A DNA stretch of 64,000 nt from Natrinema salinisoli. Its GTDB lineage: Archaea; Halobacteriota; Halobacteria; Halobacteriales; Natrialbaceae. The position numbers and the translations under genes were made by a program. Below are positions 1 to 64,000 of the stretch, piece by piece. Where the stretch lies: positions 992,001-1,056,000 of the forward strand of contig NZ_CP084469.1 in NCBI RefSeq assembly GCF_020405205.1. Direction: 5' to 3'. Position 1 is the stretch's first letter; the number at the start of each line of letters is the position of its first letter. The notes below the pieces were generated by a model. The model made no database searches. It had not been told where the DNA came from and saw only the letters and a program-made list of their open reading frames with translations.

Positions 1-871
1 GCGAGGGACCGCCCTGATTGAAGATCCACGGGACGAGGAACTGCTGAAACGACGTCGCCGCCGTCAGGATCGCGCCGAACATGACCGGTCGTTTGATCGA
101 TGGGAGCGTGACGTGACGGAACCGATGGAGAAACCCCGCGCCGTCGACCTTCGCCGCGTCGTGGAGTTCGCCCGGAACGTCCTGCAGCGCGCTCACGATG
201 ATGATGACCATGAACGGATACGCCAGCCACACTTCCGTCGTGACGTACGCGAAGAAGGCGCTCCATCGGCCACCGCTGAGCCACGAAACAGGGACGTCGG
301 CAAGCAGTAGTTCGGGGGCGTTGATCGTCGCGAAGACGACGACCGCATCCACTGCGCTTACGAGGCCAGTGACGACACCGTTGTAGTAGTCGAGTAACTG
401 GTTCAGCGGACCGAACCGGGCGCTACTGAACAGCCCCTTCCAGACCGTGATCGTAAAGATCGTCGGGAATCCCATCGGAACGATGACGATGGCCCGCATG
501 AACCGCTTGCCCACGACGCGGGCGTGCGTGAGCACCATCGCGAGTCCGATCGAGAGCGCGATCTTGATCACCAGACTCACCACGACGAACAGCCAGGTGA
601 TGGCTAACGAATTCCAGAACTGGATGTCCGTGTAGAGCGCCCTGTAGTTCTCGAGGCCGACTACGTTCGACCCGCCACCGATGACCGTCCCCGCGTGGGT
701 CGCGTCGGTCAGCGACAGGTAAATCAGGAACGTGATCGGGAACAGCATAAACGAGCCAAAGAGGACGGCACCGGGAAATACGAGGAGGAGCCCGAACAGA
801 TCGTCCAGGGTACCTGAAAGCGGTTGCTGACCCCGCTTTGACACACGGCTGAGGAATGACGATGTTGACAT
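1..871 (-). CDS. Carbohydrate ABC transporter permease, MalF/UgpA type (3' end outside window)
   Basis: Inner-membrane permease subunit of a sugar ABC importer. Reading the minus strand from the ATG at 871 gives 290 residues without a stop, so the gene runs off the left edge. After a short cytoplasmic N-terminus there is a first membrane helix (LLLVFPGAVLFGSF), an extracellular loop, then several more helices. The EAA loop that docks on the ATPase is clear: HDAAKVDGAGFLHRF followed by HVTLP, near residues 240-260. It lies 25 bp downstream of the solute-binding protein gene on the same strand, so the two are co-transcribed. The second permease is expected just beyond the window edge. The family call is secure; substrate (probably malto-oligosaccharide) is inferred from neighbours. 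Confidence 0.93.
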   Translation of the reverse strand, partial: MSTSSFLSRVSKRGQQPLSGTLDDLFGLLLVFPGAVLFGSFMLFPITFLIYLSLTDATHAGTVIGGGSNVVGLENYRALYTDIQFWNSLAITWLFVVVSLVIKIALSIGLAMVLTHARVVGKRFMRAIVIVPMGFPTIFTITVWKGLFSSARFGPLNQLLDYYNGVVTGLVSAVDAVVVFATINAPELLLADVPVSWLSGGRWSAFFAYVTTEVWLAYPFMVIIIVSALQDVPGELHDAAKVDGAGFLHRFRHVTLPSIKRPVMFGAILTAATSFQQFLVPWIFNQGGPS

Positions 872-896
872 AAAGTTGCGTAGTGAGCGCAGTCAG

Positions 897-2111
897 TTAC
901 TCCCAGCGGCTGCGGATCTCGTCGGCAGCCGATTTCATCGCCACGTCGGGCTCCGCCTGATCGTTGAATACTCGCTCGAGGGCGTTTTCGAACGGCGTCC
1001 ACACAGTATCCATACGCTGATCGGCTGGCATCGGAGTCCCCATATCGACGGTTTCAGCGAACATCGGGACGTCGTCGCCGAGCTCGTCGGAGTCGACGTA
1101 ATCCGAGTGAACGGGGATCAAACCGTGATTCCGTGCGTTACCGGTGATCACGTCTTCGTTGGTCGTGTACCACTCGGCCCACTCCAGCGTCGTGTCGAGC
1201 GACGCCTCGTCCGCCCCGTCAAGCTGTGCCGTGAAGTACCACGTCTGTACGCCCGTGTACGGCGTTGGGCTACCACCGTCGACGTCGGGAAGCGGTGCGA
1301 CGGTCGCGTCGACGCCGCTGTCGCGGAAGCTACCGAGTTGCCACGGGCCGTTGATCGCGAATGGTGCGTTGCCGTCGGCGAACGGCGGCATCTGTCCGTT
1401 GTACGTGGTATCGTCCGCGACGTACGGCCAGATGGAATCCTGGAGGAGTTCGACTCCCTCGAGGAACTCGTCGGTTTCGATACCGAGTTCGCGGCTCTCC
1501 TCGTTGTAGATCCGCCCGCCAAAGGCGTGCAAGAACGCGCTGACGAAGTACGCCGTCTTCGGTGGACACGAGAGCCCCCACGTGCTGTTCTCGGGATCGT
1601 GGTGGTCTTCCATGATGGAGACCATCTCCGAGAGGGTCTCCGGTGGTTCGTCCACCAGATCGGGGTTGTACATGAGCGACACCGTTTCGGACGCGTAGGG
1701 GAGTCCGTACACGCCGTCCTCCCACTGAACTGCGGAGGCGGCGTTTTCGGTGAACGTCGCTTCGAGGTCGAGCTCGAGATCGCCGCTCCCGTCGTAGAGG
1801 AAGTCTTGACTCTGATACTTGCCGATGCGGTCGTGGGCCCACGGGAAGGTGTGGGGCCCGTTTCCTGCCGGGATCGCCGTTTTGAGTTGCTTTTTGACGT
1901 CCGAGAGGTTCTCGGAGACCATCGGATCGTCCCGTCCCTCGTTGAACGTTTCGAGGTGCGTCTCGAGGCTGTCCTGCTCGCTCCCCGTGAACTGGTTCCA
2001 GAGCGTCGTCTCCTGGGAGCTTCCGCCGAGCGCTCCGCCGAGACATCCCGCTGTTGTCAGTGATGCAACCCCGCCGATCCCCGCCAGTACGTTCCTGCGA
2101 TGCAGTGTCAT
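897..2111 (-). CDS. Sugar ABC transporter substrate-binding lipoprotein (MalE-like, Tat-exported)
   Basis: Family 1 extracellular solute-binding protein, 404 residues, which captures sugar outside the cell and delivers it to the permease downstream. The N-terminus has a twin-arginine motif (RR at residues 5-6), a hydrophobic stretch and a lipobox TTAGC, predicting a Tat-exported protein lipid-anchored at Cys23, as is usual in haloarchaea. I chose the ATG at 2111 over an in-frame TTG two codons upstream because it puts the Arg pair at the usual distance from the start and lies about 33 nt from a TATA box. Sequences such as LWNQFTGSEQDSLETHLETF are typical of maltose/multiple-sugar binding proteins. 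It is divergent from the ATPase gene. Confidence 0.93.
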   Translation of the reverse strand: MTLHRRNVLAGIGGVASLTTAGCLGGALGGSSQETTLWNQFTGSEQDSLETHLETFNEGRDDPMVSENLSDVKKQLKTAIPAGNGPHTFPWAHDRIGKYQSQDFLYDGSGDLELDLEATFTENAASAVQWEDGVYGLPYASETVSLMYNPDLVDEPPETLSEMVSIMEDHHDPENSTWGLSCPPKTAYFVSAFLHAFGGRIYNEESRELGIETDEFLEGVELLQDSIWPYVADDTTYNGQMPPFADGNAPFAINGPWQLGSFRDSGVDATVAPLPDVDGGSPTPYTGVQTWYFTAQLDGADEASLDTTLEWAEWYTTNEDVITGNARNHGLIPVHSDYVDSDELGDDVPMFAETVDMGTPMPADQRMDTVWTPFENALERVFNDQAEPDVAMKSAADEIRSRWE

Positions 2112-2138
2112 GGGCAATCAGTGATGAATAATATCTTC

Positions 2139-2149
2139 ATATATTTAAT
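2139..2149 (-). promoter_or_regulatory. TATA box of the binding-protein/permease operon
   Basis: On the minus strand this AT-only stretch reads attaaatatat and its centre is about 33 nt before the ATG at 2111. Basal archaeal promoters place transcription start about 25 nt downstream, giving a leader of a few nucleotides at most. Confidence 0.6.
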
Positions 2150-2410
2150 TGTTAGGATGGCGACTCGCTGGCGCGCTCCATACTGGACGAACGCGGCTTT
2201 TTGCCCACTGTATCGACTCTTTCGCCGGTCTGTATCGAGTTTTATCACCTAACTATACTTGAGATACATCTATGTAACGGCGGATCTGGTCAAATGATTC
2301 TCCGCTCTGGGTGCAACCGACGAGGGATGGAGATATTTGGTGTAATATTACTTCTTAAATTCCACTATTTGGGAAAAGGTTTTACGCCCCCTCTCCGAAC
2401 GACCAGTGAA

Positions 2411-3550
2411 ATGGCACGAGTAACGGTCGAATCGCTGCGGAGGGAATACGACGCCGGCTCCGTCATCGCCGTCAACGACCTCGACCTCGAGATCGAGGAC
2501 GGCGAGTTCGTGACCGTCGTCGGGCCGTCAGGCTGCGGCAAAACGACGACGCTGCGGATGCTGGCCGGCCTCGAGAAACCCACGTCCGGACGGATCGAAA
2601 TCGGTGATGACGACGTCACGGACGTCCACGCGAAGAACCGGAACGTCGCGATGGTGTTCCAGAACTACGCACTCTATCCCCACAAAACGGTCTTCGAGAA
2701 CATGGCGTTCGGGCTCCGGATGAGCACCGATTTGACCGAGTCCGAACGAGAGCAGCGGGTCGTCGAGACGGCCGAGATGATGGACATCGAGGAGCTGCTC
2801 GAGGACAAACCCGACGAGCTCTCCGGTGGCCAGAAACAGCGGGTCGCGCTCGGCCGCGCGATCGTCAGGGAACCCGACCTGTTCCTGTTCGACGAACCGC
2901 TCAGCAATCTCGATGCAAAACTCCGGACGAGTATGCGCGCCGAGATCCAGCGCCTCCAGAACGAGCTCGGGATCACCGCCGTCTACGTCACGCACGACCA
3001 ACACGAGGCGATGACGATGGGCGACCGAATCGTCATCCTCGACGGCGGCGAACTCCAGCAACAGGGGAAGCCGACCGAAGTCTACGAGAACCCGGTTAAC
3101 GAATTCGTCGCCGGCTTCGTCGGTTCGCCGTCGATGAATTTCGTCGACGTCGCCGTCGAACCGGCGGGTGATCGACTTCGCCTGACCGGTCCCGACGGCG
3201 GGTTCGAGTTCGAGCTTTCGGGGGCGTACGTCGGACGCCACGAAGATGGGCTCGACGCGAGTCAGTACACGCTCGGCATCCGTCCGGAGAACGTACGGAT
3301 CGCAGACAGGGGGGCGGCCAATACGATCACGGCGGCTATCGACGTGGTCGAGCCCGTCGGCTCCGACAACTTCCTCCACCTGGACGTGAGCAGCGAATTC
3401 ATCGCCCGCGTCGACTCGGACGTCGACCTCGAGCCGGGCGATCAGGTGACGCTCACGTTCGACGAGTCCGACGTCCACCTGTTCGATCCGGAAACGGGCC
3501 GGAACGTCCTCGAGGAGGAGCCCGATGCACGGGCAGTCACGTCTGACTGA
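2411..3550 (+). CDS. Sugar ABC transporter ATP-binding protein, MalK/UgpC type
   Basis: Cytoplasmic ATPase, 379 residues, that powers the sugar importer. Visible motifs are Walker A GPSGCGKTTT (38-47), Q-loop FQNYALYPH (83-91), signature LSGGQ (137-141), Walker B LFLFDEP (157-163) and switch histidine TH (194-195), followed by a C-terminal TOBE/OB region from about 235 that binds regulators or sugars in this family. The open frame extends 210 nt upstream, but the ATG at 2411 gives the normal MalK N-terminus; the upstream part is AT-rich promoter. It is divergent from the binding-protein/permease operon and convergent with the GH15 gene. MalK-type ATPases often serve more than one importer; the neighbouring one is the obvious partner. 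Confidence 0.95.
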   Translation: MARVTVESLRREYDAGSVIAVNDLDLEIEDGEFVTVVGPSGCGKTTTLRMLAGLEKPTSGRIEIGDDDVTDVHAKNRNVAMVFQNYALYPHKTVFENMAFGLRMSTDLTESEREQRVVETAEMMDIEELLEDKPDELSGGQKQRVALGRAIVREPDLFLFDEPLSNLDAKLRTSMRAEIQRLQNELGITAVYVTHDQHEAMTMGDRIVILDGGELQQQGKPTEVYENPVNEFVAGFVGSPSMNFVDVAVEPAGDRLRLTGPDGGFEFELSGAYVGRHEDGLDASQYTLGIRPENVRIADRGAANTITAAIDVVEPVGSDNFLHLDVSSEFIARVDSDVDLEPGDQVTLTFDESDVHLFDPETGRNVLEEEPDARAVTSD

Positions 3551-3636
3551 GCGAGGTTGCGCTCTCGAACTGCCGCTATCGTCCGCTTCTATCGTACCGA
3601 GAGAACCTGTGGCCAAGCAACGGCGCTGTTCCGTCG

Positions 3637-5682
3637 TTACTCGTGAGATTGCGGAGGAGTTTCAGTGTCCGCGAGCGGTGACGAGTCCGCCGAGTCCAGC
3701 GCGCTCGCCGTTGCGAGTCGGATCGCATGGGGCCACCCGAGGGGCGTCGCGCTGTCGGCCGTGCCGTCGTCGAACACTTGCTCGGGGAGATATCCACCCG
3801 ACCGACGGAGCGCTCCGCCGGGACTGACGAGTGCCAGCAGCGTCCGACCGCGCTCTTCGAACGCCTGCGCCTCCTCGTGCCGACCGTGTGCAGCCAGTAG
3901 CTCACTCAGCGTGATGGCGGCATTGGCTCCCCAGGCCGTCGTTACCGTCCAGATCTTTGCCGCGCCCTGGTCGCGGACTCGCCAGGGATCACCCTCGAAC
4001 CGAGCGAGTCCCTCGACCGGTCCCTCCGGGTTCCGATAGAGTTCGTCGAGCGTCGTCTCGACGTGAGAGACCACCCGGTCGAGCCGCTCGTCGTCGACGT
4101 CCTCGAGCGCATCGTACTCGCGGTGCGCCGAAACCAGCGCGAGCGTGCTCCCGTCGATTCGGTCGTCCACGTCGCCGTCTGCCGTCCGCATGGCGTAGAT
4201 TCCGCGTTCGGGGAGCCAGAGGTCGTCCAGGCTCTCGTAGACTGATCGGGCGTTCTCGAGCGCCCGCGCTGCGAGCGCGTCGTCGACCGGTGCTCGAGCG
4301 ATCGCGGCGTACGCCTCGAGGAACGTCGCCGCGGTGTGTGCGAATCGGCCGGTCATGTTCTCCCAGGCGTTCTGGACCCGTACGGGCAGGCCGTCGGCCG
4401 CGAGGGAGTCGTTCAGTCCGTCGAGGGCGGCCGCGAGCGTTTCCCGCACCCGCTCGTCGGTCGGATCGACGTGACGGAGAGACGCGGCCAGATAGGCCGC
4501 GACGCTCGCGGTCTGGTCGGCCTGATACTCCTCGGAGTCTCCTTCCTCGACTCGGCCGTGAGCCCACCCGGGAGCGAGGTCGCCGTTAGACGGCCACACT
4601 CGGTGGGGCCAGGTCCCGTCCGACAACTGCGTTTCGGCATAAAACCGGGCACTCTTCGCGTGCCAGTCCTCGAGCCCGAGTCCGAGCCGCCGATCCGCGT
4701 CGAGCAGGAATCGGGAGATTTCGGCGTCGTCGCGGAACCAGGTGTAGCCGTAGCCGCCGGAGTACCGATAGAACGGATCGAACTCGGGGCCCGCCATCCG
4801 GGCTCCCGTCGGCGCGCGCAACAGCGCGAGCGCACGGAGATCAGCAACTCCCCCCTCGATATCGTGATCTGGGTCGGGAAGCTTGTCCCGGGCCTGCTCG
4901 CGGCCCGCCTCGAGTATCGCCTCCCGATCGGCGTACTCGGCCGCAGCGGTTCGCACCCGCTCGAGCGCGTCGGCCCGGTCGCCGCCGTCGGAGAGTAGCG
5001 TCACGATAGTTGCATCTGGGGACGATTCCGTCAGTTCGACTTCGCCCAGTACGATCGGACTGAGGCGGGCCTCCTCGTAGCGGTCGTCGGTCGGTGACCG
5101 CGGAAAGTCGGCCGGCTCCGTCGCGAGTAACTCCGCGAATCGCTCGGGGACCTGCCCGGTCACGGAGAGTTCGGCGGAGGCAGCGAGGAAGTCGTGTTCG
5201 GTGTCGTGGTGAATCTCGACGGCATTGCCGTGCCAGAGCTGTCCAATCCGGCCTGCCCGCCCCTCCGGAGCGAATCCGAGGCAGGCGTGCAGGCTGACGT
5301 CCTCGGCCCCCGCTCCCTCCTCGAGCGCGAAGTGAGTCAGGTGGAGTCGCCCGATCGTGAGATCGTACTGGACGCAGGTCGACTCGCCGACGGTGTGGGT
5401 CGTCTCGACGACCGCCGTCGGTCCGACGTAGCGCTGGTCAGTCCCGTCGCTATCGAACCAGTGAACGTCACCGTCCCGCTCGAGTCCGAACCGGGAGCGT
5501 TCGATGCCGGTCAGACCGGAGAGGGGATAGGAGTAGTCCCTGACCGAGCCGTCGCGCGAAACGTGGACGAGCCGCTCGTCGAGGCCGGAAAAGAGTCCCG
5601 TCGTCGACCGTCGCTCGCCGGGAAATCGCTGTGGATCCCCCTGCGAGCGCTTGAAGTCGTTGAGGGCACCGTGTAGTTCCAT
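3637..5682 (-). CDS. Glycoside hydrolase family 15 protein (glucoamylase/glucodextranase-like)
   Basis: 681-residue GH15 enzyme predicted to release glucose from the non-reducing ends of alpha-glucans. The N-terminal 270 residues resemble the beta-sandwich domain of prokaryotic GH15 proteins; the (alpha/alpha)6 barrel follows, with the family motif GYGYTWFRDD (310-319) and a WENMTGR segment (440-446) whose Glu441 aligns with the general acid of the family. No signal peptide or Tat motif is present, so the enzyme should act in the cytoplasm on imported maltodextrins or on storage glucan. It lies between the MalK-like ATPase and the TrmB regulator, which supports a maltodextrin role. Trehalase-type activity is known in some archaeal GH15 members, so exact substrate is open. 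Confidence 0.9.
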   Translation of the reverse strand: MELHGALNDFKRSQGDPQRFPGERRSTTGLFSGLDERLVHVSRDGSVRDYSYPLSGLTGIERSRFGLERDGDVHWFDSDGTDQRYVGPTAVVETTHTVGESTCVQYDLTIGRLHLTHFALEEGAGAEDVSLHACLGFAPEGRAGRIGQLWHGNAVEIHHDTEHDFLAASAELSVTGQVPERFAELLATEPADFPRSPTDDRYEEARLSPIVLGEVELTESSPDATIVTLLSDGGDRADALERVRTAAAEYADREAILEAGREQARDKLPDPDHDIEGGVADLRALALLRAPTGARMAGPEFDPFYRYSGGYGYTWFRDDAEISRFLLDADRRLGLGLEDWHAKSARFYAETQLSDGTWPHRVWPSNGDLAPGWAHGRVEEGDSEEYQADQTASVAAYLAASLRHVDPTDERVRETLAAALDGLNDSLAADGLPVRVQNAWENMTGRFAHTAATFLEAYAAIARAPVDDALAARALENARSVYESLDDLWLPERGIYAMRTADGDVDDRIDGSTLALVSAHREYDALEDVDDERLDRVVSHVETTLDELYRNPEGPVEGLARFEGDPWRVRDQGAAKIWTVTTAWGANAAITLSELLAAHGRHEEAQAFEERGRTLLALVSPGGALRRSGGYLPEQVFDDGTADSATPLGWPHAIRLATASALDSADSSPLADTETPPQSHE

Positions 5683-5707
5683 CGTTCTCTCAGATCAGGC
5701 CCGGGGC

Positions 5708-5714
5708 AATAAAC
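5708..5714 (-). promoter_or_regulatory. TATA box of the GH15 gene
   Basis: The minus strand reads gtttatt, centred 29 nt upstream of the ATG at 5682, which predicts a leaderless or nearly leaderless transcript. Confidence 0.55.
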
Positions 5715-5839
5715 TTTGTTGAAAAATTTATTCCTACTTTTTCGTCCACCCCTCCGAGGTCGCTACTCGTCGTACCAAGTCGGATCCCCGTCAGTTCGAG
5801 GGCTGATCGGACCGAGCATATTTTACAACGACCGCTCAA

Positions 5840-5854
5840 TCAGTCACGTACTGA
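5840..5854. promoter_or_regulatory. Inverted repeat over the trmB transcription start (candidate operator)
   Basis: The sequence is a perfect 5-bp inverted repeat, tcagt-cacgt-actga. It lies between a TATA-like catatttta (5817-5825) and the ATG at 5861, so it should overlap the start of transcription. A repressor bound here would block the regulator gene, so autoregulation by TrmB is a reasonable guess. It is not an exact match to the TACT-N7/8-GAGTA motif described for Halobacterium TrmB. Confidence 0.4.
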
Positions 5855-5860
5855 CCATCT

Positions 5861-6919
5861 ATGGACGACGACGAGCTTGCCGGGTTGCTCAAGCGATTCG
5901 GACTGTCGGAGAAAGAAACCGACACCTACCTCGCGATCCTCGAACACGGGGAATCGAAAGCCAGCACGATCGCCGACGCCGCCGACGTATCCAAACGGTA
6001 CGTCTACAGCATCAGCGAGGAACTGGAAGAACGCGGGTTCGCGGAAGTCGACGATCACTCGGTACCGACGCTGATTCGACCGGTCGAGCCCGAGACCGTG
6101 ATCGAGCGACTCACGGACAGCGTCGAGGAGATCGAACCGGAGCTGCAATCGCGGTACACGACGACCGAGCGCTCGGGCGAGCAGTTCGAGGTGATAAAGT
6201 CCCGTCAGACTGTACTCAAGCGAATCGAGACGCTGCTCTCGAACGCCGAAACGGAAGTGACCCTCTCCCTGCCGGCGGAGATCCTCCCGCGAATACGATC
6301 GACGCTCGAGGAGACGGTCGATCGGGGCGTCCTCGTCCTCCTCCTGCTCGGCGCAACCGAGGGCGATCAGGACATCGCATCGCTGGCCGGAACGGCCAGC
6401 ACGGTCCGCACGTGGGACGCGCTCGTGCCGACGATGCTGACGGTCGACGGGCGGCACGGACTGCTCGCCCCGAGTCAGATACTGACGACGTCCACGAGCG
6501 ATACGCGGGCGATTTCACTCTCCCAGGATCAGTTAGTGCCCGTTCTCGCCGGGTCCTTCCTGGCGAACTACTGGCCGACCGCTGAAGAGCGATACGTTAC
6601 CACGCCTCGCGACCTCCCCTGTTCCTACGAGGGATTCCGAAACGCGGTCTTCCAGATCGCTCTCCATCGGGCGACGGATACGCGGATCGAAGCGTCGATT
6701 ACTGGCTCCGCGGTCGGCGAACGCGACCTCCCGTCCTCGCTCTCCGGCGAGGTCGTCGACGTCCGCCAGAGTCTCGTCCGACCGGTCACGTCGACGCTAC
6801 CGATCGAGAACGCGTTCGAACTCGAGGTCGACGGCGAGCGCTACACCATCGGCGGCACCGGCGCGTTCCTCGAGGACTACGAGGCGGAGTCGGTCACGAT
6901 TCGGGAACTCGAGGAGTGA
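5861..6919 (+). CDS. TrmB family sugar-responsive transcriptional regulator
   Basis: 352-residue cytoplasmic regulator. Residues 1-75 form the TrmB winged helix-turn-helix (LKRFGLSEKETDTYLAILEH, then SKRYVYSISEELEERGFAEV). A short linker leads to a sugar-binding C-terminal domain; the middle part ERSGEQFEVIKSRQTVLKRI is typical of the phospholipase D-like fold that binds sugar in TrmB. In Halobacterium and Thermococcus, TrmB proteins repress maltose/trehalose uptake and switch between sugar catabolism and gluconeogenesis. Here it stands next to a sugar ABC importer and a GH15 enzyme, the most likely targets. Start at 5861 is the first ATG of the frame and the HTH begins immediately after it. 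Confidence 0.93.
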   Translation: MDDDELAGLLKRFGLSEKETDTYLAILEHGESKASTIADAADVSKRYVYSISEELEERGFAEVDDHSVPTLIRPVEPETVIERLTDSVEEIEPELQSRYTTTERSGEQFEVIKSRQTVLKRIETLLSNAETEVTLSLPAEILPRIRSTLEETVDRGVLVLLLLGATEGDQDIASLAGTASTVRTWDALVPTMLTVDGRHGLLAPSQILTTSTSDTRAISLSQDQLVPVLAGSFLANYWPTAEERYVTTPRDLPCSYEGFRNAVFQIALHRATDTRIEASITGSAVGERDLPSSLSGEVVDVRQSLVRPVTSTLPIENAFELEVDGERYTIGGTGAFLEDYEAESVTIRELEE

Positions 6920-7051
6920 AATCTCCCGACACGAAGTCTTTCCCACGAGAATACACGTGACTCCTACGAGCGGCCACCTAACCGGACGGAGTATACCCGA
7001 CTGTTGCCGGTACTCGTTTTATCCCGTTCGTCGGGGTGGGAGTGGAGCGTA

Positions 7052-8200
7052 ATGGCAGACTCAGATCGATGTACTCGGAGACGCGTACTGCGCGCCGCCG
7101 GAGCCGTCACGGCGCTCGGGATCGGCGGGGCCGGAGTCGGCACGGCACAGAACGAAACCGACGGTTCGAGTGACGCCGGTCAGACCGGAGAGGCCGATGG
7201 TGACGCCCTCGATAGCCCGTACACGGAGACGTATCGCAACACGATCGACTCCGTCGTACTGGTCACCGTCGCTCCGACGGGTATCGGTCGCGGCGGCGGG
7301 GGACTCGGTTCCGGATTCGTCATCGACGAACAGCACATCGTCACTAACAACCACGTCGTTCAGGGTGCCAGCGAGGGCGGTATCGAAATCCAGTTCAACA
7401 ATCAGGAGTGGCGGACCGCGTCGGTCGTCGGGGCGGACGCATACAGCGACCTCGCCGTCCTGCGGGTCGAGGACATGCCCGACATCGCCGCCGGACTCTC
7501 CCTCGTCGACTCCGAACCCGCCATCGGCCAGGAGGTGCTCGCGATCGGTAACCCCCTCGGACTCAACGCCTCGGTCTCGCAGGGAATCGTCAGCGGCGTC
7601 GATCGGGTACTGCCCAGTCCCGCCGGGACATCGATCCCGGCCACTATCCAGACGGACGCGCCGATCAATCCGGGGAACAGCGGCGGTCCGTTAGTAAACC
7701 TCGAGGGAGAGGTGATCGGCGTCGTCTTCGCAGGTGCCGACCAGACGATCGGATTCGCGATCTCAGCCCGCCTCGCGAACCGGGTCGTCTCCGCGCTACT
7801 CGAGGACGGCTCGTACGAACACCCGTATATGGGTGTGGGCGTGATTCCCGTCGGCCCGGATATCGCTGACGCGATCGGCCTCGAAGAAGCGATCGGCGTG
7901 CTGGTCGGGGAGGTCGTTCCGAACGCACCGGCGGACGGCGTCCTCCGACCCGCCCAGCGCGGCCAACCGTCGAGCGGTGACGTGATCGTCGCCATCGACG
8001 GGCAGGCGGTGACGACTCAGGCACAGCTCCAGTCGTACCTCGCTCTCCAGACCTCGCCCGGCGATACGATCGAACTCGAGGTCGTCCGGGACGGCGAACG
8101 GCAAACCGTCGAGTTGACGCTCGCCGCACGGCAGGAATTCGAGCAGCCGCAGCCGCCGATCGGCGGCGAACCGGGCCAGGGACCGCCGATCGGACCGTAA
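7052..8200 (+). CDS. Tat-exported trypsin-like serine protease with PDZ domain (HtrA/DegP-like)
   Basis: 382-residue protease acting outside the cytoplasm. A twin-arginine motif (RRRVLRAAG, residues 9-17) and hydrophobic stretch precede a Thr/Gly/Asp-rich linker. The chymotrypsin-fold domain carries the catalytic triad His101 (TNNHVV), Asp133 (YSDLAVL) and Ser210 (GNSGGP). A PDZ domain follows from about 255 to 355 (MGVGVIPV... VIVAIDGQAV) and the tail is Pro/Gly/Gln-rich. HtrA proteins degrade or refold damaged extracytoplasmic proteins. I chose ATG 7052 because it puts the Arg pair near the N-terminus; the ATG at 7004 would add 16 residues not typical of a Tat signal. Confidence 0.93.
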   Translation: MADSDRCTRRRVLRAAGAVTALGIGGAGVGTAQNETDGSSDAGQTGEADGDALDSPYTETYRNTIDSVVLVTVAPTGIGRGGGGLGSGFVIDEQHIVTNNHVVQGASEGGIEIQFNNQEWRTASVVGADAYSDLAVLRVEDMPDIAAGLSLVDSEPAIGQEVLAIGNPLGLNASVSQGIVSGVDRVLPSPAGTSIPATIQTDAPINPGNSGGPLVNLEGEVIGVVFAGADQTIGFAISARLANRVVSALLEDGSYEHPYMGVGVIPVGPDIADAIGLEEAIGVLVGEVVPNAPADGVLRPAQRGQPSSGDVIVAIDGQAVTTQAQLQSYLALQTSPGDTIELEVVRDGERQTVELTLAARQEFEQPQPPIGGEPGQGPPIGP

Positions 8201-8295
8201 TCAGCGCCTGACGACGGAGCCCGGATTCGTCGAGTACGGAGAGCCCGAAGCGGACCACCGTTCCGGCGGTCGTCGTTACGGGGACACGAAAGACA

Positions 8296-8303
8296 GATAA
8301 AAG
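8296..8303 (+). promoter_or_regulatory. TATA box of secE-nusG
   Basis: gataaaag lies 28 nt before the secE ATG at 8328. This gives the pair its own leaderless promoter, independent of the protease gene upstream. Confidence 0.55.
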
Positions 8304-8327
8304 ACCCTACGCTGTGAATAGACAGAC

Positions 8328-8507
8328 ATGGACGTTCCGTACGACCTCACCTCGTACATCCGGGTGTTGAAAATGGCGACGACACCCACTACTGAGGAGT
8401 TCCTCCAGGTGTCGAAAATTGCCGGTGCAGGGGTCCTTCTGGTTGGTCTGATTGGATTCCTGATCGGCGCGATTATGCTGTTCCTGACGAGCGGTGGTGG
8501 CATCTAA
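8328..8507 (+). CDS. secE: Preprotein translocase subunit SecE (Sec61 gamma)
   Basis: 59-residue single-span membrane protein, the clamp subunit of the SecYEG channel. The N-terminus [20 protein letters not shown] forms the amphipathic helix, followed by the conserved [13 protein letters not shown] and one transmembrane helix (about 33-54). Its stop overlaps the nusG start (TAATG), so the two are translationally coupled, a gene order conserved widely in Archaea. In many haloarchaea ftsZ is found immediately upstream; here an HtrA-like protease is there instead. Confidence 0.95.
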
Positions 8508-8944
8508 TGGGCATCTTCGCTGTCAAAACGACGGCGAGCCAGGAGCGCACCGTCGCGGACATGATCATCAACCGCGAGGAGGCGGAGATTCACGCCGCGC
8601 TCGCTCCCGACTCGCTGACCTCCTACGTGATGGTCGAAGCCGAAGGCGACGCCGTTCTCAATCGCGTTCTCGAGGACATTCCGCACGCGCGGAGCATCGT
8701 TCCCGGCGAATCGGACATCTCCGAGGTCGAGCATTTCCTCTCGCCGAAACCCGACGTCGAGGGGATCGCCGAGGGAGACATCGTCGAACTTATCGCGGGC
8801 CCGTTCAAGGGTGAGAAAGCGCAGGTCCAGCGGATCGACGAGGGCAAAGATCAGGTGACGGTCGAACTGTACGAGGCGACGGTCCCGATCCCCGTGACGG
8901 TGCGAGGGGACCAGATTCGCGTGCTGGATAGTGACGAACGGTAG
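8507..8944 (+). CDS. spt5: Transcription elongation factor Spt5 (NusG homologue)
   Basis: 145-residue archaeal Spt5. The NGN domain (about 1-85, [20 protein letters not shown] at the start) binds the RNA polymerase clamp with Spt4 and increases processivity; the KOW domain follows from about 88 ([20 protein letters not shown]). Length is normal for the archaeal two-domain form. It overlaps secE by one base. Confidence 0.96.
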
Positions 8945-9209
8945 TTCGTCAGACCGTGTGAAGGGCCGCCGTGCGGCGCATTGCGCCGCGACTGTCGGGA
9001 GGTGAAACCGTCCCGCAGCCCGCGAACAGACTGTAACGACCACTAAGCGTCCGTTCTCCGGAGGGTTTCTCACTTCGTTTCACGAACGACGAGTTTCGGC
9101 TGAACGCGCCCCAGATCGTTTATAAAACAACTGGCTTACAACATGAAAGAAATTTATATGTCCGCACGAAATAACGTGATGTTCGCTATCACGAAGCGAA
9201 CGACAACCG

Positions 9210-10016
9210 ATGACATTCGACAGACAACGTGATTCGGCTGCGGGGAACAGCGATACCACGAACGACATCTCGAGACGAGGGCTCCTCCGGACCACGACAA
9301 CGGCGGTCGTCGCAGCCACTGGACTGAGCGTCGCGTCGGGATCGGTAGCGGCCGACACCGACGAAATCATGGAAGTCGACTTCCGTGACGGAGTACCACC
9401 GATTTCGGACGCGCCACAGGGAGAAGACGAGGTCGTGTTCGTCGTCCACGGCTACACGGGGTCGTCCGACAGCGTCGCCGGGGCGGAAACGTTCCAGCAG
9501 ACGGCCAGGAGCGTCGGGTACACCGAAACCGTAACCGCAGTCACCTGGGACGATGGCGGGCTCCCGTGGTCGGCCGAAGATAGCGCCCGAGAGACCGGCG
9601 ACCTGTTCGCCGGGTGGCTCGAGGAGTACACGAACGCGAATCCGGACACGACGATCCGCATCCTCGGTCACTCCATGGGTGGGATCGTCCAGATGGAAAC
9701 GCTGGCGGCGATCGACGGCGCGTTTACCATCGACACGGCCGACAGTATCGGCTCCTACGAAGACTCGGACGCTCCCTGCGAATGCGGTGACTTCTACGAT
9801 GCGATTCGGGACTCCGCCGGCGAGGTACACAACTACTACTCGACCAACGACTGGATCGCGAAACTCGGCGGCGGACCGGCCGACTGCAGCGGCTGGTACT
9901 GCGACGACACCCGTCCGGACAACTACGACGACGTCGACGTGAGCGATTCGGTGTCGGGCCACTCGGCGTACAAGGAGAGTTCGGGCTGCGTGGCGAAAAT
10001 CGTCGACAACTACTGA
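9210..10016 (+). CDS. Secreted alpha/beta-hydrolase, lipase/esterase-like (Tat signal)
   Basis: 268 residues. The N-terminus has a long polar n-region, a twin-arginine motif (SRRGLL, 21-26) and a hydrophobic core ending near an Ala-rich cleavage site at about 48, so export by Tat is predicted. The mature part is an alpha/beta-hydrolase: oxyanion strand VVFVVHGYTG, nucleophile elbow GHSMGG with Ser155, probable acid Asp214 (STNDW) and His251 (SGHSAY). Five cysteines (190, 192, 226, 231, 260) sit in the C-terminal part, unusual for a haloarchaeal protein and suggesting disulfides. Substrate is unknown; lipase or esterase is inferred from the fold. Confidence 0.85.
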   Translation: MTFDRQRDSAAGNSDTTNDISRRGLLRTTTTAVVAATGLSVASGSVAADTDEIMEVDFRDGVPPISDAPQGEDEVVFVVHGYTGSSDSVAGAETFQQTARSVGYTETVTAVTWDDGGLPWSAEDSARETGDLFAGWLEEYTNANPDTTIRILGHSMGGIVQMETLAAIDGAFTIDTADSIGSYEDSDAPCECGDFYDAIRDSAGEVHNYYSTNDWIAKLGGGPADCSGWYCDDTRPDNYDDVDVSDSVSGHSAYKESSGCVAKIVDNY

Positions 10017-10103
10017 GCTCCGCGAGCGGCCGCCAGTAGTGCCGGGATCGGGGAATACCCCGAGAGAGATACCGGCGTCGATAGCGGTACCGCCGACCGA
10101 ACG

Positions 10104-10391
10104 CTACCGTTTCAGTTCCGTCGCGATCGCCTGCATGTCCGCGACTGACGCGACCTCCTCGAGCAGTTCTTCGCGTTCGCGAACTTCCTCGGAGCTGGCA
10201 CCGTACGCACGGACGTATTCGGCGCGGCTGTGCTCAGTGAAGGCGTGGCGGATCGCGAGATAGCCGTCGGGGACGACGGTACCACAGACTTCGCACTCGC
10301 GTCGCTGGTGCTCCGTCGCCTGATGGACGACGGCAGACTCGACGTCCTCGAAGACCGCTCCACAGCCGTCGATCCCGCATTCCCAGGCCAT
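10104..10391 (-). CDS. Small C2H2-type zinc-finger protein
   Basis: 95 residues with two zinc-binding units: CGIDGCGAVFEDVESAVVHQ with a following TEH (about 5-27), and CEVCGTVVPDGYLAIRHAFTEH (33-54). Each has two Cys and two His in C2H2 spacing. The rest is an acidic helical tail. Such tiny zinc fingers are abundant in haloarchaea and are thought to bind nucleic acid or protein, but the function of this family is not known to me. The gene stands alone between the hydrolase and a convergent small gene. Confidence 0.8.
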   Translation of the reverse strand: MAWECGIDGCGAVFEDVESAVVHQATEHQRRECEVCGTVVPDGYLAIRHAFTEHSRAEYVRAYGASSEEVREREELLEEVASVADMQAIATELKR

Positions 10392-10501
10392 TCGATACTG
10401 TCACTCGAACGGCCGCCCTAATGATCTTTTCGCAGCAACGTCTATCAGCCAGAACACACGTGCCCGGTACCGTTTAGTCGCCGCCTCCCTCCGTCTGCAG
10501 C

Positions 10502-10930
10502 ATGCCCGCGACAAACAGGTCGAAACTGACCGAATTCGATGCCGATCGAGTCCGAAAGACGGTTCAGGACACGGTTTCCGGGCCGCTGTTTACGTTCTGT
10601 GAGTACGATACGGAGTCCTTTCGTCCGCTCTACGTCGACGATCGGACGATCTCGATGTACGACAGTCGGGACGCGATGCTCGAGCACTTCGAGCGGATCC
10701 ACACGAACGTCCACATGGACTTCATGCAGAGCAAACTCTTCAAGAATACGCTGTTTCCGGAGGCAGAGCGCGTCGAGTACATCACCACTGCGATGGACTT
10801 CCTGAAGGTTCTCCGGGTGTACATCGGCGACGACGGGCTCTTCATCGCGATCGAGCCCGACGAACCCGTCGTTCCGATCGTCGACGCGATCAAGGCGACC
10901 ATCGAGTGGCCACCAAATCAGAATTCATAA
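10502..10930 (+). CDS. Conserved haloarchaeal hypothetical protein
   Basis: 142 residues, soluble, mixed alpha/beta, no signal peptide and no recognised catalytic motif. The central segment (FTFCEYDTESFRPLYVDD, then MLEHFERIHTNVHMDF) looks like the DUF7522-type small proteins of haloarchaea; this name is from memory. Codon use and GC match the neighbours. It precedes the PHP-like gene by 25 bp on the same strand, so the two may share a transcript. Confidence 0.75.
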   Translation: MPATNRSKLTEFDADRVRKTVQDTVSGPLFTFCEYDTESFRPLYVDDRTISMYDSRDAMLEHFERIHTNVHMDFMQSKLFKNTLFPEAERVEYITTAMDFLKVLRVYIGDDGLFIAIEPDEPVVPIVDAIKATIEWPPNQNS

Positions 10931-10955
10931 CTCGGGTGTCGCAAAAGGAACTCTC

Positions 10956-11720
10956 GTGACCGATGGAGTGACGTTCCGAGTCGACTGTCACGTGAAGGTG
11001 CTCAACGACACGATCGTCGAACGGGCCAAGCAGGCCGACCTCGACGCGCTCGTGTACGCACCTCACTTCGTTCGTTTCCCGGAGATCCGCGACCGAGCGG
11101 CGTCGTACTCCGACGAAGACCTGCTGGTGATCCCCGGCCGCGAGGTGTTCACCGGCACGTGGCGCAATCGCAAACACGTCCTCGCGATCGGCCTCGAGGA
11201 TCCCGTCCCGGACTTCATATCGCTCGAGGCGGCGATGGCCGAGTTCGATCGCCAGGACGCGACCGTGCTGGTCCCGCATCCGGAGTTCGCGAACGTGAGC
11301 CTCTCCGAACGGGACCTCCGGACCTACGCGGAAACGATCGACGCGATCGAAATTTTCAATCCTCGTCACTTTCCATCGAACAATCGTCGTGCGCGCGAAC
11401 TCGCCGACACCCTCTCGATCCCGCCGTTTACGTCCTCGTACGCACACCTCCCGCGATCCGTCGGCATCGCTCACACCGTCTTCGAGTCGCGGATCGACGG
11501 CGAGTCGGACCTCTTGACTGCGTTCGAGAACGGCGTCGCCCGTCGAATCGTCTACGACAACGGCCTCGAGCGGTGGGGGACGACCGTCGCGGAGCTCAGC
11601 CACCTCGTCTACGAAAACACCTGGAAAAAGGTCGATCGCCTCTTTCTCTCGGGGACGGAGCCGACCCATCCCCACCACATCGCCTACGACGGTCGATTCG
11701 ATGACGTGGCCGTGTACTGA
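10956..11720 (+). CDS. PHP-domain-like metal-dependent phosphoesterase, degenerate first motif
   Basis: 254 residues with a GTG start at 10956. It follows the PHP layout: an initial VDCHVK motif, YAPHF and PGREVFTG strands, LVPHPEF, and a late SYAHLPRSVG. In canonical PHP proteins the first motif is HxH; here it reads D-C-H-V-K, so one metal-binding histidine is missing. Related haloarchaeal proteins are annotated PHP-associated. It may act as a phosphoesterase with altered metal site, or be a non-catalytic relative. It probably shares a transcript with the small gene 25 bp upstream. Confidence 0.75.
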   Translation: MTDGVTFRVDCHVKVLNDTIVERAKQADLDALVYAPHFVRFPEIRDRAASYSDEDLLVIPGREVFTGTWRNRKHVLAIGLEDPVPDFISLEAAMAEFDRQDATVLVPHPEFANVSLSERDLRTYAETIDAIEIFNPRHFPSNNRRARELADTLSIPPFTSSYAHLPRSVGIAHTVFESRIDGESDLLTAFENGVARRIVYDNGLERWGTTVAELSHLVYENTWKKVDRLFLSGTEPTHPHHIAYDGRFDDVAVY

Positions 11721-11929
11721 AGACGGTCCGAGGCTGTTGTTCTGAAACGCGACGTCTGATCTCTCGAGTGATTGCTGCCGATCCCGAGGGAGCGAGCTGA
11801 CTGCCTCCCGATCGGAAGATACACGTGGTAACGAATGGCACTACCTGTAACTATGAGTTCGACTCCCCATCTCCCCGCGAACGCGTTTACTGGTATCACC
11901 GACGGAACTCGCCGCAGAGTTGATCGGCA

Positions 11930-13153
11930 GTGAGAGACTTCTCGACTCACGCGACGGATCGGCCTGGCGGCCACGACGTCGAAATCACTGGGATCGAATC
12001 GGCCGTCGTCGAGGGGAACTTCGAGTGGAACCTCGTGGCGGTCCACACCGACGCGGGCGTAACGGGGCTCGGCGAGGCGTATCGCGGCGGTGGCGTCCCG
12101 GAACTCGTCGAGTACGCGAACCGGTTTCTCGTCGGTGAAAACCCACTCGACGTCGAGCGGCTGTTCCGGTACATGGTCCAGGAGATGTCGGGACACGGCG
12201 GGACGACGGGCAAGGTCGTCACCGCCGCCTCGGGCATCGAAATCGCGCTGTGGGACGCCGCCGGCAAGATTCTGGACCTACCAGTGTATCAGCTTCTTGG
12301 CTCCCGCTACCGCGACCGGATCCGAATCTACTGCGATTGCCACGCCGGCGAAGCGTACGCGGTCGACGACGGGGGCTTTACCGAGTACGCCGACGCCGAG
12401 GCGTACACGCCCGAGGCCTACGCCGCGGAGGCCGAGCGCGTCGTCGACATGGGGTTCGACGCGATCAAGTTCGATCTCGACATGGAGCGGGACAACGACC
12501 CGGACCCCTACAACGGCCGGCTGACGAACGCCGCGCTGGCTCACAAAGTCGAGGTGGTCGCCGCCGTTCGCGAAGCGATCGGTAACGAGATCGACCTCGC
12601 CTTCGACTGCCACTGGGACTACACGGTCGAGAGCGCGACCCGCCTCGCACGGAAACTCGAGCCCTACGACCTCATGTGGCTCGAGGACGTCGTTCCCCCG
12701 GAGGAAACGAAGGCCCAACGCGAGGTCGCCCGGCGGACCGACACGCCGCTCGCCACCGGCGAAAACCGATTTCGCATCCACGAGCTAAGCGAACTGATCG
12801 ACGAGTACGCGGTGGACGTGATCACACCGGATCCGACCACCTGTGGCGGACTCGCGGAGTCCAAACGCATCGCCCAACGCGCCGAGGAGCGCTACATCCC
12901 GTTCTCGCCGCACAACGTCTGTAGCCCCGTCGGGACAGTGGCCTGCGTTCACCTCTGTGCGGCCGTTCCCAACGCCGACGTGCTGGAATATCACGCGCTC
13001 GAGGTCGACTGGTGGGACGACCTGCTCGCGCGCGACGAGCCGCTGATCGACGACGGCTACATCGACGTCCCGACCGAGCCGGGGCTGGGCATCGAACTGG
13101 ACGAGGAAGTCCTCGAGGAACACCTGCTACCCGGAACTGACGGCTTCGACTGA
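11930..13153 (+). CDS. Mandelate racemase/enolase-superfamily sugar-acid dehydratase (gluconate dehydratase-like)
   Basis: 407 residues from a GTG start. The capping domain covers about 1-150 and the TIM barrel follows. Metal ligands are visible at DCHWD (about 225), WLEDVVPPEE (about 250) and TGENRF (about 276), with a base at KFDLD (about 179) and SPHNV (about 326). Haloarchaea use enzymes of this group to dehydrate gluconate, galactonate or xylonate in the semi-phosphorylative Entner-Doudoroff and xylose pathways; this one most resembles gluconate dehydratase (GnaD), but substrate cannot be fixed from sequence alone. No other sugar-acid genes lie beside it. Confidence 0.85.
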   Translation: MRDFSTHATDRPGGHDVEITGIESAVVEGNFEWNLVAVHTDAGVTGLGEAYRGGGVPELVEYANRFLVGENPLDVERLFRYMVQEMSGHGGTTGKVVTAASGIEIALWDAAGKILDLPVYQLLGSRYRDRIRIYCDCHAGEAYAVDDGGFTEYADAEAYTPEAYAAEAERVVDMGFDAIKFDLDMERDNDPDPYNGRLTNAALAHKVEVVAAVREAIGNEIDLAFDCHWDYTVESATRLARKLEPYDLMWLEDVVPPEETKAQREVARRTDTPLATGENRFRIHELSELIDEYAVDVITPDPTTCGGLAESKRIAQRAEERYIPFSPHNVCSPVGTVACVHLCAAVPNADVLEYHALEVDWWDDLLARDEPLIDDGYIDVPTEPGLGIELDEEVLEEHLLPGTDGFD

Positions 13154-13154
13154 G

Positions 13155-13631
13155 CTACGATTCGTCCGTCGACTCCCCGCCCCGCGTTCGAATCCCGGAG
13201 AGCGTTTCCGCGACCCGATCCCAGTGACTCCCGCGCCAGAAGTACTGTCCACAGTCTCGGCAGCACCACGTCTCATCCGCTCCGGGATCGGGCGCGTACT
13301 CCGGCGTCGATTCTTCCCGATCGACGCCCTCGAGTGCACCGTTACACCGGCCACAGAACGCTGGCACGGCCGCCAGCGAGAGGTCGAGCCCCGCCGCGTC
13401 GAGCGTCGCGAGTTGGGCTTCGACGTCGCGTGACTCGAGGAGGATCGACTCGTCTGCGCGACTCGCGAGCTCGACGTCTCGCGTGACGACCGCCCGGTGT
13501 TCGGCCCGAGCAGCGGCGAGCAGGTCGTCGTCAGCCTCGAGCCCGCGGTCCCCGGCGTAGACGGTGTCGTGGTTGCACATTCGAAGGTATGAGACGAGCC
13601 CGCCGCACATGACGTCGATGAGGAGTCGCAT
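13155..13631 (-). CDS. Mut7-C RNase domain protein (PIN-like with zinc ribbon)
   Basis: 158 residues. The N-terminal half (MRLLIDVMCGGLVSYLRM, then DDDLLAAARAEHRAVVTRDVEL) is the PIN-like nuclease fold of the Mut7-C/DUF82 family, with acidic residues at the positions expected for metal binding. The C-terminal half has a zinc ribbon, CGRCNG ... CCRDCGQYFW. The domain takes its name from the C-terminus of the eukaryotic Mut7 exonuclease; RNase activity is inferred from the family. It lies 18 bp downstream of polX on the same strand and ends beside the convergent dehydratase gene. Confidence 0.88.
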   Translation of the reverse strand: MRLLIDVMCGGLVSYLRMCNHDTVYAGDRGLEADDDLLAAARAEHRAVVTRDVELASRADESILLESRDVEAQLATLDAAGLDLSLAAVPAFCGRCNGALEGVDREESTPEYAPDPGADETWCCRDCGQYFWRGSHWDRVAETLSGIRTRGGESTDES

Positions 13632-13649
13632 GAGGCAATCCCAAGCCGG

Positions 13650-15401
13650 TCAGTGGAGGAACTCGCGCAGCTCCGCGAGCTCCCACGTGTTGATCACGTC
13701 GGCGGGTTCGGCCCAGCCGCGACGCGCAGTGTGGACGCCCCAGCGCATGTACTCGAGCGTCGACGGCTGGTGTGAGTCGGTGTTGACCGCGATCGCGGCA
13801 CCCTCCTCGAGGGCGGCCTGGACGGCGCTCCCCCAGAGATCCAGCCGGCGAGGGTTGCTATTGACCTCGAGTGCGGTGTCGTGTTCCGCGGCGGCCTTCC
13901 CGAGCGCGGTCGCGTCGAAGTCGAGCCCGGACCGCTCGTTGAGCATGCGGCCGCTGGGGTGGCCGAGCACGTCGATCGCCGGGTTCTCGACGGCGTGAAC
14001 GAGCCGCTCGGTGGCGGTCTCCGCGTCCTGATCGAGCGCGCTGTGCGTCGAGGCGACGATCACGTCCAAGGCCTCGATCACGTCCTCGGAGAGGCCGATC
14101 TCACCGTCGGCGTCCACGTTGGCCTCGATTCCCGCGAAGACCTCGATCTCGGCCGTCGCGGCGACTTCGCGGATCGCCTCGACTTGCTCGAGGATCTCGG
14201 CGTCGGAGAGCCCCATCCCGCCGACGATACCGGGGCCTTCCGCGTGGTCCGCGATCCCGAAGTAGTCGTAGCCCCGATCCGCGGCGGCCTCGACCATCGC
14301 CTCGATAGTAGTGTTCCCGTCCGACCACTCGGTGTGTGTGTGGAGATCGCCGCGGATGTCGTCGTGCCCAACGAGATCCGGCAACGCCCCGTTTTCCGCG
14401 GCGGCGATCTCACCGCGATCCGTTCGGAGTTCCGGCGGAATCCAGGGCAAGCCGAGCGCTTCGTACATTCCGGTCTCGGTTTCGCCCGCGACGCGGTCGC
14501 CGACGCGCTGGCCGGCCTCCGCATCCGGGACTTCGCTCACGTCGAAGGCACCGTACTCGTTCAACTTCATGTCGCGGTCGATCGCGTAGTTGCGCAGGGC
14601 GACGTTGTGATCCTTGCTCCCCGTAAAGTACTGCAGCGCCGAGCCGAACTCCTCGGGAACGACCACGCGCAGGTCCACGCGGATTTCGCCCACGCGGATG
14701 CTGGCCTTCTCGGGGCCGGATTCGATCTCGTCGTCGACCGAGTCCCACGCGACGAACCGCTCGATCACGTCTTCGCCCGCGTCGGTCGCCGCGAGGACGT
14801 CCACGTCGCCGATCGTCTCGCGCCACCGGCGGATCGAGCCCGCCACCTCGCAGCGCTCGACCGCGTCGATCGACTCGAGGAACGCCAGCACGTCGTCGGC
14901 GAGCGGTCGCGCCTCGCCGAGTAGTTGGCGCTGCCCGACGGTCCGAGCGAACTCGAGGTTCTCGAGGATGTTCTGCTCCGTCTTGGGTCCGAACCCCTTC
15001 ACGTCCTGAATCTCGCCGGCCTCCGCGGCCTCCTCGAGGTCGTCTAGCGTCTGCACGCCGAGTTCGCGATAGAGTGTGCCCGCGGTCTTGGGGCCGACAC
15101 CCTCGATCCGCGTGATGTCCGCGATGTCGATGGGGAGTTCGGCGCGGAGCTCTTCGAGCTCCTCGATCGTCCCGGTCTCGACGTACTCGACGATCTTCGA
15201 TGAGATGGCGTCGCCCACGCCGTCGATGTTCTCGACGGCCTCGCGGTCGCCGGCCTCGATCCGGTCGGCGATCGGCGACGGGTACGACCGGATGTTCTCG
15301 GCCGCGCGGCGGTACGCGCGGGGCTTGTACTCGACGTCGTCGGCCTCGAGCAGGTCGGCGAACTCCTCGAAGCGGCCGGCGATTTCGGCGTTCGTCGCCA
15401 T
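13650..15401 (-). CDS. polX: DNA polymerase X family protein with PHP domain (PolX)
   Basis: 583 residues. An N-terminal helix-hairpin-helix region (VENIDGVGDAISSKIVEY and ITRIEGVGPKTAGTLYRE, 55-115) binds DNA. A pol beta-type nucleotidyltransferase palm follows with GDVDVLAATD (about 198-207) and a third acid in VDLRVV. The C-terminal PHP domain (about 345-583) begins with DLHTHTEWSDG, giving 3'-5' exonuclease or phosphoesterase activity in this family. It works in base-excision/gap-filling repair. Start overlaps the DUF5788 stop (TGATG), so translation of the pair is coupled. Confidence 0.94.
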   Translation of the reverse strand: MATNAEIAGRFEEFADLLEADDVEYKPRAYRRAAENIRSYPSPIADRIEAGDREAVENIDGVGDAISSKIVEYVETGTIEELEELRAELPIDIADITRIEGVGPKTAGTLYRELGVQTLDDLEEAAEAGEIQDVKGFGPKTEQNILENLEFARTVGQRQLLGEARPLADDVLAFLESIDAVERCEVAGSIRRWRETIGDVDVLAATDAGEDVIERFVAWDSVDDEIESGPEKASIRVGEIRVDLRVVVPEEFGSALQYFTGSKDHNVALRNYAIDRDMKLNEYGAFDVSEVPDAEAGQRVGDRVAGETETGMYEALGLPWIPPELRTDRGEIAAAENGALPDLVGHDDIRGDLHTHTEWSDGNTTIEAMVEAAADRGYDYFGIADHAEGPGIVGGMGLSDAEILEQVEAIREVAATAEIEVFAGIEANVDADGEIGLSEDVIEALDVIVASTHSALDQDAETATERLVHAVENPAIDVLGHPSGRMLNERSGLDFDATALGKAAAEHDTALEVNSNPRRLDLWGSAVQAALEEGAAIAVNTDSHQPSTLEYMRWGVHTARRGWAEPADVINTWELAELREFLH

Positions 15402-15841
15402 CAGCGCCCCCTCCGTGCGCTGGCGTCGTCTTCCTGACCCAGCGCCTTCTTCAGGAACGACATCCAGCGCTTCCGATCCTGCGCTTTCTGAACCTGCTGT
15501 TCGCGCTCGAGGTCCGTCGGCCCGAGACTCTCGAGGGCGTTCAGCGCTCGGTCGATCCCGATAATGCTCTGGACGATCTCTTCGCCTTCCTCGCGGGTGA
15601 TATCGCCCTCCTCGATCCGCTCGAGTCGGTCGAGGCGCTCGCGTCGCAGGTTCTTTTTGGCCTGCTCGACGCGCTCGCGTTCCCCGGAGGGCACCGTCTC
15701 GCGGCGCTTGATCTCGAAGACGAACGTCCGGAGGTCGATCTCCTCCCCCTGAATCACGATCGTCTCCGGAATGTCCGCGCCGACGGTTGCACCCTCGCGC
15801 TCGACGCGCTCGAGCAGTTGCTTGCGCTCGTACTCCTGCAC
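15401..15841 (-). CDS. DUF5788 family protein, polX partner
   Basis: 146 residues if translation starts at the GTG at 15841 (VQEYERKQLLERVER); an ATG at 15922 would add 27 Cys/Ser/Pro-rich residues that look non-coding, so I prefer the GTG. The protein is highly charged and helical with coiled-coil-like stretches (RERVEQAKKNLRRERLDRLERIEEGDI) and no enzyme motif. Its stop overlaps the polX ATG by one base. Tight coupling to polX suggests a role in DNA repair, but this is only context. Confidence 0.8.
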   Translation of the reverse strand: MQEYERKQLLERVEREGATVGADIPETIVIQGEEIDLRTFVFEIKRRETVPSGERERVEQAKKNLRRERLDRLERIEEGDITREEGEEIVQSIIGIDRALNALESLGPTDLEREQQVQKAQDRKRWMSFLKKALGQEDDASARRGR

Positions 15842-16013
15842 ACTCGAGTGTGAGGGACGGGGAGGCAAAAATGTACAGTCCCTGGTGGCGGTCGAGCAGA
15901 CGGGGAACGCGTTCGATGACACGCTACCACCACTACTGAGTGGGTCGACCGATCCGAAAAAATCTCGCGAAAAATCCCAAATCCCTTAGCGACGCCGCAC
16001 ATACCCCCGGTCA

Positions 16014-16946
16014 ATGGCCAAGTGCGACGTGTGTGGGAAGGACGAAAACATGCCGTACAACTGTCGGCACTGCGGCGGCACCTACTGTGCCGACCATCGG
16101 CTCCCCGAGAACCACGACTGCTCGGGGCTGCAAAACTGGAACGACCCCCAGGGCGTCTTCGACAGCGGCTTCGACGACGACGTGAATTCGGGCGGGAGTA
16201 CGTCTCGGGCCTCGAGCCTCGCCGACAAGGTCCCGATCGATACCGGCCCGGGCGGACCGTTAGCGTACTTCCGCGGGAACGCGACGTACACGTTCCTCGC
16301 GTTGATATGGCTCACGTTCCTCGGGCAATGGATCACGCTGTTGGTCGGCGGTCAGTCTCTCCACCAATCGCTGTTCGTGCTCAGCTCGTCGAATATCGAG
16401 TATGTCTGGACGTGGGTTACGTCGATCTTCGCTCATAGCCCTGTCAATTTCATGCATATTGTCGGTAACAGCATCGTGATATTCTTCTTCGGGCCGCTCG
16501 TCGAGCGGTACGTCGGCTCGAAGAAATTCGCGATCCTATTCATCGTCAGCGGCGTCCTCGCCGGACTCGGACAGGTCGGGATCTCGGCCGCACAGGGCGA
16601 CGCGACCGCCGTTCTCGGAGCCAGCGGCGCTGCACTCGCTATCATGGGCGTGCTGACGATCCTGAACCCCGATCTCAAGGTGTACCTCTGGTTCCTCATC
16701 CCGGTCCCGATCTGGTTGCTCACTGCCGGTTACGCCTTCATTAGCATCTTCTTCCTCACGGGTGCCACCGGCGGCGGCGGTATCGCACACATGGCCCACC
16801 TCGTCGGCCTCGTGATCGGGCTCGCCTACGGGCAGTACGTCAAACAGAACCGGAACGTCAGCGCGCCGAACCGCCTCGAGTTCGGCGGCGGTGGCGGTCC
16901 GGGCGGTCCGGGCGGCCCCGGCGGTCCCGGACGCGGTCGGTTCTGA
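16014..16946 (+). CDS. Rhomboid-family intramembrane serine protease with N-terminal AN1 zinc finger
   Basis: 310 residues. Residues 1-40 form an AN1-type zinc finger (CDVCGK ... CRHCGGTYCADHRLPENHDC). A linker leads to a six-helix rhomboid core: HIVGN (148-152) in helix 2, catalytic Ser204 in GASGA (202-206), and His262 in HMAHLVGLVIG. Rhomboids cut single-span membrane proteins inside the bilayer. The C-terminus is a Gly/Pro repeat (GGPGGPGGPGGPG). AN1 fingers in eukaryotes bind ubiquitin-like or stress-related proteins; their presence on the cytoplasmic side of haloarchaeal rhomboids suggests a cytosolic partner. Confidence 0.93.
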   Translation: MAKCDVCGKDENMPYNCRHCGGTYCADHRLPENHDCSGLQNWNDPQGVFDSGFDDDVNSGGSTSRASSLADKVPIDTGPGGPLAYFRGNATYTFLALIWLTFLGQWITLLVGGQSLHQSLFVLSSSNIEYVWTWVTSIFAHSPVNFMHIVGNSIVIFFFGPLVERYVGSKKFAILFIVSGVLAGLGQVGISAAQGDATAVLGASGAALAIMGVLTILNPDLKVYLWFLIPVPIWLLTAGYAFISIFFLTGATGGGGIAHMAHLVGLVIGLAYGQYVKQNRNVSAPNRLEFGGGGGPGGPGGPGGPGRGRF

Positions 16947-17007
16947 GTCCGAGGATTCCCGAAACCCCGTAACTGATTTTCACGCGGTGCCTATCACCGC
17001 CCAATCG

Positions 17008-17799
17008 ATGACCCAGCCCCGTCCCGACCTCGCACCCGACGCGGCCCTCTCGCGAGAGGAGATGGAGGACCTCCAACGCGAGATCGCCGACGTCGCCGTC
17101 TTCGAGGACGACTTCTCGTTCGATCTCGGAGGTCTTTCGAACCCGCTCGAGGCGGCCGCGAGCGGAGCCGAACCGTCTGTCGTCGTCGGCATCGACCAGT
17201 CGTTTCTCACGAACGACGAGGGCGATCAGGACCGCGCCCTGAGCGCCGTCGTCGCGATGCGCGGCGGGGAAGTGATCGAGCGCGTGCACGCGGTGACGTC
17301 GCTCGAGATCCCCTACATCCCCGGCCTCCTCTCCTTTCGCGAAGGAGCGCCGATCCTCGCCGCGCTCGAGGAGCTGTCCGCCGACCCGGATCTGCTCCTG
17401 TTCGACGGCAGCGGTCGCATTCACTTCCGGCAGGCCGGAATCGCGACCCACATGGGCGTCGTGAGAGACGTACCGAGCATCGGGGTCGCGAAGAGCCTGC
17501 TCTGTGGTACCCCCCTCGAAGACACCGACGATCTGCCGGAAGGGTCGTTAATCGGCATCGAATCGAACGCTCGAGTCGACGCGCCAGACGGCACGCTGCT
17601 GGGCTACGCCGTCCAGACGCGCCAGTACGATTCGCCGAACCGGTACATCAACCCGCTCTACGTCAGCCCGGGCCACCGCGTCGGGCCCGAGACGGCGGCC
17701 GACGTCGTTCTCGAGCTCGCCTCGTCGTACAAACTCCCCGAGCCGGTTCGACTGGCGGATCAGTACGCCAACGAAGCCAAGAAGAGCCTCACCGAGTAG
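17008..17799 (+). CDS. nfi: Endonuclease V (deoxyinosine 3' endonuclease)
   Basis: 263 residues. It nicks DNA one base 3' of deoxyinosine, starting repair of deaminated adenine. The family signature is complete: Asp63 in VVGIDQSF, Glu112 in LSFREGAP, Asp133 in LFDGSGRIHFRQAG with His148 in GIATHMG. The usual HPR triplet reads HFR here. The ATG at 17008 is chosen because 39 further upstream in-frame residues translate the tail of the rhomboid gene region and are Ala/Pro-rich. The gene is 61 bp downstream of the rhomboid gene. Confidence 0.93.
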   Translation: MTQPRPDLAPDAALSREEMEDLQREIADVAVFEDDFSFDLGGLSNPLEAAASGAEPSVVVGIDQSFLTNDEGDQDRALSAVVAMRGGEVIERVHAVTSLEIPYIPGLLSFREGAPILAALEELSADPDLLLFDGSGRIHFRQAGIATHMGVVRDVPSIGVAKSLLCGTPLEDTDDLPEGSLIGIESNARVDAPDGTLLGYAVQTRQYDSPNRYINPLYVSPGHRVGPETAADVVLELASSYKLPEPVRLADQYANEAKKSLTE

Positions 17800-18032
17800 A
17801 CCAGCCGCCGTCTCCAGCCAGACGACCATCCGCCCGCGGCGGGTGGGAACGAATGGGACCGGCTGGGCCGGGGAGCGCACGTCGGCAGACGACTCGAGCC
17901 AGCCGGATGCTTTCGAGGTTGTTGCCGCTCCACTCCGGTAATTGACTCGGAGCGATCGTACTGATACACGAAAATTACGATCAGCGCGACAAACCGTCGA
18001 TACTTAGGTATCGTCTCTCGAACCGGTCACAC

Positions 18033-18974
18033 ATGGCCACCGCTGAGGACGTCGAAGGGACAGCAGACGACGAGCCGGAGGGCTCCGTCGTCGAGGACGA
18101 CCGCAGTCGCGAGAGCACTGCCGGGACCGGCGACAACCGCTATACACGCAAGCAGTCGGTCCTCATCACCGGCTGCTCGTCCGGGATCGGCCGCGCGACC
18201 GCCCGCGCCTTCCTCGAGGAGAACTGGCAGGTGTTCGCGACGGCGCGCAACGTCGACGACATCGAAGCCCTCGGGGAGGCCGGCTGCGACACCCTCGAGT
18301 TGGACGTCACCGATCCGGAACAGGTCGCGTCGGTCGTCGAGGAGACCGTCGACGTCGCCGGCTCCATCGACTGCGTCGTCAATAACGCCGGGTACGCCCA
18401 GATGGGGCCGCTCGAGGACGTCGCGACGGTCGACCTCCACCGGCAGTTCGACGTCAACGTCTACGGCCCCCATCGGCTCACCCGCGCCGCACTGCCACAC
18501 ATGCGCGCCCAGGGCGAGGGTCGAATCATCAACGTCTCGAGCGTCGCCGGGCGGATTTCCTTCCCCGGCTCGGGCGCGTACTCGGGGTCGAAACACGCTC
18601 TCGAGGCGATGAGCGATTCCCTCCGCGCCGAGGTCGACGAGTTCGACATCGACGTCGTCCTGATCGAACCCGGTCCGGTCGAGACCGAGTTCACCGACCG
18701 CGTCGACGAGGAGCTCCCCGGAGACGAACGGACCCCGGCCTACGAATCGCTGTACGAACTCTACGACGACGCTCAGTTGATCGGCGGCGGGAGCGGCGGT
18801 CCCTTCGCCTCCGAACCCGAAGACGTCGCCGACGCGATCCTCGATTCGGCGACCAGTCCCGATCCGCCGGCGCGGTATCCGGTCGGGCCGCTCGCCCAAT
18901 ACGGACTGTACGCTCGCTATCTCCCGGATCGGCTGCGCGATGCAGTCTACGGGCTCGCGCGAAAACTGGCCTGA
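18033..18974 (+). CDS. Short-chain dehydrogenase/reductase
   Basis: 313-residue NAD(P)-dependent oxidoreductase with a classical SDR Rossmann fold. After an acidic 40-residue N-terminal extension comes the dinucleotide motif TGCSSGIGRA, the NNAG motif (VVNNAGYAQMG), catalytic Ser in INVSSVAG and the YxxxK pair in AYSGSKHA. The tail (YPVGPLAQYGLYARYLPDRL) resembles the group that includes retinol/steroid-dehydrogenase-like SDRs. Substrate is unknown. Start at 18033 is the first ATG after the upstream gap; the N-terminal extension may be shorter in reality. Confidence 0.9.
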   Translation: MATAEDVEGTADDEPEGSVVEDDRSRESTAGTGDNRYTRKQSVLITGCSSGIGRATARAFLEENWQVFATARNVDDIEALGEAGCDTLELDVTDPEQVASVVEETVDVAGSIDCVVNNAGYAQMGPLEDVATVDLHRQFDVNVYGPHRLTRAALPHMRAQGEGRIINVSSVAGRISFPGSGAYSGSKHALEAMSDSLRAEVDEFDIDVVLIEPGPVETEFTDRVDEELPGDERTPAYESLYELYDDAQLIGGGSGGPFASEPEDVADAILDSATSPDPPARYPVGPLAQYGLYARYLPDRLRDAVYGLARKLA

Positions 18975-18992
18975 CCGTTGAACCGTTCCGCT

Positions 18993-19529
18993 CTACCCCG
19001 AGTACCGGTCGTCGTCGTACCGCTCGGCTGCCGACTCGAACCCCAGTTCCGACTGTTCCTGGCTGCGCCGCTCCTCGAGCGCCGCGATCGCGTCGGGGTC
19101 CGGCGCGGCATCGTCGGTGATCCGCGCCCACGAGTTGTGGACTTTGGCGTGGCACCACCGACAGAGGTAAATCGTGATCTCGTGGGAGAGGGTTTCGCCG
19201 CCGCGATCGTAGGAGAGGTGGTGTTCCTCGAGCAGCGGTCGTTCGTCGTCGTGAGCCATCCGCTTTTCCTCGAGCCCGCAGCGAACGCACTCGCGGTCGC
19301 GGTTGCGCGAGCGGAAGTGGGGACAGTCGGCCCACGACCAGTCCGATTCGGGGTCGACGACGGGGCACTCGTAGTCGCCGTCCGCGCGCTCGCTGGCGAA
19401 TTGAGGGTCCTGCTGGTAGTGTTCGAGTGCGTACCGACACTGGCCCTCGCCGGTGAGATAGTCACAGAGGCCCGCGAACTCGTAGGGGTCGTCGACGCCG
19501 ACGGACGTTCCCCGTGGCGTTTTCTCCAT
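18993..19529 (-). CDS. HNH-nuclease-like zinc protein, haloarchaeal
   Basis: 178 residues. The centre carries a zinc-binding CVRCGLEEKRM, then LLEEHHLSYDRGG, and CRWCHAKVHN: two CxxC pairs flanking a His-rich strand, the arrangement of an HNH/beta-beta-alpha-metal nuclease. A further set of Cys residues (C22, C31, C55, C69) near the N-terminus may bind a second zinc. The family is restricted, as far as I know, to haloarchaea. Whether it cuts nucleic acid is untested; it could be an HNH-derived DNA-binding protein. It is convergent with the SDR gene. Confidence 0.78.
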   Translation of the reverse strand: MEKTPRGTSVGVDDPYEFAGLCDYLTGEGQCRYALEHYQQDPQFASERADGDYECPVVDPESDWSWADCPHFRSRNRDRECVRCGLEEKRMAHDDERPLLEEHHLSYDRGGETLSHEITIYLCRWCHAKVHNSWARITDDAAPDPDAIAALEERRSQEQSELGFESAAERYDDDRYSG

Positions 19530-19651
19530 ACCGGTTTCCGGGTTCGACTCGAATCGATTTGAATGCTCCGAGCGTCTCGGCCCTTACCAGCAGAGTAATG
19601 TATGATGTAATAATTCGTAAAGAATAAGAACAGTGGCGGGAGTCATCAGTT

Positions 19652-22102
19652 ATGATGGGGGACCTACGGAACGTCGTACCCGCACCTATCCGGAGGAGTT
19701 ACGCGCTAAAATTCGGAATCGTGTTGCTCGTCATGGCGATCTCGGTCGGCTCACTGGGGCTGGTCGCGACGGCTACGCTCACCGACAGCGTCGAAACGAC
19801 GACGCTCGACGACCAGCAAGATACTGCAGTACGGGAGGCCCAGGCGATCGATAACTGGGACGATCGGAACGCACAACTCGTCGCATCGACGTCCCACGCT
19901 CCCGTTTTCGGCACGGGCGACGACGCAGCGATCGAAGCGTACCTACAGGATAGTTATTCTGACTTCCCGGAAGCCCGGATGAACGCGATGTACGTCGATA
20001 CGTCCACAGGTGAGATTCGGGAGGGCGTCGACACCGACGCCGCGACCCTCGAGGAGTTACAGTTCCCCGCCAGTGAGGAGCTCGAGGGTGATCTCTCGCA
20101 ACACAGTATCCAGCGGACTGACCCGTACGCGATGCCCGACGAGTCGGGACTGGCGTTCGACACCCGCCCCGTCGTCTCGTACTACGTCGGCGTCGGCGAG
20201 AATCGAGCGCTCGTCATTACGTTCAACCTCGCGGACCGGTCGTCGAACGTGCTCTCGAGTACGGACTCGGATACCGTCATGACGGTCGTCGACGAAGAGG
20301 GCAGAATCGTCGGCGATGACGCCTACCTCGGCTACGAAGACGGCCGGGAAGCAGTGACGTTCTTCGAACCCTACGAGGGTAACGACGCCCTCCTCGAATC
20401 TGCACGGGAGGGACCGGGCGCGACGAAAATCGACGGAAAGCCCCCGGAGATACTTCACGAAGAGCCGTATAACTTCGCCCCCGACGGCTACGTTGTCGGC
20501 TATCACACGACCGCTGACGGGTGGACGGTCCTCGTCCATACCGCCGAGTCGGACGCGTTCGGCTTCGTCAACGCGGTCAACCGGTTCGGTACCGGAATCA
20601 CGCTCGGCGGCGTCCTCCTGATCGGCCTGCTCGGTGCCGTACTGGGTCGGACCACGGCGCGATCGATCGATCGGCTGACTCGAGCCGTCGGTGAGATGGA
20701 GGATGGAAACCTCGACGTCGCGGTCGAAACCGAGCGGATCGACAACATCGGTCGGCTGTACGACGGATTCGCCTCGATGCGAGACGAACTGAAACAGAAG
20801 ATCACCGAAGCCGAAGCGGCGCGGGCGGACGCCGAACGCGAACGCGAGCGCGTCGAGGAGATCAACGAGGATCTCCAGGAGGCGGCGGCCTCGTACTGCG
20901 ACGTGATGGAAGCGGCCGCGGACGGTGATCTCACCGTTCGGATGGATTCGGGGACGTCGGAAAACGAGACTATGCAGGCCATCGCGACCGACTTCAACGA
21001 GATGCTCACCGAACTCGAGGGAACCGTCGAACAGATCAGTCGGTTCGCCACCGACGTCGCGACCGCCAGCGAACAGGTCACCGCCTCGAGCGAGGAAGTC
21101 AAATCCGCGAGCGAACAGGTGAGCGAGTCGATTCAGGAGATTTCCAACGGTGCGGACAACCAGTACGAATCGCTCCGCTCGGTCGACGCGGAGATGAACA
21201 CGCTTTCGACGACGACCGAAGAGATCGCCGCCACGTCGAACGAGGTCGCAACCGCCGCGGAACGAACCGCACGGACCAGTCGCGAGGGGCACGACGCCGC
21301 GCAGGAAGCGATCGATGCCTGTGAACACCTCGAGACGGAGCGAGACGCGGTCGTCGAGGAGTTCGAACAGCTTCGCGAGGAAGTCGCGCAGATCGACGAT
21401 CTGACCGATAGCATCGCCGACATCGCCGAGCAGACCAACATGCTCGCGCTCAACGCCAACATCGAAGCGTCCAGATCCGCGTCGGCGGACGGCGACGATG
21501 GCGGGTTCGCCGCGGTCGCCGCCGAAGTCAAGGAGCTCTCGCAGGACGTCAAAGACGCGACCGACGAGATCGGGTCCAGGCTCGAACGGATCCAGGATCA
21601 GACGGAACAGTCGGCGGAGGAGGTCGACCGAACGAGTCAGGAAATCGAACGCGTTCACGACCTCGTCACGGACACCGTCTCCTCGCTCGAGGAAATCGCC
21701 GAGTACGCCCAGGAGACGAACGACGGCGTCCAGTCGATCTCGACGGCGACCGAAGAACAGGCGTCATCGACGCAGGAAGTCGTCGCAATGGTGGACGAGG
21801 TCGCGACGATCGCCGAAGAGACGACCGCCGAAGCCGAAACCGTCGCCGCCTCGGCCGAAGAACAGACGTCCGCACTGACGGCGGTATCCGAATCGGCGGG
21901 CGACCTCTCACAGCAGGCAGTGGCGCTCTCGGAGGCGCTCGATCGGTTCGACACCGACGCCGATGGGAGTGGGGCGGCCGTCGACTCGCTTCCGGAGACG
22001 ATCGACGCCGCAGCCGACAGTGCCGGCTCAGACCCGACGGACGACGACTTCGATCCGAGCGAGACGGACGCCGACGGCTCGGCGTTTTCGTTCGGGGAAT
22101 AA
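19652..22102 (+). CDS. Methyl-accepting chemotaxis transducer (halobacterial Htr type)
   Basis: 816-residue membrane receptor. One membrane helix near 20-42, an extracellular sensor of about 260 residues, a second helix near 308-330 (GITLGGVLLIGLLGAVLG), a HAMP domain, a second HAMP-like unit, and a long coiled-coil signalling domain with the conserved hairpin tip (IADIAEQTNMLALNANIEA). The C-terminal 60 residues are acidic and disordered. It would relay an extracellular signal to CheW/CheA and the archaellum motor. No che genes are nearby. The sensor has no diagnostic ligand motif that I can read; a Cache-type fold is plausible. ATG at 19652 is followed at once by a second ATG. Confidence 0.93.
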   Translation: MMGDLRNVVPAPIRRSYALKFGIVLLVMAISVGSLGLVATATLTDSVETTTLDDQQDTAVREAQAIDNWDDRNAQLVASTSHAPVFGTGDDAAIEAYLQDSYSDFPEARMNAMYVDTSTGEIREGVDTDAATLEELQFPASEELEGDLSQHSIQRTDPYAMPDESGLAFDTRPVVSYYVGVGENRALVITFNLADRSSNVLSSTDSDTVMTVVDEEGRIVGDDAYLGYEDGREAVTFFEPYEGNDALLESAREGPGATKIDGKPPEILHEEPYNFAPDGYVVGYHTTADGWTVLVHTAESDAFGFVNAVNRFGTGITLGGVLLIGLLGAVLGRTTARSIDRLTRAVGEMEDGNLDVAVETERIDNIGRLYDGFASMRDELKQKITEAEAARADAERERERVEEINEDLQEAAASYCDVMEAAADGDLTVRMDSGTSENETMQAIATDFNEMLTELEGTVEQISRFATDVATASEQVTASSEEVKSASEQVSESIQEISNGADNQYESLRSVDAEMNTLSTTTEEIAATSNEVATAAERTARTSREGHDAAQEAIDACEHLETERDAVVEEFEQLREEVAQIDDLTDSIADIAEQTNMLALNANIEASRSASADGDDGGFAAVAAEVKELSQDVKDATDEIGSRLERIQDQTEQSAEEVDRTSQEIERVHDLVTDTVSSLEEIAEYAQETNDGVQSISTATEEQASSTQEVVAMVDEVATIAEETTAEAETVAASAEEQTSALTAVSESAGDLSQQAVALSEALDRFDTDADGSGAAVDSLPETIDAAADSAGSDPTDDDFDPSETDADGSAFSFGE

Positions 22103-22279
22103 CCGGGTCCTCGAGTCGATATCGAACCCGCCGAGGAAGACTAACGGCACCTGGCGGTGCCGTACTCATCGGGCCGTCGATCCCCGGAGTGTCGCTCCGG
22201 AGCACGGCCCGTGGTGGGCCGATTTCCTAGCTTCGATTGAAATTGAAAAATAAATATATGATGACCTTGATGTCATCGT

Positions 22280-22975
22280 ATGGCTCGATCGAAATCGGTC
22301 GAAATCGCGGGGGTCGTCGTCGCCGGCTGGATCGTCCTCGAGTTCCTGCTTCGGCGCGGACTCGTTTCGGCCGCCGCTGCCGTCGGGGTCGAACCGCTGT
22401 TGGCGGATTATCTGGTTCTCGCGATCGGATTTCCGCTCATCGCGGCGGTCCTTAGCCGGTACGCCCTCGGGCACGGGCAGACCCGCAACTCGTGGGGATG
22501 GGAGTGGGGACTCCGATCCCTCGGGATGGGCGTTCTCGCTGCGGTCGTGGGATTCGGCTTGCTCGCCGGCGCTGCCCAGATCGACGCGGCGCTGTTCGGA
22601 CTCGAGGAAACGAGTGGGGCCTTCGCCGAGGAACTGACGGGCGCGTTCGAAGCCACGCCTGCGCTCGCGGTGCTCTTCCTCGTCGGGAACGGGATCGTCG
22701 CCCCGATCGCGGAAGAGCAAGTCTGGCGGGGAATCGTCCAGACGGAGCTCGTCGACGACCGGGGTGTTGCCGCCGGCATCGGGGTAACAGCAGTCCTATT
22801 CGCTCTCAAACACGTGATCGTCGATCTGTCGATCGTCCGTCTCACGTCGCTGCTGACGCTCGCGGTTCTCTTCGGTATCGTTCGTCACCGGTGGGGCACT
22901 GCGAGCAGCACGGTGACACACGTCCTGCTCAATACGATCTCTTCGGCCAGCATCGTCGCCGTTGCGCTTCTCTGA
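22280..22975 (+). CDS. CPBP-family intramembrane glutamic-type metalloprotease
   Basis: 231 residues, about seven membrane helices. The family motifs are present: AEEQVWRGIVQ (the EExxxR motif, near residues 149-159), FALKHVIVD, and HVLLNT. CPBP proteins include the CAAX protease Rce1 and bacteriocin-immunity proteins; in archaea their substrates are unknown. Start at 22280 follows an AT-rich stretch (aaataaatatatg, 22248-22260) that could hold the promoter. Confidence 0.87.
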   Translation: MARSKSVEIAGVVVAGWIVLEFLLRRGLVSAAAAVGVEPLLADYLVLAIGFPLIAAVLSRYALGHGQTRNSWGWEWGLRSLGMGVLAAVVGFGLLAGAAQIDAALFGLEETSGAFAEELTGAFEATPALAVLFLVGNGIVAPIAEEQVWRGIVQTELVDDRGVAAGIGVTAVLFALKHVIVDLSIVRLTSLLTLAVLFGIVRHRWGTASSTVTHVLLNTISSASIVAVALL

Positions 22976-23073
22976 CTGTGACACGGATACGAATCGTCCC
23001 GGATTTACCCGACGCCGAGTCGGGCCGGCCACCGGCGAGAACGCTTTTGCCCTCGCCGCACCGATTCGGGGGC

Positions 23074-23445
23074 GTGCGACTCGTCCACCACCCCAGTACG
23101 GACGACGACTCGAGTGCGAAACGGGACCGCGAGACGCTGGCGACGACGGTCGACCTCGCGGATTCGCTCGTGAGCCAGACGCTGGGACTCATGTTCCGCC
23201 GGTCCATACCGGACGACTACGCGCTGGCGTTCCAGTTCGATTCGATCAAAACCCGCGACCTTCACATGCTGTTCGTCTTCTTCCCGATCGACACGGTCTG
23301 GGTCGTCGACGGCGTCGTCCAGCGCGTCGAAACCCTCCGCCCGTGGCGAGGGTTCGCTCGCGAGGACGCGGACCTGATCGTCGAGCTTCCGGCCGGTACC
23401 GCAGCCGACGTCGACCCCGGCGATCGGCTCGTCCTCGAGGAGTGA
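23074..23445 (+). CDS. DUF192 family protein
   Basis: 123 residues from a GTG at 23074. It shows the DUF192 pattern: SQTLGLMFRRSIPDDYALAF, then LHMLFVFFPIDTVWVVDGVVQRVETLRPW. The family is widespread in bacteria and archaea, often exported, with a small beta-barrel structure, and function unknown. The long open frame upstream of the GTG is an out-of-frame reading of the protease gene. It is a separate unit about 100 bp after that gene. Confidence 0.85.
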   Translation: MRLVHHPSTDDDSSAKRDRETLATTVDLADSLVSQTLGLMFRRSIPDDYALAFQFDSIKTRDLHMLFVFFPIDTVWVVDGVVQRVETLRPWRGFAREDADLIVELPAGTAADVDPGDRLVLEE

Positions 23446-23544
23446 GACGGTCGTAACCGGGGTCGCGAACTGCAGGATTGACCAGTGACGGTCGATCCCT
23501 TCCGCGAACTCCACCTCGAAGACGGCACCGAGCCGTGACCGGCG

Positions 23545-23552
23545 GATTTAAG
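23545..23552 (+). promoter_or_regulatory. TATA box upstream of the leuA/cimA leader
   Basis: gatttaag at this place predicts transcription from about 23575. The downstream synthase starts at 23696, leaving an untranslated leader of about 120 nt, long for haloarchaea. Confidence 0.5.
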
Positions 23553-23580
23553 TCAGCATGATACGTTAGCCCACAGTACA

Positions 23581-23670
23581 ATGGCACGAGATTCCGTCTC
23601 AACGCCGCACGACGAGGATAGAGGAAGTCGGGGCGACCCGGCTGGATGCGAAATTCTCCCACGAACGTAA
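23581..23670 (+). CDS. Possible leader peptide ORF upstream of the LeuA/CimA-type gene
   Basis: A 29-codon ORF starts with ATG at the predicted transcription start and stops at 23670, 25 bp before the synthase start and in a different frame. The peptide is hydrophilic (MARDSVSTPHDEDRGSR...) with one leucine, one isoleucine and no run of branched-chain codons, so it is not a classical attenuator peptide. It could be a chance ORF. An alternative is that a sequencing or real frameshift separates it from the synthase, whose own frame is open back to this point without an ATG or GTG. Confidence 0.3.
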   Translation: MARDSVSTPHDEDRGSRGDPAGCEILPRT

Positions 23671-23695
23671 CCGCAGTACCCGTAGTTCACCACTC

Positions 23696-25228
23696 TTGCC
23701 TGTAACTCACTCTCCCGAACAGACGATCGCATCGGACCGTACAGTACGCCTTCTCGACACGACGCTTCGCGACGGCGAACAAGCCCCGGGCGTCTCGCTG
23801 TCTCCCGACGAGAAAGTCGAGATCGCCCGCTCGCTCGAGCGCGCCGGCGTCTCCGTTATCGAAGCCGGCAGCGCCTGTACGGGAGCGGGTGAACGACAGG
23901 CGATCTCGCGGGTGACCGATCTCGATCTCGACGCGCGCGTCACCAGCTTCTGTCGCGGAATGAAAGGCGACATCGACCTCGCGCTCGAGTGCGACGTCGA
24001 CGGCGTCCATATCGTCGTCCCCGCGAGCGACCGCCACGTCGAGGGCAAGGTCGGCACCTCCCGCGAGGACAACCTCGAGAAGACCGCCGAGCTCGTCGCC
24101 TACGCCAAAGAGAACGACCTCTGGGTCGAGGTCATCGGCGAGGACGGCTCCCGGGCCGATCTCGACTACCTCGAGGAGCTGGCCGAAACGTCCCTCGACG
24201 CCGGCGCAGATCGGTTCTGTTTCGCCGACACCGTCGGCCACACCGGGCCGGAACACACCCACGAGGCGGTCTCCCGGCTCGCCGAACTCGGTCCGGTCAG
24301 CGCCCACACCCACGACGACCTCGGGCTGGGCGTGACCAACGCGCTCGCGGCCGTCTCGGCCGGCGCCGATCTCGTCCACTGTACGGTCGACGGGCTCGGC
24401 GAACGCGCCGGCAACGTCGCCCTCGAAGAGGTTGCGATCGCCCTCTCACACGTCTACGAGCTCGAGACGCTCGAACTCGAGGAGCTGTACGAGCTCGCAC
24501 AGACCGTCGCTCGAGCGACGGGGGTTCAGCTCCCGCCGAACAAGGCCGTCATCGGCGAGAACGCCTTCACCCACGAGAGCGGCATCCACACGGACGGAAC
24601 GCTCAAGGACGACAAGATGTACGAACCCTACGCGCCCGAGACCGTCGGGCGGGAGCGCCGACTCGCGCTCGGGAAACACACCGGCCGTGCGGGCGTCGCG
24701 GCGACGCTCGAGGAACACGGCGTCGATGCCGAGGACGACGAAATCGCAGAAATCGCCAATCGCGTGACGGAGCTCGGTGACCGCGGCCGCAGGGTGACGG
24801 ACGCCGATCTGCTGGCGATCGCCGAGGACGTCACCGGGGAGGATCGCGAGCGCGTCGTCGATCTGCTCGACGTCACCGCCACCAGCGGCGGTGCCGTGCC
24901 GACTGCGAGCGTCAGACTGGACGTCGACGGCGAGGAGCGCGTCGCCAGCGGCACCGGCTCCGGCCCCGTCGACGCCGCCGTCTCCGCCGTCCGCGAGGCG
25001 CTGGGCCCGATGGCCGACGCCGAACTCGAGTCCTACCACGTGGACGCGGTGACGGGCGGTACCGACGCCGTCGTTACCGTCGAGGTGACGATGGCTCGAA
25101 ACGATCGCTCGGTGACGGTCGCCCGCAGCGAGGCCGATATCACTCGCGCGAGCGTCACGGCGATGGTTGACGCCCTCGATCGGCTGCTCGCGGCCGATCA
25201 GCAACCGCTCGCGCCGGCAGACGACTGA
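23696..25228 (+). CDS. 2-isopropylmalate synthase / (R)-citramalate synthase (LeuA/CimA family)
   Basis: 510 residues. It condenses acetyl-CoA with a 2-oxoacid (2-oxoisovalerate for leucine, or pyruvate for isoleucine). The DRE-TIM catalytic domain begins with LLDTTLRDGEQAPG, with metal-binding HTHDDLGLG and VDGLGERAGN, then the flexible GENAFTHESGIHTDG region; the C-terminal 120 residues are the LeuA dimer/regulatory domain, so feedback control by the end product is likely. Overall it resembles CimA of methanogens as much as LeuA. Start is uncertain: the only start codon available is TTG at 23696, although the frame is open further upstream. Confidence 0.9.
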   Translation: MPVTHSPEQTIASDRTVRLLDTTLRDGEQAPGVSLSPDEKVEIARSLERAGVSVIEAGSACTGAGERQAISRVTDLDLDARVTSFCRGMKGDIDLALECDVDGVHIVVPASDRHVEGKVGTSREDNLEKTAELVAYAKENDLWVEVIGEDGSRADLDYLEELAETSLDAGADRFCFADTVGHTGPEHTHEAVSRLAELGPVSAHTHDDLGLGVTNALAAVSAGADLVHCTVDGLGERAGNVALEEVAIALSHVYELETLELEELYELAQTVARATGVQLPPNKAVIGENAFTHESGIHTDGTLKDDKMYEPYAPETVGRERRLALGKHTGRAGVAATLEEHGVDAEDDEIAEIANRVTELGDRGRRVTDADLLAIAEDVTGEDRERVVDLLDVTATSGGAVPTASVRLDVDGEERVASGTGSGPVDAAVSAVREALGPMADAELESYHVDAVTGGTDAVVTVEVTMARNDRSVTVARSEADITRASVTAMVDALDRLLAADQQPLAPADD

Positions 25229-25302
25229 CGTCGACGGTCGACAATCGCGACGACTCGTTTTTCGGAAGGGCGATCCCGTGCTGTCAGTCGGACGTGTCCG
25301 CG

Positions 25303-25503
25303 CTACCCCTGTCGGAAGGGATCGCTCACGACGTTCCAGGGATCGAGCAGGTACACACTCGCGAGAAACAGAGCGAGAACGACGACGAACAGGCGAGCGA
25401 CGCCGTTCGCCGACGACGGAATCCCGACGTCGAGGGTCGTCGCCATCACCACCGCGACCCCGATCCAGAGGCTCCCGACGATCAGTCGCTTTCGACGGTC
25501 CAT
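25303..25503 (-). CDS. Small two-helix membrane protein
   Basis: 66 residues from the ATG at 25503 (MDRRKRLIVGSLWIGVAVVM), with two membrane helices separated by a short loop and a cytoplasmic tail LDPWNVVSDPFRQG. The frame is open upstream to 25647 but that part is Ser/Gly-rich and not convincing. It resembles small haloarchaeal membrane proteins of unknown function. It is convergent with the LeuA/CimA-type gene. Confidence 0.6.
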   Translation of the reverse strand: MDRRKRLIVGSLWIGVAVVMATTLDVGIPSSANGVARLFVVVLALFLASVYLLDPWNVVSDPFRQG

Positions 25504-25744
25504 ACCCGATGGTGCGTCTCGAGTCGCTTGAATACGTGTGGTTTCGAACAGGTCGCCACCGGGGACCTCACTGACAGCGCCCGCGGCTCCCTCCGGCAAG
25601 AAACGGAGTCTGCCTGACGAGTTGCTATAGTAGTCGCTGAACGCCATTGCACTCCCGCTCGCGAATCAGCGGCCAGCACCGTTCGTGCTGGCCGCTCGAG
25701 TGCGAGCGGTGAGTAAAACGTTTCAACGACTACTATCGTTCGCG

Positions 25745-27406
25745 TTACGCGTCTCGAAAGCCGAGCCCGACAGTTTCGTCGTCGAGGGCGTTCTGTCGTT
25801 TGTCGAGCAACCCGACCTCGTCGTACGAAACCGGTCCTGGAACCTGATGCGCTTCGGGCCCCGGTTGGTGGCCGAGATAGGTGACGTTCGGGTTCGTTCC
25901 GATATCCGCCAGCAGTTCGAACTCCACCTCCGGTGCGTCGACGTAGTCCTCGAACAGTTCGTAGGCGGCTTCCTCCGGACTGGCGACCTGAACGTCTTGA
26001 GTCGGGCCCTCGAACTGGTCCGGCGACAGTCCGATCTCTCTGATCCCCTCCTCGCTCTCGAGGTCGAGTCCGGTGTCTTCGATCGCGGTCACGACGTCCA
26101 GCACCGTCTGCTCCTTGTCCGGCAGGGAATCGCCCGGTGGCGGTTCCTCCTCGTACTCCTCCTGAGTGAGATCGACTCCTTTCGCGAGTGCGATCATCCC
26201 GACGGTAAGTTCGTCGACGGCATCGACGACGGCGTCGAGATTCCCGTCGACGCCCTCGAGCGACGATTCGACCGAGTTCGGGGACGGCAGCTGCGTGAAC
26301 AGATTGATGATCGTTCGCGACCTAGCCGGGTTTTCCGCGTACCGTTCCGGGTCGCTCGCGGGGTTGTTTTTGTCGCCGAACTGGATCACGTTCGGCGGAC
26401 AGGCCTGCTCACAGGCGGTCGTTCCGATCAGTTCCTCGCCCGCGTTGCCGTCCTGCCGAGTCGGATCGAAGACGCACTTCGACATGACGCCGCGGGGAGC
26501 GCGACGACTGACCGGTCGGCCGCGCTCGTCGTAGATTCTCTCCGGATCGAGTTCCTCCCGGTCGGTGTCGGGATCGTCCCACTGGAAGTAGTTGACGCCG
26601 TACGGGCAGGCCACTTGACAGTAGCGACAGCCGATACAGACTTCGTAGTCGGTCAGCACCAGCCCGCCTTCGTCGCGCGTGTGGCGAGCCGTCGTCGGGC
26701 ACACCTTCTCGCAGGGCGCGTCGGTACAGTGCTGACACGGGCGGACGAGGTAGTTAAACTCGTGAACGGCATCGGTCTGCGAGCATTCTCCGGGCTCGAC
26801 GTCGACGCTGTCGGGATCCGGTGACTCGACCTGGCCGTCCTCGTAGGCGAGAACGTACATCCAGTTGGCCCCCTGGTCCCATCCGTGTTCCTGATTACAG
26901 GCGGTCACGCAGGCGAGACAGCCGTCGCAGTGCTCGAGATCGATCGTCATCCCCCACTGGGTCCCCTCGTCTGCGTCCTCGACTTCCCCCGCGTCCTCGA
27001 CTGCGGGTTCCGGCTCCGGCTCTTGCTGATCGACCGCACCCCAGCCGAGGCTCGCGAATCCCAGACCGGCCCCCGCCTTTTTGAGCATCTCCCGACGTGA
27101 CTCGTCGCCGTCGGCGAGTTGCAAGAGCGTCGACCCGATACCCTCCTCCTCGCCGTCAGCGTCGTCCGGCCTGGCGATCGGTCGCTCGTCCTCTCCGAAC
27201 TCCGCCATCACGTCCTCGTGATACCGCTCGTGAAACTCCTCCTCCGAGAGCTCCCCTTTCGTGACCCGCATGGCGTCCCGCCCCATCTCCATCCCGAGTT
27301 CCGTATCGTACTCCGTGTCGTCGAGCAACTCCTCGAGGTCGTCCTGCCACGACTCACCGAGCGGGTGAAAGGTCTCTTCGTCCGGCGACTCGTCGTCCGC
27401 ACTCAT
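25745..27406 (-). CDS. Four-cluster 4Fe-4S protein (DmsB/NrfC/HybA type) with internal Tat motif
   Basis: About 553 residues from the ATG at 27406 (an in-frame ATG at 27472 would add 22). Electron-transfer subunit of a molybdopterin or similar membrane oxidoreductase. Cysteine groups: CDGCLACVTACNQ, CQHCTDAPCEKVCP, CIGCRYCQVACPYG and a split set ending ACEQACPP, matching four [4Fe-4S] clusters. A Tat-like SRREMLKKAGAG motif lies at 103-114, after an acidic N-terminal domain of about 100 residues, rather than at the N-terminus. The 200 C-terminal residues are acidic with no recognised domain. No catalytic or membrane-anchor subunit is adjacent. Confidence 0.85.
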   Translation of the reverse strand: MSADDESPDEETFHPLGESWQDDLEELLDDTEYDTELGMEMGRDAMRVTKGELSEEEFHERYHEDVMAEFGEDERPIARPDDADGEEEGIGSTLLQLADGDESRREMLKKAGAGLGFASLGWGAVDQQEPEPEPAVEDAGEVEDADEGTQWGMTIDLEHCDGCLACVTACNQEHGWDQGANWMYVLAYEDGQVESPDPDSVDVEPGECSQTDAVHEFNYLVRPCQHCTDAPCEKVCPTTARHTRDEGGLVLTDYEVCIGCRYCQVACPYGVNYFQWDDPDTDREELDPERIYDERGRPVSRRAPRGVMSKCVFDPTRQDGNAGEELIGTTACEQACPPNVIQFGDKNNPASDPERYAENPARSRTIINLFTQLPSPNSVESSLEGVDGNLDAVVDAVDELTVGMIALAKGVDLTQEEYEEEPPPGDSLPDKEQTVLDVVTAIEDTGLDLESEEGIREIGLSPDQFEGPTQDVQVASPEEAAYELFEDYVDAPEVEFELLADIGTNPNVTYLGHQPGPEAHQVPGPVSYDEVGLLDKRQNALDDETVGLGFRDA

Positions 27407-27803
27407 CGTCCCCACCGCGGTCGAGTTGCTGTCTCTCGAGTGGCGATCATTGTGGCTCGTGTCACCACACATATTCCAAGTCTTCGCATAGTGACCCTGC
27501 TTGCGAGTGATGGGCCCGACGGCTGTCTCGGTGGTCTCGTTCTATGCCGCCTCCAGATACGTGTCGAAGGTACTGACCTCGCCGCAATACTCGAAAATCA
27601 GTGCAACGGGTTGATTCGTGCCGCTAGGCAGTGCTCATCGAGTTGTTGCGAAGCGCGAGAGGGAAATTTGAACGGCATGAAAACGGTCGTCCTCGCATCG
27701 GTCGGATGCTGCGTCTTCTCTCATTCAAATCTCCGAAGTCGTTTTCCAGCAACGGTTTACATCGCGTCGCTACGCGGCGCTCAACGGTTTGTCGTTGGAA
27801 AAG
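27407..27803. other. Gene-free stretch with tRNA-Ser 3'-end remnants
   Basis: No convincing gene. Positions 27642-27673 repeat, with one indel and few mismatches, the 3' end and flank of the adjacent tRNA-Ser (27791-27824), the shared core being gagaggga[a/g]atttgaac. A second, inverted copy begins at 27724 (ttcaaatctcc, then ttttcca at 27742). The arrangement suggests past integration or duplication at the tRNA. Confidence 0.55.
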
Positions 27804-27888
27804 CGCCGAGAGGGAGATTTGAACTCCCGAGTCCGTGAGGACAGTAGATTTCGAATCTACCGCCTTGGCCGGGCTAGGCTATCTCGGC
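27804..27888 (-). tRNA. tRNA-Ser (anticodon CGA)
   Basis: On the minus strand the acceptor GCCGAGA pairs with TCTCGGC, with discriminator G. The anticodon stem gtaga/tctac encloses ttcgaaa, giving anticodon CGA. A long variable arm marks a type II tRNA, and the T-arm contains GTTCAAAT. It is 85 nt and has no encoded CCA. T-run sequence follows the 3' end. Confidence 0.95.
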
Positions 27889-28032
27889 TCACTCATACGT
27901 ACCCGAGTGACGTTTTTACCCGTTTCGATTCTTCGCTCCCCCTGAGATTGATTGTCTCACCGACGAGGGAGAGGGATGGACCGCTCGAGTCGCGAATGGC
28001 AGACCGTTCCGAACGGACGACGACGCGTCCGA

Positions 28033-30723
28033 TCAGCCCGTATTCTTCATTCCGGCTGCGATCCCCTTCACTGTCAGTCGCAGGGTTCGCTCCTCGATGT
28101 CCGTCCGGTGGGTCCGATTGAGCAGGTACACCTGCAGCATGTTCAGCGGGTCCACGTAGGGGTTCCGTCGCTCGAGGTTCTCGCCGAGCCAATCGCGGGT
28201 GTGCAGGCGGTCTCGCTGACCGATCTCGGTGATCAGATCGGCCGTTCGCTCGTACTCGTCGGAGACGCGGGGGAAGAACTGTTCGCGAAGGTCTTCCTCG
28301 GCCATGTTCGCGTACCGCTCGGCGATCTCGAGTTCGGTTCGCGACAGCGAGAGGGCCGCGTTATCGAGGGTGGTTCGGAAGAACGGCCACTCCTCGTACA
28401 TCTCCTGTAAAGTTTCCATCGAGCCACCGTCGTCGAGGTAGGCCTCGACGCCGGTCGCGATCGCGTACCAGCCCGGCAGGATACACCGCGACTGGGTCCA
28501 GGAAAACACCCACGGGATCGCCCGCAGGTCCTCGACGGTGCGCTCGCCCGATCGGGAGGCCGGCCGCGACCCCAGATCGAGGTTTTCGATGACGGTGATC
28601 GGCGTCGCCTGCTCGAAGTACTGGACGAACCCGTCGCTCTCGAGGAGATCGCGGTACTCCCGGCGGGCCGCGTCGGCCATGGTTTCCATGGCCTCGACCC
28701 ACTCGTCGTGGACCTCCTCTTCGGGCTGGTCCATGGACTGCTTGCGCGCCCGGAGCTGGGCGTTGAGCATCTGTTCGATGTTGCGCTCGGCGATGCGCGG
28801 GTTGGCGTACTTCTCGGCGATCGCCTCGCCCTGCTCGGTGAACTTGACCTGTCCCGTGACGGTCGAGTTCGGCAGCGCGAGCAGCGCCTCGTTCATCGGG
28901 CCGCCGCCGCGCGAGATCGAGCCGCCGCGGCCGTGGAACAGCCGCATCGTCACGTCGTAGTCGTCGCAGATCTCGCCGAGCCGGCGCTGGTTCTTGTACA
29001 GCGACCAGTTCGCTGCGAGGAACCCGTTCTCCTTGTTCGAGTCCGAGTACCCGAGCATGATCTCCTGGGTCTGCCCGCGAGCTTCGAGGGCCTGCGCGTA
29101 GGCCTCGTTTTCGAACAGCGTGCCCATGATCCGGCGCGCGCCGGAGAGGGCGTACTCGGTCTCGAGCAGGGGAACGATGTCGATCCCGGAGTGTTCGGGC
29201 AGGGAGACGACGCCGGCCTGATCGGCCAGGAAGAGCACCTCGAGGACGTGGCTCGGCTCGTCGGTCATCGAGATGGCGTAGGTGTCGATGGCGTGGCTGC
29301 CATACTCGGTCTGCCAGTCGGCAAGGCTGTCGAACAGCCGGAGGACCCGCCCCGAGTCGTCGGAGAGCTCCTCGGTGTCGCCGAGGTCGATCACGGGCTC
29401 GTCCTGCAACACGGCCTCGGTCAGGAACTCGACGCGTTCGTCCTCGGAGAAGCCGTGGTAATCGATCCCTTCGGCCTCGAGGGCTTCGGCGATGGCATCG
29501 GTGTGTTTCGCCTGGTGCTCTCGGAGATCGAGGCTGGCGAGCGAGAAGCCGAACGTCGCGACCTGCCGGCGGATCGGGTCGACGTGCGCGTCGACGACGC
29601 TCTCCGCACCGTTGTTCCGCAGGCTCTTCGCGATGACCTCGAGATCGTCGAGGAGGGCGTCGACGTCGTCGTAGCCGCCAGGGCGGACGTCGCCGACGCG
29701 GCGGATCCGCTCGCGCATGAGCTTGAGTTTCTGCCGGTAGGGCTCGCCCGGATAGCGCTCCTCGGCGGTGCGAGCGCTGCCGGGGAGTCGTTCGCGGTCC
29801 CGCTCGAGCGAGGCCTGGAACGCGGAGCCGGCATCGATCCGGCTGCCGTCCTGGCTCAGTACGCCCGAGAGTCGCTTGAGCTGCTCGCGGTACTGCTCGA
29901 GGACGACCGACCGCTGGCGCTCGAGGGTGTTCGCGGTCACGTCGGGGGTCACGTACGGGTTGCCGTCGCGATCGCTCCCGGCCCACGAGCGGAACTCGAA
30001 GAGCTTCGGAATCTCGAGGTTGCCGGGGACTTCCTCGTCGATCGCGTCGTCGAGTTCGTCGTAGATCTCGCCGACGACGTCGAAGAGGGTGTTCTCGAGG
30101 TACCACTGGACGTTGCGCGCCTCGTCTTCGGGCTCGGGCTGCCGATTGCGGACCTGCGGGGTCTGCCAGAGGCTCGTGACCTCAGCGTCGATGTCCCGCC
30201 AGAGCTGGCTCTCCTCCTTGTCGGTCAGCAGCCGCTCGTCCAGCGTCTCGAGGTCCGTCGAGATATCGCGCAGTTTGGACTTGACCGTCTTGCGGCGCGC
30301 CTCCGTCGGGTGCGCGGTAAAGGTCGGCTCGATCAGTACGTCGTCGAGGATCTGGCGGACGGTCTCGACGTCGGCCTCGCCGAGCTCTTCGGCGGCCGTT
30401 TCGAGGCTATCGTCGAGGGTCCCCTCGTGGGATTCTGTCCGGATCGTCCGGACCCGTTCGCGCTCCTCGGCGAGGTTGATCAGTTCGAAGTAGGTCGTGA
30501 ACCCGCGAGCGACGATCCGCTGTTGATGGGGCGAGAGGTTCTCGAGCTCCGTGACGAGGGGCTCGCGAGACTCGAGCTCCCCGGACCGGTAATCGATCGC
30601 GGCTCGCCGGCACGATTCGACCGTCTCGAAGGCTTTGCGAGACGTCTGTTCCTCGAGGACGTCGCCGAGCAACGCACCGAGCTCCCGGACGTCCTGTCGA
30701 ACGTTTCTGTTATGGAGTCGCAT
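28033..30723 (-). CDS. ppc: Phosphoenolpyruvate carboxylase
   Basis: 896-residue cytoplasmic enzyme that carboxylates PEP to oxaloacetate, replenishing the TCA cycle. Conserved motifs are visible: the catalytic histidine region FTAHPTEARRK (about 132-142), SDSNKENGF (about 560), FHGRGGSISRGGGP with its Arg-rich loop, and the C-terminal end MKNTG. It is the bacterial-type long form used by haloarchaea, not the short archaeal PpcA. Feedback by aspartate or malate is typical of the family. The start at 30723 is leaderless relative to a TATA box 26 nt upstream. Confidence 0.97.
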   Translation of the reverse strand: MRLHNRNVRQDVRELGALLGDVLEEQTSRKAFETVESCRRAAIDYRSGELESREPLVTELENLSPHQQRIVARGFTTYFELINLAEERERVRTIRTESHEGTLDDSLETAAEELGEADVETVRQILDDVLIEPTFTAHPTEARRKTVKSKLRDISTDLETLDERLLTDKEESQLWRDIDAEVTSLWQTPQVRNRQPEPEDEARNVQWYLENTLFDVVGEIYDELDDAIDEEVPGNLEIPKLFEFRSWAGSDRDGNPYVTPDVTANTLERQRSVVLEQYREQLKRLSGVLSQDGSRIDAGSAFQASLERDRERLPGSARTAEERYPGEPYRQKLKLMRERIRRVGDVRPGGYDDVDALLDDLEVIAKSLRNNGAESVVDAHVDPIRRQVATFGFSLASLDLREHQAKHTDAIAEALEAEGIDYHGFSEDERVEFLTEAVLQDEPVIDLGDTEELSDDSGRVLRLFDSLADWQTEYGSHAIDTYAISMTDEPSHVLEVLFLADQAGVVSLPEHSGIDIVPLLETEYALSGARRIMGTLFENEAYAQALEARGQTQEIMLGYSDSNKENGFLAANWSLYKNQRRLGEICDDYDVTMRLFHGRGGSISRGGGPMNEALLALPNSTVTGQVKFTEQGEAIAEKYANPRIAERNIEQMLNAQLRARKQSMDQPEEEVHDEWVEAMETMADAARREYRDLLESDGFVQYFEQATPITVIENLDLGSRPASRSGERTVEDLRAIPWVFSWTQSRCILPGWYAIATGVEAYLDDGGSMETLQEMYEEWPFFRTTLDNAALSLSRTELEIAERYANMAEEDLREQFFPRVSDEYERTADLITEIGQRDRLHTRDWLGENLERRNPYVDPLNMLQVYLLNRTHRTDIEERTLRLTVKGIAAGMKNTG

Positions 30724-30745
30724 ATCGTGAGGATGTGGGTGCCAC

Positions 30746-30753
30746 GATAAAAA
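30746..30753 (-). promoter_or_regulatory. TATA box of ppc
   Basis: The minus strand reads tttttatc, centred about 26 nt before the ATG at 30723, a textbook leaderless haloarchaeal promoter. Confidence 0.6.
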
Positions 30754-31010
30754 CCCCTAGCAGGTGCGCTAACTGGCTTATACATCGTTTTCCGTGAAGG
30801 ATTTCGTCGAGCGGCTTCGTGAGGTGAGCAGTTATTGAGACATACGTTCGCACACAGCGCCCATCACTAGTTACTCCGTCACACTAAATCGAGAATTCAC
30901 TACAATCATAAATTATTCTCGTGAAACCCCGATTTCCCCCTCCAACTATCAGTAACTACCGGACGAGTTTCGAGCGGTCCGATACGGATCGAGACACCCC
31001 GTGATCGAGT

Positions 31011-31940
31011 TCACCTGTCCGTGTACTGGGCACAGACCCGTCGAATCCCTTCCTCGAAGTCGATCTGGGGCTCCCAGCCGGTCTCCTCGCGAATCTTTGC
31101 AGAGTCGGCACAGGTATCGTGAACGTAGACCGAGTCGGGGATCGGATTTTCGACGTACTCGGGGTCCACGTCGGTTCCGAGCTCGTCGTTGAGCATCTCC
31201 ACGACCGTATTGAAGTCGTAGGCCTCGCCCGTCCCCAGATTGTAGATCCCGTCGAGTTCGGCTGCCGCGGCCTGACTGAGGCCGCGGACGATATCGGAAA
31301 CGTGTGTGAAGTCCCGCGTCTGCGTGCCGTCGCCGTACAGGACTGGTGACTCGCCGTTGGCGATGTCGTCGGCGAACTGGGCGATCACGTTGGCGTACTC
31401 GCCTTTGTGTTCCTCCGCGCCGCCGTACCCCTGATAGACCGAGAAGAAGCGCATCCCGGCCATCGACATGTCGTAGTGGTTCGAGAAGTACTCGCCGTAG
31501 CGTTCTCTGGCCAGCTTCGACGCTTCGTACCCGGTGTTCACGCTCACCTCCATGTCCTCGGGCGAGGGTTCCGTCCGGCTCCCGTAGATCGACGACGTCG
31601 AGGCGTAGACGACGGTCTCGCAGCCGTCCTGCCGAGCCTGCTCGACCACGTTGACGAATCCCTCGACGTTCACTCTCGCACCCGTCGTCGGGTCGTCCTC
31701 GTGCATCGCGTACGAGGACAGCGCCGCCAGGTGAAACACCACGTCGACGTCCGTCGGCAGGTCGTCCTCTAGCACGCTTGCCTTCACGAATTCGACGTCT
31801 TCGGTGAGGTTTTCCGGTGTTCCCAGATAACAGTCGTCGACAACCGTGACGTCGTTCGTTTCCGCGAGTTCGTTCGCCAGATTCGATCCGATGAATCCCG
31901 CACCGCCGGTGACGAGAACGGATTGGTCCTCGAGAGTCAT
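31011..31940 (-). CDS. NAD-dependent sugar-nucleotide epimerase/dehydratase (GalE/WbpP-like)
   Basis: 309 residues, extended SDR family. The Rossmann motif TGGAGFIGSNL (about 11-21) binds NAD; catalytic Ser/Thr in YASTSSIYG and the YxxxK pair in TGYEASKLA follow, then RFFSVYQGYGG and RDFTHVSDIV, typical of UDP-glucose/UDP-N-acetylglucosamine 4-epimerases. It most likely supplies sugar nucleotides for S-layer glycosylation or polysaccharide. ATG 31940 is chosen because it starts directly before the Rossmann strand; the longer frame to 32057 is basic and unlike the family. Divergent from the MFS transporter. Confidence 0.9.
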   Translation of the reverse strand: MTLEDQSVLVTGGAGFIGSNLANELAETNDVTVVDDCYLGTPENLTEDVEFVKASVLEDDLPTDVDVVFHLAALSSYAMHEDDPTTGARVNVEGFVNVVEQARQDGCETVVYASTSSIYGSRTEPSPEDMEVSVNTGYEASKLARERYGEYFSNHYDMSMAGMRFFSVYQGYGGAEEHKGEYANVIAQFADDIANGESPVLYGDGTQTRDFTHVSDIVRGLSQAAAAELDGIYNLGTGEAYDFNTVVEMLNDELGTDVDPEYVENPIPDSVYVHDTCADSAKIREETGWEPQIDFEEGIRRVCAQYTDR

Positions 31941-32060
31941 ACCGGAAACCCCCATTCGGCAACGCATAGATGTTTTGAAGACCCGAGCACGGACGACGTT
32001 CGAACGCGAACGATGGCGGGGTCTCGAGCACCCGTCTCGAAGCTCGAATTTGCACACAGA

Positions 32061-32070
32061 TTTAATAAAA
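32061..32070 (+). promoter_or_regulatory. TATA box of the MFS transporter gene
   Basis: tttaataaaa centred 26 nt before the GTG at 32091. The spacing decides the start: transcription should begin at or next to the GTG, excluding the longer upstream frame. Confidence 0.65.
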
Positions 32071-32090
32071 ACCCTGTCAAACGCTCACAG

Positions 32091-33413
32091 GTGACACTAC
32101 TGGCCGACCCGTATCGACGACGGTGGATCGGGTGGGGATTGCTCGTTTCAGCGTTCTTTCTCGTCAGTCTCCACCGGTCGTCGACCGGGGTCCTCTCGGA
32201 AGCCTTGATGCGATCGTTCGACACGACCGGGACGAGTCTCGGGCTGTTGCACTCGTCGTTTTTCTACCTCTACGCGGCGTTTCAGGTCCCGGCTGGCCTG
32301 TTGACGGACCGCTACGGGGCGCGGTCGATCGCCGCAATCGGAACCGCTCTGATGAGCGTCGGGTCGATCGTCTTTGGCCTCGCACCCACGTACGCCCTCG
32401 CCTTCACCGGTCGACTCCTTGTCGGATTCGGTGCGAGCGTCCTATTCGTCGCGACGCTTCGGTTCTGTGCGAACTGGTTCCGTCCCGACGAGTTCGGGAC
32501 GATGACGGGGGTGACGTTCAGCGTCGGCATTCTGGGCGGATTGGCGGCGACGACGCCGCTGGCGATCGCCGTCTCGAACGCGGGATGGCGGCCATCGATG
32601 ATCGGTCTCGGACTGTTCGGTCTCGCGGCCGGGATCGGTATCGTCCTGTTTTCGCACGATTCACCGGCCGACGCCGGCCTGCCACCCATCGAAAACGTCC
32701 CGGAACGACCGGACGTGACCTCCGCAGCGACGCTCAAGCGATACGTTGCGGACGCGGTCCGGGAGCCCGAAACGTGGCTGCTGGGGATCATGCTCTTTTT
32801 CATGACCGGAATCGGCATCACGATCTTCGGCCTGTGGGGAATCCCGTATCTCGTCCAGACGCACGACATCTCCGTGACAGAGGCGTCCGTCTATCTCCTC
32901 GTTGGAAACGTCGGCGGCATGATCGGCCCGACGCTGTTCGGCTGGCTCTCGGATCGGTCGGGAAACCGAACGGGCCTCATCGTCCTCTCGACGGTGGTTT
33001 TCGGGTTGAGCTGGGCGATCTTCGCCGTCTTCGGCGTCGTTCCGCTGGCGCTCGTCGGGGCGATATTCCTCTTCTCTCGCGTCCTGCGCGGCGGGATTCC
33101 GCTCGCCTTTACCGTGATCAAGGAACGCCATCCCGAGGGTGCGAGCGGCACCGTAATCGGACTGATCAACACGATGGGGTGGATCGGCGCAGCCGTCTTC
33201 CCGGTCCTCCTCGGCGCTGCACTCGACGCCTACTGGACCGGTGAGACGGTCAACGGCACCCGCGTCTACACTGAATTCGGGTACCGGGTCGCGTTCGCCA
33301 TTGCGACGGTTTCCGGACTGATCGCCGCAATCTGCGCAATCGCGCTCCACGTCAGGACGCGCAACGACCGTCCTATCGAATCCGAGACCGACGTCGAACA
33401 GCCGGCGAGTTGA
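32091..33413 (+). CDS. Major facilitator superfamily transporter
   Basis: 440 residues, about 12 membrane helices. The MFS signature between helices 2 and 3 reads GLLTDRYGARSI, and a second copy in the C-terminal half reads GWLSDRSGNRTGL. Sequences such as RSSTGVLSEALMRSF and FGASVLFVATLRFCANWF are typical of the anion/organic-acid and nitrate/sugar-phosphate-like branches, but the substrate cannot be read. Start is the leaderless GTG. Confidence 0.9.
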   Translation: MTLLADPYRRRWIGWGLLVSAFFLVSLHRSSTGVLSEALMRSFDTTGTSLGLLHSSFFYLYAAFQVPAGLLTDRYGARSIAAIGTALMSVGSIVFGLAPTYALAFTGRLLVGFGASVLFVATLRFCANWFRPDEFGTMTGVTFSVGILGGLAATTPLAIAVSNAGWRPSMIGLGLFGLAAGIGIVLFSHDSPADAGLPPIENVPERPDVTSAATLKRYVADAVREPETWLLGIMLFFMTGIGITIFGLWGIPYLVQTHDISVTEASVYLLVGNVGGMIGPTLFGWLSDRSGNRTGLIVLSTVVFGLSWAIFAVFGVVPLALVGAIFLFSRVLRGGIPLAFTVIKERHPEGASGTVIGLINTMGWIGAAVFPVLLGAALDAYWTGETVNGTRVYTEFGYRVAFAIATVSGLIAAICAIALHVRTRNDRPIESETDVEQPAS

Positions 33414-33533
33414 CCACAACCGCGTCGGTTCCGAGACCGTCGGAATCAGCTACCGAGTCGACCGATCCCGCTTCCCGACCCCATTCTGCCTCGGCCCACA
33501 GGTTCTTGCCGGTACGTACCACACCTCACGGGC

Positions 33534-33986
33534 ATGCGCTACTACGAGGATCTCGAGGTCGGCGAAACCCAAGAGTTTGGCGAGTATCACGTTACGAAGG
33601 AGGAAATCATCGACTTCGCCGAACGGTACGACCCGCAGCCGTTCCACGTCGACGAAGACGCGGCCGAGGACTCCGCCTTCGGCGAACTCGTCGCGTCGGG
33701 CTGGCACACCGCGTCGATGTGCATGCGGCTGCTCGTCGACGGGCCCATTCAGGATCGCGCCAGCATGGGTGCCCGCGGCGTCGACGAACTCCGGTGGAAA
33801 CAGCCGGTCAGACCCGGCGACACGCTCTCGATTCGTACGGAAATCCTGGACAAGCAGGTTTCGGAGAGCGACCCGAGACGGGGCTACGTCGACAGCCGGC
33901 TCGAGGGAGTTACCCAGGACGGCGACGTCGTCATCTCCTGGATCGCCCACGGTATGATCGCGCGTCGAAATCCCGACGAGGAGTGA
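33534..33986 (+). CDS. MaoC-family hot-dog hydratase/dehydratase
   Basis: 150 residues, a complete single hot-dog domain. The hydratase motif is YDPQPFHVDEDAA (near 36-48), with the catalytic Asp and His, followed by GELVASGWHTASMCMRL. MaoC proteins hydrate enoyl-CoA in fatty-acid or polyhydroxyalkanoate pathways. Haloarchaea carry several such paralogues, and this one has no pathway neighbours, so the CoA substrate is open. Confidence 0.92.
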   Translation: MRYYEDLEVGETQEFGEYHVTKEEIIDFAERYDPQPFHVDEDAAEDSAFGELVASGWHTASMCMRLLVDGPIQDRASMGARGVDELRWKQPVRPGDTLSIRTEILDKQVSESDPRRGYVDSRLEGVTQDGDVVISWIAHGMIARRNPDEE

Positions 33987-34137
33987 GTCCCCACGGACGT
34001 CAGTGGGCTGGTCGGGGTGGGAGACTCGCTCGAGGAGTATCGCGACCTGCACACAGTGACGACGACGCTGACAACGGTCAGGGGAAGCGGTCAGTCGATT
34101 ACGAACGCCGTCGCGGAGCGGGCTGCCGTTGCCTGAG

Positions 34138-34770
34138 TCAGGATTCGACCGATAGCAGGCGCTCGCGAACCGTTTCGGCGACGTCGGTGAGGTAAACCTG
34201 TCCGAAGGTACCGACGAGGAGCGCGCCGAGGGAGTTGTACATGAGATCACGAACCGTGTCGTCGAGTCCGTGTTGAGCAAGCGGCATAGTGACGCCGGTC
34301 GACGCCGCGATGATGTCGAGCGCGAACTCGAACAGTTCCCAGATGACGCCGAAGGCCATCACGAGCACGAAGATGTAGACGAACGCGATCCGACTCGGGA
34401 TGTGGATGTCGTCCGCGTGGAGGTCGACCGCTCTGGCGGCCGTGTAGCCCACGCCGGCGACGAGCGACGCCGACAGCGCGTGCGTGAGGTGGTCCCACCA
34501 GTCGATCTGGCCGTACAGGCCGGCCGACCCGAGCGTGTGGAGGAACACGGCGGCGGTGATCCAGAGACCGAGCCAGGGATCCAGCGGCAGGTCGTAGTTC
34601 CGTTCCAGCAGGGCCGGGAAGAACGTGATGAGGAGCGCGACGCTGCCGTTGACGATCGCTTTCGGCTGGCCGTCGACGAGGCCGTAGGCGACGAGGCCGA
34701 CGAGAACGAGTTGCATGAGCCGCGTGAGGCGGCGCTGGGTTCGCATCGAGGGTCGCGGGAGACGCGTCAT
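34138..34770 (-). CDS. Polytopic membrane protein, DUF2238-like
   Basis: 210 residues with about six membrane helices and a short basic N-terminus. The conserved core reads HTLGSAGLYGQIDWWDHLTHALSASL and then VIWELFEFALD; the histidines and acidic residues inside membrane regions recall the DUF2238/YjdF group. Function is unknown. Its start overlaps the stop of the upstream membrane gene by four bases (ATGA), so the two are one operon and may form a complex. Confidence 0.75.
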   Translation of the reverse strand: MTRLPRPSMRTQRRLTRLMQLVLVGLVAYGLVDGQPKAIVNGSVALLITFFPALLERNYDLPLDPWLGLWITAAVFLHTLGSAGLYGQIDWWDHLTHALSASLVAGVGYTAARAVDLHADDIHIPSRIAFVYIFVLVMAFGVIWELFEFALDIIAASTGVTMPLAQHGLDDTVRDLMYNSLGALLVGTFGQVYLTDVAETVRERLLSVES

Positions 34771-35408
34771 CGGCTAACCACCCGTCTGAGCGCCCGTCGA
34801 AGCTGCCGATCGCGGCGCCTGAAGTAGGCGTCGAACAGCACGCCCGCTGCCAGCCCCGCGATGGTCACGGAGAGCCACTCGGCCATCAGCGCGTCGTTCG
34901 TCGAGAGATACGAGGTACCGAACCGCCGATCCAGGTTCCACCGCAGCACGGTCCAGGCCGCGACGGACGCCAACGTCGTCAACACGACGAGGACGATGGC
35001 GAACCAGTGGCTCACCTGCAGCGACGTGAACATATGCAGCTCCGCCGTGATGATCAGGGCGAGACCGGCCACGGCGAGATAGGCGGCAAACGTACCGACG
35101 CTGCCGTCGAACACGCCTCTGACGAGGATCGGTAACGTCGCAAGGACGAGTAATTCCCAGGGCAGCATGGCCCGCCATTCGCGGTAGGCCACGGGCGGAA
35201 TCACGACGATCGCGCCGACGATGGTAACGAAAGCGAGCCACTGCCGGTCGAAATCGAGCGCGCTCTCGACGAAGACCATCACGAGGACGCCGACCACGAC
35301 CCACGCGAGGAGGGCGTTCGTTCGACTGTCCCGAAACAGTCGTTCGAAGACGTCCTCCACCGCGTCCGAACCGTCTGCCGTGGAGGAATCTCTGTCGGTC
35401 CGAGCCAT
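34767..35408 (-). CDS. Polytopic membrane protein of unknown function
   Basis: 213 residues starting at the ATG at 35408; the open frame reaches 35639 but the extra part is basic and outside the promoter-proximal region. After an acidic N-terminus there are about six membrane helices (LLAWVVVGVLVMVFVE, WLAFVTIVGAIVVIPPV, and others) and a basic C-terminal tail (RRRDRQLRRALRR). It is translationally coupled to the DUF2238-like gene. No family recognised with confidence. Confidence 0.72.
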   Translation of the reverse strand: MARTDRDSSTADGSDAVEDVFERLFRDSRTNALLAWVVVGVLVMVFVESALDFDRQWLAFVTIVGAIVVIPPVAYREWRAMLPWELLVLATLPILVRGVFDGSVGTFAAYLAVAGLALIITAELHMFTSLQVSHWFAIVLVVLTTLASVAAWTVLRWNLDRRFGTSYLSTNDALMAEWLSVTIAGLAAGVLFDAYFRRRDRQLRRALRRVVSR

Positions 35409-35483
35409 TTTGAGGGTCCAAACACTATCGAGGCATAAATCCGCCGGTGGGCTTATCTCGATCCCACACCTTTCAGACGATAT

Positions 35484-36089
35484 ATGATGCTTCCGACGCA
35501 CGCGCTGATGGGACTCGCGATCGCGGCACCGCTCGTCGTGGTCGCCCCCGACTTCGCGTCGGCGGCGCTCGTCGGCGCGTTCGTCGGCGGTCTGTTGCCG
35601 GATCTCGATCTCTACGCAGGACATCGGCGAACCCTCCATTATCCCACGCTGTACGTAATCGCTGCCGTTCCGGTCGCGATCGCAACGGCGCTCTTCGTGA
35701 CGCCGTGGCTCGTCGCTCTCACATTCCTATTCCTCGGGGCCGCGCTCCACTGTCGGATGGACCGATACGGCGGCGGCCTCGAGCTCCGGCCGTGGGAGGG
35801 GACCTCCGATCGAGCCGTCTACGATCACGTTCGGAGCCGCTGGCGTGCACCGAAACGCTGGGTCCGATACGACGGCGCACCCGAAGACCTCGTTCTCTCG
35901 CTCCTCGTCGGGCTTCCGCTGTTGGTCGTGCTCGGGGAGCCGTTCCAGTGGCTCGTCGGGGTGGCACTCGTGGTCGGCAGCGTCTACGGACTTCTTCGAC
36001 GCCGACTCGCGAATATCGCCCCAGTCGTCTTCGGCTCCGTTCCCGAATCGGTCGACGAGTACGTCCCGAATCGGTACAAGCAGAATTGA
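35484..36089 (+). CDS. Membrane-bound metal-dependent hydrolase-like protein (DUF457/YdjM type)
   Basis: 201 residues. The N-terminus MMLPTHALMGLAIAAPL with an early histidine, then GGLLPDLDLYAGHRRTLHYP, is the signature of DUF457/YdjM proteins (H, DxD, H-H). About four membrane helices. The bacterial YdjM is SOS-regulated; enzymatic activity has not been clearly shown for the family. A second member sits at 49116-49601. It is divergent from the membrane-gene operon. Confidence 0.8.
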   Translation: MMLPTHALMGLAIAAPLVVVAPDFASAALVGAFVGGLLPDLDLYAGHRRTLHYPTLYVIAAVPVAIATALFVTPWLVALTFLFLGAALHCRMDRYGGGLELRPWEGTSDRAVYDHVRSRWRAPKRWVRYDGAPEDLVLSLLVGLPLLVVLGEPFQWLVGVALVVGSVYGLLRRRLANIAPVVFGSVPESVDEYVPNRYKQN

Positions 36090-36134
36090 GCGCGACGCGA
36101 ATGTGATGTCGCGAAAACGACCGCCATCGGTGTG

Positions 36135-36896
36135 TTACTCGGGATACAGCTCCTCCTCGCGTTCGACGCCGTCGATGCGGGCGACGTCCTCGTCGTCCAG
36201 CGCGATATCCAGCGCCGCGCGGTTCGCTTCGAGGTGCGTGCGACTGGACGCCTTCGGAATGGGATAGATGTCCTTCGCCAGTAGCCAGGCGAGGCTGGCC
36301 TGTTCCGGCGAGATGTCGTGTTTTTCGGCAACCGTGACGACCGCCTCGACGTCGCCGACCCGTCCGCCGGACAGCGGCGAGTACGCCACCAGCGGATAGC
36401 CGTGCTCGCGGGCGTGTTCCAGCCGATCTTCGGGCTGGTAGAGCGGGTGGTACTCGACCTGGTTGGCGGCCGGTGGCCGTCCCAGTACGTCTCGGAACCG
36501 TTCCAGCTGGCTCACTTCGAAGTTACTGACGCTGACGCCGCCGACGAGGCCGTCCTCGCGGACCTTCTCCAGCGCCGGAAGAGTCTCCTCGGGATCGTAG
36601 TCGCCGCGAGGACGGTGGACGTACAGCAGTTCGACGCGGTCGAGGCCGAGTCGCTCGAGGCTCGCCTCGACGCTTTCGGACACCGCGTCGGCACCGAGCT
36701 GGTCGACCCAGAGCTTCGTCCCAACGGTCAGTTCCTCGCGATCGATCGATGCACGCTCGATGCCCTCGCCGACGACGGCCTCGTTGTCGTATATCTGTGC
36801 GGTGTCGAGGTGGCGGTATCCGTGATCGATAGCTGTCCCGATGGTAGCGGGGTCGTCGATCCCCATCGTCCCGAGACCGAGTCGCGGAAGGTCCAT
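36135..36896 (-). CDS. Aldo/keto reductase
   Basis: 253 residues, NAD(P)H-dependent (beta/alpha)8 barrel. The catalytic tetrad is complete: Asp31 and Tyr36 in HLDTAQIYDNE, Lys61 in VGTKLW and His94 in YVHRP. The late PIPKASSRTHLEANR segment binds NADPH phosphate. It resembles 2,5-diketo-gluconate reductase-type enzymes; substrates are probably sugar-derived aldehydes or ketones. Confidence 0.93.
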   Translation of the reverse strand: MDLPRLGLGTMGIDDPATIGTAIDHGYRHLDTAQIYDNEAVVGEGIERASIDREELTVGTKLWVDQLGADAVSESVEASLERLGLDRVELLYVHRPRGDYDPEETLPALEKVREDGLVGGVSVSNFEVSQLERFRDVLGRPPAANQVEYHPLYQPEDRLEHAREHGYPLVAYSPLSGGRVGDVEAVVTVAEKHDISPEQASLAWLLAKDIYPIPKASSRTHLEANRAALDIALDDEDVARIDGVEREEELYPE

Positions 36897-37105
36897 ACCA
36901 GTGGATCAGTGACCAGCGAGAAGAGGGTGGCGGCAGTGGCTGCAGTTTCCGCGAGGCGGGTCGCTCTCCGAAGTTTGTCGGGAGAGCACTATTTCGTCCG
37001 ACGAAGGAAACCGTCGTTTCGACCGGTAGCCCAAACCACCGTAACTGAGAGATGGTATCCAGAAGGCGTCAGTACGCCCAACTCAGTTCACATGTATTGG
37101 GTACG

Positions 37106-37714
37106 TCACGATCGTTCGGCGATGATTCGGATCTGGTCACCCTCTTGGAGAACGTATTCGCTCGGGGTGACCGACTCACCGTTCACGGTAATGGTGACGC
37201 TCGTATTCGCGTCGCTATCCCGATACGTGGTCTCCTGAAAGGTCACCGTCGATTCCGTGACGTCGATTCCGAGCGTCGCCATCGCGTACTCGAGGGTCAC
37301 GCCCTGGGCGTGGACGTGCCAGCGAGTTCCCTCACCGTTCTCGAAGTGGAACGCGTCCGCCTGCAGTTGGTACTGCTCCTGGCTGAAATCGATCTGCTGG
37401 CCGTCGATGGTCACCTCTATCGTTCCGTGAGTGTGAACGCTTCCGACGTTAGACGGTTGCTGTTCGGCCTCGAACTCGGTCGACGAGCCGTTGCCGGACG
37501 ACAGGAACATGAAGACACCGACGCCGATGGCGACCACGAGAAAGACGCCGAGAACGATGAGACCGATCGGACGGTCGCCGTCCTCGTCATCGGTTTCGGC
37601 ACCGATTCGCCGCCGATCGATCGGCCCGAGCTCGTCGTAATGCACCCTTCCGAGGTGCGTGTCGTACCGCTCCTCATCCTCGAACGACGCATCACAGTAC
37701 TCACACTCCGGCAT
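37106..37714 (-). CDS. Membrane protein with cytoplasmic C2H2 zinc finger and extracellular beta domain
   Basis: 202 residues. Residues 4-25 form one C2H2 finger (CEYCDASFEDEERYDTHLGRVH). A short acidic linker leads to one membrane helix (about 50-70, IGLIVLGVFLVVAIGVGVFMF). The outer part is Ser/Glu-rich and then a compact beta-rich domain containing SVHTHGTIEVTIDG, FHFENGEGTRWHVHAQGVTLEYA and a ubiquitin-like tail ending LQEGDQIRIIAE. The His-rich strands (HTH, FHF, WHVHA) could bind a metal. Function unknown; the layout suggests signalling across the membrane. Confidence 0.78.
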   Translation of the reverse strand: MPECEYCDASFEDEERYDTHLGRVHYDELGPIDRRRIGAETDDEDGDRPIGLIVLGVFLVVAIGVGVFMFLSSGNGSSTEFEAEQQPSNVGSVHTHGTIEVTIDGQQIDFSQEQYQLQADAFHFENGEGTRWHVHAQGVTLEYAMATLGIDVTESTVTFQETTYRDSDANTSVTITVNGESVTPSEYVLQEGDQIRIIAERS

Positions 37715-37931
37715 TGTCCCTCATAGGTGGGTGACTCATACGGACCTTGTGATTATGCTGAATGTGAACGGCGAGTATGTACCTACCGTCTCCGATATCA
37801 CTCGATTCATCGATAGCTATCGTAATCCGATGCTCGCAGGCAAGACTCACCCCAACTATCTCACTCGCTTCCTCGTCGCTAATTGGGGGCTGCTCTCGAG
37901 AGAGATAGAGTACTGCCCCGTCTCTGAGTCA

Positions 37932-37953
37932 GGAAAAATTCTCGAAAATCGAG
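37932..37953 (-). terminator. Hairpin and T-run after tRNA-Glu
   Basis: On the minus strand the tRNA 3' end is followed by ctcga-ttt-tcgag (37941-37953) and then a run of five T residues (37934-37938). A 5-bp stem with T-run is consistent with termination of the tRNA transcript. Confidence 0.5.
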
Positions 37954-37954
37954 A

Positions 37955-38029
37955 TGCTCCGGCTGGGATTCGAACCCAGGTCATTGCCGTGAGAGGGCAA
38001 TATGATTGGCCGGACTACACCACCGGAGC
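37955..38029 (-). tRNA. tRNA-Glu (anticodon CTC)
   Basis: On the minus strand the acceptor GCTCCGG pairs with CCGGAGC and the discriminator is A. The anticodon stem ttgcc/ggcaa encloses ctctcac, giving anticodon CTC. The D-arm (TGGTGTAGTCCGGCCAATCA) and T-arm (GGGTTCGAATCCC) are standard. It is 75 nt with no CCA encoded. Confidence 0.95.
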
Positions 38030-38065
38030 GGGCGTCGTCTACACCCAATCGTAGCGGAGTACGAT

Positions 38066-38072
38066 GTTTAAG
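38066..38072 (-). promoter_or_regulatory. TATA box of tRNA-Glu
   Basis: The minus strand reads cttaaac, about 40 nt upstream of the mature tRNA 5' end, leaving room for a short 5' leader removed by RNase P. Confidence 0.5.
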
Positions 38073-38143
38073 CATTCCGTTTCGTTCCGAGAGTGTCGGA
38101 CTGTCTCACGGGAGAACCAGTCGGTGATCGGTCGCCGGATCCC

Positions 38144-39400
38144 TCATTCCTCGAACGGCGACTTCGTCGCCTCCGGTTCGAACCCATCGAGGCTGATTAT
38201 ATTCTCGCGTCCGACCCGAAGTTTGCTGATGATCCCGTCGTCTTCCATTTCCGAGAGTAGCATACTGACTTTGGATTTCGACCAGCCGGTTTCGTCGACG
38301 ATGTTGACCTGTTTCATCCGACCGCCGTTCTCCTCGATCAGTTTGACGACCCGATCCTCGTCGGTCATGAGCTCTTCGTCCGAGAGGGCAGCGGTCCCGT
38401 TTGCGTCGTCCGAGTTCGTCGGTTTCCCTTCGTTCGATCCGTGACCGTCCCTGTCAGCCGCTGCTGTCGTCGACTCGGCTGCTCCGTCGCCCGTCGGCCC
38501 ACTTGCCTCGTCGGTTGCGGATCCGTGCCGGCGGTACCAGACGGCGGCTGCGACTACGGCCCCAGCAACGAGGAGCCCACCGACCAGATACCAGACGATG
38601 TCAGTGCCGGCCATCGTTGCGATCAATCCGGCGTTCCCACCGCCAGCGGCGGCACCGTCGGGTCGGGTGAGAACCGCACGAGGACGACCATCGACGAACT
38701 CCCGTTGCCCGTTCCACTGGACCGATCCCGTCTCTTCGAGGGAAGTCCCCGCGTACTCCGCATCGGGCTCGACGGACCGGAACGCGAGATCGCCACCGGC
38801 CTCGAAAACGATCGCCTGATCGGACGAGAGGTAGATATCCTGAAAAACGTCACCCGCGACGATCGTCTCGTCGTTGACGGCGGCGAATCCGTTCCACGTG
38901 AACGTCATCTCGACGACCCCCCGCTCGGTCGGCCACTCCTCGATCCGTGCGGACCGCCGGAAATTCGTCGCCTCCATTTCCCGCCCGGTCTCTTGTGCGC
39001 CGGTCTGCGTCAGGAGGCGCGACTGGTTGATAAACCGATCGTACAGCCCAGTTTCGTTCGCCTCGAACTCCTCGACGAACGTTCTGAAGTTTTCTTTCGC
39101 CGCCGTTTCGTTGTCCTCGTTCGAGAACCATAGTTCGTGACGGAACGTCCACGTCGCGCTTCCGTTTTCGTGAATCGTAATTTCGAACGTCGTATTGTCG
39201 AAATTCTGCGTTTCTTGCGAGACGAACGGGCTCGAGTCCGCGGGATCGATCGTCGCTGCGGAATCTCCCGCCGTGGGACCGGGCTCTGCCATCGACGGGA
39301 CGGCCGGTCCGGTAGTCGCGAGGGCGACCGATCCGCTGATGCCGGCGACGGACGCACAGATCACGAGAACGACGAGTCCGACGGAGACCGGCCGAATCAT
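38144..39400 (-). CDS. Membrane-anchored sensor with cytoplasmic winged helix-turn-helix
   Basis: 418 residues. An N-terminal signal peptide or anchor (VGLVVLVICASVAGISG) precedes an extracellular beta-rich domain of about 190 residues (FEITIHENGSATWTFRHEL and onward), a single membrane helix (about 266-287, VWYLVGGLLVAGAVVAAAVW), a disordered acidic linker, and a C-terminal winged helix (MTDEDRVVKLIEENGGRMKQ ... GWSKSKVSMLLSEMEDDGII). The wHTH is of the MarR/DUF7343 kind seen in haloarchaea. It should convert an extracellular signal directly into DNA binding without a kinase. Target genes unknown; no operon partner. Confidence 0.85.
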   Translation of the reverse strand: MIRPVSVGLVVLVICASVAGISGSVALATTGPAVPSMAEPGPTAGDSAATIDPADSSPFVSQETQNFDNTTFEITIHENGSATWTFRHELWFSNEDNETAAKENFRTFVEEFEANETGLYDRFINQSRLLTQTGAQETGREMEATNFRRSARIEEWPTERGVVEMTFTWNGFAAVNDETIVAGDVFQDIYLSSDQAIVFEAGGDLAFRSVEPDAEYAGTSLEETGSVQWNGQREFVDGRPRAVLTRPDGAAAGGGNAGLIATMAGTDIVWYLVGGLLVAGAVVAAAVWYRRHGSATDEASGPTGDGAAESTTAAADRDGHGSNEGKPTNSDDANGTAALSDEELMTDEDRVVKLIEENGGRMKQVNIVDETGWSKSKVSMLLSEMEDDGIISKLRVGRENIISLDGFEPEATKSPFEE

Positions 39401-39546
39401 TCGTCTACCACTACGTGCCGCAGCTAAAAATCCTTGTGAATAGTTGGGATCGACTCGGTCGTTCCGTCTTCAGATCCGGTATCGGTCCCTCAGCCCGTTT
39501 GTGATCGGTCTGATTGCAGACCCGGGTCGGTTTCGATTCGTGAACA

Positions 39547-39558
39547 CGTGTCGACACG
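39547..39558. promoter_or_regulatory. 12-bp palindrome upstream of the MBL gene
   Basis: cgtgtcgacacg is a perfect palindrome ending 30 bp before the ATG at 39589, where a transcription factor would meet the basal promoter. It may be an operator; no regulator can be named. Confidence 0.35.
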
Positions 39559-39588
39559 CACAAATCGGTCGACCCACTATCGGGCCTC

Positions 39589-40167
39589 ATGATCACTAAC
39601 CTCGCGCAGGAGGTACAGGCGTTCACCAGCAACGTCTTCCTCGTATCCGGCGACCGAACCGTACTCGTCGATACGGGGGCGAATTTCGACGCCGTCGCTG
39701 CCGTCCGCTCGGAGGTCGACGACCTCGATGCGGTGATCCTGACCCACACGCATCGGGATCACGTCGGCAACCTCGCGGCCGTCAAAGACGCCTTCGACGT
39801 CGACGCGTGGGGGTACGACACCTCGATCGAGGGCGTCGACCACGCCATCGCGGACGAGGAACCCGTCCGGCTGGGCGATCACGAGTACGTCGCGCTCCAC
39901 ACGCCCGGGCACAAGAACGACCACCTCTGTTTCTATTCCGAGGCCGCGAGCGTGCTGTTCGCGGGCGATCTCGTCTTCCAGAACGGCAGTTTCGGCCGCA
40001 CGGATCTCGAGGAAGGCGACCGCGAGGCCCTGATCGAGAGCATCGACCGCCTGCTCGGGCGGATCGATTCCGGCCTCGAGGCGATGCACACGGGCCACGG
40101 ACCGAGCGTCACGACAGATCCGTACGATCACGTCGAACTGTCGGCACGGATGGCACGACAGGCCTGA
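39589..40167 (+). CDS. MBL-fold metallo-hydrolase
   Basis: 192 residues. The zinc motif HTHRDH (His53, His55, Asp57, His58) and later HTPGHKNDH and the Asp in FAGDLVF give a complete two-metal site; a final MHTGHGPS supplies the last His. The N-terminal NVFLVSGDRTVLVDTGAN strand is typical of glyoxalase II-like hydrolases. The real substrate could be a glutathione-independent thioester or a different ester; haloarchaea have many paralogues. Confidence 0.92.
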   Translation: MITNLAQEVQAFTSNVFLVSGDRTVLVDTGANFDAVAAVRSEVDDLDAVILTHTHRDHVGNLAAVKDAFDVDAWGYDTSIEGVDHAIADEEPVRLGDHEYVALHTPGHKNDHLCFYSEAASVLFAGDLVFQNGSFGRTDLEEGDREALIESIDRLLGRIDSGLEAMHTGHGPSVTTDPYDHVELSARMARQA

Positions 40168-40188
40168 GGTCGATCGCCCTCGAAGCGG

Positions 40189-41019
40189 TTAGACCTGCCC
40201 GGCCGCGTCGAGCAACGCGTCGTACCCATCGGCGTACGCGGTCGCGATTCTGGCGGGATCGTCCCGCTGACTGCTCTCGAGGGCCGGAAGCGGAACGCGC
40301 TCGAGCGGGTCGAGATAGTCCAGGACGTCGGGAACGCGCTTCTCGATGGCCCCGTCTCTGGGACTGGAGCTGGCGATGTCGCAGGCCCGACAGTAGCGAT
40401 CGCCGGGATAGATCCGCGCGCGTCCGGGCTCGACGACCGCGACCGCGGCGACCGACGACGGCGGGAGCCCCTCGAGGGGCTGTGCGATGTCGCTGTAGGA
40501 TTCGACGACGGCGACGTCCGTCTCCTCGATCTCGGTCGCGACTCGGTCGAAGGCGGGGACGTACTCCCGTTCCGCGAGGTCGTTGAACTCGTCGACGGTC
40601 TCGACGGTGATGGCGTCCTCGAGCGGGAGCGCCTCGGCGACCGCGTCCGGGACGTCAGCGGTCGCGTTGCGGACGAACAGCGGGTCGTCGGTGGTCCGGC
40701 CGACCCGATCGACGACGAACTCCCTGTCCGCCCGCCCGAGCAATCCGGTCCCACCGCCGGGGGCGGGCCGCCACAGTCGGTGGACGGGGTTGAGCCGCTC
40801 TGGCGGCCGGTCCCGACCGTCCGCCGCCGAGAGGCGGGCCGCGTCCTTGCCGTAGAGCCGGCCGTCCGCGAGCGCGCGCCGGCAGTCGTCGTGGTCGAAC
40901 CAGAAGTCGTTCCCAGCGCGGGGTTTGTAGCCGACCGCGCCGGTTCGCTCGAGCAAGCCGGCCGAGAACGTTGTCTTGCCCGCGTCGACCCGATCGCCAC
41001 CGACCACGAGGAGGATCAT
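40189..41019 (-). CDS. P-loop ATPase/GTPase, MobB/dethiobiotin-synthetase-like fold
   Basis: 276 residues from the ATG at 41019. A P-loop VVGGDRVDAGKTTFSAGLLE (5-24) starts the protein; DVAVVESYSD contains the Walker B-like acid, and a Cys pair in YCRAC may bind metal or be structural. The family is haloarchaeal, with a fold like MobB or BioD, function unknown. The ATG overlaps the stop of the small DUF5827 gene upstream by four bases, so the two make an operon. Confidence 0.8.
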   Translation of the reverse strand: MILLVVGGDRVDAGKTTFSAGLLERTGAVGYKPRAGNDFWFDHDDCRRALADGRLYGKDAARLSAADGRDRPPERLNPVHRLWRPAPGGGTGLLGRADREFVVDRVGRTTDDPLFVRNATADVPDAVAEALPLEDAITVETVDEFNDLAEREYVPAFDRVATEIEETDVAVVESYSDIAQPLEGLPPSSVAAVAVVEPGRARIYPGDRYCRACDIASSSPRDGAIEKRVPDVLDYLDPLERVPLPALESSQRDDPARIATAYADGYDALLDAAGQV

Positions 41020-41282
41020 TCTTTCAGGCCGTAGTAGCCGGGCTCGTCCTCGTCTCGCGGCTCGGCGACGACGAGGTCGTCGGCGTTGGCCATGACCCAC
41101 GGAATGGCCCAGTCGAGCAGGATGTCTTCGGTCTCGGGGTCGAGTTCGGCGTCGGGTTCGACTCCCTGCAGCATGCGAGCGATCTCGTAGACGGTGTACA
41201 TCTGGTCGTCCTCGAAGAGCTCCGCCGGCGTGTAGAAGTCACACGGCGGGAGTTCTTCGAACTCGGATTTCGGGACGGGCAT
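41016..41282 (-). CDS. DUF5827 family small protein
   Basis: 88 residues from the ATG at 41282 (MPVPKSEFEELPPCDFYTPA); the frame is open further to 41336, but the shorter start matches the compact acidic haloarchaeal family. No enzyme motif; ends EPGYYGLKE. It is translationally coupled to the P-loop gene by an ATGA overlap, so a joint function is likely. Confidence 0.8.
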   Translation of the reverse strand: MPVPKSEFEELPPCDFYTPAELFEDDQMYTVYEIARMLQGVEPDAELDPETEDILLDWAIPWVMANADDLVVAEPRDEDEPGYYGLKE

Positions 41283-41419
41283 ATACGGGCCTACTCGCGG
41301 GACCCACAAGACCACACCGATCTCGGTACTCAGCACCCTTCCCCTCTCCCCGCTTCGAATCGGGTACCCGAGAGAGACCAGGGCTCGAGAACCGGAGTCA
41401 ATCGCCGTCCCTTTCCCTG

Positions 41420-43240
41420 TTACCCCTGGAACGCCTCCGCGAACTCGGTCGGTAAGGTTCCCACTTCGATTCCCCAGGCGATCGGGAGCCAGCCGATCGC
41501 GACCAGCGTAATGAGGACGATACCGATCAAATTGAGGCCGACGCCGATTTTGGCCATCTGCGGGAGGGTGATGTAGCCGCTACCGAAAACGATCGCGTTC
41601 GGCGGCGTCGCGACCGGCAGCATGAACGCGAAGGAAGCGGCAGTCGCGCCCGCGATCATCAGGCCGAACGGGTGGACACTGATTCCGACGGCGACGCCGG
41701 CGAGGATCGGCATGAGCATCGCCGTCGTCGCCGTGTTCGACGTGACCTCCGTCAGGAAGATCGTCATCACGACCACGGCGAACAGGATGACGATCATCGG
41801 CACGCCTTCGAGGAGCCCGAGCCCTTCGCCGATCCACTCCGCGAGGCCGGTGTCGCCGAAGCCGGTGGCGATCGCGAGGCCGCCGCCGAACAGGAGGATG
41901 ACGCCCCACGGGATGTCGACGGCGTTCGTCCAGTCGAGCAGAAATGTTCTGTCGCCGTCCGGGGTTCTCGTGGGGAACGTAAACAGGACCATCGCGCCGC
42001 CGATCGCGACGATCGTATCGGCGTCGTCCGGCGGCGTAATCCCGAGCAGCGGATCGAGCAGGCTCGAGCCGATCCACGCCGCGGCCATCCCGGCGAAGAC
42101 GACGGCGACCAGTTTCTCCTGTCGCTTCATCGGCCCGAGTCGCTCGAGTTCGCGGTCGATAGTGTCCGCGCCGGCGGGGAGTTCGTCGAACTGCGGCGAT
42201 ACAGCGCGCGTAACGTACGTGTAGACGGCAACGAGACCGATCAGCGAGATCGGAACGCCGTAGAGCATCCACTCGGCGAAGGAGACCGACTGGTCGAAGA
42301 GTGCGTCCGCCTGCCCGGCGAAGAGGACGTTCGGCGGCGTGCCAATGAGCGTCGCGACGCCGCCGACGGACGCGCCGTAGGCGATACAGAGCATCAGCGC
42401 GATCCCGAAGGAGAAACGCCCTTCGCTCGTGTCGATCGCCAACTCGGTCTCGTCGATCAGGTCCGCGGTCTGATAGATGACCGCCAGCGCGATGGGCGTC
42501 ATCATCATGACGGTCGCGCTGTTGGACACCCACATCGAGAGGAACGCCGTCGCGAGCATGAAGCCGAGAATGAGCCTCGAGGGCTCGGTGCCGACGGCCT
42601 TGATCGTGCGGAGCGCGATCCGCCGGTGGAGTCCCCACCGTTGCATCGCCATCGCGAGGAAGAACCCGCCCATGAACAGGAATATTAGCGGGTGACCGTA
42701 CGACGGCGTCGTGTCCGCGACGGGAAGCGCACCGGTCAGCGGGAACAGGACGATCGGCAGCAGCGACGTCGCGGGGATCGGGATCGCTTCGGACATCCAC
42801 CAGACGGCGACCCACGCGGTGACGGCGGCGACCGCCTTCCCCGCGGCCGACAGCCCGTCCGGCGTCGGGGACAGGAAGATGAGACCGAACAGGATCGGTC
42901 CGAGAACGAAGCCGATCTGCTGTCGAAGACCGTACGTCCCGCCGACGTCGAACGGCGAATCGTCGCCGCGGCTTCCCCCGTCCCCACCACCAGGCGAACC
43001 GCCACCGGAATCGCCCTCGTTTCTCGGCCCGGTTCCGCCGCTCCGGTTTCCGTCGCGCCCGCCGTCGGGAAATACTCGTCGCGCGAGGCGTCGTTCTTCG
43101 GCGGTGAGCTCGTCCAGATCAGCGATCATGCCCGGTGCATCGAGCGTGAGATACGCCTTCGTCCGTGCGTTAGCGACCCAGAGATATCGCCACAGCCGCC
43201 GCGAAACCGCTCGAGCGGTCCGCTCGCGTTCGCCCACCAT
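41420..43240 (-). CDS. SLC13/DASS-family sodium-coupled dicarboxylate (or sulfate) transporter
   Basis: 606 residues, about 11-12 membrane helices. The SLC13 signature is present: SNSATVMMMTPIA in the first half and EVTSNTATTAMLMPIL in the second, forming the two substrate-binding SNT sites. It imports TCA-cycle dicarboxylates or citrate with sodium, fitting a haloarchaeal Na+ economy; sulfate is an alternative for the family. It carries an extra 110-residue N-terminus with a basic region and a Gly/Asp-rich, probably disordered segment (GGGSPGGGDGGSRGDD). Confidence 0.92.
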   Translation of the reverse strand: MVGERERTARAVSRRLWRYLWVANARTKAYLTLDAPGMIADLDELTAEERRLARRVFPDGGRDGNRSGGTGPRNEGDSGGGSPGGGDGGSRGDDSPFDVGGTYGLRQQIGFVLGPILFGLIFLSPTPDGLSAAGKAVAAVTAWVAVWWMSEAIPIPATSLLPIVLFPLTGALPVADTTPSYGHPLIFLFMGGFFLAMAMQRWGLHRRIALRTIKAVGTEPSRLILGFMLATAFLSMWVSNSATVMMMTPIALAVIYQTADLIDETELAIDTSEGRFSFGIALMLCIAYGASVGGVATLIGTPPNVLFAGQADALFDQSVSFAEWMLYGVPISLIGLVAVYTYVTRAVSPQFDELPAGADTIDRELERLGPMKRQEKLVAVVFAGMAAAWIGSSLLDPLLGITPPDDADTIVAIGGAMVLFTFPTRTPDGDRTFLLDWTNAVDIPWGVILLFGGGLAIATGFGDTGLAEWIGEGLGLLEGVPMIVILFAVVVMTIFLTEVTSNTATTAMLMPILAGVAVGISVHPFGLMIAGATAASFAFMLPVATPPNAIVFGSGYITLPQMAKIGVGLNLIGIVLITLVAIGWLPIAWGIEVGTLPTEFAEAFQG

Positions 43241-43342
43241 ACGGACGACCCTCCCACGAGCACGCCAATAAATAGTTATCGCTTACACGGATCGGATGTC
43301 GGTCGGCGGAACGAACAAGCCGATGGCCGGACGAGTCGCGGT

Positions 43343-43732
43343 ATGCCGCTGTTACAGTTCGACACGACGCTCTCGCTATCGGACGCGGAGAAGACGGCGT
43401 TCGCCGAGCGAGTAACGGACCTGTACACGTCAGAGATGGCGACGACGGCGGGGCACGTCGCCGTCACGATCCGCGAGCGCGACGGGGCAGACCTCCACCT
43501 CGGGCGCGCCGTCGAGGGGCCGCTGCTCTTTCTCGACGCGGAGATCCGTCGCGGCCGCTCGTTCGAGCGAAAACGGTCGTTCGCGCTCGCTACCATGGCG
43601 TACGCCGGGGATACCTTCGACGTTCCCGACGAGAACATGAAGGCCGTCTTCACCGAACATCCCGGCGAGGCGATGATGGGCGTCGACCGCGTCGGCGGCG
43701 AGTGGAACGGCGACGACGACGCGTCCGAGTGA
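43343..43732 (+). CDS. Tautomerase-superfamily protein (CHMI/MIF-like)
   Basis: 129 residues from the ATG at 43343. After the initiator comes Pro (MPLLQFDTTLSL), the catalytic base of the tautomerase superfamily, and the fold continues with GHVAVTIRERDG and LFLDAEIRRGR. Length and pattern fit the 5-carboxymethyl-2-hydroxymuconate isomerase/MIF group. The substrate is unknown. It is divergent from the SLC13 gene. Confidence 0.8.
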   Translation: MPLLQFDTTLSLSDAEKTAFAERVTDLYTSEMATTAGHVAVTIRERDGADLHLGRAVEGPLLFLDAEIRRGRSFERKRSFALATMAYAGDTFDVPDENMKAVFTEHPGEAMMGVDRVGGEWNGDDDASE

Positions 43733-43839
43733 GCCTCGAGTCCGCAGTCGGCGGCCGGAGCGCATCGATTCGAGTCGTTGGAACCGGTCCGAGAGCCCCC
43801 GCTGAAACCACTATCCGTCTCGCTCCCGAACGTGCTCGT

Positions 43840-44301
43840 ATGTACCGCGTGCTGTGTCCGATCGACGACGACGAATCGCGAGCGCGGGCGCAGGCGGCGG
43901 CCGTCCGCGGATTCCCGGGCGCTGCGACCGACGTGTCGGTCGACCTACTCCACGTCCGCGAGACGGGAACGGCGGGTGACGCCGAGTGGGCAGCGGGCGG
44001 GTTCGCGGACGAGTACGCCGCCGAGATGGAGCGGGTGACCGAGGACGATACCCTCCCCAAATCGGTCGAAACGGCAGTAAACGCGCTCGAGGCGGGTGAC
44101 ATCGAGTGGACGGTTCGGCAAGCGACGGGCGATCCCGCGGCGACGATCCTCGCGGCGGCCGGGGAGTACGACAGCGACGTGATCGTTGTCGGCGTCCGCA
44201 ACCGATCCCCGGTCGGCAAGGTGCTGTTCGGGAGCGTCGCACAGGCCGTCGTTCTCGACAGTGAGCGGCCGGTGACCCTGGTCCCCGCGGAAAACGAATA
44301 A
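43840..44301 (+). CDS. Universal stress protein (UspA family)
   Basis: 153 residues from the ATG at 43840 (MYRVLCPIDDD). The ATP-binding motif is complete: VGVRNRSPVGKVLFGSVAQAVV, the G-2x-G-9x-G-S form. Nucleotide-binding UspA proteins respond to starvation and other stress. It follows the tautomerase by about 107 bp and probably has its own promoter. Confidence 0.93.
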   Translation: MYRVLCPIDDDESRARAQAAAVRGFPGAATDVSVDLLHVRETGTAGDAEWAAGGFADEYAAEMERVTEDDTLPKSVETAVNALEAGDIEWTVRQATGDPAATILAAAGEYDSDVIVVGVRNRSPVGKVLFGSVAQAVVLDSERPVTLVPAENE

Positions 44302-44351
44302 CGCGCGACACGACACCGGTTCGTCGAGTATCGGCGCCGGGAAGACCGCGA

Positions 44352-45605
44352 CTACCGCAGACAGGCTGCGACGACCTCGAGCATCCCCTCGCCGCGTACT
44401 TCGTCAGCGAACAGCGGGACGCGTCGAACGTCGGTTCCGCGGAAGAGATCCTGTGCTTCCGCCAAGGCAGACTGCTGGACGTCCCAGCGCCGTTGACAGA
44501 ACTCGCAGTCGTCGAGGTTCGGCTGGAGGAACTCGCCCTGTACGTCGTCGGTAACGTTCGACAGCGGCTCCATCACCCGGTTGACGACGACGGTTCCGAC
44601 GGGGATTTCGAACTCCTCGAGTTGCCGACGCAGGCGCTTCGATTCGAAGACGCTCATCTCCTCAGGGACCATCACGATCCGGAAGTCGGTCCGCGCCGGA
44701 TCGCGTAGTACGGCTCGCAAGCGCTCGATTCGCTCGCGCAGTTCCTCCAGGTCCTCGAGATCCGCTCCGTCGTCGGGGGCCCCGCCGCCGAACATCCCCT
44801 TGACCCCGTCGATCATTCCGCCGATGCGCTGGCGGAACTTCACGAGTCGGCCCATCATCGTGTCCATGATCTCGGGCAACTGCAGCAGGCGCAGGGTGTG
44901 GCCCGTCGGTGCCGTATCGACGACGACGCGCTCGAAGCGCTCGTCGTCCATGTACTCGAGCAGCAGTTGCATCGCGGCCGCCTCGTCGGCTCCGGGCATC
45001 GCACCACCGAAGAGGGCGTCCATCGGCGACTCGCCGCCGAGCATATCTCCGAGGCCGCCGAGGGGGCCGGCTCCGCCGCCCTCTGCGCCGGGGAACGGAG
45101 ATCCGCTTCCGTCTTCGCCTGAGAACGGGGACTCGCTCTCCCCGCCGCCGGCGAACGGAGATTCGTCACCCGTTCCCGCGCCTGCGCCGCCGAAGGGGGT
45201 GTCCCCGCGCTCGAGCGCGACTTCGGGATCGATCTCGGCCGCGTAGAGCGGGATGTCGTCGCGGATCCGTCCCGGTTCGGCCGGCACGTCGGTTTCGAAC
45301 GTGTCCGACAGCGAGTGAGCCGGATCGGTCGAAACGACTAGCGTCCGGGTGCCGCCACGGGCGCTGTCGAGCGCGGTCGCGGCCGCCATCGTCGTTTTTC
45401 CGACGCCGCCCTTGCCGCCGTAGAGGACGTAGTCCGGCCCGTCGATCGGCTCGTCGGACGGCTCGACGTCGATCGTCTCGCGCTCGTCCGGCTCCGCGTC
45501 GTCGACGGAATCGGTCGGCGTCACCTCGATGGTGTGTCCGCCGCCGTCGCTGTCCCTCGCTGCGTCCTCGTCCTCGTCGACTGACTCGGCGTCGATGCCG
45601 CTCAT
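44352..45605 (-). CDS. Get3/ArsA-family ATPase with acidic N-terminus and Ser-Pro-Phe repeat insert
   Basis: 417 residues from the ATG at 45605. The deviant P-loop GKGGVGKTT (64-72), switch I TDPAHSLSDTF and DTAPTGHTLRLLQLP are those of Get3/TRC40, which targets tail-anchored membrane proteins; the CEFCQ zinc-binding CxxC for dimer formation is present. In place of part of the client-binding helical region (about 136-178) there is a low-complexity segment with three near-repeats of ESPFxGGG. An acidic 57-residue N-terminal extension is also unusual. ArsA-type arsenite export is less likely because no ars genes are near. Confidence 0.88.
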   Translation of the reverse strand: MSGIDAESVDEDEDAARDSDGGGHTIEVTPTDSVDDAEPDERETIDVEPSDEPIDGPDYVLYGGKGGVGKTTMAAATALDSARGGTRTLVVSTDPAHSLSDTFETDVPAEPGRIRDDIPLYAAEIDPEVALERGDTPFGGAGAGTGDESPFAGGGESESPFSGEDGSGSPFPGAEGGGAGPLGGLGDMLGGESPMDALFGGAMPGADEAAAMQLLLEYMDDERFERVVVDTAPTGHTLRLLQLPEIMDTMMGRLVKFRQRIGGMIDGVKGMFGGGAPDDGADLEDLEELRERIERLRAVLRDPARTDFRIVMVPEEMSVFESKRLRRQLEEFEIPVGTVVVNRVMEPLSNVTDDVQGEFLQPNLDDCEFCQRRWDVQQSALAEAQDLFRGTDVRRVPLFADEVRGEGMLEVVAACLR

Positions 45606-45677
45606 ACGCCGTGATTCCCGGTCCGGACACGAGTATTCGTCGGTCTCGATCACCGGTCGCGGAACCGATCGCCCGCG

Positions 45678-47099
45678 TCACTCGGGTAGCGTCCCCCGAA
45701 TCGACGACTCGTTGCCGCTGACCGCATCGCGGAGCGCCAGCGCGATCGGGACGGTCCAGAGCGTCAGGTACAGCGCGTGAGCAACTGAGTTCGAGAGCAG
45801 CGAATAGTGGAGCCTCGCGCTTCTGCTCTCGAGGGGAATTGCGCTCCGGGCCGCGCGATGCGCTCGGACGCTGTAGTACGCCCAGCCGATCGCATTACAG
45901 ACGACGAGCGCGAGCAGGGGACCGGCGAGCGAGACCCATCCGACCGCGAGCGACAGGACGACCAACACCCCTGCCGGAATCCCGACGACGTTCGTTCCTG
46001 CGAGCAGGCGTGTCAACGTGGTTCCCGCATTGTACCGGAATCGATCGACGGGAGACTGGGAAGGTCCGTGACACCACCGATTCGACTCGCGGACTTCCCG
46101 TCGCTTTTCGTCGATCCACGCATCGAGGGTAGCGGGACACCGGGTCAGGAGGTACCGGTCCAGGACGCCGAGGGCGTATCCTCGGCGGGACGCCGCGACG
46201 CCGAGATTCCGTCCCGCGATCATCGGATCGGGGTTGCGGTTCTCGAGGTCGTCCAGCACGCGGCCCGTCAGGAAGTATCCCTCGTCGAGCAGTCGGAACG
46301 GCCCGCTGCTGGCGGTCGCGGTCGACAGCTCGGATCGTATCGCACCGCCCGCCGACTCGAGCAGCGGAAGGAATCCGTCGTCAATATTTCCGGCCGTTCG
46401 TTTGGCTTGAACGATATCGTACTCCTGCAGGCCGGCGACGGCGAGTTCGAGCGTGTCGACGGGGAGCCGCGTGCCCGGCCGGAAGACGGTGACGACCTCG
46501 TCGTCGGCGACCGAGAGCCTCGTGATCGCCTCGGACAGCATCGCTGACTCGGCCTGGGAATCGCCGCAGGTACTCCGTGTCTCATCGCCTGGTCGGTCGG
46601 TCGGGAAGCCCTCGCCGTCGACCGCGACCGGGAGCACGTTCAGACCGTTCTTTCGGCCCGACTCGATGATATCGCCCAGCGCTGAGGCTCCGGGATCGTC
46701 GGTATCGTAGACGACGGCGACGCTGAGGCGGTCGACCGGATAGCTCTGTGTCGCGACGGACGCGAGCGTCTCATCGAGTAAGTCCCACCGGGTGCCAGCA
46801 ACGGGTACGAGGACGCGGATCCGTCGCCGGAGACGCGCTGGCAGGCGACAGTGGGGTCCCGGCCCGTGACCGACGGCCGGTGACGCCCGCGCCGCATCGC
46901 GCCGACTGCCGTCGACTCGCCTCCGCTGTGTGTCCGGCTCGGGATCGGTCTCCGCCGCGTCGAGGACCCGACCCAGCGTCCGTTCGTCGACCGCATCGAC
47001 CGGTCGGCGGACGAACAGTGCTGCGAGTCCGCAGTTGACCGCGAGGTACCCGACCTGCGTCAGGACGAACGCGGCGAGGACGGCCTCGAACACCATCAC
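45678..47099 (-). CDS. Glycosyltransferase family 2-like membrane protein, possibly inactive
   Basis: 473 residues. N-terminal membrane helix (about 3-28), a GT2-type GT-A domain (IRVLVPVAGTRWDLLDETLASVATQSYP, from about 92), and at least two more helices in the C-terminal 130 residues. The DxD metal-binding position, normally like VFDADT, reads VFRPGTRL, so the usual sugar-nucleotide aspartates are missing. It is either a degenerate glycosyltransferase or one with a changed mechanism. Start is MMV at 47099, or the next ATG. Confidence 0.72.
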   Translation of the reverse strand: MMVFEAVLAAFVLTQVGYLAVNCGLAALFVRRPVDAVDERTLGRVLDAAETDPEPDTQRRRVDGSRRDAARASPAVGHGPGPHCRLPARLRRRIRVLVPVAGTRWDLLDETLASVATQSYPVDRLSVAVVYDTDDPGASALGDIIESGRKNGLNVLPVAVDGEGFPTDRPGDETRSTCGDSQAESAMLSEAITRLSVADDEVVTVFRPGTRLPVDTLELAVAGLQEYDIVQAKRTAGNIDDGFLPLLESAGGAIRSELSTATASSGPFRLLDEGYFLTGRVLDDLENRNPDPMIAGRNLGVAASRRGYALGVLDRYLLTRCPATLDAWIDEKRREVRESNRWCHGPSQSPVDRFRYNAGTTLTRLLAGTNVVGIPAGVLVVLSLAVGWVSLAGPLLALVVCNAIGWAYYSVRAHRAARSAIPLESRSARLHYSLLSNSVAHALYLTLWTVPIALALRDAVSGNESSIRGTLPE

Positions 47100-47198
47100 T
47101 CGTCGACCGGACGGTCCGGCTCCGTATCGGTATTGTGGCCGAGCGAGGTGGGAAGCCGGTGAGTGACGGGAGGGCAGACGAACGGGGTTGAGCCCCGC

Positions 47199-48299
47199 CT
47201 AGTCGAAGAACGCCGCCAGTCGGTCGGCGGCTTCCTCGACGCGCTGCGTGACGAGCGCGAACCGCAGCCACTCCGTTCGCGAACTCCCGAAGGCCTCGCC
47301 CGGCATTCCGGCGACGCCGGCCTCGTCGATCAGCCGCTCGACGTTCTCGAGCGTGCCGGGATAGCCGTCGAAGCGGGCCATCACGTAAAACGAGCCGTCG
47401 GGTCGCGTGTACGCCGCTCCGGCGGCGTCGAGCGCGTCGGTGAACGTCTCGACGCGCTCGCGGAGTCGGTTGCGATTCCGCTCGTAGTAGTCGGGCCCCG
47501 TCTCGCGCAACGCTTTCAGGACCGCGTACTGTCCCGGACGAGTGGTGGCGACGTTGACCAGCATGTGCCGACTCTTGGCGTTCGCGACGAGCTCCGACGG
47601 GAAGATCGCATAGCCCACTCTGACGCCGGTGATCGCCATCGATTTCGAAAAGGCGTTGGTGACGATCCGGTGGGTTGACTCTGTCTCGAGCGCGCTCGCG
47701 AACCGTCCCGAGAGGTCATAGTGGTCGTACACCTCGTCGCTGATCAGGATCGCGTCGTAGGACTCCGCGATGGCGACGAGTTCCCGCATGGTTTCGGCGG
47801 GATAGACTGCACCGGTCGGGTTGTTCGGCGTGTTCACCACGATCGCGGCCGTCTCCTCGCTCGCGGCCGCGCGGACGTCCTCCGGGTCGAGTTGTCCCTC
47901 GTCGTCCGTCGCGACGTACGATTGGGTCCCCCCGAGCATCGTCGTCTTCCCGGGATAGTACGGATAGACGGGATCCGTGAGCAGGATCTCGTCGCCGCTA
48001 TCGCGCTCCAGGGCCCGCGCCATCGCGAGGTAGTTCGCCTCGCCGGCCCCGTTCGTGACGACGATCTGGTCGGCATCGACGCCGCGACGCGCGGCGATCT
48101 CCTCGCGCAGCTCGAACAGCCCTTCGCTGGGCGGATACTGGAACCGATCGGGCTCGAGATCGGCGTACTCGCGCAGCCCCTCTCGAAGCGCCTCCGGGGG
48201 CTCCCAGTCGGGATTCCCGCTGACCATGTCGACGACGTCGCGGTCCGCCGCGTTCGCGTACTTCATCACGCGGAAGAACAGCGGGGTCTCGTAATTCAT
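47199..48299 (-). CDS. Pyridoxal-phosphate-dependent aminotransferase (class I/II)
   Basis: 366 residues from the ATG at 48299. Fold type I aminotransferase: VVTNGAGEAN phosphate-binding region, NNPTG motif, DEVYDH and the Schiff-base lysine in NAFSKSMAITGVRVGY. Substrate is probably aspartate or another amino acid. The upstream open frame to 49382 is an unrelated reading and was rejected. Confidence 0.94.
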   Translation of the reverse strand: MNYETPLFFRVMKYANAADRDVVDMVSGNPDWEPPEALREGLREYADLEPDRFQYPPSEGLFELREEIAARRGVDADQIVVTNGAGEANYLAMARALERDSGDEILLTDPVYPYYPGKTTMLGGTQSYVATDDEGQLDPEDVRAAASEETAAIVVNTPNNPTGAVYPAETMRELVAIAESYDAILISDEVYDHYDLSGRFASALETESTHRIVTNAFSKSMAITGVRVGYAIFPSELVANAKSRHMLVNVATTRPGQYAVLKALRETGPDYYERNRNRLRERVETFTDALDAAGAAYTRPDGSFYVMARFDGYPGTLENVERLIDEAGVAGMPGEAFGSSRTEWLRFALVTQRVEEAADRLAAFFD

Positions 48300-48476
48300 A
48301 GCCGGTACTCGAGAGCCAGGCCTCGTTTTTCTTTCCGTTTCCGGGTCGAACGCGGCGGCGCTCCGGACGCTCGCTGTCGACCCGACCGCTCGAGTCGGAT
48401 TCGCGGATACTATAGTTGCAGTGGCTACTATACTGTGACCCTCGCTTTCACAACGGAGCCCCACGTGGCGTCGAGT

Positions 48477-48989
48477 ATGAACGACGATATCGATCGCGAT
48501 CTGCCGATGGCCGTCGGCGACGCGCTTCGGGAAACGGACGAGACGCTGGCGGTCGCCGAATCCTGTACCGGCGGTCTGATCGGCGCCGCGATCACCGCCG
48601 TTCCGGGTGCCAGCGACTACTTCGATACGGGGTTGACGACCTACGCCTACGACGCCAAACGCCGTCACCTCGGCGTCAGTCGCGAAGCGCTCGACGAGCA
48701 CGGTGCCGTCTCCGAACCCGTGGCCCGTGAGATGGCACAGGGCGTTCGAGACGTCACGGACGTGACGTGGGGCCTCTCGACGACCGGGATCGCCGGTCCG
48801 ACCGGCGGGACCGAGGAGAACCCGGTCGGAACCGTCTACATCGGGATTTCCTACGGCGCGCCGTGGGGAAGCGAGGAGTCCTACGCGACCGTCTCCCGGT
48901 ACGTCTTCGACGGCGATCGGGCAGCGGTTCGCGCGAAAACCGTCGAACGGGCGCTCGAGGATCTGCTCGAAGAAGTCGAGACGGGCTGA
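48477..48989 (+). CDS. CinA C-terminal domain amidohydrolase (nicotinamide-nucleotide amidase-like)
   Basis: 170 residues. The CinA/PncC fold shows AVAESCTGGLIGAAITAVPGAS, then TTGIAGPTGG and NPVGTVYIG. Bacterial PncC deamidates NMN in the pyridine-nucleotide cycle; the archaeal single-domain proteins are assumed to do the same. Divergent from the aminotransferase. Confidence 0.92.
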   Translation: MNDDIDRDLPMAVGDALRETDETLAVAESCTGGLIGAAITAVPGASDYFDTGLTTYAYDAKRRHLGVSREALDEHGAVSEPVAREMAQGVRDVTDVTWGLSTTGIAGPTGGTEENPVGTVYIGISYGAPWGSEESYATVSRYVFDGDRAAVRAKTVERALEDLLEEVETG

Positions 48990-49115
48990 AACCGTCAATC
49001 GACGAATCGTAACGGTATTCCAGAGCTTGGGTAATCTCCATCTCCAGTGAAAGAGACGAACGGCGGACAGTCTCGAGAGAAAACTATTCCCATGCCCACT
49101 TCCAGATGCGAGTAG

Positions 49116-49601
49116 ATGAACAAGAAAGGACACGTGCTGAACGCCGTCCTGTTGAGCCTCGGGCTGGGGTATATCCTCGAACCGTCGGGAAGTCTGGAGA
49201 CGTTTCGAACGATCCTCGTCGTCGGTATCCCGGTGACGCTGGGTGCGCTCTTTCCGGACGTCGACACCGAATTCGGTAAACATAGAAAGACGTTGCACAA
49301 CCTCCCGATTCTGGCCGGGTTCTACGCGTTTCCGATTTTCTTCGGGAACCTCGAGTACGTCTGGATCGGCATCTTGACTCACTACGTCCTCGACATCGCG
49401 GGGAGCAAGCGCGGGATCGCGCTGTTTTACCCGCTCTGGAAGAAGGAGTTCGGCCTGCCGATCGGCGTCGCGGTCAGCAGCAAGCGATCGGATATCATGA
49501 TGGTGATCGTCACCGTCGCCGAACTGGCGGTCGTCGCGCTGTTCGTCTTCGAGATCCCTCAGCAGGGCGTCGAGATGAGCCGCCAGATGCTCGGCGTCTG
49601 A
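49116..49601 (+). CDS. Membrane-bound metal-dependent hydrolase-like protein (DUF457 type)
   Basis: 161 residues, about four membrane helices. N-terminal MNKKGHVLNAVLLSLGLGY with the early His, then LFPDVDTEFGKHRKTLHNLP with DxD and two histidines, and THYVLDIAG. It is smaller than the paralogue at 35484-36089. The metal-binding pattern is clear but no activity has been shown for the family. Confidence 0.8.
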   Translation: MNKKGHVLNAVLLSLGLGYILEPSGSLETFRTILVVGIPVTLGALFPDVDTEFGKHRKTLHNLPILAGFYAFPIFFGNLEYVWIGILTHYVLDIAGSKRGIALFYPLWKKEFGLPIGVAVSSKRSDIMMVIVTVAELAVVALFVFEIPQQGVEMSRQMLGV

Positions 49602-49743
49602 TCGCCGGACCCGTTCTCGGCACGCGACACGTTCCCGTCGAACGGCGAATCGGCCGTCTCTCGTCGGCGGCTATCCCCCTCGCCGAGAGACCGCGTTCGG
49701 ATGTCGTTCTCGAAGAAAAGGCCCGTAAACGACTGCCTCGATT

Positions 49744-50718
49744 CTATCGACGGTTCGCCGTCCACTCCTCGCAGGCGTCCATGTCGTCCATCGCCGTCTC
49801 GTGGCGAGCGCAGTAGGGAACCATCCCCTCCGAGGACCGTACGTACTCGAAATGCGTGCAGTTACCGCAGTAGCGATCCGCCGGCTCGTCGGGAGTTTCG
49901 GGCGGAGACTCGACGATCTCGGCGTCGTGACCGCCGCTCGAATCGAGCGGCGACGAAATATCCGAGGCCGCGGAGCCGCCGTCGCTGGTCGCAGCGCCGA
50001 CGGGCCGACCGGGGGTCGATCCAGTTCGCGAAGACTGAGACGTGCGCTGGGAGGATCGGCTCCCTGCGTTCTCGTCGTAGGAGAGCGACGTCCCGCTATC
50101 GTCGTCCCCGTTGGTCTGCGTCTCGACTTCCCCGTCCGGCGTGCCGCCGAAGAAACCGATGCCGCCGAGTCCGCTCGACTCGTTAGACTCGTCGACTTCG
50201 AGGACCGTCCTGTTGTGACGGGTGACGTTCATCTCGAGGTGACCGCCGGGGTCGTTGCGCCGTTTGAACGTGGCGACGGCGACGAACAGACACCAGAGCG
50301 CGGGTAAGAGCCCGAGCAGGTAGATCGCGGATACCTCGAACGTGAGCTGGTCGCCGCCGTAGCGCCAGTGGTGGGGGTAAGCGTGCCAGAAGAGGACGAC
50401 GCCGAGCAGGCAGAGGCTCGCGCTGATCGCGGCCGTGGCCTGAATGCGACGGCTGGCCGGCAAGACGACGAAGACGCCGATCAGAACGATCGGAACGCTG
50501 AGCCCGGCCAGGATTCCCGCAGCCCGGACGGTCGCGAATCGGGCGGCCATCTCTCCCCAGAGGTCGACCGCGTACCCGCCGAAGAGATCGGTCGTCGCCA
50601 CCAGTACGGCCACGACGGCGAGAAGCGCGCCGAGGAAGACGAGCGCCGTCCCCGCGTACAACCGGCGACTCGTCACCCCCGGTGCGGTCCCATCGTAGGC
50701 TTCGGTCAGGCTTGTCAT
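49744..50718 (-). CDS. Four-helix membrane protein with C-terminal zinc ribbon
   Basis: 324 residues. Four membrane helices fall in the first 165 residues; then a disordered Ser/Gly/Asp linker (about 170-280) and a Cys-rich end: RYCGNCTHFEYVRS, YCARHETAMDDMDACEEW, four Cys that can bind one zinc. It appears to be the haloarchaeal DUF7139-type family (name from memory), function unknown. Confidence 0.75.
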   Translation of the reverse strand: MTSLTEAYDGTAPGVTSRRLYAGTALVFLGALLAVVAVLVATTDLFGGYAVDLWGEMAARFATVRAAGILAGLSVPIVLIGVFVVLPASRRIQATAAISASLCLLGVVLFWHAYPHHWRYGGDQLTFEVSAIYLLGLLPALWCLFVAVATFKRRNDPGGHLEMNVTRHNRTVLEVDESNESSGLGGIGFFGGTPDGEVETQTNGDDDSGTSLSYDENAGSRSSQRTSQSSRTGSTPGRPVGAATSDGGSAASDISSPLDSSGGHDAEIVESPPETPDEPADRYCGNCTHFEYVRSSEGMVPYCARHETAMDDMDACEEWTANRR

Positions 50719-50934
50719 ACCCGGTCGTTCGGCGTCCCATCACAAAACGATACGTCAGACACATCTCGGTTCTCGGAGGTGTATTCAGTCGGGGTCCGGA
50801 ACTAGTTGATTCGGTTGATCGGCCAGCCAGACCGAGTCGCGGCACCTAACGCCGTATACGTGGGGCGAAGGAGTCACTTCATCGCGACCCGTGGAAACGA
50901 AAGCTTGAATCGCCGCCCTCGCAAACGACCGCCC

Positions 50935-51222
50935 ATGAGCGACGAGGACGAGGATGCGGAACCGGCGGTTTCGCTCGGAGAGCACACCCCCGTCGAGGGC
51001 GCCCCCCTCGCCCGCGTGAGTTCGCGGCTGACCTGGCCCAAAGAGAAGAGCGAGGTCGACCGTCTCGAGGGGGACGCCGTCATCAGGACGCCCGATGGCC
51101 CCCGGGAGCTATCCGGCGTGCTCGAGGCCGTCGACGAGACGTACTTCCAGCGCCATCAGGAGTTCGAGGGCCACGTCCGCGACGTGATCGGGACCGGTCC
51201 CGTCCCGACCGCCGACGAGTAA
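50935..51222 (+). CDS. DUF5789 family small protein
   Basis: 95 residues from the ATG at 50935. Acidic start, then LTWPKEKSEVDRLEGDAVIRTPDGPRELSGVLE and YFQRHQEFEGHVRDVIGTG, a compact fold seen in several paralogues per haloarchaeal genome. Function unknown. It ends five bp before the CPBP gene, so the two form an operon. Confidence 0.82.
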   Translation: MSDEDEDAEPAVSLGEHTPVEGAPLARVSSRLTWPKEKSEVDRLEGDAVIRTPDGPRELSGVLEAVDETYFQRHQEFEGHVRDVIGTGPVPTADE

Positions 51223-51226
51223 CACC

Positions 51227-51922
51227 GTGGCCTCCGAGTCAGGTCGCGGCAGCGGTCGCTGGCTCCGGGACCGCCTGCAACTCTCCTGGGTCCAGCGGGC
51301 GTTACTGCTCGGTGCCGTACTGACGGTACTGTGGATGCGATTCGTCCCCAGCGACCTGACCCGCCGGGTCGTCGTCGACAGCGTGCTCCTGATCGGCGGC
51401 CCGCTCGCGCTCGGGCTGTCACACGGGAACCGCATCGGCTGGCGCGTCGATCGAACCGCCGTTCGAAACACCGTCCTCCTCGCACTGTTCGTCCTCCCCT
51501 TCTACGTCGTCGGGTCGACGTTACCGACGATCCGGGCGTTCTACCCGATCTGGCCGACGTCGGCCGCGCCGGCGGCGTTCGTCCCACACGCGATCAAGTT
51601 GTTCATTCTCGCGCTGGCCGCCGAGACCTACTACCGCGGGTTGCTCTGTGTCGGCGTCAAGAAGATCGGCTTCGGCGCGGTGTTCATCAGTCCCGTCGTC
51701 TACATGCTCCACCACGCCTCGAAACCCCCGATCGAGTTCGTGCTATCGGGGCCGACGGACGTCCTGTTCGGCGCAATCGACTACAAGTCCGACTCCATCC
51801 TCCCCTCTGTCGTCGCCCACGGCGGCGGTCTCGTCCTCCTCGACTGGCTGGTCCTCCACGAGCCGGTGTTCGATCCGATACTCGTGGTGCGATTCCTCGA
51901 GTGGCTGCCGATTCCAGTGTAG
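51227..51922 (+). CDS. CPBP-like intramembrane protease, variant motif
   Basis: 231 residues from a GTG at 51227. About six membrane helices; the motif region reads LAAETYYRGLLCV (one Glu instead of the usual EE pair), followed by YMLHHASKP and SVVAHGGGLVLLD. The loss of one Glu may reduce or change metal-dependent proteolysis. It shares a transcript with the DUF5789 gene, starting five bases after its stop. Confidence 0.78.
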   Translation: MASESGRGSGRWLRDRLQLSWVQRALLLGAVLTVLWMRFVPSDLTRRVVVDSVLLIGGPLALGLSHGNRIGWRVDRTAVRNTVLLALFVLPFYVVGSTLPTIRAFYPIWPTSAAPAAFVPHAIKLFILALAAETYYRGLLCVGVKKIGFGAVFISPVVYMLHHASKPPIEFVLSGPTDVLFGAIDYKSDSILPSVVAHGGGLVLLDWLVLHEPVFDPILVVRFLEWLPIPV

Positions 51923-51998
51923 CCGATGATGTGGTCAGTTCCGTCTGCCAGGCGTCCCCAGCGACCAGTATAAGAAACTGGACGGCCAACAGTCCGAT

Positions 51999-52436
51999 AT
52001 GACGCTTCCCATCGACCCGACGAAGATCGACCCGGAGGATTACGGCGAACACCGCGCAGTGCTCGAGATGGGCCACGAGGAGGCCATCGAACACACCCGC
52101 GAGGTGTTCACCCAGGCCGGCTTCGGCGTGCCGGCCGAGTTCTCTCCCTCGGAGTTGCTCAACGAGAAGGTCGACGCGGATCGGGATCCCTACTACGTGC
52201 TCGGCGCCTGCAATCCCGAGATGGCCGACCGAGTGCTGGACGTGACGGAACGGATGGGCGCGCTGTTCCCCTGTAACGTCGTCGTCTGGGAGGAGGAACC
52301 CGGCCGACAGGTCGTCTACCACGTTTCGATCATGAAGATCGCGCGCTTGCTCGGCATTGCACCCGACGACGAGAACTGGCAGGAGATCGTCGACACGACC
52401 GGCGAGATGGTCGACGAGGCGTACGCGAACCTCTAG
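51999..52436 (+). CDS. DUF302 domain protein
   Basis: 145 residues. EDYGEHRAVLEMGHEEAIEHTREVFTQAGFGV, then YYVLGACNPEMADRVL and LFPCNVVVWEEEPG match the DUF302 two-layer fold; function is unknown, although members occur next to metal and redox genes. Complete, with no signal peptide. Confidence 0.88.
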   Translation: MTLPIDPTKIDPEDYGEHRAVLEMGHEEAIEHTREVFTQAGFGVPAEFSPSELLNEKVDADRDPYYVLGACNPEMADRVLDVTERMGALFPCNVVVWEEEPGRQVVYHVSIMKIARLLGIAPDDENWQEIVDTTGEMVDEAYANL

Positions 52437-52555
52437 GTCCCGGTTCCGGTCGGGCGACTCGTTGCGGCGACAGTCTCTCGGTGAACGTTGTCACCTTAGC
52501 CAAATTTACAGTCAGAAATATTAATACTTATAGTGACGATCCGTGACGTCGAACT

Positions 52556-53632
52556 ATGGACGCCCGTGCATCGTTTTTCGCCCTCCTGCTTTGCGTCCTC
52601 TGCGGACTCGCCGCGCTGTTGGTCCTGCCTCTCGTCGAGTACGTGCTGGCGGCCTGTCTGTTCGCTGTCGTCCTCCAGCCCGCGTACGAGCGACTGGCAC
52701 CGCGAATCGGCCCGCGGGTGGCGGGGCTCGCGCTGACCGGTGTCGCCGTCGTCGCCGGCATCCTCCCGTTGGTCCTCATTTCGGTGGTCGTGCTTCGGAC
52801 CGCCGTCTCGACCCTCGAGTCGGTCGATACTGATCGGATCCTCGCACACGGACGCGATATCGCGCGGAACGATCTTGGGATGAGCGACGAGTCGGTCGCT
52901 GCCTTCGAAGCAGCGGTCCGATCGGAACTCGAGGGATCGATTCCGGGCGCTGCGGAGCTGACGGTGAGTCGGACTGTCGATATTGCGACGACGAGCATGG
53001 ACGTCGGGGTCGGGATACTCGTCCTCGTCTTCCTGGTGTACTATCTGCTGGTCGACGGTGCAACCTTCGTCGCCTGGGTTCGAGAGGTCACACCGCTCGA
53101 TCCTCGAGTACTCGACGAACTGTTCGCGGAGGTCCACAACGTAACCCGGGCGGTGCTGCGAAGTCACGTCTTCGTGGCGGTCGTACAAGGGATCGTCGGC
53201 GGGCTGGGACTCGCATTGCTCGGCGTCCCGTACGCGACCACGCTGGCGGTGATTCTGGTCGTCGCGGCGTTTCTGCCGACGATCGGCGTCTGGCTCGTCT
53301 GGGGTCCAGTTACGGTCGCTCACGCGGCCTCGAGCGGTCCCGCGCGCGCGGCTCTCGTGTTGGGATACGGAGTCGCCGTTCTCACCGTGACGGATAACTA
53401 CCTGCGTGCGTATCTCGTCGATCGGGGATCGGGGCTGCATCCCCCGACGGTCCTGCTGGGCGTCGTCGGCGGGATCTACCTCTTTGGAGTCGTCGGACTG
53501 TTCGTCGGCCCGGTTATCCTCGCGACGTTCAAAGCCTGCGTGACCGTCGTCGATCGGCTCGAGTGGACTGCTCCAGGCGACTCCAACGCCGGTATCGAAC
53601 GCGACCCAGCGCTGCCAGAAACCGAGCAGTGA
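52556..53632 (+). CDS. AI-2E family transporter
   Basis: 358 residues, about eight membrane helices. The central soluble insertion (SLESVDTDRILAHGRDIARN and onward) and late PTVLLGVVGGIYLFGVVGLFVGPVI are diagnostic. Bacterial relatives export autoinducer-2 or act as Na+/H+ antiporters (TtrA); the archaeal role is unproven. Confidence 0.9.
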   Translation: MDARASFFALLLCVLCGLAALLVLPLVEYVLAACLFAVVLQPAYERLAPRIGPRVAGLALTGVAVVAGILPLVLISVVVLRTAVSTLESVDTDRILAHGRDIARNDLGMSDESVAAFEAAVRSELEGSIPGAAELTVSRTVDIATTSMDVGVGILVLVFLVYYLLVDGATFVAWVREVTPLDPRVLDELFAEVHNVTRAVLRSHVFVAVVQGIVGGLGLALLGVPYATTLAVILVVAAFLPTIGVWLVWGPVTVAHAASSGPARAALVLGYGVAVLTVTDNYLRAYLVDRGSGLHPPTVLLGVVGGIYLFGVVGLFVGPVILATFKACVTVVDRLEWTAPGDSNAGIERDPALPETEQ

Positions 53633-53659
53633 CCGGATACGAACCGGTTTTTCTGTCGG

Positions 53660-55099
53660 TCAGTCGGCCGTTTGCGCTCGCTCGGCTCGATCGGTCGTCG
53701 GCACGCCGCGACCGGTCAGCGCCATCGCGAACAGGACGAGCGGCGACAGCAGCCCGAACAGGTAGAACGGCGCGTACTCGAGGGTCGGAACGCCGGTCGC
53801 GGAGGCCATGAAGACGCCGCCGGCGTGCCACGGAATGAGCGCGCCGGTCGGCGTCCCGGCGGCTTCGACGGCCCGTGAGAGTTCTTCGCTGTCGAGGCCG
53901 AACTCCTCGTAGAGGTTTCGAAGGGTCAGTCCCGGCATGACGATGCTCATGTACTGCTGGGCGGTGAGCGCGTTGATCAGGATGGCGGACGCGCCGGTGC
54001 CGGCGATCAGACCGCCGGAGCTCCGGACGCCCCGCGAGAGGCGATCTGCGAGGACGGCCAGCACGCCGGTGTGCTCGAGCAGGCCACCCAGCGAGAGCGC
54101 CGCGACGACCACGGTGATCGTCCAGGCGGAGCCGGTGAGCCCGCCGGTCGCGAGGAGGTCGTTCACGAGGTCGGTCCCTGTCTCGGGGGCGGTGCCGCTC
54201 ATGAAGACCTCCCAGGCGGCGACGAAGCCGGTGCCCTGGACCAGGATGGAGGTGAAGACGCCGGCGAAGACGCCGGCCACGAGCGTCGGGAGCGCGGGGT
54301 AGCCGTAGAGCGCGAGGCCGAACGTGACCACGAGCGGCAGGAAGACGAGGACGGAGAGATCGTACGTGCCCGCGAGCGCGGTCTGAATATCGGCGACGCG
54401 GCCGACGGGGATCTCGCCGCTCCGTCGCAAACCGAGGGCGGCGAATCCTGCGACTGCGAGGCCGAACGCGATGGCTGTGCCCGTCCGCATGCGATAGATG
54501 TGGTCGTACAGCGGCGTGTTCGTCACGCCGGCCGCGAGGTTAGTGGTGTCCGACAGCGGCGACTGCTTGTCGCCGGCGTAGGCACCCGAGATGACCGCGC
54601 CGACGGTCATGGGAGCCGGGACGCCGAGCCCCGCGCCGATCCCGACGAACGCGACGCCCAGCGTCCCGACCGTCGTCCACGAGGATCCGATCGAGAACGC
54701 GACGACCGCCGCCAGAACGGCTGTGACGGGCAGGAACACGGTCGGGGTCAACAGCTCGAGGCCGTAGTACATCATCGCCGGGATCGTCCCGGCGTCGACC
54801 CAGGTGGCGATCAGCGCGTAAATCGTGAAGAGGATCAACAGGGCCTGTATTCCCATCAGGAGGCCGTTCGAGATTCCCTCGGAGAGGTCGGTCCACCGAT
54901 AGCCGAGGTAGCGACCGAACGCGCCGACGAAGACGATACTCCAGAGGAGTGGCACGTGGGGGGCCAGCCCGAGCAGGGCCGACCCGATGCCGAGAAACAC
55001 GATCACCGCAAGCACTGGGACGAGCGCGAGACCGAACGACGGCCGTCGCTCGGGGTCGAGATCGTCGATCGATGTCGGTGTAAAGTCGAATGTCATCAT
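53660..55099 (-). CDS. nhaC: Na+/H+ antiporter NhaC family
   Basis: 479 residues, about 11-12 membrane helices. The typical NhaC regions are visible: GSSWTTVGTLGVAFVGIGAGLGVPAPMTVGAVISGAYAGDKQSPLSDTTNLAAG. It expels Na+ in exchange for protons, important at high salt. Start is the first of two consecutive ATGs. Confidence 0.94.
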   Translation of the reverse strand: MMTFDFTPTSIDDLDPERRPSFGLALVPVLAVIVFLGIGSALLGLAPHVPLLWSIVFVGAFGRYLGYRWTDLSEGISNGLLMGIQALLILFTIYALIATWVDAGTIPAMMYYGLELLTPTVFLPVTAVLAAVVAFSIGSSWTTVGTLGVAFVGIGAGLGVPAPMTVGAVISGAYAGDKQSPLSDTTNLAAGVTNTPLYDHIYRMRTGTAIAFGLAVAGFAALGLRRSGEIPVGRVADIQTALAGTYDLSVLVFLPLVVTFGLALYGYPALPTLVAGVFAGVFTSILVQGTGFVAAWEVFMSGTAPETGTDLVNDLLATGGLTGSAWTITVVVAALSLGGLLEHTGVLAVLADRLSRGVRSSGGLIAGTGASAILINALTAQQYMSIVMPGLTLRNLYEEFGLDSEELSRAVEAAGTPTGALIPWHAGGVFMASATGVPTLEYAPFYLFGLLSPLVLFAMALTGRGVPTTDRAERAQTAD

Positions 55100-55356
55100 C
55101 CGCAGTATGCATTTGGGGCATAAAAGTAGAACGGTTTATTACCCAAACGTATGTTTTGCGATACCACTGGACATATTACTGCCGGAGAGACAGTCAGGTC
55201 TCTAAATCAGTCGAAATAGCTCGAACTCGAGGCGGCCGGGATCCCGGGCGATAGCGCCCGTGACGCGACGGGAGTTACGACAGTCCCCGAGCGGCGTCAG
55301 GTTCGAAGCGCCGGCGGCTACCTGTTTTGTCTTTTACAGGGTGAGATACCGGTCGC

Positions 55357-56658
55357 TCACTCAGAGGTGGAAAAGGCGCTCAGATTCGACTGCAACCCGG
55401 CCGCGAGTTCGGATTTGCGTCGCAGTCGCGCGTAGGAGACCGGTAATCGGTTAGCGACCCCCGAAACCGCGTCGTGGAAGGTTTCCGCTTCACCGTGCTC
55501 GCCCTCGAAGGCGTTGCGAACGCTTTCCCGAACCTGCCAGACGCCGACCGGCGCCCAGTAGTCGTCGCTCACCTCCCGGAGGACGAGACACTTCGCCTGC
55601 CGGCCGATCGACTCGAGGTGCTCGAGGACGCCCAGTCGAGCGGCGTAGTAGGCGCCGGCGGTCTCCTCGACGTAGCTCGAGCGGCCCTCGTAGCCCTCGG
55701 AGGCACTCGCCATCCAGATGTTGTCCTCGGGGTCGGGGTTCCAGATGCTACCCGGTGCCTTCATTTCGACGAGTTCGAACTCCCAGTTGCCGGGCGCGAG
55801 GACGATCCAGTAGCGGTTGCCGACGTACTCGTTGGCCCAGACCTGCACCTCGTCGATGCTGGGTGCGTTCCGGATGCGGCCGCGAAGGAATTTGCCGACG
55901 GTGTCGTCGACCGCGGTAATCGACCAGCGCGTCGGGACCAGCCGCCGCTGTTTGGTCTGCCCGAGCGCGCCTGCGGAGAGGATCGAGTTGATCTCGTAGA
56001 CGTCGAAGCCGCGCCGGTAGAGGTAGGTCATCGCCCCCTGAGCCTGCCAGTCGTCGTCCTCGAGCGTCTTCTTGACCGGTCGCGGGACGTAGGGATTCTC
56101 CCGCAGCTCCGCGTTGCTGGCGTTCGCGCGTGGACCGCGGGGCGTGGCGACGTCCGTGCCCGCGTCCAGTCCGAGGTCGGGTTTGTCGTCCAGTCCGATC
56201 TCGAGGTCGACCGGACGATCCGCGATGGCGACCTCGCGCTGGACGCCGACGAAGCCGTCCCAGACGTCGTCGACCGAGGGCGTCATCCGGCTCGCGATGC
56301 TCGGCGAATCGACGTTCGCGCGCTTGCTCGAGTTCAGGAGTCCGGTCCGGCGCTGGAGCACGTCGTCGATCGCGTACCCCTGCTGGTACCAGTCACCGTC
56401 GGTGACGTACTCCGCGGCGGCGTCCTCGTCCCCGACCGGCGAGAGTAGTCCCACTGGGATGTCCGGGTAGTTCGACCGGCCGACGAAGATTGACGGCGCG
56501 GTCGAGCCGACGAGCGTGTCGCCACTCAGGGCGTCGTCGAATTTCCGTTCGAAATCCGCCAGGTGATCCGTGATCGCGTAGGACTTCTCCTTGGCGAGGC
56601 GGCGACGCTCGGCCTCCTCGTCGGGCTCGAGGTCCTCGATGTAGTCGTCGAGGCGCAT
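55357..56658 (-). CDS. nreA: DNA repair protein NreA
   Basis: 433 residues. The Nre family of archaeal repair proteins interacts with PCNA and helps in repair of UV and alkylation damage. Conserved segments include STAPSIFVGRSNYPDIPVG, SSKRANVDSP and GALGQTKQRRLVPTRWSITA. The C-terminus ends QSNLSAFSTSE, close to a PCNA-interacting (PIP) motif Q-x-x-L-x-x-F. This is the start-proximal ATG of the frame. Confidence 0.92.
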   Translation of the reverse strand: MRLDDYIEDLEPDEEAERRRLAKEKSYAITDHLADFERKFDDALSGDTLVGSTAPSIFVGRSNYPDIPVGLLSPVGDEDAAAEYVTDGDWYQQGYAIDDVLQRRTGLLNSSKRANVDSPSIASRMTPSVDDVWDGFVGVQREVAIADRPVDLEIGLDDKPDLGLDAGTDVATPRGPRANASNAELRENPYVPRPVKKTLEDDDWQAQGAMTYLYRRGFDVYEINSILSAGALGQTKQRRLVPTRWSITAVDDTVGKFLRGRIRNAPSIDEVQVWANEYVGNRYWIVLAPGNWEFELVEMKAPGSIWNPDPEDNIWMASASEGYEGRSSYVEETAGAYYAARLGVLEHLESIGRQAKCLVLREVSDDYWAPVGVWQVRESVRNAFEGEHGEAETFHDAVSGVANRLPVSYARLRRKSELAAGLQSNLSAFSTSE

Positions 56659-56912
56659 TCACTCGAAAGAGGGAGGGCACGGTGTTGAATGTTGAGTTTC
56701 GGGCCGCCGGTTTCGTCCACCTGGCGACCACGAACGTGTCAGAGGCAGAGGTCCGGCGGGCGACCGAACCTCACTCTCGTGTTCGATCCGGTGTATAAAA
56801 TATCCAGCAGCGCATTCTCTGAGGCTGAAAACAGTCAAACAGCAGTACACCATCGGGTGGTGTGATGCAGTCGGTCGTCGATCGTCGCTCGGACGGCCGC
56901 CGAAAGACAACC

Positions 56913-56920
56913 GTTAAAAA
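56913..56920 (+). promoter_or_regulatory. TATA box of the zinc ribbon-aEF1-beta pair
   Basis: gttaaaaa lies about 27 nt before the ATG at 56943, predicting a leaderless transcript. Confidence 0.6.
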
Positions 56921-56942
56921 CGGCGGGCGGAAAAGGAGACGT

Positions 56943-57122
56943 ATGAGTACGACCGACGACCGAGAGACGCGCTCGTGCGTCTCCTGCGGGCTCAACATCG
57001 CGGGCACGAACGCCGCTGCGTTCAAGTGTCCCGACTGCGGCCAGCAGATCTACCGCTGTGCCAAGTGTCGCAAACAGAGCAACCTCTACGAGTGCCCCGA
57101 CTGCGGGTTCACCGGACCATAA
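56943..57122 (+). CDS. Small double zinc-ribbon protein (HVO_2753 type)
   Basis: 59 residues with two zinc units: [10 protein letters not shown] ... CPDCGQ (13-36) and CAKCRKQS ... CPDCGF (about 44-57). The Haloferax volcanii homologue HVO_2753 binds two zinc ions and affects biofilm and motility; it is conserved next to the elongation factor gene, three bases downstream here. Confidence 0.93.
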
Positions 57123-57124
57123 CA

Positions 57125-57391
57125 ATGGGAAAAGTCGCTGCCAAAATCAAGGTCATGCCGGACAGCCCCGAAATCGACCTCGACGCGCTCCAGGAGCGCC
57201 TCGAGAGCGCCCTCCCCGAGGGCGCGAAGATCAACGGCGTCGAACGCGACGAAGTCGCGTTCGGCCTCGTCGCGCTCTATCCGACCGTGATCGTTCCCGA
57301 CGGATCCGGCGGCACGGAGACCGTCGAGGAGAGCTTCGCCGACGTCGACGGTGTCGAGAGCGTCGCCGTCGAAAACGTCGGTCGGATATAA
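57125..57391 (+). CDS. ef1b: Translation elongation factor aEF-1 beta
   Basis: 88 residues, normal for the archaeal guanine nucleotide exchange factor that recharges aEF1-alpha. [21 protein letters not shown], then [14 protein letters not shown] and [15 protein letters not shown]. It is three bp downstream of the zinc-ribbon gene, one operon. Confidence 0.95.
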
Positions 57392-58141
57392 GCCGCCGTT
57401 CTCGCGTTTTGCAGCCGTTCGTCGCTCCCCGATAGCGACGGCCGTATCGAACCGGTGGAGACGCCGCCGCACTCGAGACGGCCCCACCGATTCGTGAGAC
57501 CTGTCGCCGGTGACGAGTTCCGAACTCATCGAGGACCCGCTGGCGTGTCTCCGCGCGAAGATCGGGATCGGCAGTCGCCCTCCCACCCACATCAGATCGA
57601 CGTTCTGGGGTGTACTAACGGCCATATCGCCCTCGGCGAAGCCCAGATGTGGGTCCCCGATCGTGACGTGACTCCGGCGTGGTTTCCGGACACCTCGGTC
57701 GGAGAGAACTCTCGTCGCTGTGAGAAAGACTCCGGAATAGTGTGATGAGAGACAGTTTTGAGATACCGAGTGATCGGACGGATCTCGAAACCGGGGCCAG
57801 ATCTGCCTCAACACCAATGTTTAATGTTGTGTGGTGTGCTACCGACTATCATAGAGGTGGGAGAAACGATACGACTCGATCACGCCGACTGGCCACTCGA
57901 ACCGATTCGATCCCAACCACTGTGACGGTACATCTTCGAAACCGTTGATTTTCTTCGACCGATAGCGACGTTCCAGAGCCGTGAGTCACGGTTGCGGCGA
58001 ATCGCATGATGACATTGTGATTGGTTGTAACTCGCTTCAGTTGCTACGATAACCGATCTGATCACATCGAATCGAACTTCCGACTCGACGGTTTCGAAGC
58101 GGTTTCAGAGGCGTTATGAGTTGCGAGCGGGATCTGGGTGT
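57392..58141. other. 750-bp gene-free interval
   Basis: No gene that I can support. An antisense frame at about 57500-57670 has reasonable codon use but runs into the aEF1-beta gene and lacks a sound start. The right part is less GC-rich (about 57800-58090) and should hold the promoter of the EamA gene. Confidence 0.6.
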
Positions 58142-59056
58142 ATGGTTCTCGAGGCGTCGAACTCGCTGCTCGGTGTGGGTCTGGCGAGCGTTGCTGCCGT
58201 CGGGTTCGCGGGTCAGTTTCTCTGCGTTCGGCTCGGGACCGACGACGGCGAGGTCATCGACGCGGTTCTCGTCGTGTTGCTCTGCAACGTCGCCATCGTC
58301 GTTCCGGCCGCGTTCCTCTCGCACTCGCCGCCGTATTCGGCGCTGTTCACGCCGCTCTCGGCCGTGTCGTTCGCTGCGGCCGGCATCGCCGGGATGTTCG
58401 TCGCCCGCCTACTGATGTTCACGAGTATCGACGCGCTCGGTGCGAGCATCACCTCGCCCGTGATCGCCTCGAACGTCCTCTTCGCGACGATTTTCGCCGT
58501 CGTCTTGCTGGGGGAACGGCTGACCGCCAGTCACTTTGCGGGGATCGTGCTGATCGTCTCCGGGATCGCGGTCGTCTCCTGGGAAACGACCGCGACGGGT
58601 CCCGACCGGTCGGTGCGGGAGACCGGGACGATGCTGGCGCTTCCGGTAGCCGCCGCCGTCTGTATCGGTATCGAACCGATCTTCGTGTCAACCGGGCTCG
58701 CCGAAGGGACCCCGATTCTGCCCGGACTCGCAGTCATGGCGACCGTCGCAACGGCCGGCTTTACGGGCTACCTCGCCTGGATCGGTACGTTGGACCGAGT
58801 TCCGCTTCGCAGCGCGTCCACTGCCTGGTACGTCGCAGGCGGCGTCTCGACTACCGTCGCCTTCCTCGCGTATTTCGCGGCGCTCACCGTCGCTCCCGTC
58901 GTCGTGGTCATGCCGCTGTTACAGCTCACGCCGCTGCTCGTCGTCGTCCTCTCCCTACTCTTTCTCCCGCGGCGACTCGAGCGCGTCACGTGGCGCGTTA
59001 CTGCCGCTGCGACCGTCGTCGTACTCGGGACGACGCTGGTCTCAGTGGTGGGATGA
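58142..59056 (+). CDS. EamA/DMT-family permease
   Basis: 304 residues, ten membrane helices in two repeated EamA halves (about 5-140 and 165-300). The segments FVARLLMFTSIDALGASITSPVIASNVLFATIFAVVLLGERLTA and VVVVMPLLQLTPLLVVVLSLLFL are diagnostic. Drug/metabolite transporters of this kind export amino acids or nucleoside derivatives; substrate unknown. ATG 58142 is preferred over a TTG 21 nt upstream. Confidence 0.88.
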   Translation: MVLEASNSLLGVGLASVAAVGFAGQFLCVRLGTDDGEVIDAVLVVLLCNVAIVVPAAFLSHSPPYSALFTPLSAVSFAAAGIAGMFVARLLMFTSIDALGASITSPVIASNVLFATIFAVVLLGERLTASHFAGIVLIVSGIAVVSWETTATGPDRSVRETGTMLALPVAAAVCIGIEPIFVSTGLAEGTPILPGLAVMATVATAGFTGYLAWIGTLDRVPLRSASTAWYVAGGVSTTVAFLAYFAALTVAPVVVVMPLLQLTPLLVVVLSLLFLPRRLERVTWRVTAAATVVVLGTTLVSVVG

Positions 59057-59227
59057 GTCGACCGTCATCGCGACGAACCGCTGGCGTGGTCATCGACGAA
59101 AGCTGCATACTGACGGGAGAGTGGCTATCGGGAACGCGCGCTCCCAGCGCGTCGGAGGTGCGTATTTCGACGGGACGAACGGCTCGAGAATCCCGTTCGC
59201 CGACACGGCGAGGGGTTCGGAACCGCG

Positions 59228-59662
59228 TTATCGATCTCGATCCCGATTCGCTCCCAGATCGGCCTCCGAGACGATCTCTGCCCCGACGGGGGAGAGATCG
59301 ACGGTCACGTCCTCGGTAACCGCTTTACTGATTTCGTCCAGGTTCCCCGCGAGCACCGTCACCACGTCGTCGGGACTGGTGTAGACCAGCATGTTCCCGT
59401 CCTGTCCCTCCGCGACGAGCTGGGTATCGTTCAGGACGACCTGGTCGTTCTGAATCGTCGCCGAGACGACCGGCAGGGCTGCGGGCTTCCCCGGCTCGTC
59501 GTCCCTGACTTTGCGGATGTGAACCTCGTCGAGGTCGATTACCTCCTTGTACTCTTTGATCTGCTCGGCGCAGTCGACCATGTCGTTGAGCAGGGCGGTC
59601 CGACGCTCGTTGCCGTGCTCACCGTTGAGACAGTGCTGACAGACGCGGAGTTCGATTCGCAT
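59228..59662 (-). CDS. Conserved hypothetical protein with N-terminal CxxC
   Basis: 144 residues. An N-terminal CQHCLNGEHGNER recalls a zinc or redox CxxC, and the rest is acidic alpha/beta (SATIQNDQVVLNDTQLVAEGQDGNMLVYTSP). Similar proteins occur in haloarchaea, no function known to me. Convergent with the EamA gene. Confidence 0.65.
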   Translation of the reverse strand: MRIELRVCQHCLNGEHGNERRTALLNDMVDCAEQIKEYKEVIDLDEVHIRKVRDDEPGKPAALPVVSATIQNDQVVLNDTQLVAEGQDGNMLVYTSPDDVVTVLAGNLDEISKAVTEDVTVDLSPVGAEIVSEADLGANRDRDR

Positions 59663-59771
59663 TACACGTTCGTTGGCGTTGGATACCGATGAGAATTCCG
59701 CTTCTACTCGCCCCGTCGCGACCGTGCGCTCACCCGTCGCAACTCCGAGACGGTGATCCGGGGGCCTCGGG

Positions 59772-60449
59772 TCACTCCTCTAACTGATCGCGTATCTCCC
59801 GGATCCGTTCGGTTCCGTGGTCCGCGTACCCGCCGTGATAGCAGACGGTGTGCTCGATCTCGAGTTGCGCCAGCGTCCCGAGAGACTCGACGGCGCGGTC
59901 CATGTCGGGCGTGAAGTGTGGTTTCGGACCGGCGAGCGGCTCCGCTCCGTCCGCGACGAGGGCATCGCCGGCGACGAGCAACGACCCGTCTGGGAAGTAC
60001 AGCGAAACGTGCCCGGGCGAGTGGCCGGGCGTCGCGACGACCTCCATCGGCCCCGCGAGCGTCGGGAACCGGATCTCGTCGGCCAGTTCGATATCGACGT
60101 GGGCAGGCGGATATCGGTCACCGTCACCCTTGATCGGATCCTCCTCGCCCGAGACGTACGCCGATTCGTCGCGATGGGTTGCGACGATCGCATCGACCCG
60201 CTCGAGCAGGGCCGCGAGACCGCCGGCGTGATCCGCGTCGTGATGAGTCAAAATCACCAGCCAGACGTCCGTCAGCTCGTATCCCAGTGATCGCAGATGC
60301 GTCTCGAGGCCGCCCACGGCACCCTGGGGACCCACGTCGAGCAACGCGAGTCCGCGATCAGTTTCGACGGCCGTCGGGGTGACCGTAATTTCTCTGTCGC
60401 CGTATTCGACCGTGATCGGGAGCGTATGAACGCCAGCATCGTTCTGCAT
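59772..60449 (-). CDS. MBL-fold metallo-hydrolase
   Basis: 225 residues. The metal motif reads HHDADH (69-74), the HxDxDH variant found in many hydrolases, with later TPGHSPGH, VAGDALV and a final CYHGGYADH. Starts at the ATG at 60449. Reaction unknown; the pattern is closest to hydroxyacylglutathione-hydrolase-like enzymes. Confidence 0.9.
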   Translation of the reverse strand: MQNDAGVHTLPITVEYGDREITVTPTAVETDRGLALLDVGPQGAVGGLETHLRSLGYELTDVWLVILTHHDADHAGGLAALLERVDAIVATHRDESAYVSGEEDPIKGDGDRYPPAHVDIELADEIRFPTLAGPMEVVATPGHSPGHVSLYFPDGSLLVAGDALVADGAEPLAGPKPHFTPDMDRAVESLGTLAQLEIEHTVCYHGGYADHGTERIREIRDQLEE

Positions 60450-60594
60450 ACAGGAGGTTTTCGGTGCCGGTACGATAGATTTGGCCCTCCGCGAACGCCA
60501 ACCACGTTCGAGTTGCCGCCGAAAAAAAATTTATTTCACAGTAAAATATTTAATTACAACTGTTTTATTACCATCGGCTATGTAGTCGAGCGTG

Positions 60595-61590
60595 ATGCAA
60601 AACGAGGTTCAGGTGCCATTGCTTGAGGACGACGATGCGCAGCTCGCTGCCGTTCGGCAGCAGGGACTTCCCGAGACGGTCGTTCCGTTGATCGATACCT
60701 ACGAGGAAATCGTCGGTGACAGGGATCGATTCCTCTGGCGCTGGCTCTATCACCTGTTTCCGTCGTTTCGGCTGTCGTGCGTCGACGCCGACCGGGGTCG
60801 GATGGTCCGTGACACGAAGCTGATTGCGACGATGTACATCGTCGTCGCGGACGACGTCGCGGAACGCCACGCCGATCGGGCGACGTTCGACGAACTCGCG
60901 GCGATCCCGTTCGACGGTCGCCGTCCCGATCCGGATCGATCCGCCGTCGACGGCGACGTGGTTCGATTCCTGACGGATCTCTGGGACCGCTTCGAAGCGG
61001 CGTACGACGCGGGACCGCGCGCGGCCGAGTTCGCGGATCTGCTCCGGTTCGACCTTCGACAGGCACTCCAGGCGATCGAGTACTCCTATCTCGCGAATCG
61101 CCATCCCAGCCTCGTTTCGGAGCAGGAGCTCTGGCGGTACGACGCACGCAACATGCTGATGTTCGTCTACGCCGACATCGACCTCGCGAACGCGTCGTCG
61201 TTCGACTCGAGCGAACTCTCCTCGCTGCGCCAGGTCATCGATCGAACGGAGCGGATGGCCCGTATCGGCAACTGGCTCTCGACCTGGAAGCGCGAACTCG
61301 ACGAGGGCGACTGGTGCTCCGGCGTCGTCGTCCACGCGCTCGAGAGCGGCATCATCTCCCAGGACCAACTGCAGTCGATCCGGCAGCAGCCGACCGACGC
61401 ATCGATCGATTCGGTCGTCGACGCGATCAGCGACTCCGGCGTCGAGGACTACTTCCTCGATCGCTGGCGAACCGAATACGAAGACGCCAGCCGGTTCGAA
61501 CCCGACATCGAGAGCGTCGACATCGATGCGTACCTCGAGGGCTTCGAAACCATACTGCGCTACCACATGGCCAGCGAAGGGAAGAAGTAG
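60595..61590 (+). CDS. Candidate class I terpene synthase-like protein
   Basis: 331 residues, all-helical and hydrophilic, with no signal peptide. Three features match class I terpene cyclases: an Asp-rich DDVAE at 86-90 (form DDxxE), an N-W-L-S-T-W-K-R-E segment at 226-234 (the NSE/DTE form NxLxTxxxE), and an Arg-Tyr pair at 322-323 near the C-terminus. Spacing is as expected (140 residues between the metal motifs), and Arg181, 45 residues before the second motif, sits at the place of the pyrophosphate sensor. Class I enzymes ionise a prenyl diphosphate using three Mg2+ ions. Motifs are short, so a structural prediction is needed. Other proposals: a non-catalytic relative. ATG follows a GTG directly upstream; a TATA-like stretch is at 60545-60555. 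Confidence 0.6.
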   Translation: MQNEVQVPLLEDDDAQLAAVRQQGLPETVVPLIDTYEEIVGDRDRFLWRWLYHLFPSFRLSCVDADRGRMVRDTKLIATMYIVVADDVAERHADRATFDELAAIPFDGRRPDPDRSAVDGDVVRFLTDLWDRFEAAYDAGPRAAEFADLLRFDLRQALQAIEYSYLANRHPSLVSEQELWRYDARNMLMFVYADIDLANASSFDSSELSSLRQVIDRTERMARIGNWLSTWKRELDEGDWCSGVVVHALESGIISQDQLQSIRQQPTDASIDSVVDAISDSGVEDYFLDRWRTEYEDASRFEPDIESVDIDAYLEGFETILRYHMASEGKK

Positions 61591-62757
61591 CTACGAGAGC
61601 GCCGTTTCGATCGCGCCCTCGAGGTCCGCGATCAGATCGTCGACGTGCTCGATCCCGACGCTGACGCGGATCAGGCTGTCCGAAAGGCCGGCCGCGAGCC
61701 GCTCTTCGCGCGGAATCGCGGCGTGGGTCATCGGCGCGGGTTGTTCGATCAAGCTCTCCACGCCGCCGAGGCTCTCGGCGAGGGTGAACACCTCGGTGTT
61801 CGAGACGACCTCGCTGGCCTCCTCGAGGCTCGCGTCCAGTTCGAAGCTCAGCATGCCGCCGAAGTCGTCCATCTGCTCGGCGGCGATCTCGTGGCCGGGA
61901 TGGGACTCGAGCCCGGGGTAGTAGACGCGGTCGACGTCGGGGTGGTCGTCGAGCCAGCCCGCGATCCGCCGGGCGTTCTCGCAGTGGCGGTCCATCCGGA
62001 CGGGCAGCGTCTTGGTGCCACGGAGGACGAGGAACGACTCGAAGGGGCCGGGCGTCGCGCCGACGGAGTTCTGGTAGAAGCCCAGTCGCTCGTCCAGATC
62101 CCCGTCGTTCGTGAGTAGGGCCCCGCCCACGACGTCGGAGTGGCCGCCGAGGTACTTCGTTAGCGAATGGGAGACGATATCAGCACCCAGATCGAGCGGC
62201 CGCTGCAGGTACGGCGTCGCAAACGTGTTGTCGATCGCGCAGAGCGCGTCGTGAGCGTGGGCGATCTCGGCCGCTCCCGAAATATCGACGATCGACATGA
62301 GCGGGTTCGTCGGCGTCTCGAGCCAGAGCAGCGCCGTCTCCTCCCGGAACGCCGCCTCGATCTCGTCGAGGTCGGTCATGTCCACGAAGCTGAACTCGAG
62401 GTCGTAATCCTCGTAGACCTGCGTGAAAATCCGATGCGTACCGCCGTAGACGTCGTTACCGGTGACGACGTGATCCCCCGCCTCGAGCAGATTGAGCACG
62501 GTGTTGATCGAGGCCATCCCGCTGGCAAAGGCGCGGCCGTACTCGGCGTTCTCGAGGCTCGCGAGGTTCGCCTCGAGGTCGGTTCGGGTCGGGTTACCGG
62601 TCCGCGAGTACTCGTAGCCGCGGTGGTCTCCCGGGGCGTCCTGCTCGTAGGTGGAGTTCGCGTGAATCGGTGTCATCAGCGCGCCGGTGTCGGCGTCGGG
62701 TTCCTGGCCCGCGTGGATGGATCTGGTCTCGATCCGGTGGTCGGAGTCGTCGTCCAT
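61591..62757 (-). CDS. Cystathionine gamma-synthase/lyase-like PLP enzyme
   Basis: 388 residues from the ATG at 62757. Trans-sulfuration family: [12 protein letters not shown] start, [21 protein letters not shown], and the PLP lysine in [17 protein letters not shown]. It acts in cysteine or methionine metabolism; gamma-synthase, gamma-lyase and O-acetylhomoserine thiolyase cannot be separated by eye. The longer frame to 62961 was rejected because it lies in the promoter of L21e. Confidence 0.93.
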
Positions 62758-62945
62758 ACTGATATAGGCGATTCGCTGCCGGATGACTGTTTGGGACGAT
62801 TGGCCCGCGCTCGCGGTCGGCTGCAAGCAGTAGTACCGCGCGAGCGGAGCGAGTGCGGCCTTTTTGGCGCAGATTTTTGCTCCGAGCGGTGCGCGAACGA
62901 AGTGAGCGCATCCCGAGGAGGAAAAAGGTGCGTGGGAATACGTGT

Positions 62946-62955
62946 GTTTTATAAC
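62946..62955 (+). promoter_or_regulatory. TATA box of the L21e-Rpo4 cluster
   Basis: gttttataac is centred about 33 nt before the L21e ATG at 62984; transcription should begin within a few bases of the start codon. Confidence 0.55.
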
Positions 62956-62983
62956 CGTCACCGGACAAAGCGGTCGTACGACT

Positions 62984-63292
62984 ATGCCGAAATCTAATGG
63001 CCCTCGTCAGGGAACCCGGAAGAAGCTCGCGAACAGTCCTCGAGACCGCGGTACCTCGCCGCCACAGCGCGCGATTCAGGAGTACGAGGAAGGGGAGAAG
63101 GTCCACCTGAAGATCGACCCAAGTATCCCGGACGGTCGCTTCCACCCGCGATTCGACGGTCGCACCGGTGAAGTCGTCGGCAAACAGGGCGACGCGTTCA
63201 AGGTCGCGATCAACGACGGCGGGAAGGACAAGACCCTGCTCGTGACCGCGGCCCACATGCGCGCACAGAACCAGGAAAAGAACCGGATCTGA
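62984..63292 (+). CDS. rpl21e: Ribosomal protein eL21 (L21e)
   Basis: 102 residues, archaeal/eukaryotic large-subunit protein. [20 protein letters not shown] and [19 protein letters not shown] are diagnostic. It begins a conserved archaeal cluster: eL21, Rpo4, DUF655 protein (and usually the KsgA methyltransferase after it). Confidence 0.97.
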
Positions 63293-63298
63293 TCAGGG

Positions 63299-63655
63299 AT
63301 GACGATCTTCAAAGAGATCGTCGACGAGGAGTTCCTGACGGTCTCGGAAACGAAGGAGCTGCTCGCCGACATCGAAGCCGAACGCGCGATGGACGAGGAT
63401 CGCGAGCTGCGCTACGAGCTCGCGCGAGCGATCGAACACGCCAACCGCTTTGCCGTCCTCGAGCCCGAGGAGGCACAGGCGCTGGTCGACGACCTGCAGG
63501 ACATCGAGAAGGTCGACGAAGCGACGGCCTACAAGATCGCCAACCTCCTGCCGCGCGACCGGGACGAACTCCGGTCGGTGTACGCAAAGCAGCGGTACTC
63601 GCTGTCGGGGGACGAACTCGACGAAATTCTCAACGTCGTCGCCAAGTACGCCTGA
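63299..63655 (+). CDS. rpo4: DNA-directed RNA polymerase subunit Rpo4 (RpoF)
   Basis: 118 residues. It pairs with Rpo7 in the stalk of RNA polymerase and binds nascent RNA. FLTVSETKELLADIEAER and RFAVLEPEEAQALVDDL fit. It lies six bases after eL21, one operon. Confidence 0.96.
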   Translation: MTIFKEIVDEEFLTVSETKELLADIEAERAMDEDRELRYELARAIEHANRFAVLEPEEAQALVDDLQDIEKVDEATAYKIANLLPRDRDELRSVYAKQRYSLSGDELDEILNVVAKYA

Positions 63656-63669
63656 GAGCGAGCCGACTC

Positions 63670-63676
63670 TTTAAGT
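63670..63676 (+). promoter_or_regulatory. TATA box of the DUF655 gene
   Basis: tttaagt sits about 27 nt before the ATG at 63701, so this gene can also be transcribed alone. Confidence 0.5.
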
Positions 63677-63700
63677 ACGCCGTCACCGTATCATACCGCA

Positions 63701-64000
63701 ATGAGCGAAGCCGATGGCGACGAGACGGACGTTCGGCGCGCGGTCGTGTTGGACTACCTCGCACACGGGCTGTCGGACGACGGCCGACCCCAGTACGCGA
63801 AGTCCCCGGCAGGCTACGCTGTCGGCATCGAAGACTTCCAGCTCTACCAGGTCGCGTTCGACGAGGACGAGCGCCTGACCATCGGGAGCGAGGTCGTCGT
63901 CGAACCGCAGGGTGAACGGGACATCGTCACCGAGTGCCACCGCGTCGAGTACGACGACCTCTCCTCGGGCGCGCAGTCGGAACTCGAGTACGTCGTCCAA
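63701..64000 (+). CDS. DUF655 putative RNA-binding protein (3' end outside window)
   Basis: First 100 residues of a family conserved in Archaea, found after Rpo4 and before the KsgA-type dimethyltransferase. It begins MSEADGDETDVRRAVVLDYL, then SPAGYAVGIEDFQLYQVAF. Full-length members are about 190-200 residues and carry an OB/HhH nucleic-acid-binding region in the missing part. A link to ribosome or tRNA maturation is inferred from context. Confidence 0.93.
   Translation, partial: MSEADGDETDVRRAVVLDYLAHGLSDDGRPQYAKSPAGYAVGIEDFQLYQVAFDEDERLTIGSEVVVEPQGERDIVTECHRVEYDDLSSGAQSELEYVVQ

Follow-up and report, generated by a model that had tools for sequence, protein, structure and literature searches.

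A partly decayed repeat unit after tRNA-Ser(CGA) of Natrinema salinisoli belongs to a family of haloarchaeal tRNA-tail repeats that resemble the RtT repeats of E. coli in plan

The window, a stretch of 64,000 nt from Natrinema salinisoli (Natrialbaceae, Halobacteriales), carries a tRNA-Ser(CGA) gene on the minus strand at 27803-27888, which is called by ARAGORN and matched by Rfam model RF00005 with 56.9 bits. The 3' tail of this gene has been copied next to it. Read on the minus strand from the 3' end of the tRNA, the gene is followed by a hairpin (H1) and an inverted copy of one strand of the T-arm; then come a loop core, the tRNA tail in direct copy and the remnant of a second H1. H1 (27742-27802, minus strand) starts at the first base past the tRNA and is recognised from its sequence (TTTTCCA ... 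TGGAAAA) and fold. The inverted copy GGAGATTTGAA (27724-27734, minus strand) is the exact complement of positions 1-11 of the tRNA tail and forms the 5' arm of a second hairpin, H2, whose 3' arm is the direct tail copy (27653-27672, minus strand). Between the arms lies a 51-nt core, TGAGAGAAGACGCAGC...CGACCGTTTTCATGCCG (27673-27723, minus strand), which resembles the class B cores found at other tRNA loci and was left unclassified by the script. The remnant past the tail copy (27603-27652, minus strand) gives a local alignment score of 29 over about 50 nt against the H1 of a relative (locus L006), and of 20 against the window's own H1.

A sequence-only reading of the window had proposed a direct repeat, 27642-27673 against 27791-27824, derived from the 3' end of the tRNA and delimiting about 150 bp. 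Both the origin and the size of the unit are borne out. The repeat itself holds for 27656-27673 and 27807-27824, where CGAGAGGGAAATTTGAAC is identical at 17 of 18 positions, but not as one block reaching 27642 and 27791; these outer positions belong to the start of H1 after the tRNA and to the diverged start of the second H1 after the copy. If one substitution and one deletion are allowed, the copy covers the whole tail: TTCAAATTTCCCTCTCGCGC on the minus strand at 27672-27653 aligns with TTCAAATCTCCCTCTCGGCGC of the tRNA. An inverted copy had also been placed from 27724 onwards. Its 11-mer at 27724-27734 is exact, whereas the 'ttttcca' at 27742-27748 is no part of the inverted tail but forms the right arm of H1, with 27796-27802 as its pairing partner. 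Folding, suggested at the time as a check, supported H2 but not H1 taken alone. For the 82-nt H2 stretch the folding z-score is -3.31 on the tRNA strand (none of 200 shuffles as good) and 0.36 on the other strand, and the H1 stretch alone folds no better than its shuffles (z -0.11).

In a tRNA-centred test, the tail of a tRNA gene from the T-loop onwards was compared by alignment with the following 350 nt, or with the stretch up to the next tRNA where that came sooner, with a threshold score of 13; an inverted arm was counted when it scored at least 9 ahead of the tail copy. In a looser version of the test, the copy at tRNA-Ser(CGA) scores 16, and in the 350 nt upstream of the 46 ARAGORN tRNA genes of the window genome, taken as a control, the maximum was 11, except for a score of 21 at a tandem tRNA-Asp pair, which reflects a real second tRNA. 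In the test itself, none of the 46 reversed tails reached 13. The tail repeat at tRNA-Ser(CGA) exceeds chance. At the window's other tRNA gene, tRNA-Glu(CTC) at 37955-38029, the looser version gave a score of 7 over 350 nt and hence no tail copy.

Across the window genome, a tail copy follows 15 of the 46 tRNA genes, and in 13 of these 15 an inverted arm lies ahead of it. The same arrangement was found in eight genomes from seven families of the order, whose tRNAs were the top of lists ranked by tRNA score and not a random sample: 43 of 114 tRNA genes have a tail copy, 29 of the 43 with the arm, and the count is 29 of 80 without the two genomes that had been chosen for pattern hits (G291 and G151). 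Within the same phylum but outside the order, none of 47 tRNA genes has one (Fisher p 2.4e-8), and the reversed-tail control gave zero in every group. Under a looser version of the test, two of six further tRNAs of the order carry a copy. A locus search added 17 matches adjoining Arg(GCG), Arg(CCT), Gly(TCC), Val(TAC), Met(CAT) and Ser(GGA) tRNA genes; at these 17, judged by eye, the copy is the local tRNA's own tail.

As read from these sequences, the unit consists of H1, an inverted T-arm copy, a loop core of one of a few recurring classes and a direct tail copy from the T-loop to the 3' end, placed after a tRNA gene either singly or in arrays of two to four. That such an element family exists is almost certain. 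The sampled loci, many of them chosen because units were present, contain 173 tRNA genes and yielded 146 distinct tail copies under 33 ARAGORN labels, or 31 tRNA types once intron-bearing calls are merged. The tail copy is preceded by GTGG in 92 of the 146 units, and the T-loop complement lies upstream of it in 132, so the inverted copy belongs to the unit, and its origin in a second event, as had been considered, is not supported. The arm also follows the local tRNA beyond the T-loop anchor, where 3.62 of the next six bases pair with it on average, compared with 2.86 when tails are permuted (maximum of 1000 permutations, 3.14). Odd T-loops are matched as well: TTCGATT of tRNA-His is faced by an arm with AATCGAA, and a TTCAATT tail by AATTGAA.

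Sites defined by the core alone lead back to tRNA genes. Among 86 such sites, 77 have an ARAGORN tRNA within 700 nt upstream on the same strand; no tRNA was called at the remaining nine, two of which lie within 50 nt of the end of the available stretch. Over 20 nt, the tail copies at the 77 sites match their tRNA perfectly in 33 cases, with one mismatch in 23, two in six and four or more in 15, and hence with at most one mismatch at 56. Core classes extend over 15-18 tRNA types; they are defined by regular expressions, which leave 38 of 143 units, the window's own included, unclassified. One class-A pattern occurs in 102 of 125 genomes of the family (27 of 29 genera), with zero printed in the reversed-pattern columns, and of the 392 genomes of the order, 18, from 12 of 95 genera, match one class-B pattern; since units share descent, such counts are not of independent events. 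All 22 class-B loci follow a tRNA, 20 according to ARAGORN and two by eye, and a pattern scan of named genomes returned 33 stretches with haloarchaeal titles. The window feature is one partly decayed unit of this tRNA-tail repeat family, which is widespread in the haloarchaeal order. No Rfam family for the units was found with window positions 27000-28200 and four haloarchaeal loci as queries, nor was a description of them in archaea found in the literature searched, which covered few subscription papers.

The tRNA-Ser(CGA) region was recovered in all 29 genomes of the genus, the window's own included. By script, 12 of the 29 have a tail copy there, four of them twice; two more were recognised by eye, in G002 (locus L050) and at L013, where the copy contains an indel. 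Presence of units thus differs even among close relatives, and the repeat does not show the uniform spacing in all of them that the sequence-only reading had named as evidence against an integrated element. The element that it had suggested looking for between the two copies was not seen either: relatives of the genus with a tail copy at tRNA-Ser(CGA) show no gene-bearing insert. Their first copy begins at position 102-143 after the tRNA, and no integrase gene lies in these 102-143 nt. The core class at this one tRNA varies by species (A, B, C, D or unclassified), and L006 and L011, compared by eye, have similar H1 modules in different combinations. At L009 (G022) a whole unit stands inverted after tRNA-Ser(CGA): the opposite strand carries a class-B-like core end and, following it, a perfect tail copy of 19 nt. 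Among 62 orthologous unit pairs in the genus, identity is 84% in the arm, 75% in H1, 73% in the core and 70% in the next 30 nt; the 96-97% of the tail copy is inflated by the entry condition, which allowed no more than 5 mismatches in 19 tail positions.

In arrays, decay is usually further advanced in the copy most distant from the tRNA. Of 30 arrays with at least two copies, 15 show more mismatches in the last copy than in the first and three show fewer, with 12 ties (p 0.0075); this count excludes loci L170 and L172 as well as units shorter than 40 nt. The window genome also offers a case in which integrase-bearing DNA does separate two tRNA copies, as it does not at tRNA-Ser(CGA). Just downstream of its tRNA-Leu(TAG) gene lies an integrase gene, and about 25.6 kb farther on a displaced 60-nt 3' part of the tRNA, starting just before the anticodon stem and identical at 57 of 60 positions, is followed by two units of the tail-repeat kind. 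This stretch (G000:C1:1605452-1631352, outside the window) is likely an integrated element that pushed a unit array off its tRNA. The tails of the displaced units retain TTCGAAT, whereas the tRNA-Leu(TAG) gene now has TTCAAAT, from which it follows that the array was displaced by ordinary integration and that the separated copies did not track the gene.

Two candidates for gene-bearing cassettes were rejected. At L096 (G011) there is no second tail in the available stretch and the neighbouring gene order is altered; at L142 (Halorhabdus amylolytica) a tail copy 2.7 kb downstream sits behind the first unit with other genes between. This second tRNA-Arg(CCG) tail copy at L142 is accompanied by its hairpins. 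As to mobile carriers, one DNA query found no match in phages, and two scans with two core patterns found none in viral contigs. The plasmid search gave four records, including a Natrinema record that matches 48% of the query.

A known system built on the same plan is the RtT RNA, or tyrT 178-bp repeat, of enterobacteria (RF00391; rttR of E. coli K-12). As a positive control, its covariance model finds four units with 133-138 bits in the tyrT-tyrV region of E. coli K-12, where three tRNA-Tyr tail copies follow tyrV and one follows tyrT. The annotated end of rttR is the exact end of the first tail copy after tyrV. Elsewhere the model scores 101 bits at proK and 47 at lysV, above the cut-off of 45, and 29 at argV and 31 at argZ, below it. 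In chosen E. coli regions, 18 tRNA genes pass the length filter. Tail copies follow seven of them, namely two tRNA-Tyr, three tRNA-Arg, tRNA-Pro(CGG) and tRNA-Lys, and only three of the seven copies have an arm scoring at least 9 ahead. Like the haloarchaeal units, RtT repeats lie downstream of tRNA genes and each ends in a copy of the local tail; after tyrV they stand in tandem, as do the haloarchaeal arrays. At tyrT and tyrV an inverted arm pairs with the copy as in H2, GGGGAAGGAT after tyrV being able to pair with ATCCTTCCCC, and in the proK and lysV units an intrinsic terminator hairpin takes the place of H1. At these last two loci (L366 and L360) the duplication takes in the tRNA's terminator hairpin as well as the tail and is thus longer than the tail alone. 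Unlike the haloarchaeal copies, those of E. coli start only where the T-loop ends and carry the encoded CCA, and far fewer tRNA types are involved than in haloarchaea. RtT was absent from the matches up to E 10 for window positions 27000-28200 and found nothing at gathering score in four haloarchaeal loci; in the window genome nothing exceeded the 45-bit cut-off, the best match having 17.7 bits (E 1.79). The haloarchaeal units resemble RtT by plan and are not members of RF00391 by sequence.

Base-pairing was compared across 21 fixed-length class-A units. Ten of them have C-G and ten G-C as the outermost terminal pair, and compensatory exchange in the terminal stem exceeds all 200 shuffles at two of four pairs (the outermost and the fourth). 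The class-A arm pair 9/44 is T-A in nine and C-G in nine, its paired fraction of 0.86 equalling that of the best shuffle. With RNA parameters and correction by dinucleotide shuffles, the tRNA strand is the better folding one in 104 of 126 H2 and 101 of 123 H1 stretches, and for H1 and H2 alike this holds in 30 of 31 tRNA labels; structured windows away from tRNAs, with strands assigned at random, show no bias (67 of 135). Under DNA parameters the bias persists in H2 (104 of 126, smaller in energy) and is lost in H1 (55 of 123). We take the strand bias as indirect evidence that a transcript of the tRNA strand is under selection. G.T mismatches do not clearly outnumber A.C, with 105 to 71 in the arms, 13 to 13 and 6 to 1 in another count, 9 to 7 in H1, 13 to 4 in H2 and 17 to 11 in fixed-length class A, and mismatches do not decide between RNA and DNA. 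An acceptor-strand partner for the tail copy was not detected above permutation (3.79 against 3.64; permuted maximum 3.86), though the acceptor part of the copy is conserved. GNA triloops are enriched, at 26 of 100 triloops compared with 4.9 in mononucleotide shuffles, a feature tied to neither DNA nor RNA.

The best reading of the units, to which we assign a probability of roughly 55%, is that they are RtT-like trailer-RNA elements with a second tRNA-like 3' end, their transcription and function being putative. The unit would be transcribed with the tRNA as its 3' trailer and act as RNA; H1 would cover the trailer, and H2, by presenting a second tRNA-like 3' end, would offer a site for cutting the trailer RNA. 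The idea of a cut at the tail copy is taken from E. coli, where the RtT RNA is annotated as ending together with a tail copy. In favour of this reading are the frequency of tail copies within the order and their absence outside it, the pairing of arms with the local tRNA, the compensatory exchange, the strand bias of folding and the end of rttR. Points against it are the ratio of G.T to A.C mismatches, the bias that H2 retains under DNA parameters, the conserved acceptor part for which no partner was found, the variable presence among close relatives, and the worn state of the window's own copy, with an H1 that folds no better than chance. Arrays would grow and shrink via recombination between near-identical tails, and RNA function and spread at the DNA level may both be true. 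A broader and more tentative proposal, to which we give somewhat less than an even chance, is that Bacteria and Archaea share a class of tRNA trailer elements: a tRNA gene would be followed by hairpin units, each closing with another copy of that gene's 3' tail, and the complementarity of arm and tail would be maintained for each tRNA separately. Enterobacterial RtT and the haloarchaeal arrays would be two instances of it, convergent or ancient. The resulting RNAs, with their tRNA-like 3' ends, might influence how tRNAs mature, perhaps by serving as a decoy or switch in 3' processing. About one third of the tRNA genes in the window genome carry the element, with a comparable count over seven families. 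Every array preserves, in one place, copies whose source sequence is known, so that gain, loss and stem co-evolution can be traced for individual tRNAs. The shared plan gives the E. coli tyrT repeats a comparison, making function and origin testable in two domains.

Other explanations rely on processes at the DNA level. The sequence-only reading had seen in the tail and its copy the attL and attR of a lost or collapsed element, integrated at tRNA-Ser(CGA) only. Integrated elements likewise duplicate a tRNA 3' end, archaeal ones are described as using such ends (PMC8371274), and the element at tRNA-Leu(TAG) shows that the window genome has one. A lone att scar is nevertheless rejected as the main reading and must be considered highly improbable, since the same two-hairpin unit stands after many tRNA genes, each time copying the gene's own tail, under all the labels and at nearly a third of the window genome's tRNA genes as counted above; in addition, the units are gene-less, about 100 bp long, equipped with an inverted arm, arranged in arrays and present at many tRNAs at once. 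Annotators should be aware that a short direct repeat of a tRNA end need not be an att scar. An origin as gene-less mini integrative cassettes is unlikely but deserves more weight. Tail, H1, arm and core would form a small circle, which a tyrosine recombinase would insert by crossing over in the T-loop, the newest unit lying nearest the tRNA, and H2 would be a folded recombination site comparable to that of integron cassettes. The start of the copies at the T-loop, frequently after GTGG, is compatible with this, as are the greater decay of distal copies and core classes that occur with many kinds of tRNA yet vary from species to species at a single tRNA. Recombinases were searched for at the level of the general family PF00589, which occurs in nine of nine genomes. 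Integrons, too, form arrays of small units with hairpins conserved more in structure than in sequence, and attC has a fixed boundary, G|TT, as do the haloarchaeal units. The attC core site is GTTRRRY, however, and most units have GTTCAAA or GTTCGAA, with C instead of R as the fourth base. The bottom strand of attC is the one that folds better, whereas the units fold better on the tRNA strand under RNA parameters. They also lack genes, have no identified IntI and use the tRNA tail as their repeat. No gene-bearing version, excised form or phage, plasmid or viral carrier was found with the two patterns and one DNA query, and the true integrated element at tRNA-Leu(TAG) uses a different, 60-nt repeat.

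Slightly less probable again is a mutational by-product without function, in which inverted and tandem copies of the tail arise by template switching and slippage at tRNA genes, and quasi-palindrome repair preserves the complementarity between tail and arm. The complementarity held at many tRNAs, the variable copy number of arrays, the inverted unit at L009 and the differently combined H1 modules of L006 and L011 would fit such a process. Local copying does not provide cores of the same class at 15-18 tRNA types, and the strand bias of folding and the absence of tail copies from all 47 tRNAs outside the order also argue against it. Among known mobile elements, archaeal integrons have been reported from metagenome-assembled genomes of nine phyla, with 'halo' absent from the available text of the report (PMC9668308). 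Casposons (Cas1 transposons) share with the units an insertion beside tRNA 3' ends with target duplications, as described in PMC4046053; the units differ in having no genes or terminal repeats that could be seen, and Cas1 is encoded in two of the nine genomes, all of which have tail copies, although the others may have had a Cas1 in the past. The PATEs, MITEs and IS200/IS605-type elements of haloarchaea are, like the units, small, gene-less and palindromic (PMC3119063). The units differ from them in their position after tRNA genes at 77 of the 86 core-defined sites, and the Y1 transposase is present in five of the nine genomes and absent from four with tail copies. These counts weaken the casposon and IS200-type routes more than they support a recombinase.

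A second type of hairpin accompanies the units at three tRNA-Arg(GCG) loci (L032, L047 and L089). It is derived from the acceptor end, consists of CGTCAGGAC and its inverse, and either follows the usual unit or replaces it.

Follow-up and report, generated by a model that had tools for sequence, protein, structure and literature searches.

Gene neighbourhood and reading frame

The 64,000-nucleotide stretch of the Natrinema salinisoli genome analysed here (the window) carries, at positions 60595..61590 of the forward strand, an open reading frame of 331 amino acids resembling class I terpene synthases, which starts with an ATG at 60595 and whose stop codon ends at 61590; an in-frame GTG lies just 5' of this start, at 60592. 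A presumed promoter region with an A+T-rich stretch (60450..60594) separates it from a divergently oriented metallo-beta-lactamase (MBL)-fold hydrolase gene (59772..60449, reverse strand; PF00753, 6e-23). The latter adjoins the synthase in 18 loci; its position beside the synthase is conserved solely within the Natrinema-like clade, where the hydrolase gene is itself adjoined by a small conserved open reading frame of 144 amino acids with no Pfam match (59228-59662 of the window, reverse strand). A cystathionine gamma-synthase gene is convergent with the synthase in the window. The synthase is set in housekeeping synteny common to the Natrinema-like clade, and a functional link with either the MBL-fold gene or the cystathionine gamma-synthase was considered and rejected as clade synteny. 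As claimed in a preliminary description of this DNA, no tailoring genes are adjacent in the window; none are linked to the gene in relatives either.

An antisense open reading frame of 332 amino acids also exists. The forward frame was compared with the 93%-identical copy of Natrinema salsiterrestre (locus L002). Of the 55 substitutions between the two sequences, 34 fall at third codon positions; dN is 0.030 and dS 0.154 (a ratio of ~0.2), and the predicted pI of the 331-residue protein is 4.4. A low protein pI is typical of haloarchaea. The codon-position pattern, the pI and the dN/dS all show that the forward frame is the coding one; 60595..61590 is a genuine gene, and purifying selection acts on it. 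It is the only copy of its family in the window genome.

Homology to terpene synthases

The preliminary description had read the protein as an archaeal homologue of class I terpene cyclases. In a Pfam search it narrowly passed the curated cut-off of Terpene_syn_C_2 (PF19086; 25.0 bits against 23.7, E 1.9e-5), with no match to other Pfam families or to NCBIfam. PF19086 was matched by 65 of 81 family members at E up to 1 and Terpene_synth_C (PF03936), weakly, by 21 of 81 at the same threshold (best E 0.0012), and three probable methanogen members tested gave no PF19086 match at E 0.01. Profile-profile comparison (hhalign) of the haloarchaeal family alignment with 16 bacterial terpene synthases taken from plasmid records gave an E of 1.3e-4 over 242 columns. 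When methanogen-like members were added, the score was 41.5 (E 8e-5) over 245 columns; both metal motifs were in register, the DDxxE of the archaeal family aligning with the DDxxD of the bacterial enzymes; the hhalign probability was only moderate (54-61%). As controls, the highest score among 150 column permutations was 21.0 and among 100 block permutations 31.0; reversal gave 13.7, and none of 32 decoy families built from neighbouring genes exceeded 23.8.

When sequences were ranked with the family HMM, Sat1646 came first (E 8e-5) and Stt4548 second (E 2.4e-3), above all 437 decoys, while canonical bacterial and plant synthases were near background. Pentalenene, aristolochene and limonene synthase queries served solely as baits. 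Sat1646 and Stt4548, the closest solved relatives by this ranking, are actinobacterial class I diterpene synthases that act on copalyl diphosphate (PDB 7E4N and 7E4M; PMC9814573). Searches of the PDB gave nothing significant with the single sequence (E 0.56) or the family profile (E 0.15), Sat1646 being the sole match of the latter. An AlphaFold model built from two sequences only (the window protein and its 93% relative) is all helical but of low confidence, with a pLDDT of 45 and a pTM of 0.31. The Pfam match, the permutation and decoy controls, the HMM ranking and the conservation of both metal motifs give good support to a distant homology: the window protein is a divergent homologue of class I terpene synthases.

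Conserved residues

All the motif elements of the preliminary description were found at the residues given there: D86-D87-V-A-E90, N226-W-L-S-T230-W-K-R-E234, R181 (45 residues before N226) and R322-Y323. Their conservation, counted over 82 aligned haloarchaeal sequences, divides them into two groups. The putative first metal motif (DDxxE; 60850..60864) is kept across the alignment, with D86 in 79 sequences (N in three) and D87 and E/D90 in all 82. The same holds for the NSE-like second metal motif (61270..61296), followed by G238-D239, in which N226, W227, W231, R233, E234 and D239 are each found in 82/82 sequences, as is T/S at position 230; this motif departs from the consensus (N/D)Dxx(S/T)xxx(E/D) in having Trp227 where Asp is usual and otherwise satisfies it. 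The metal-motif residues are retained down to the most divergent, probable methanogen members.

In canonical bacterial class I synthases, the pyrophosphate-sensor Arg lies ~46 residues before the NSE motif (helix G) and an RY pair is found near the C terminus. These roles had been assigned to R181 (61135..61137) and R322-Y323 (61558..61563), but R181 is Arg in only 27/82 homologues, R322 likewise in 27/82, and Y323 is Tyr in 40/82. Thus, of the residues singled out beforehand, D86, D87, E90, N226, T230 and E234 are conserved and R181 and R322 are not; neither the sensor nor the RY pair as then assigned is a family feature, and a sensor Arg at the canonical bacterial position is lacking.

A more plausible candidate is R223 (61261..61263), three residues before N226 and invariant in the haloarchaeal members, which is likely to be the pyrophosphate sensor. 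We propose that it forms an effector triad with N186-M187 (61150..61155; N in 75/82, M in 77/82), a putative linker and effector at a predicted break in helix G, at positions -40/-39 relative to N226. Further upstream, R43-D-R45 (60721..60729) is followed by W48 and W50, with R43 and both Trp in 82/82 sequences and R45 in 49/82; W130, D196, R212 and W291 are also invariant. The Methanosarcina-type branch keeps DDxxD, N...T...E, an Arg or Lys before the E, and D239; R223 is absent from it.

Distribution of the family

Homologues were found in 120 of 391 Halobacteria genomes and 39 of 86 genera, with identities down to ~27%, so that the 'few archaeal examples' of the preliminary description understated a family present in about a third of the Halobacteria sampled. 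A phylum-wide profile search also retrieved divergent members from non-halobacterial families (f13, f15 and f29) that, with the Methanosarcina-type branch, are probably methanogens. In draft genomes of f15, another Halobacteriota family, members at four loci (L129, L130, L131 and L140) were truncated or frame-broken, which could reflect pseudogenes, contig ends or errors of assembly. Members are also present in six haloarchaeal plasmid records, each annotated 'hypothetical protein', the label found throughout the public haloarchaeal records checked; one of these matches also touches a helix-turn-helix gene. A scan of viral contigs with the family alignment retrieved no relative. A maximum-likelihood tree placed the window protein, with good support, in a clade made up of its own taxonomic family. 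Sequences cluster strongly by taxonomic family, so the gene has been passed down within lineages over long periods, apart from some transfers or losses. One genome, G262, has two full-length members in tandem (L045:8826-9890 and 10171-11211), an arrangement noticed at no other locus read.

Regulator genes beside relatives

Neighbouring genes were analysed in 60 loci outside the window's clade, dereplicated at 75% identity, in which genes were called by a codon-position heuristic for GC-rich DNA. Among the 120 proteins at position +-1, Pfam detected PAS in at least 27, BAT and HTH_10 in 15 each, HATPase_c in 12, FilR1_middle in nine and DUF7344 in four; among the 114 proteins at position +-5, HTH_10 was present in two and DUF7344 in three, with no PAS family among the 25 families listed, a list that runs down to families with a single member. 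Using local profiles, regulator types were found in 41/120 adjacent genes (34%) compared with 31/739 (4%) at positions 2-8, an enrichment with an odds ratio of ~12 and a Fisher p of ~5e-20 (computed with 30 in place of 31, and on loci that are not fully independent). Overall, 37 of the 60 loci had at least one PAS, Bat, kinase, FilR1, DUF7344 or HalOD1 gene at +-1.

The type of regulator varied with phylogeny. Early-branching relatives of the window's clade (L054-L061) have FilR1 and DUF7344 genes beside them, many members in other haloarchaeal families are flanked by divergent Bat-type regulators, and a PAS sensor-kinase gene lies just upstream on the same strand in all six Methanosarcina-type loci inspected, two of these upstream genes being annotated PAS/HisKA_2/HATPase. 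Such differences between clades argue that local control meets a functional need and does not stem from one inherited cluster. In the window's own clade, regulator linkage was not seen. On a Halobellus limi plasmid (NZ_CP031312.1; L145:4689-8921), a member is divergent from a bacterio-opsin-activator-domain gene and a HalOD1 gene and lies near N-glycosylation-like genes; a nearby gene labelled 'prenyltransferase/squalene oxidase' was considered as a class II partner and discarded, as it matches GH127 instead.

Proposed function and alternatives

We consider it probable that the window protein is a Mg2+-dependent class I terpene synthase acting on a linear prenyl diphosphate. DDxxE and NWxxTWxRE would coordinate the metal cluster to which the diphosphate binds, and Arg223, acting with Asn186 and Met187 where helix G breaks, would sense the diphosphate and trigger ionisation, as proposed for Sat1646. 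The resulting carbocation would then cyclise or be quenched, in a pocket to whose lining some of the invariant Trp may contribute. The substrate is likely to be geranylgeranyl or farnesyl diphosphate, both of them made by haloarchaea as precursors of lipids and carotenoids. The window genome has three polyprenyl-diphosphate synthase genes, with no dedicated prenyl-diphosphate synthase adjoining the window gene, and no SQHop_cyclase_C gene was found there as a class II partner. In relatives, SQHop_cyclase_C matches were scattered, lacked a convincing DxDD and were rejected as partners. Two Methanosarcina-like loci (L165 and L167) have such matches above the Pfam cut-off in frames of 413 and 433 amino acids without DxDD, and the control Methanosarcina acetivorans matches likewise. 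The product would probably be used without linked tailoring enzymes, and a dedicated sensor or transcription regulator encoded nearby appears to control its synthesis in many relatives.

Several observations speak against an active synthase: the sensor missing at the canonical bacterial position, the missing RY pair, the Trp in the NSE motif where Asp is usual, the lack of R223 in the Methanosarcina-type branch, the merely moderate hhalign probability, the low confidence of the structural model, and the absence of an adjacent dedicated prenyl-diphosphate synthase or tailoring gene. Three other readings were weighed. That the protein is no terpene synthase at all, its motifs being coincidental in an unrelated helical protein or in another isoprenoid family, would fit the marginal single-sequence Pfam score, the empty NCBIfam search and the poor structural model; we regard it as highly improbable given the permutation and decoy controls, the lack of any other Pfam family and the dissimilarity of trans-polyprenyl diphosphate synthases (PF00348; hhalign E 0.6, probability 0.1%, 26 columns). 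Scarcely more credible is a terpene synthase fold recruited to signalling pathways as a non-catalytic binder of isoprenoid diphosphates. The sensor and regulator genes beside so many of the non-syntenic loci would suit such a role, but pseudoenzymes usually lose their metal-binding residues, which are kept here throughout, the Methanosarcina-type branch included, and the window's own clade has no regulator neighbour.

The last alternative accepts catalysis and differs in outcome: the fold could ionise a prenyl diphosphate without cyclising it, as a hydrolase or as a synthase of linear alcohols or alkenes of the geranylgeraniol, nerolidol or geranyllinalool type. Both outcomes rely on the same motifs and are indistinguishable by sequence; the invariant W48, W50, W130, W227, W231 and W291 would suit cation stabilisation, although they are not decisive, and we think a non-cyclising enzyme unlikely. 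Beyond the probable synthase activity of the window protein, we tentatively raise the possibility of an ancient, active archaeal class I terpene synthase family, spanning Halobacteria and methanogens, with a Sat1646-like sensor and an NW-type motif, whose terpene would be made under light, redox or other sensory control (by the Bat-type, FilR1, DUF7344 and PAS-kinase neighbours) and act as a regulated metabolite or signal.

The open-access full-text literature searched (subscription papers and preprints being outside this scope) yielded no characterised archaeal class I terpene synthase and no assayed enzyme of the window family. 'Terpene' gene clusters have been described in Halomicroarcula (PMC8600319), and the available part of a study of the non-canonical classes ID-IF, which have other motifs, names bacteria, fungi, protists and plants and not archaea (PMC11234867). 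If active, the family would extend archaeal chemistry to cyclic or volatile terpenes, represent a deeply diverged synthase lineage and supply enzymes working in high salt; the sensor and regulator neighbours hint at a regulated archaeal terpene that has gone unrecognised. With regulator linkage found in two major groups of archaea, and with genetically tractable species among the Haloferacaceae and Methanosarcinales, the role of such terpenes in archaea is directly testable.

Comparison with known terpene synthases

Canonical bacterial-type synthases also occur in haloarchaea, on plasmids of Halocatena marina (NZ_CP109980.1; L156:5467-7851) and Actinarchaeum halophilum (NZ_CP071308.1; L153:3334-7841), where they have an N-terminal SRPBCC/Polyketide_cyc2 domain and are annotated 'SRPBCC family protein' or 'hypothetical protein'. 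They share PF19086 with the window family, but differ in their strong matches to it (E 7e-46 and 3e-47), their ND..S motif and an adjoining polyprenyl synthetase, and are separate, bacterial-like enzymes. Canonical bacterial sesquiterpene synthases (pentalenene synthase and others; PF19086) resemble the archaeal family in length and in having DDxxD/E and NSE in register; they differ from it in the conserved Arg ~46 residues before NSE and the RY pair. Neither a P450 nor a prenyl synthetase gene adjoins the window gene.

By eye, the family also looks like plant-type synthases (PF03936), with an Arg at motif-3, (D/N)xxxTxxxE followed by G at +12 and, upstream, R-x-R and then Trp. A plant-type origin suggested by this RxR...W and RxxDDxxTxxxE...GD appearance was rejected, since the profile match is not significant (hhalign E 0.37); the archaeal family moreover has no N-terminal beta domain.

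The solved relatives Sat1646 and Stt4548 have very low identity to the archaeal family. The first motif of Sat1646 is EDWQVD in place of DDxxE, the NSE motif of both has ND in place of NW, and a class II cyclase supplies their substrate. In Sat1646 the sensor Arg220 lies three residues before the NSE Asn223, with Asn182/Tyr183 at N223-41/-40, and the sensor position in Stt4548 is Arg236 (PMC9814573). The archaeal family likewise has an Arg at NSE Asn-3 (RLSNDLASYERD...GD compared with RIGNWLSTWKRE...GD) and a linker Asn ~40 residues upstream, so that the arrangement of a helix H sensor Arg and a helix G-break linker and effector appears to be matched by R223, N186 and M187.
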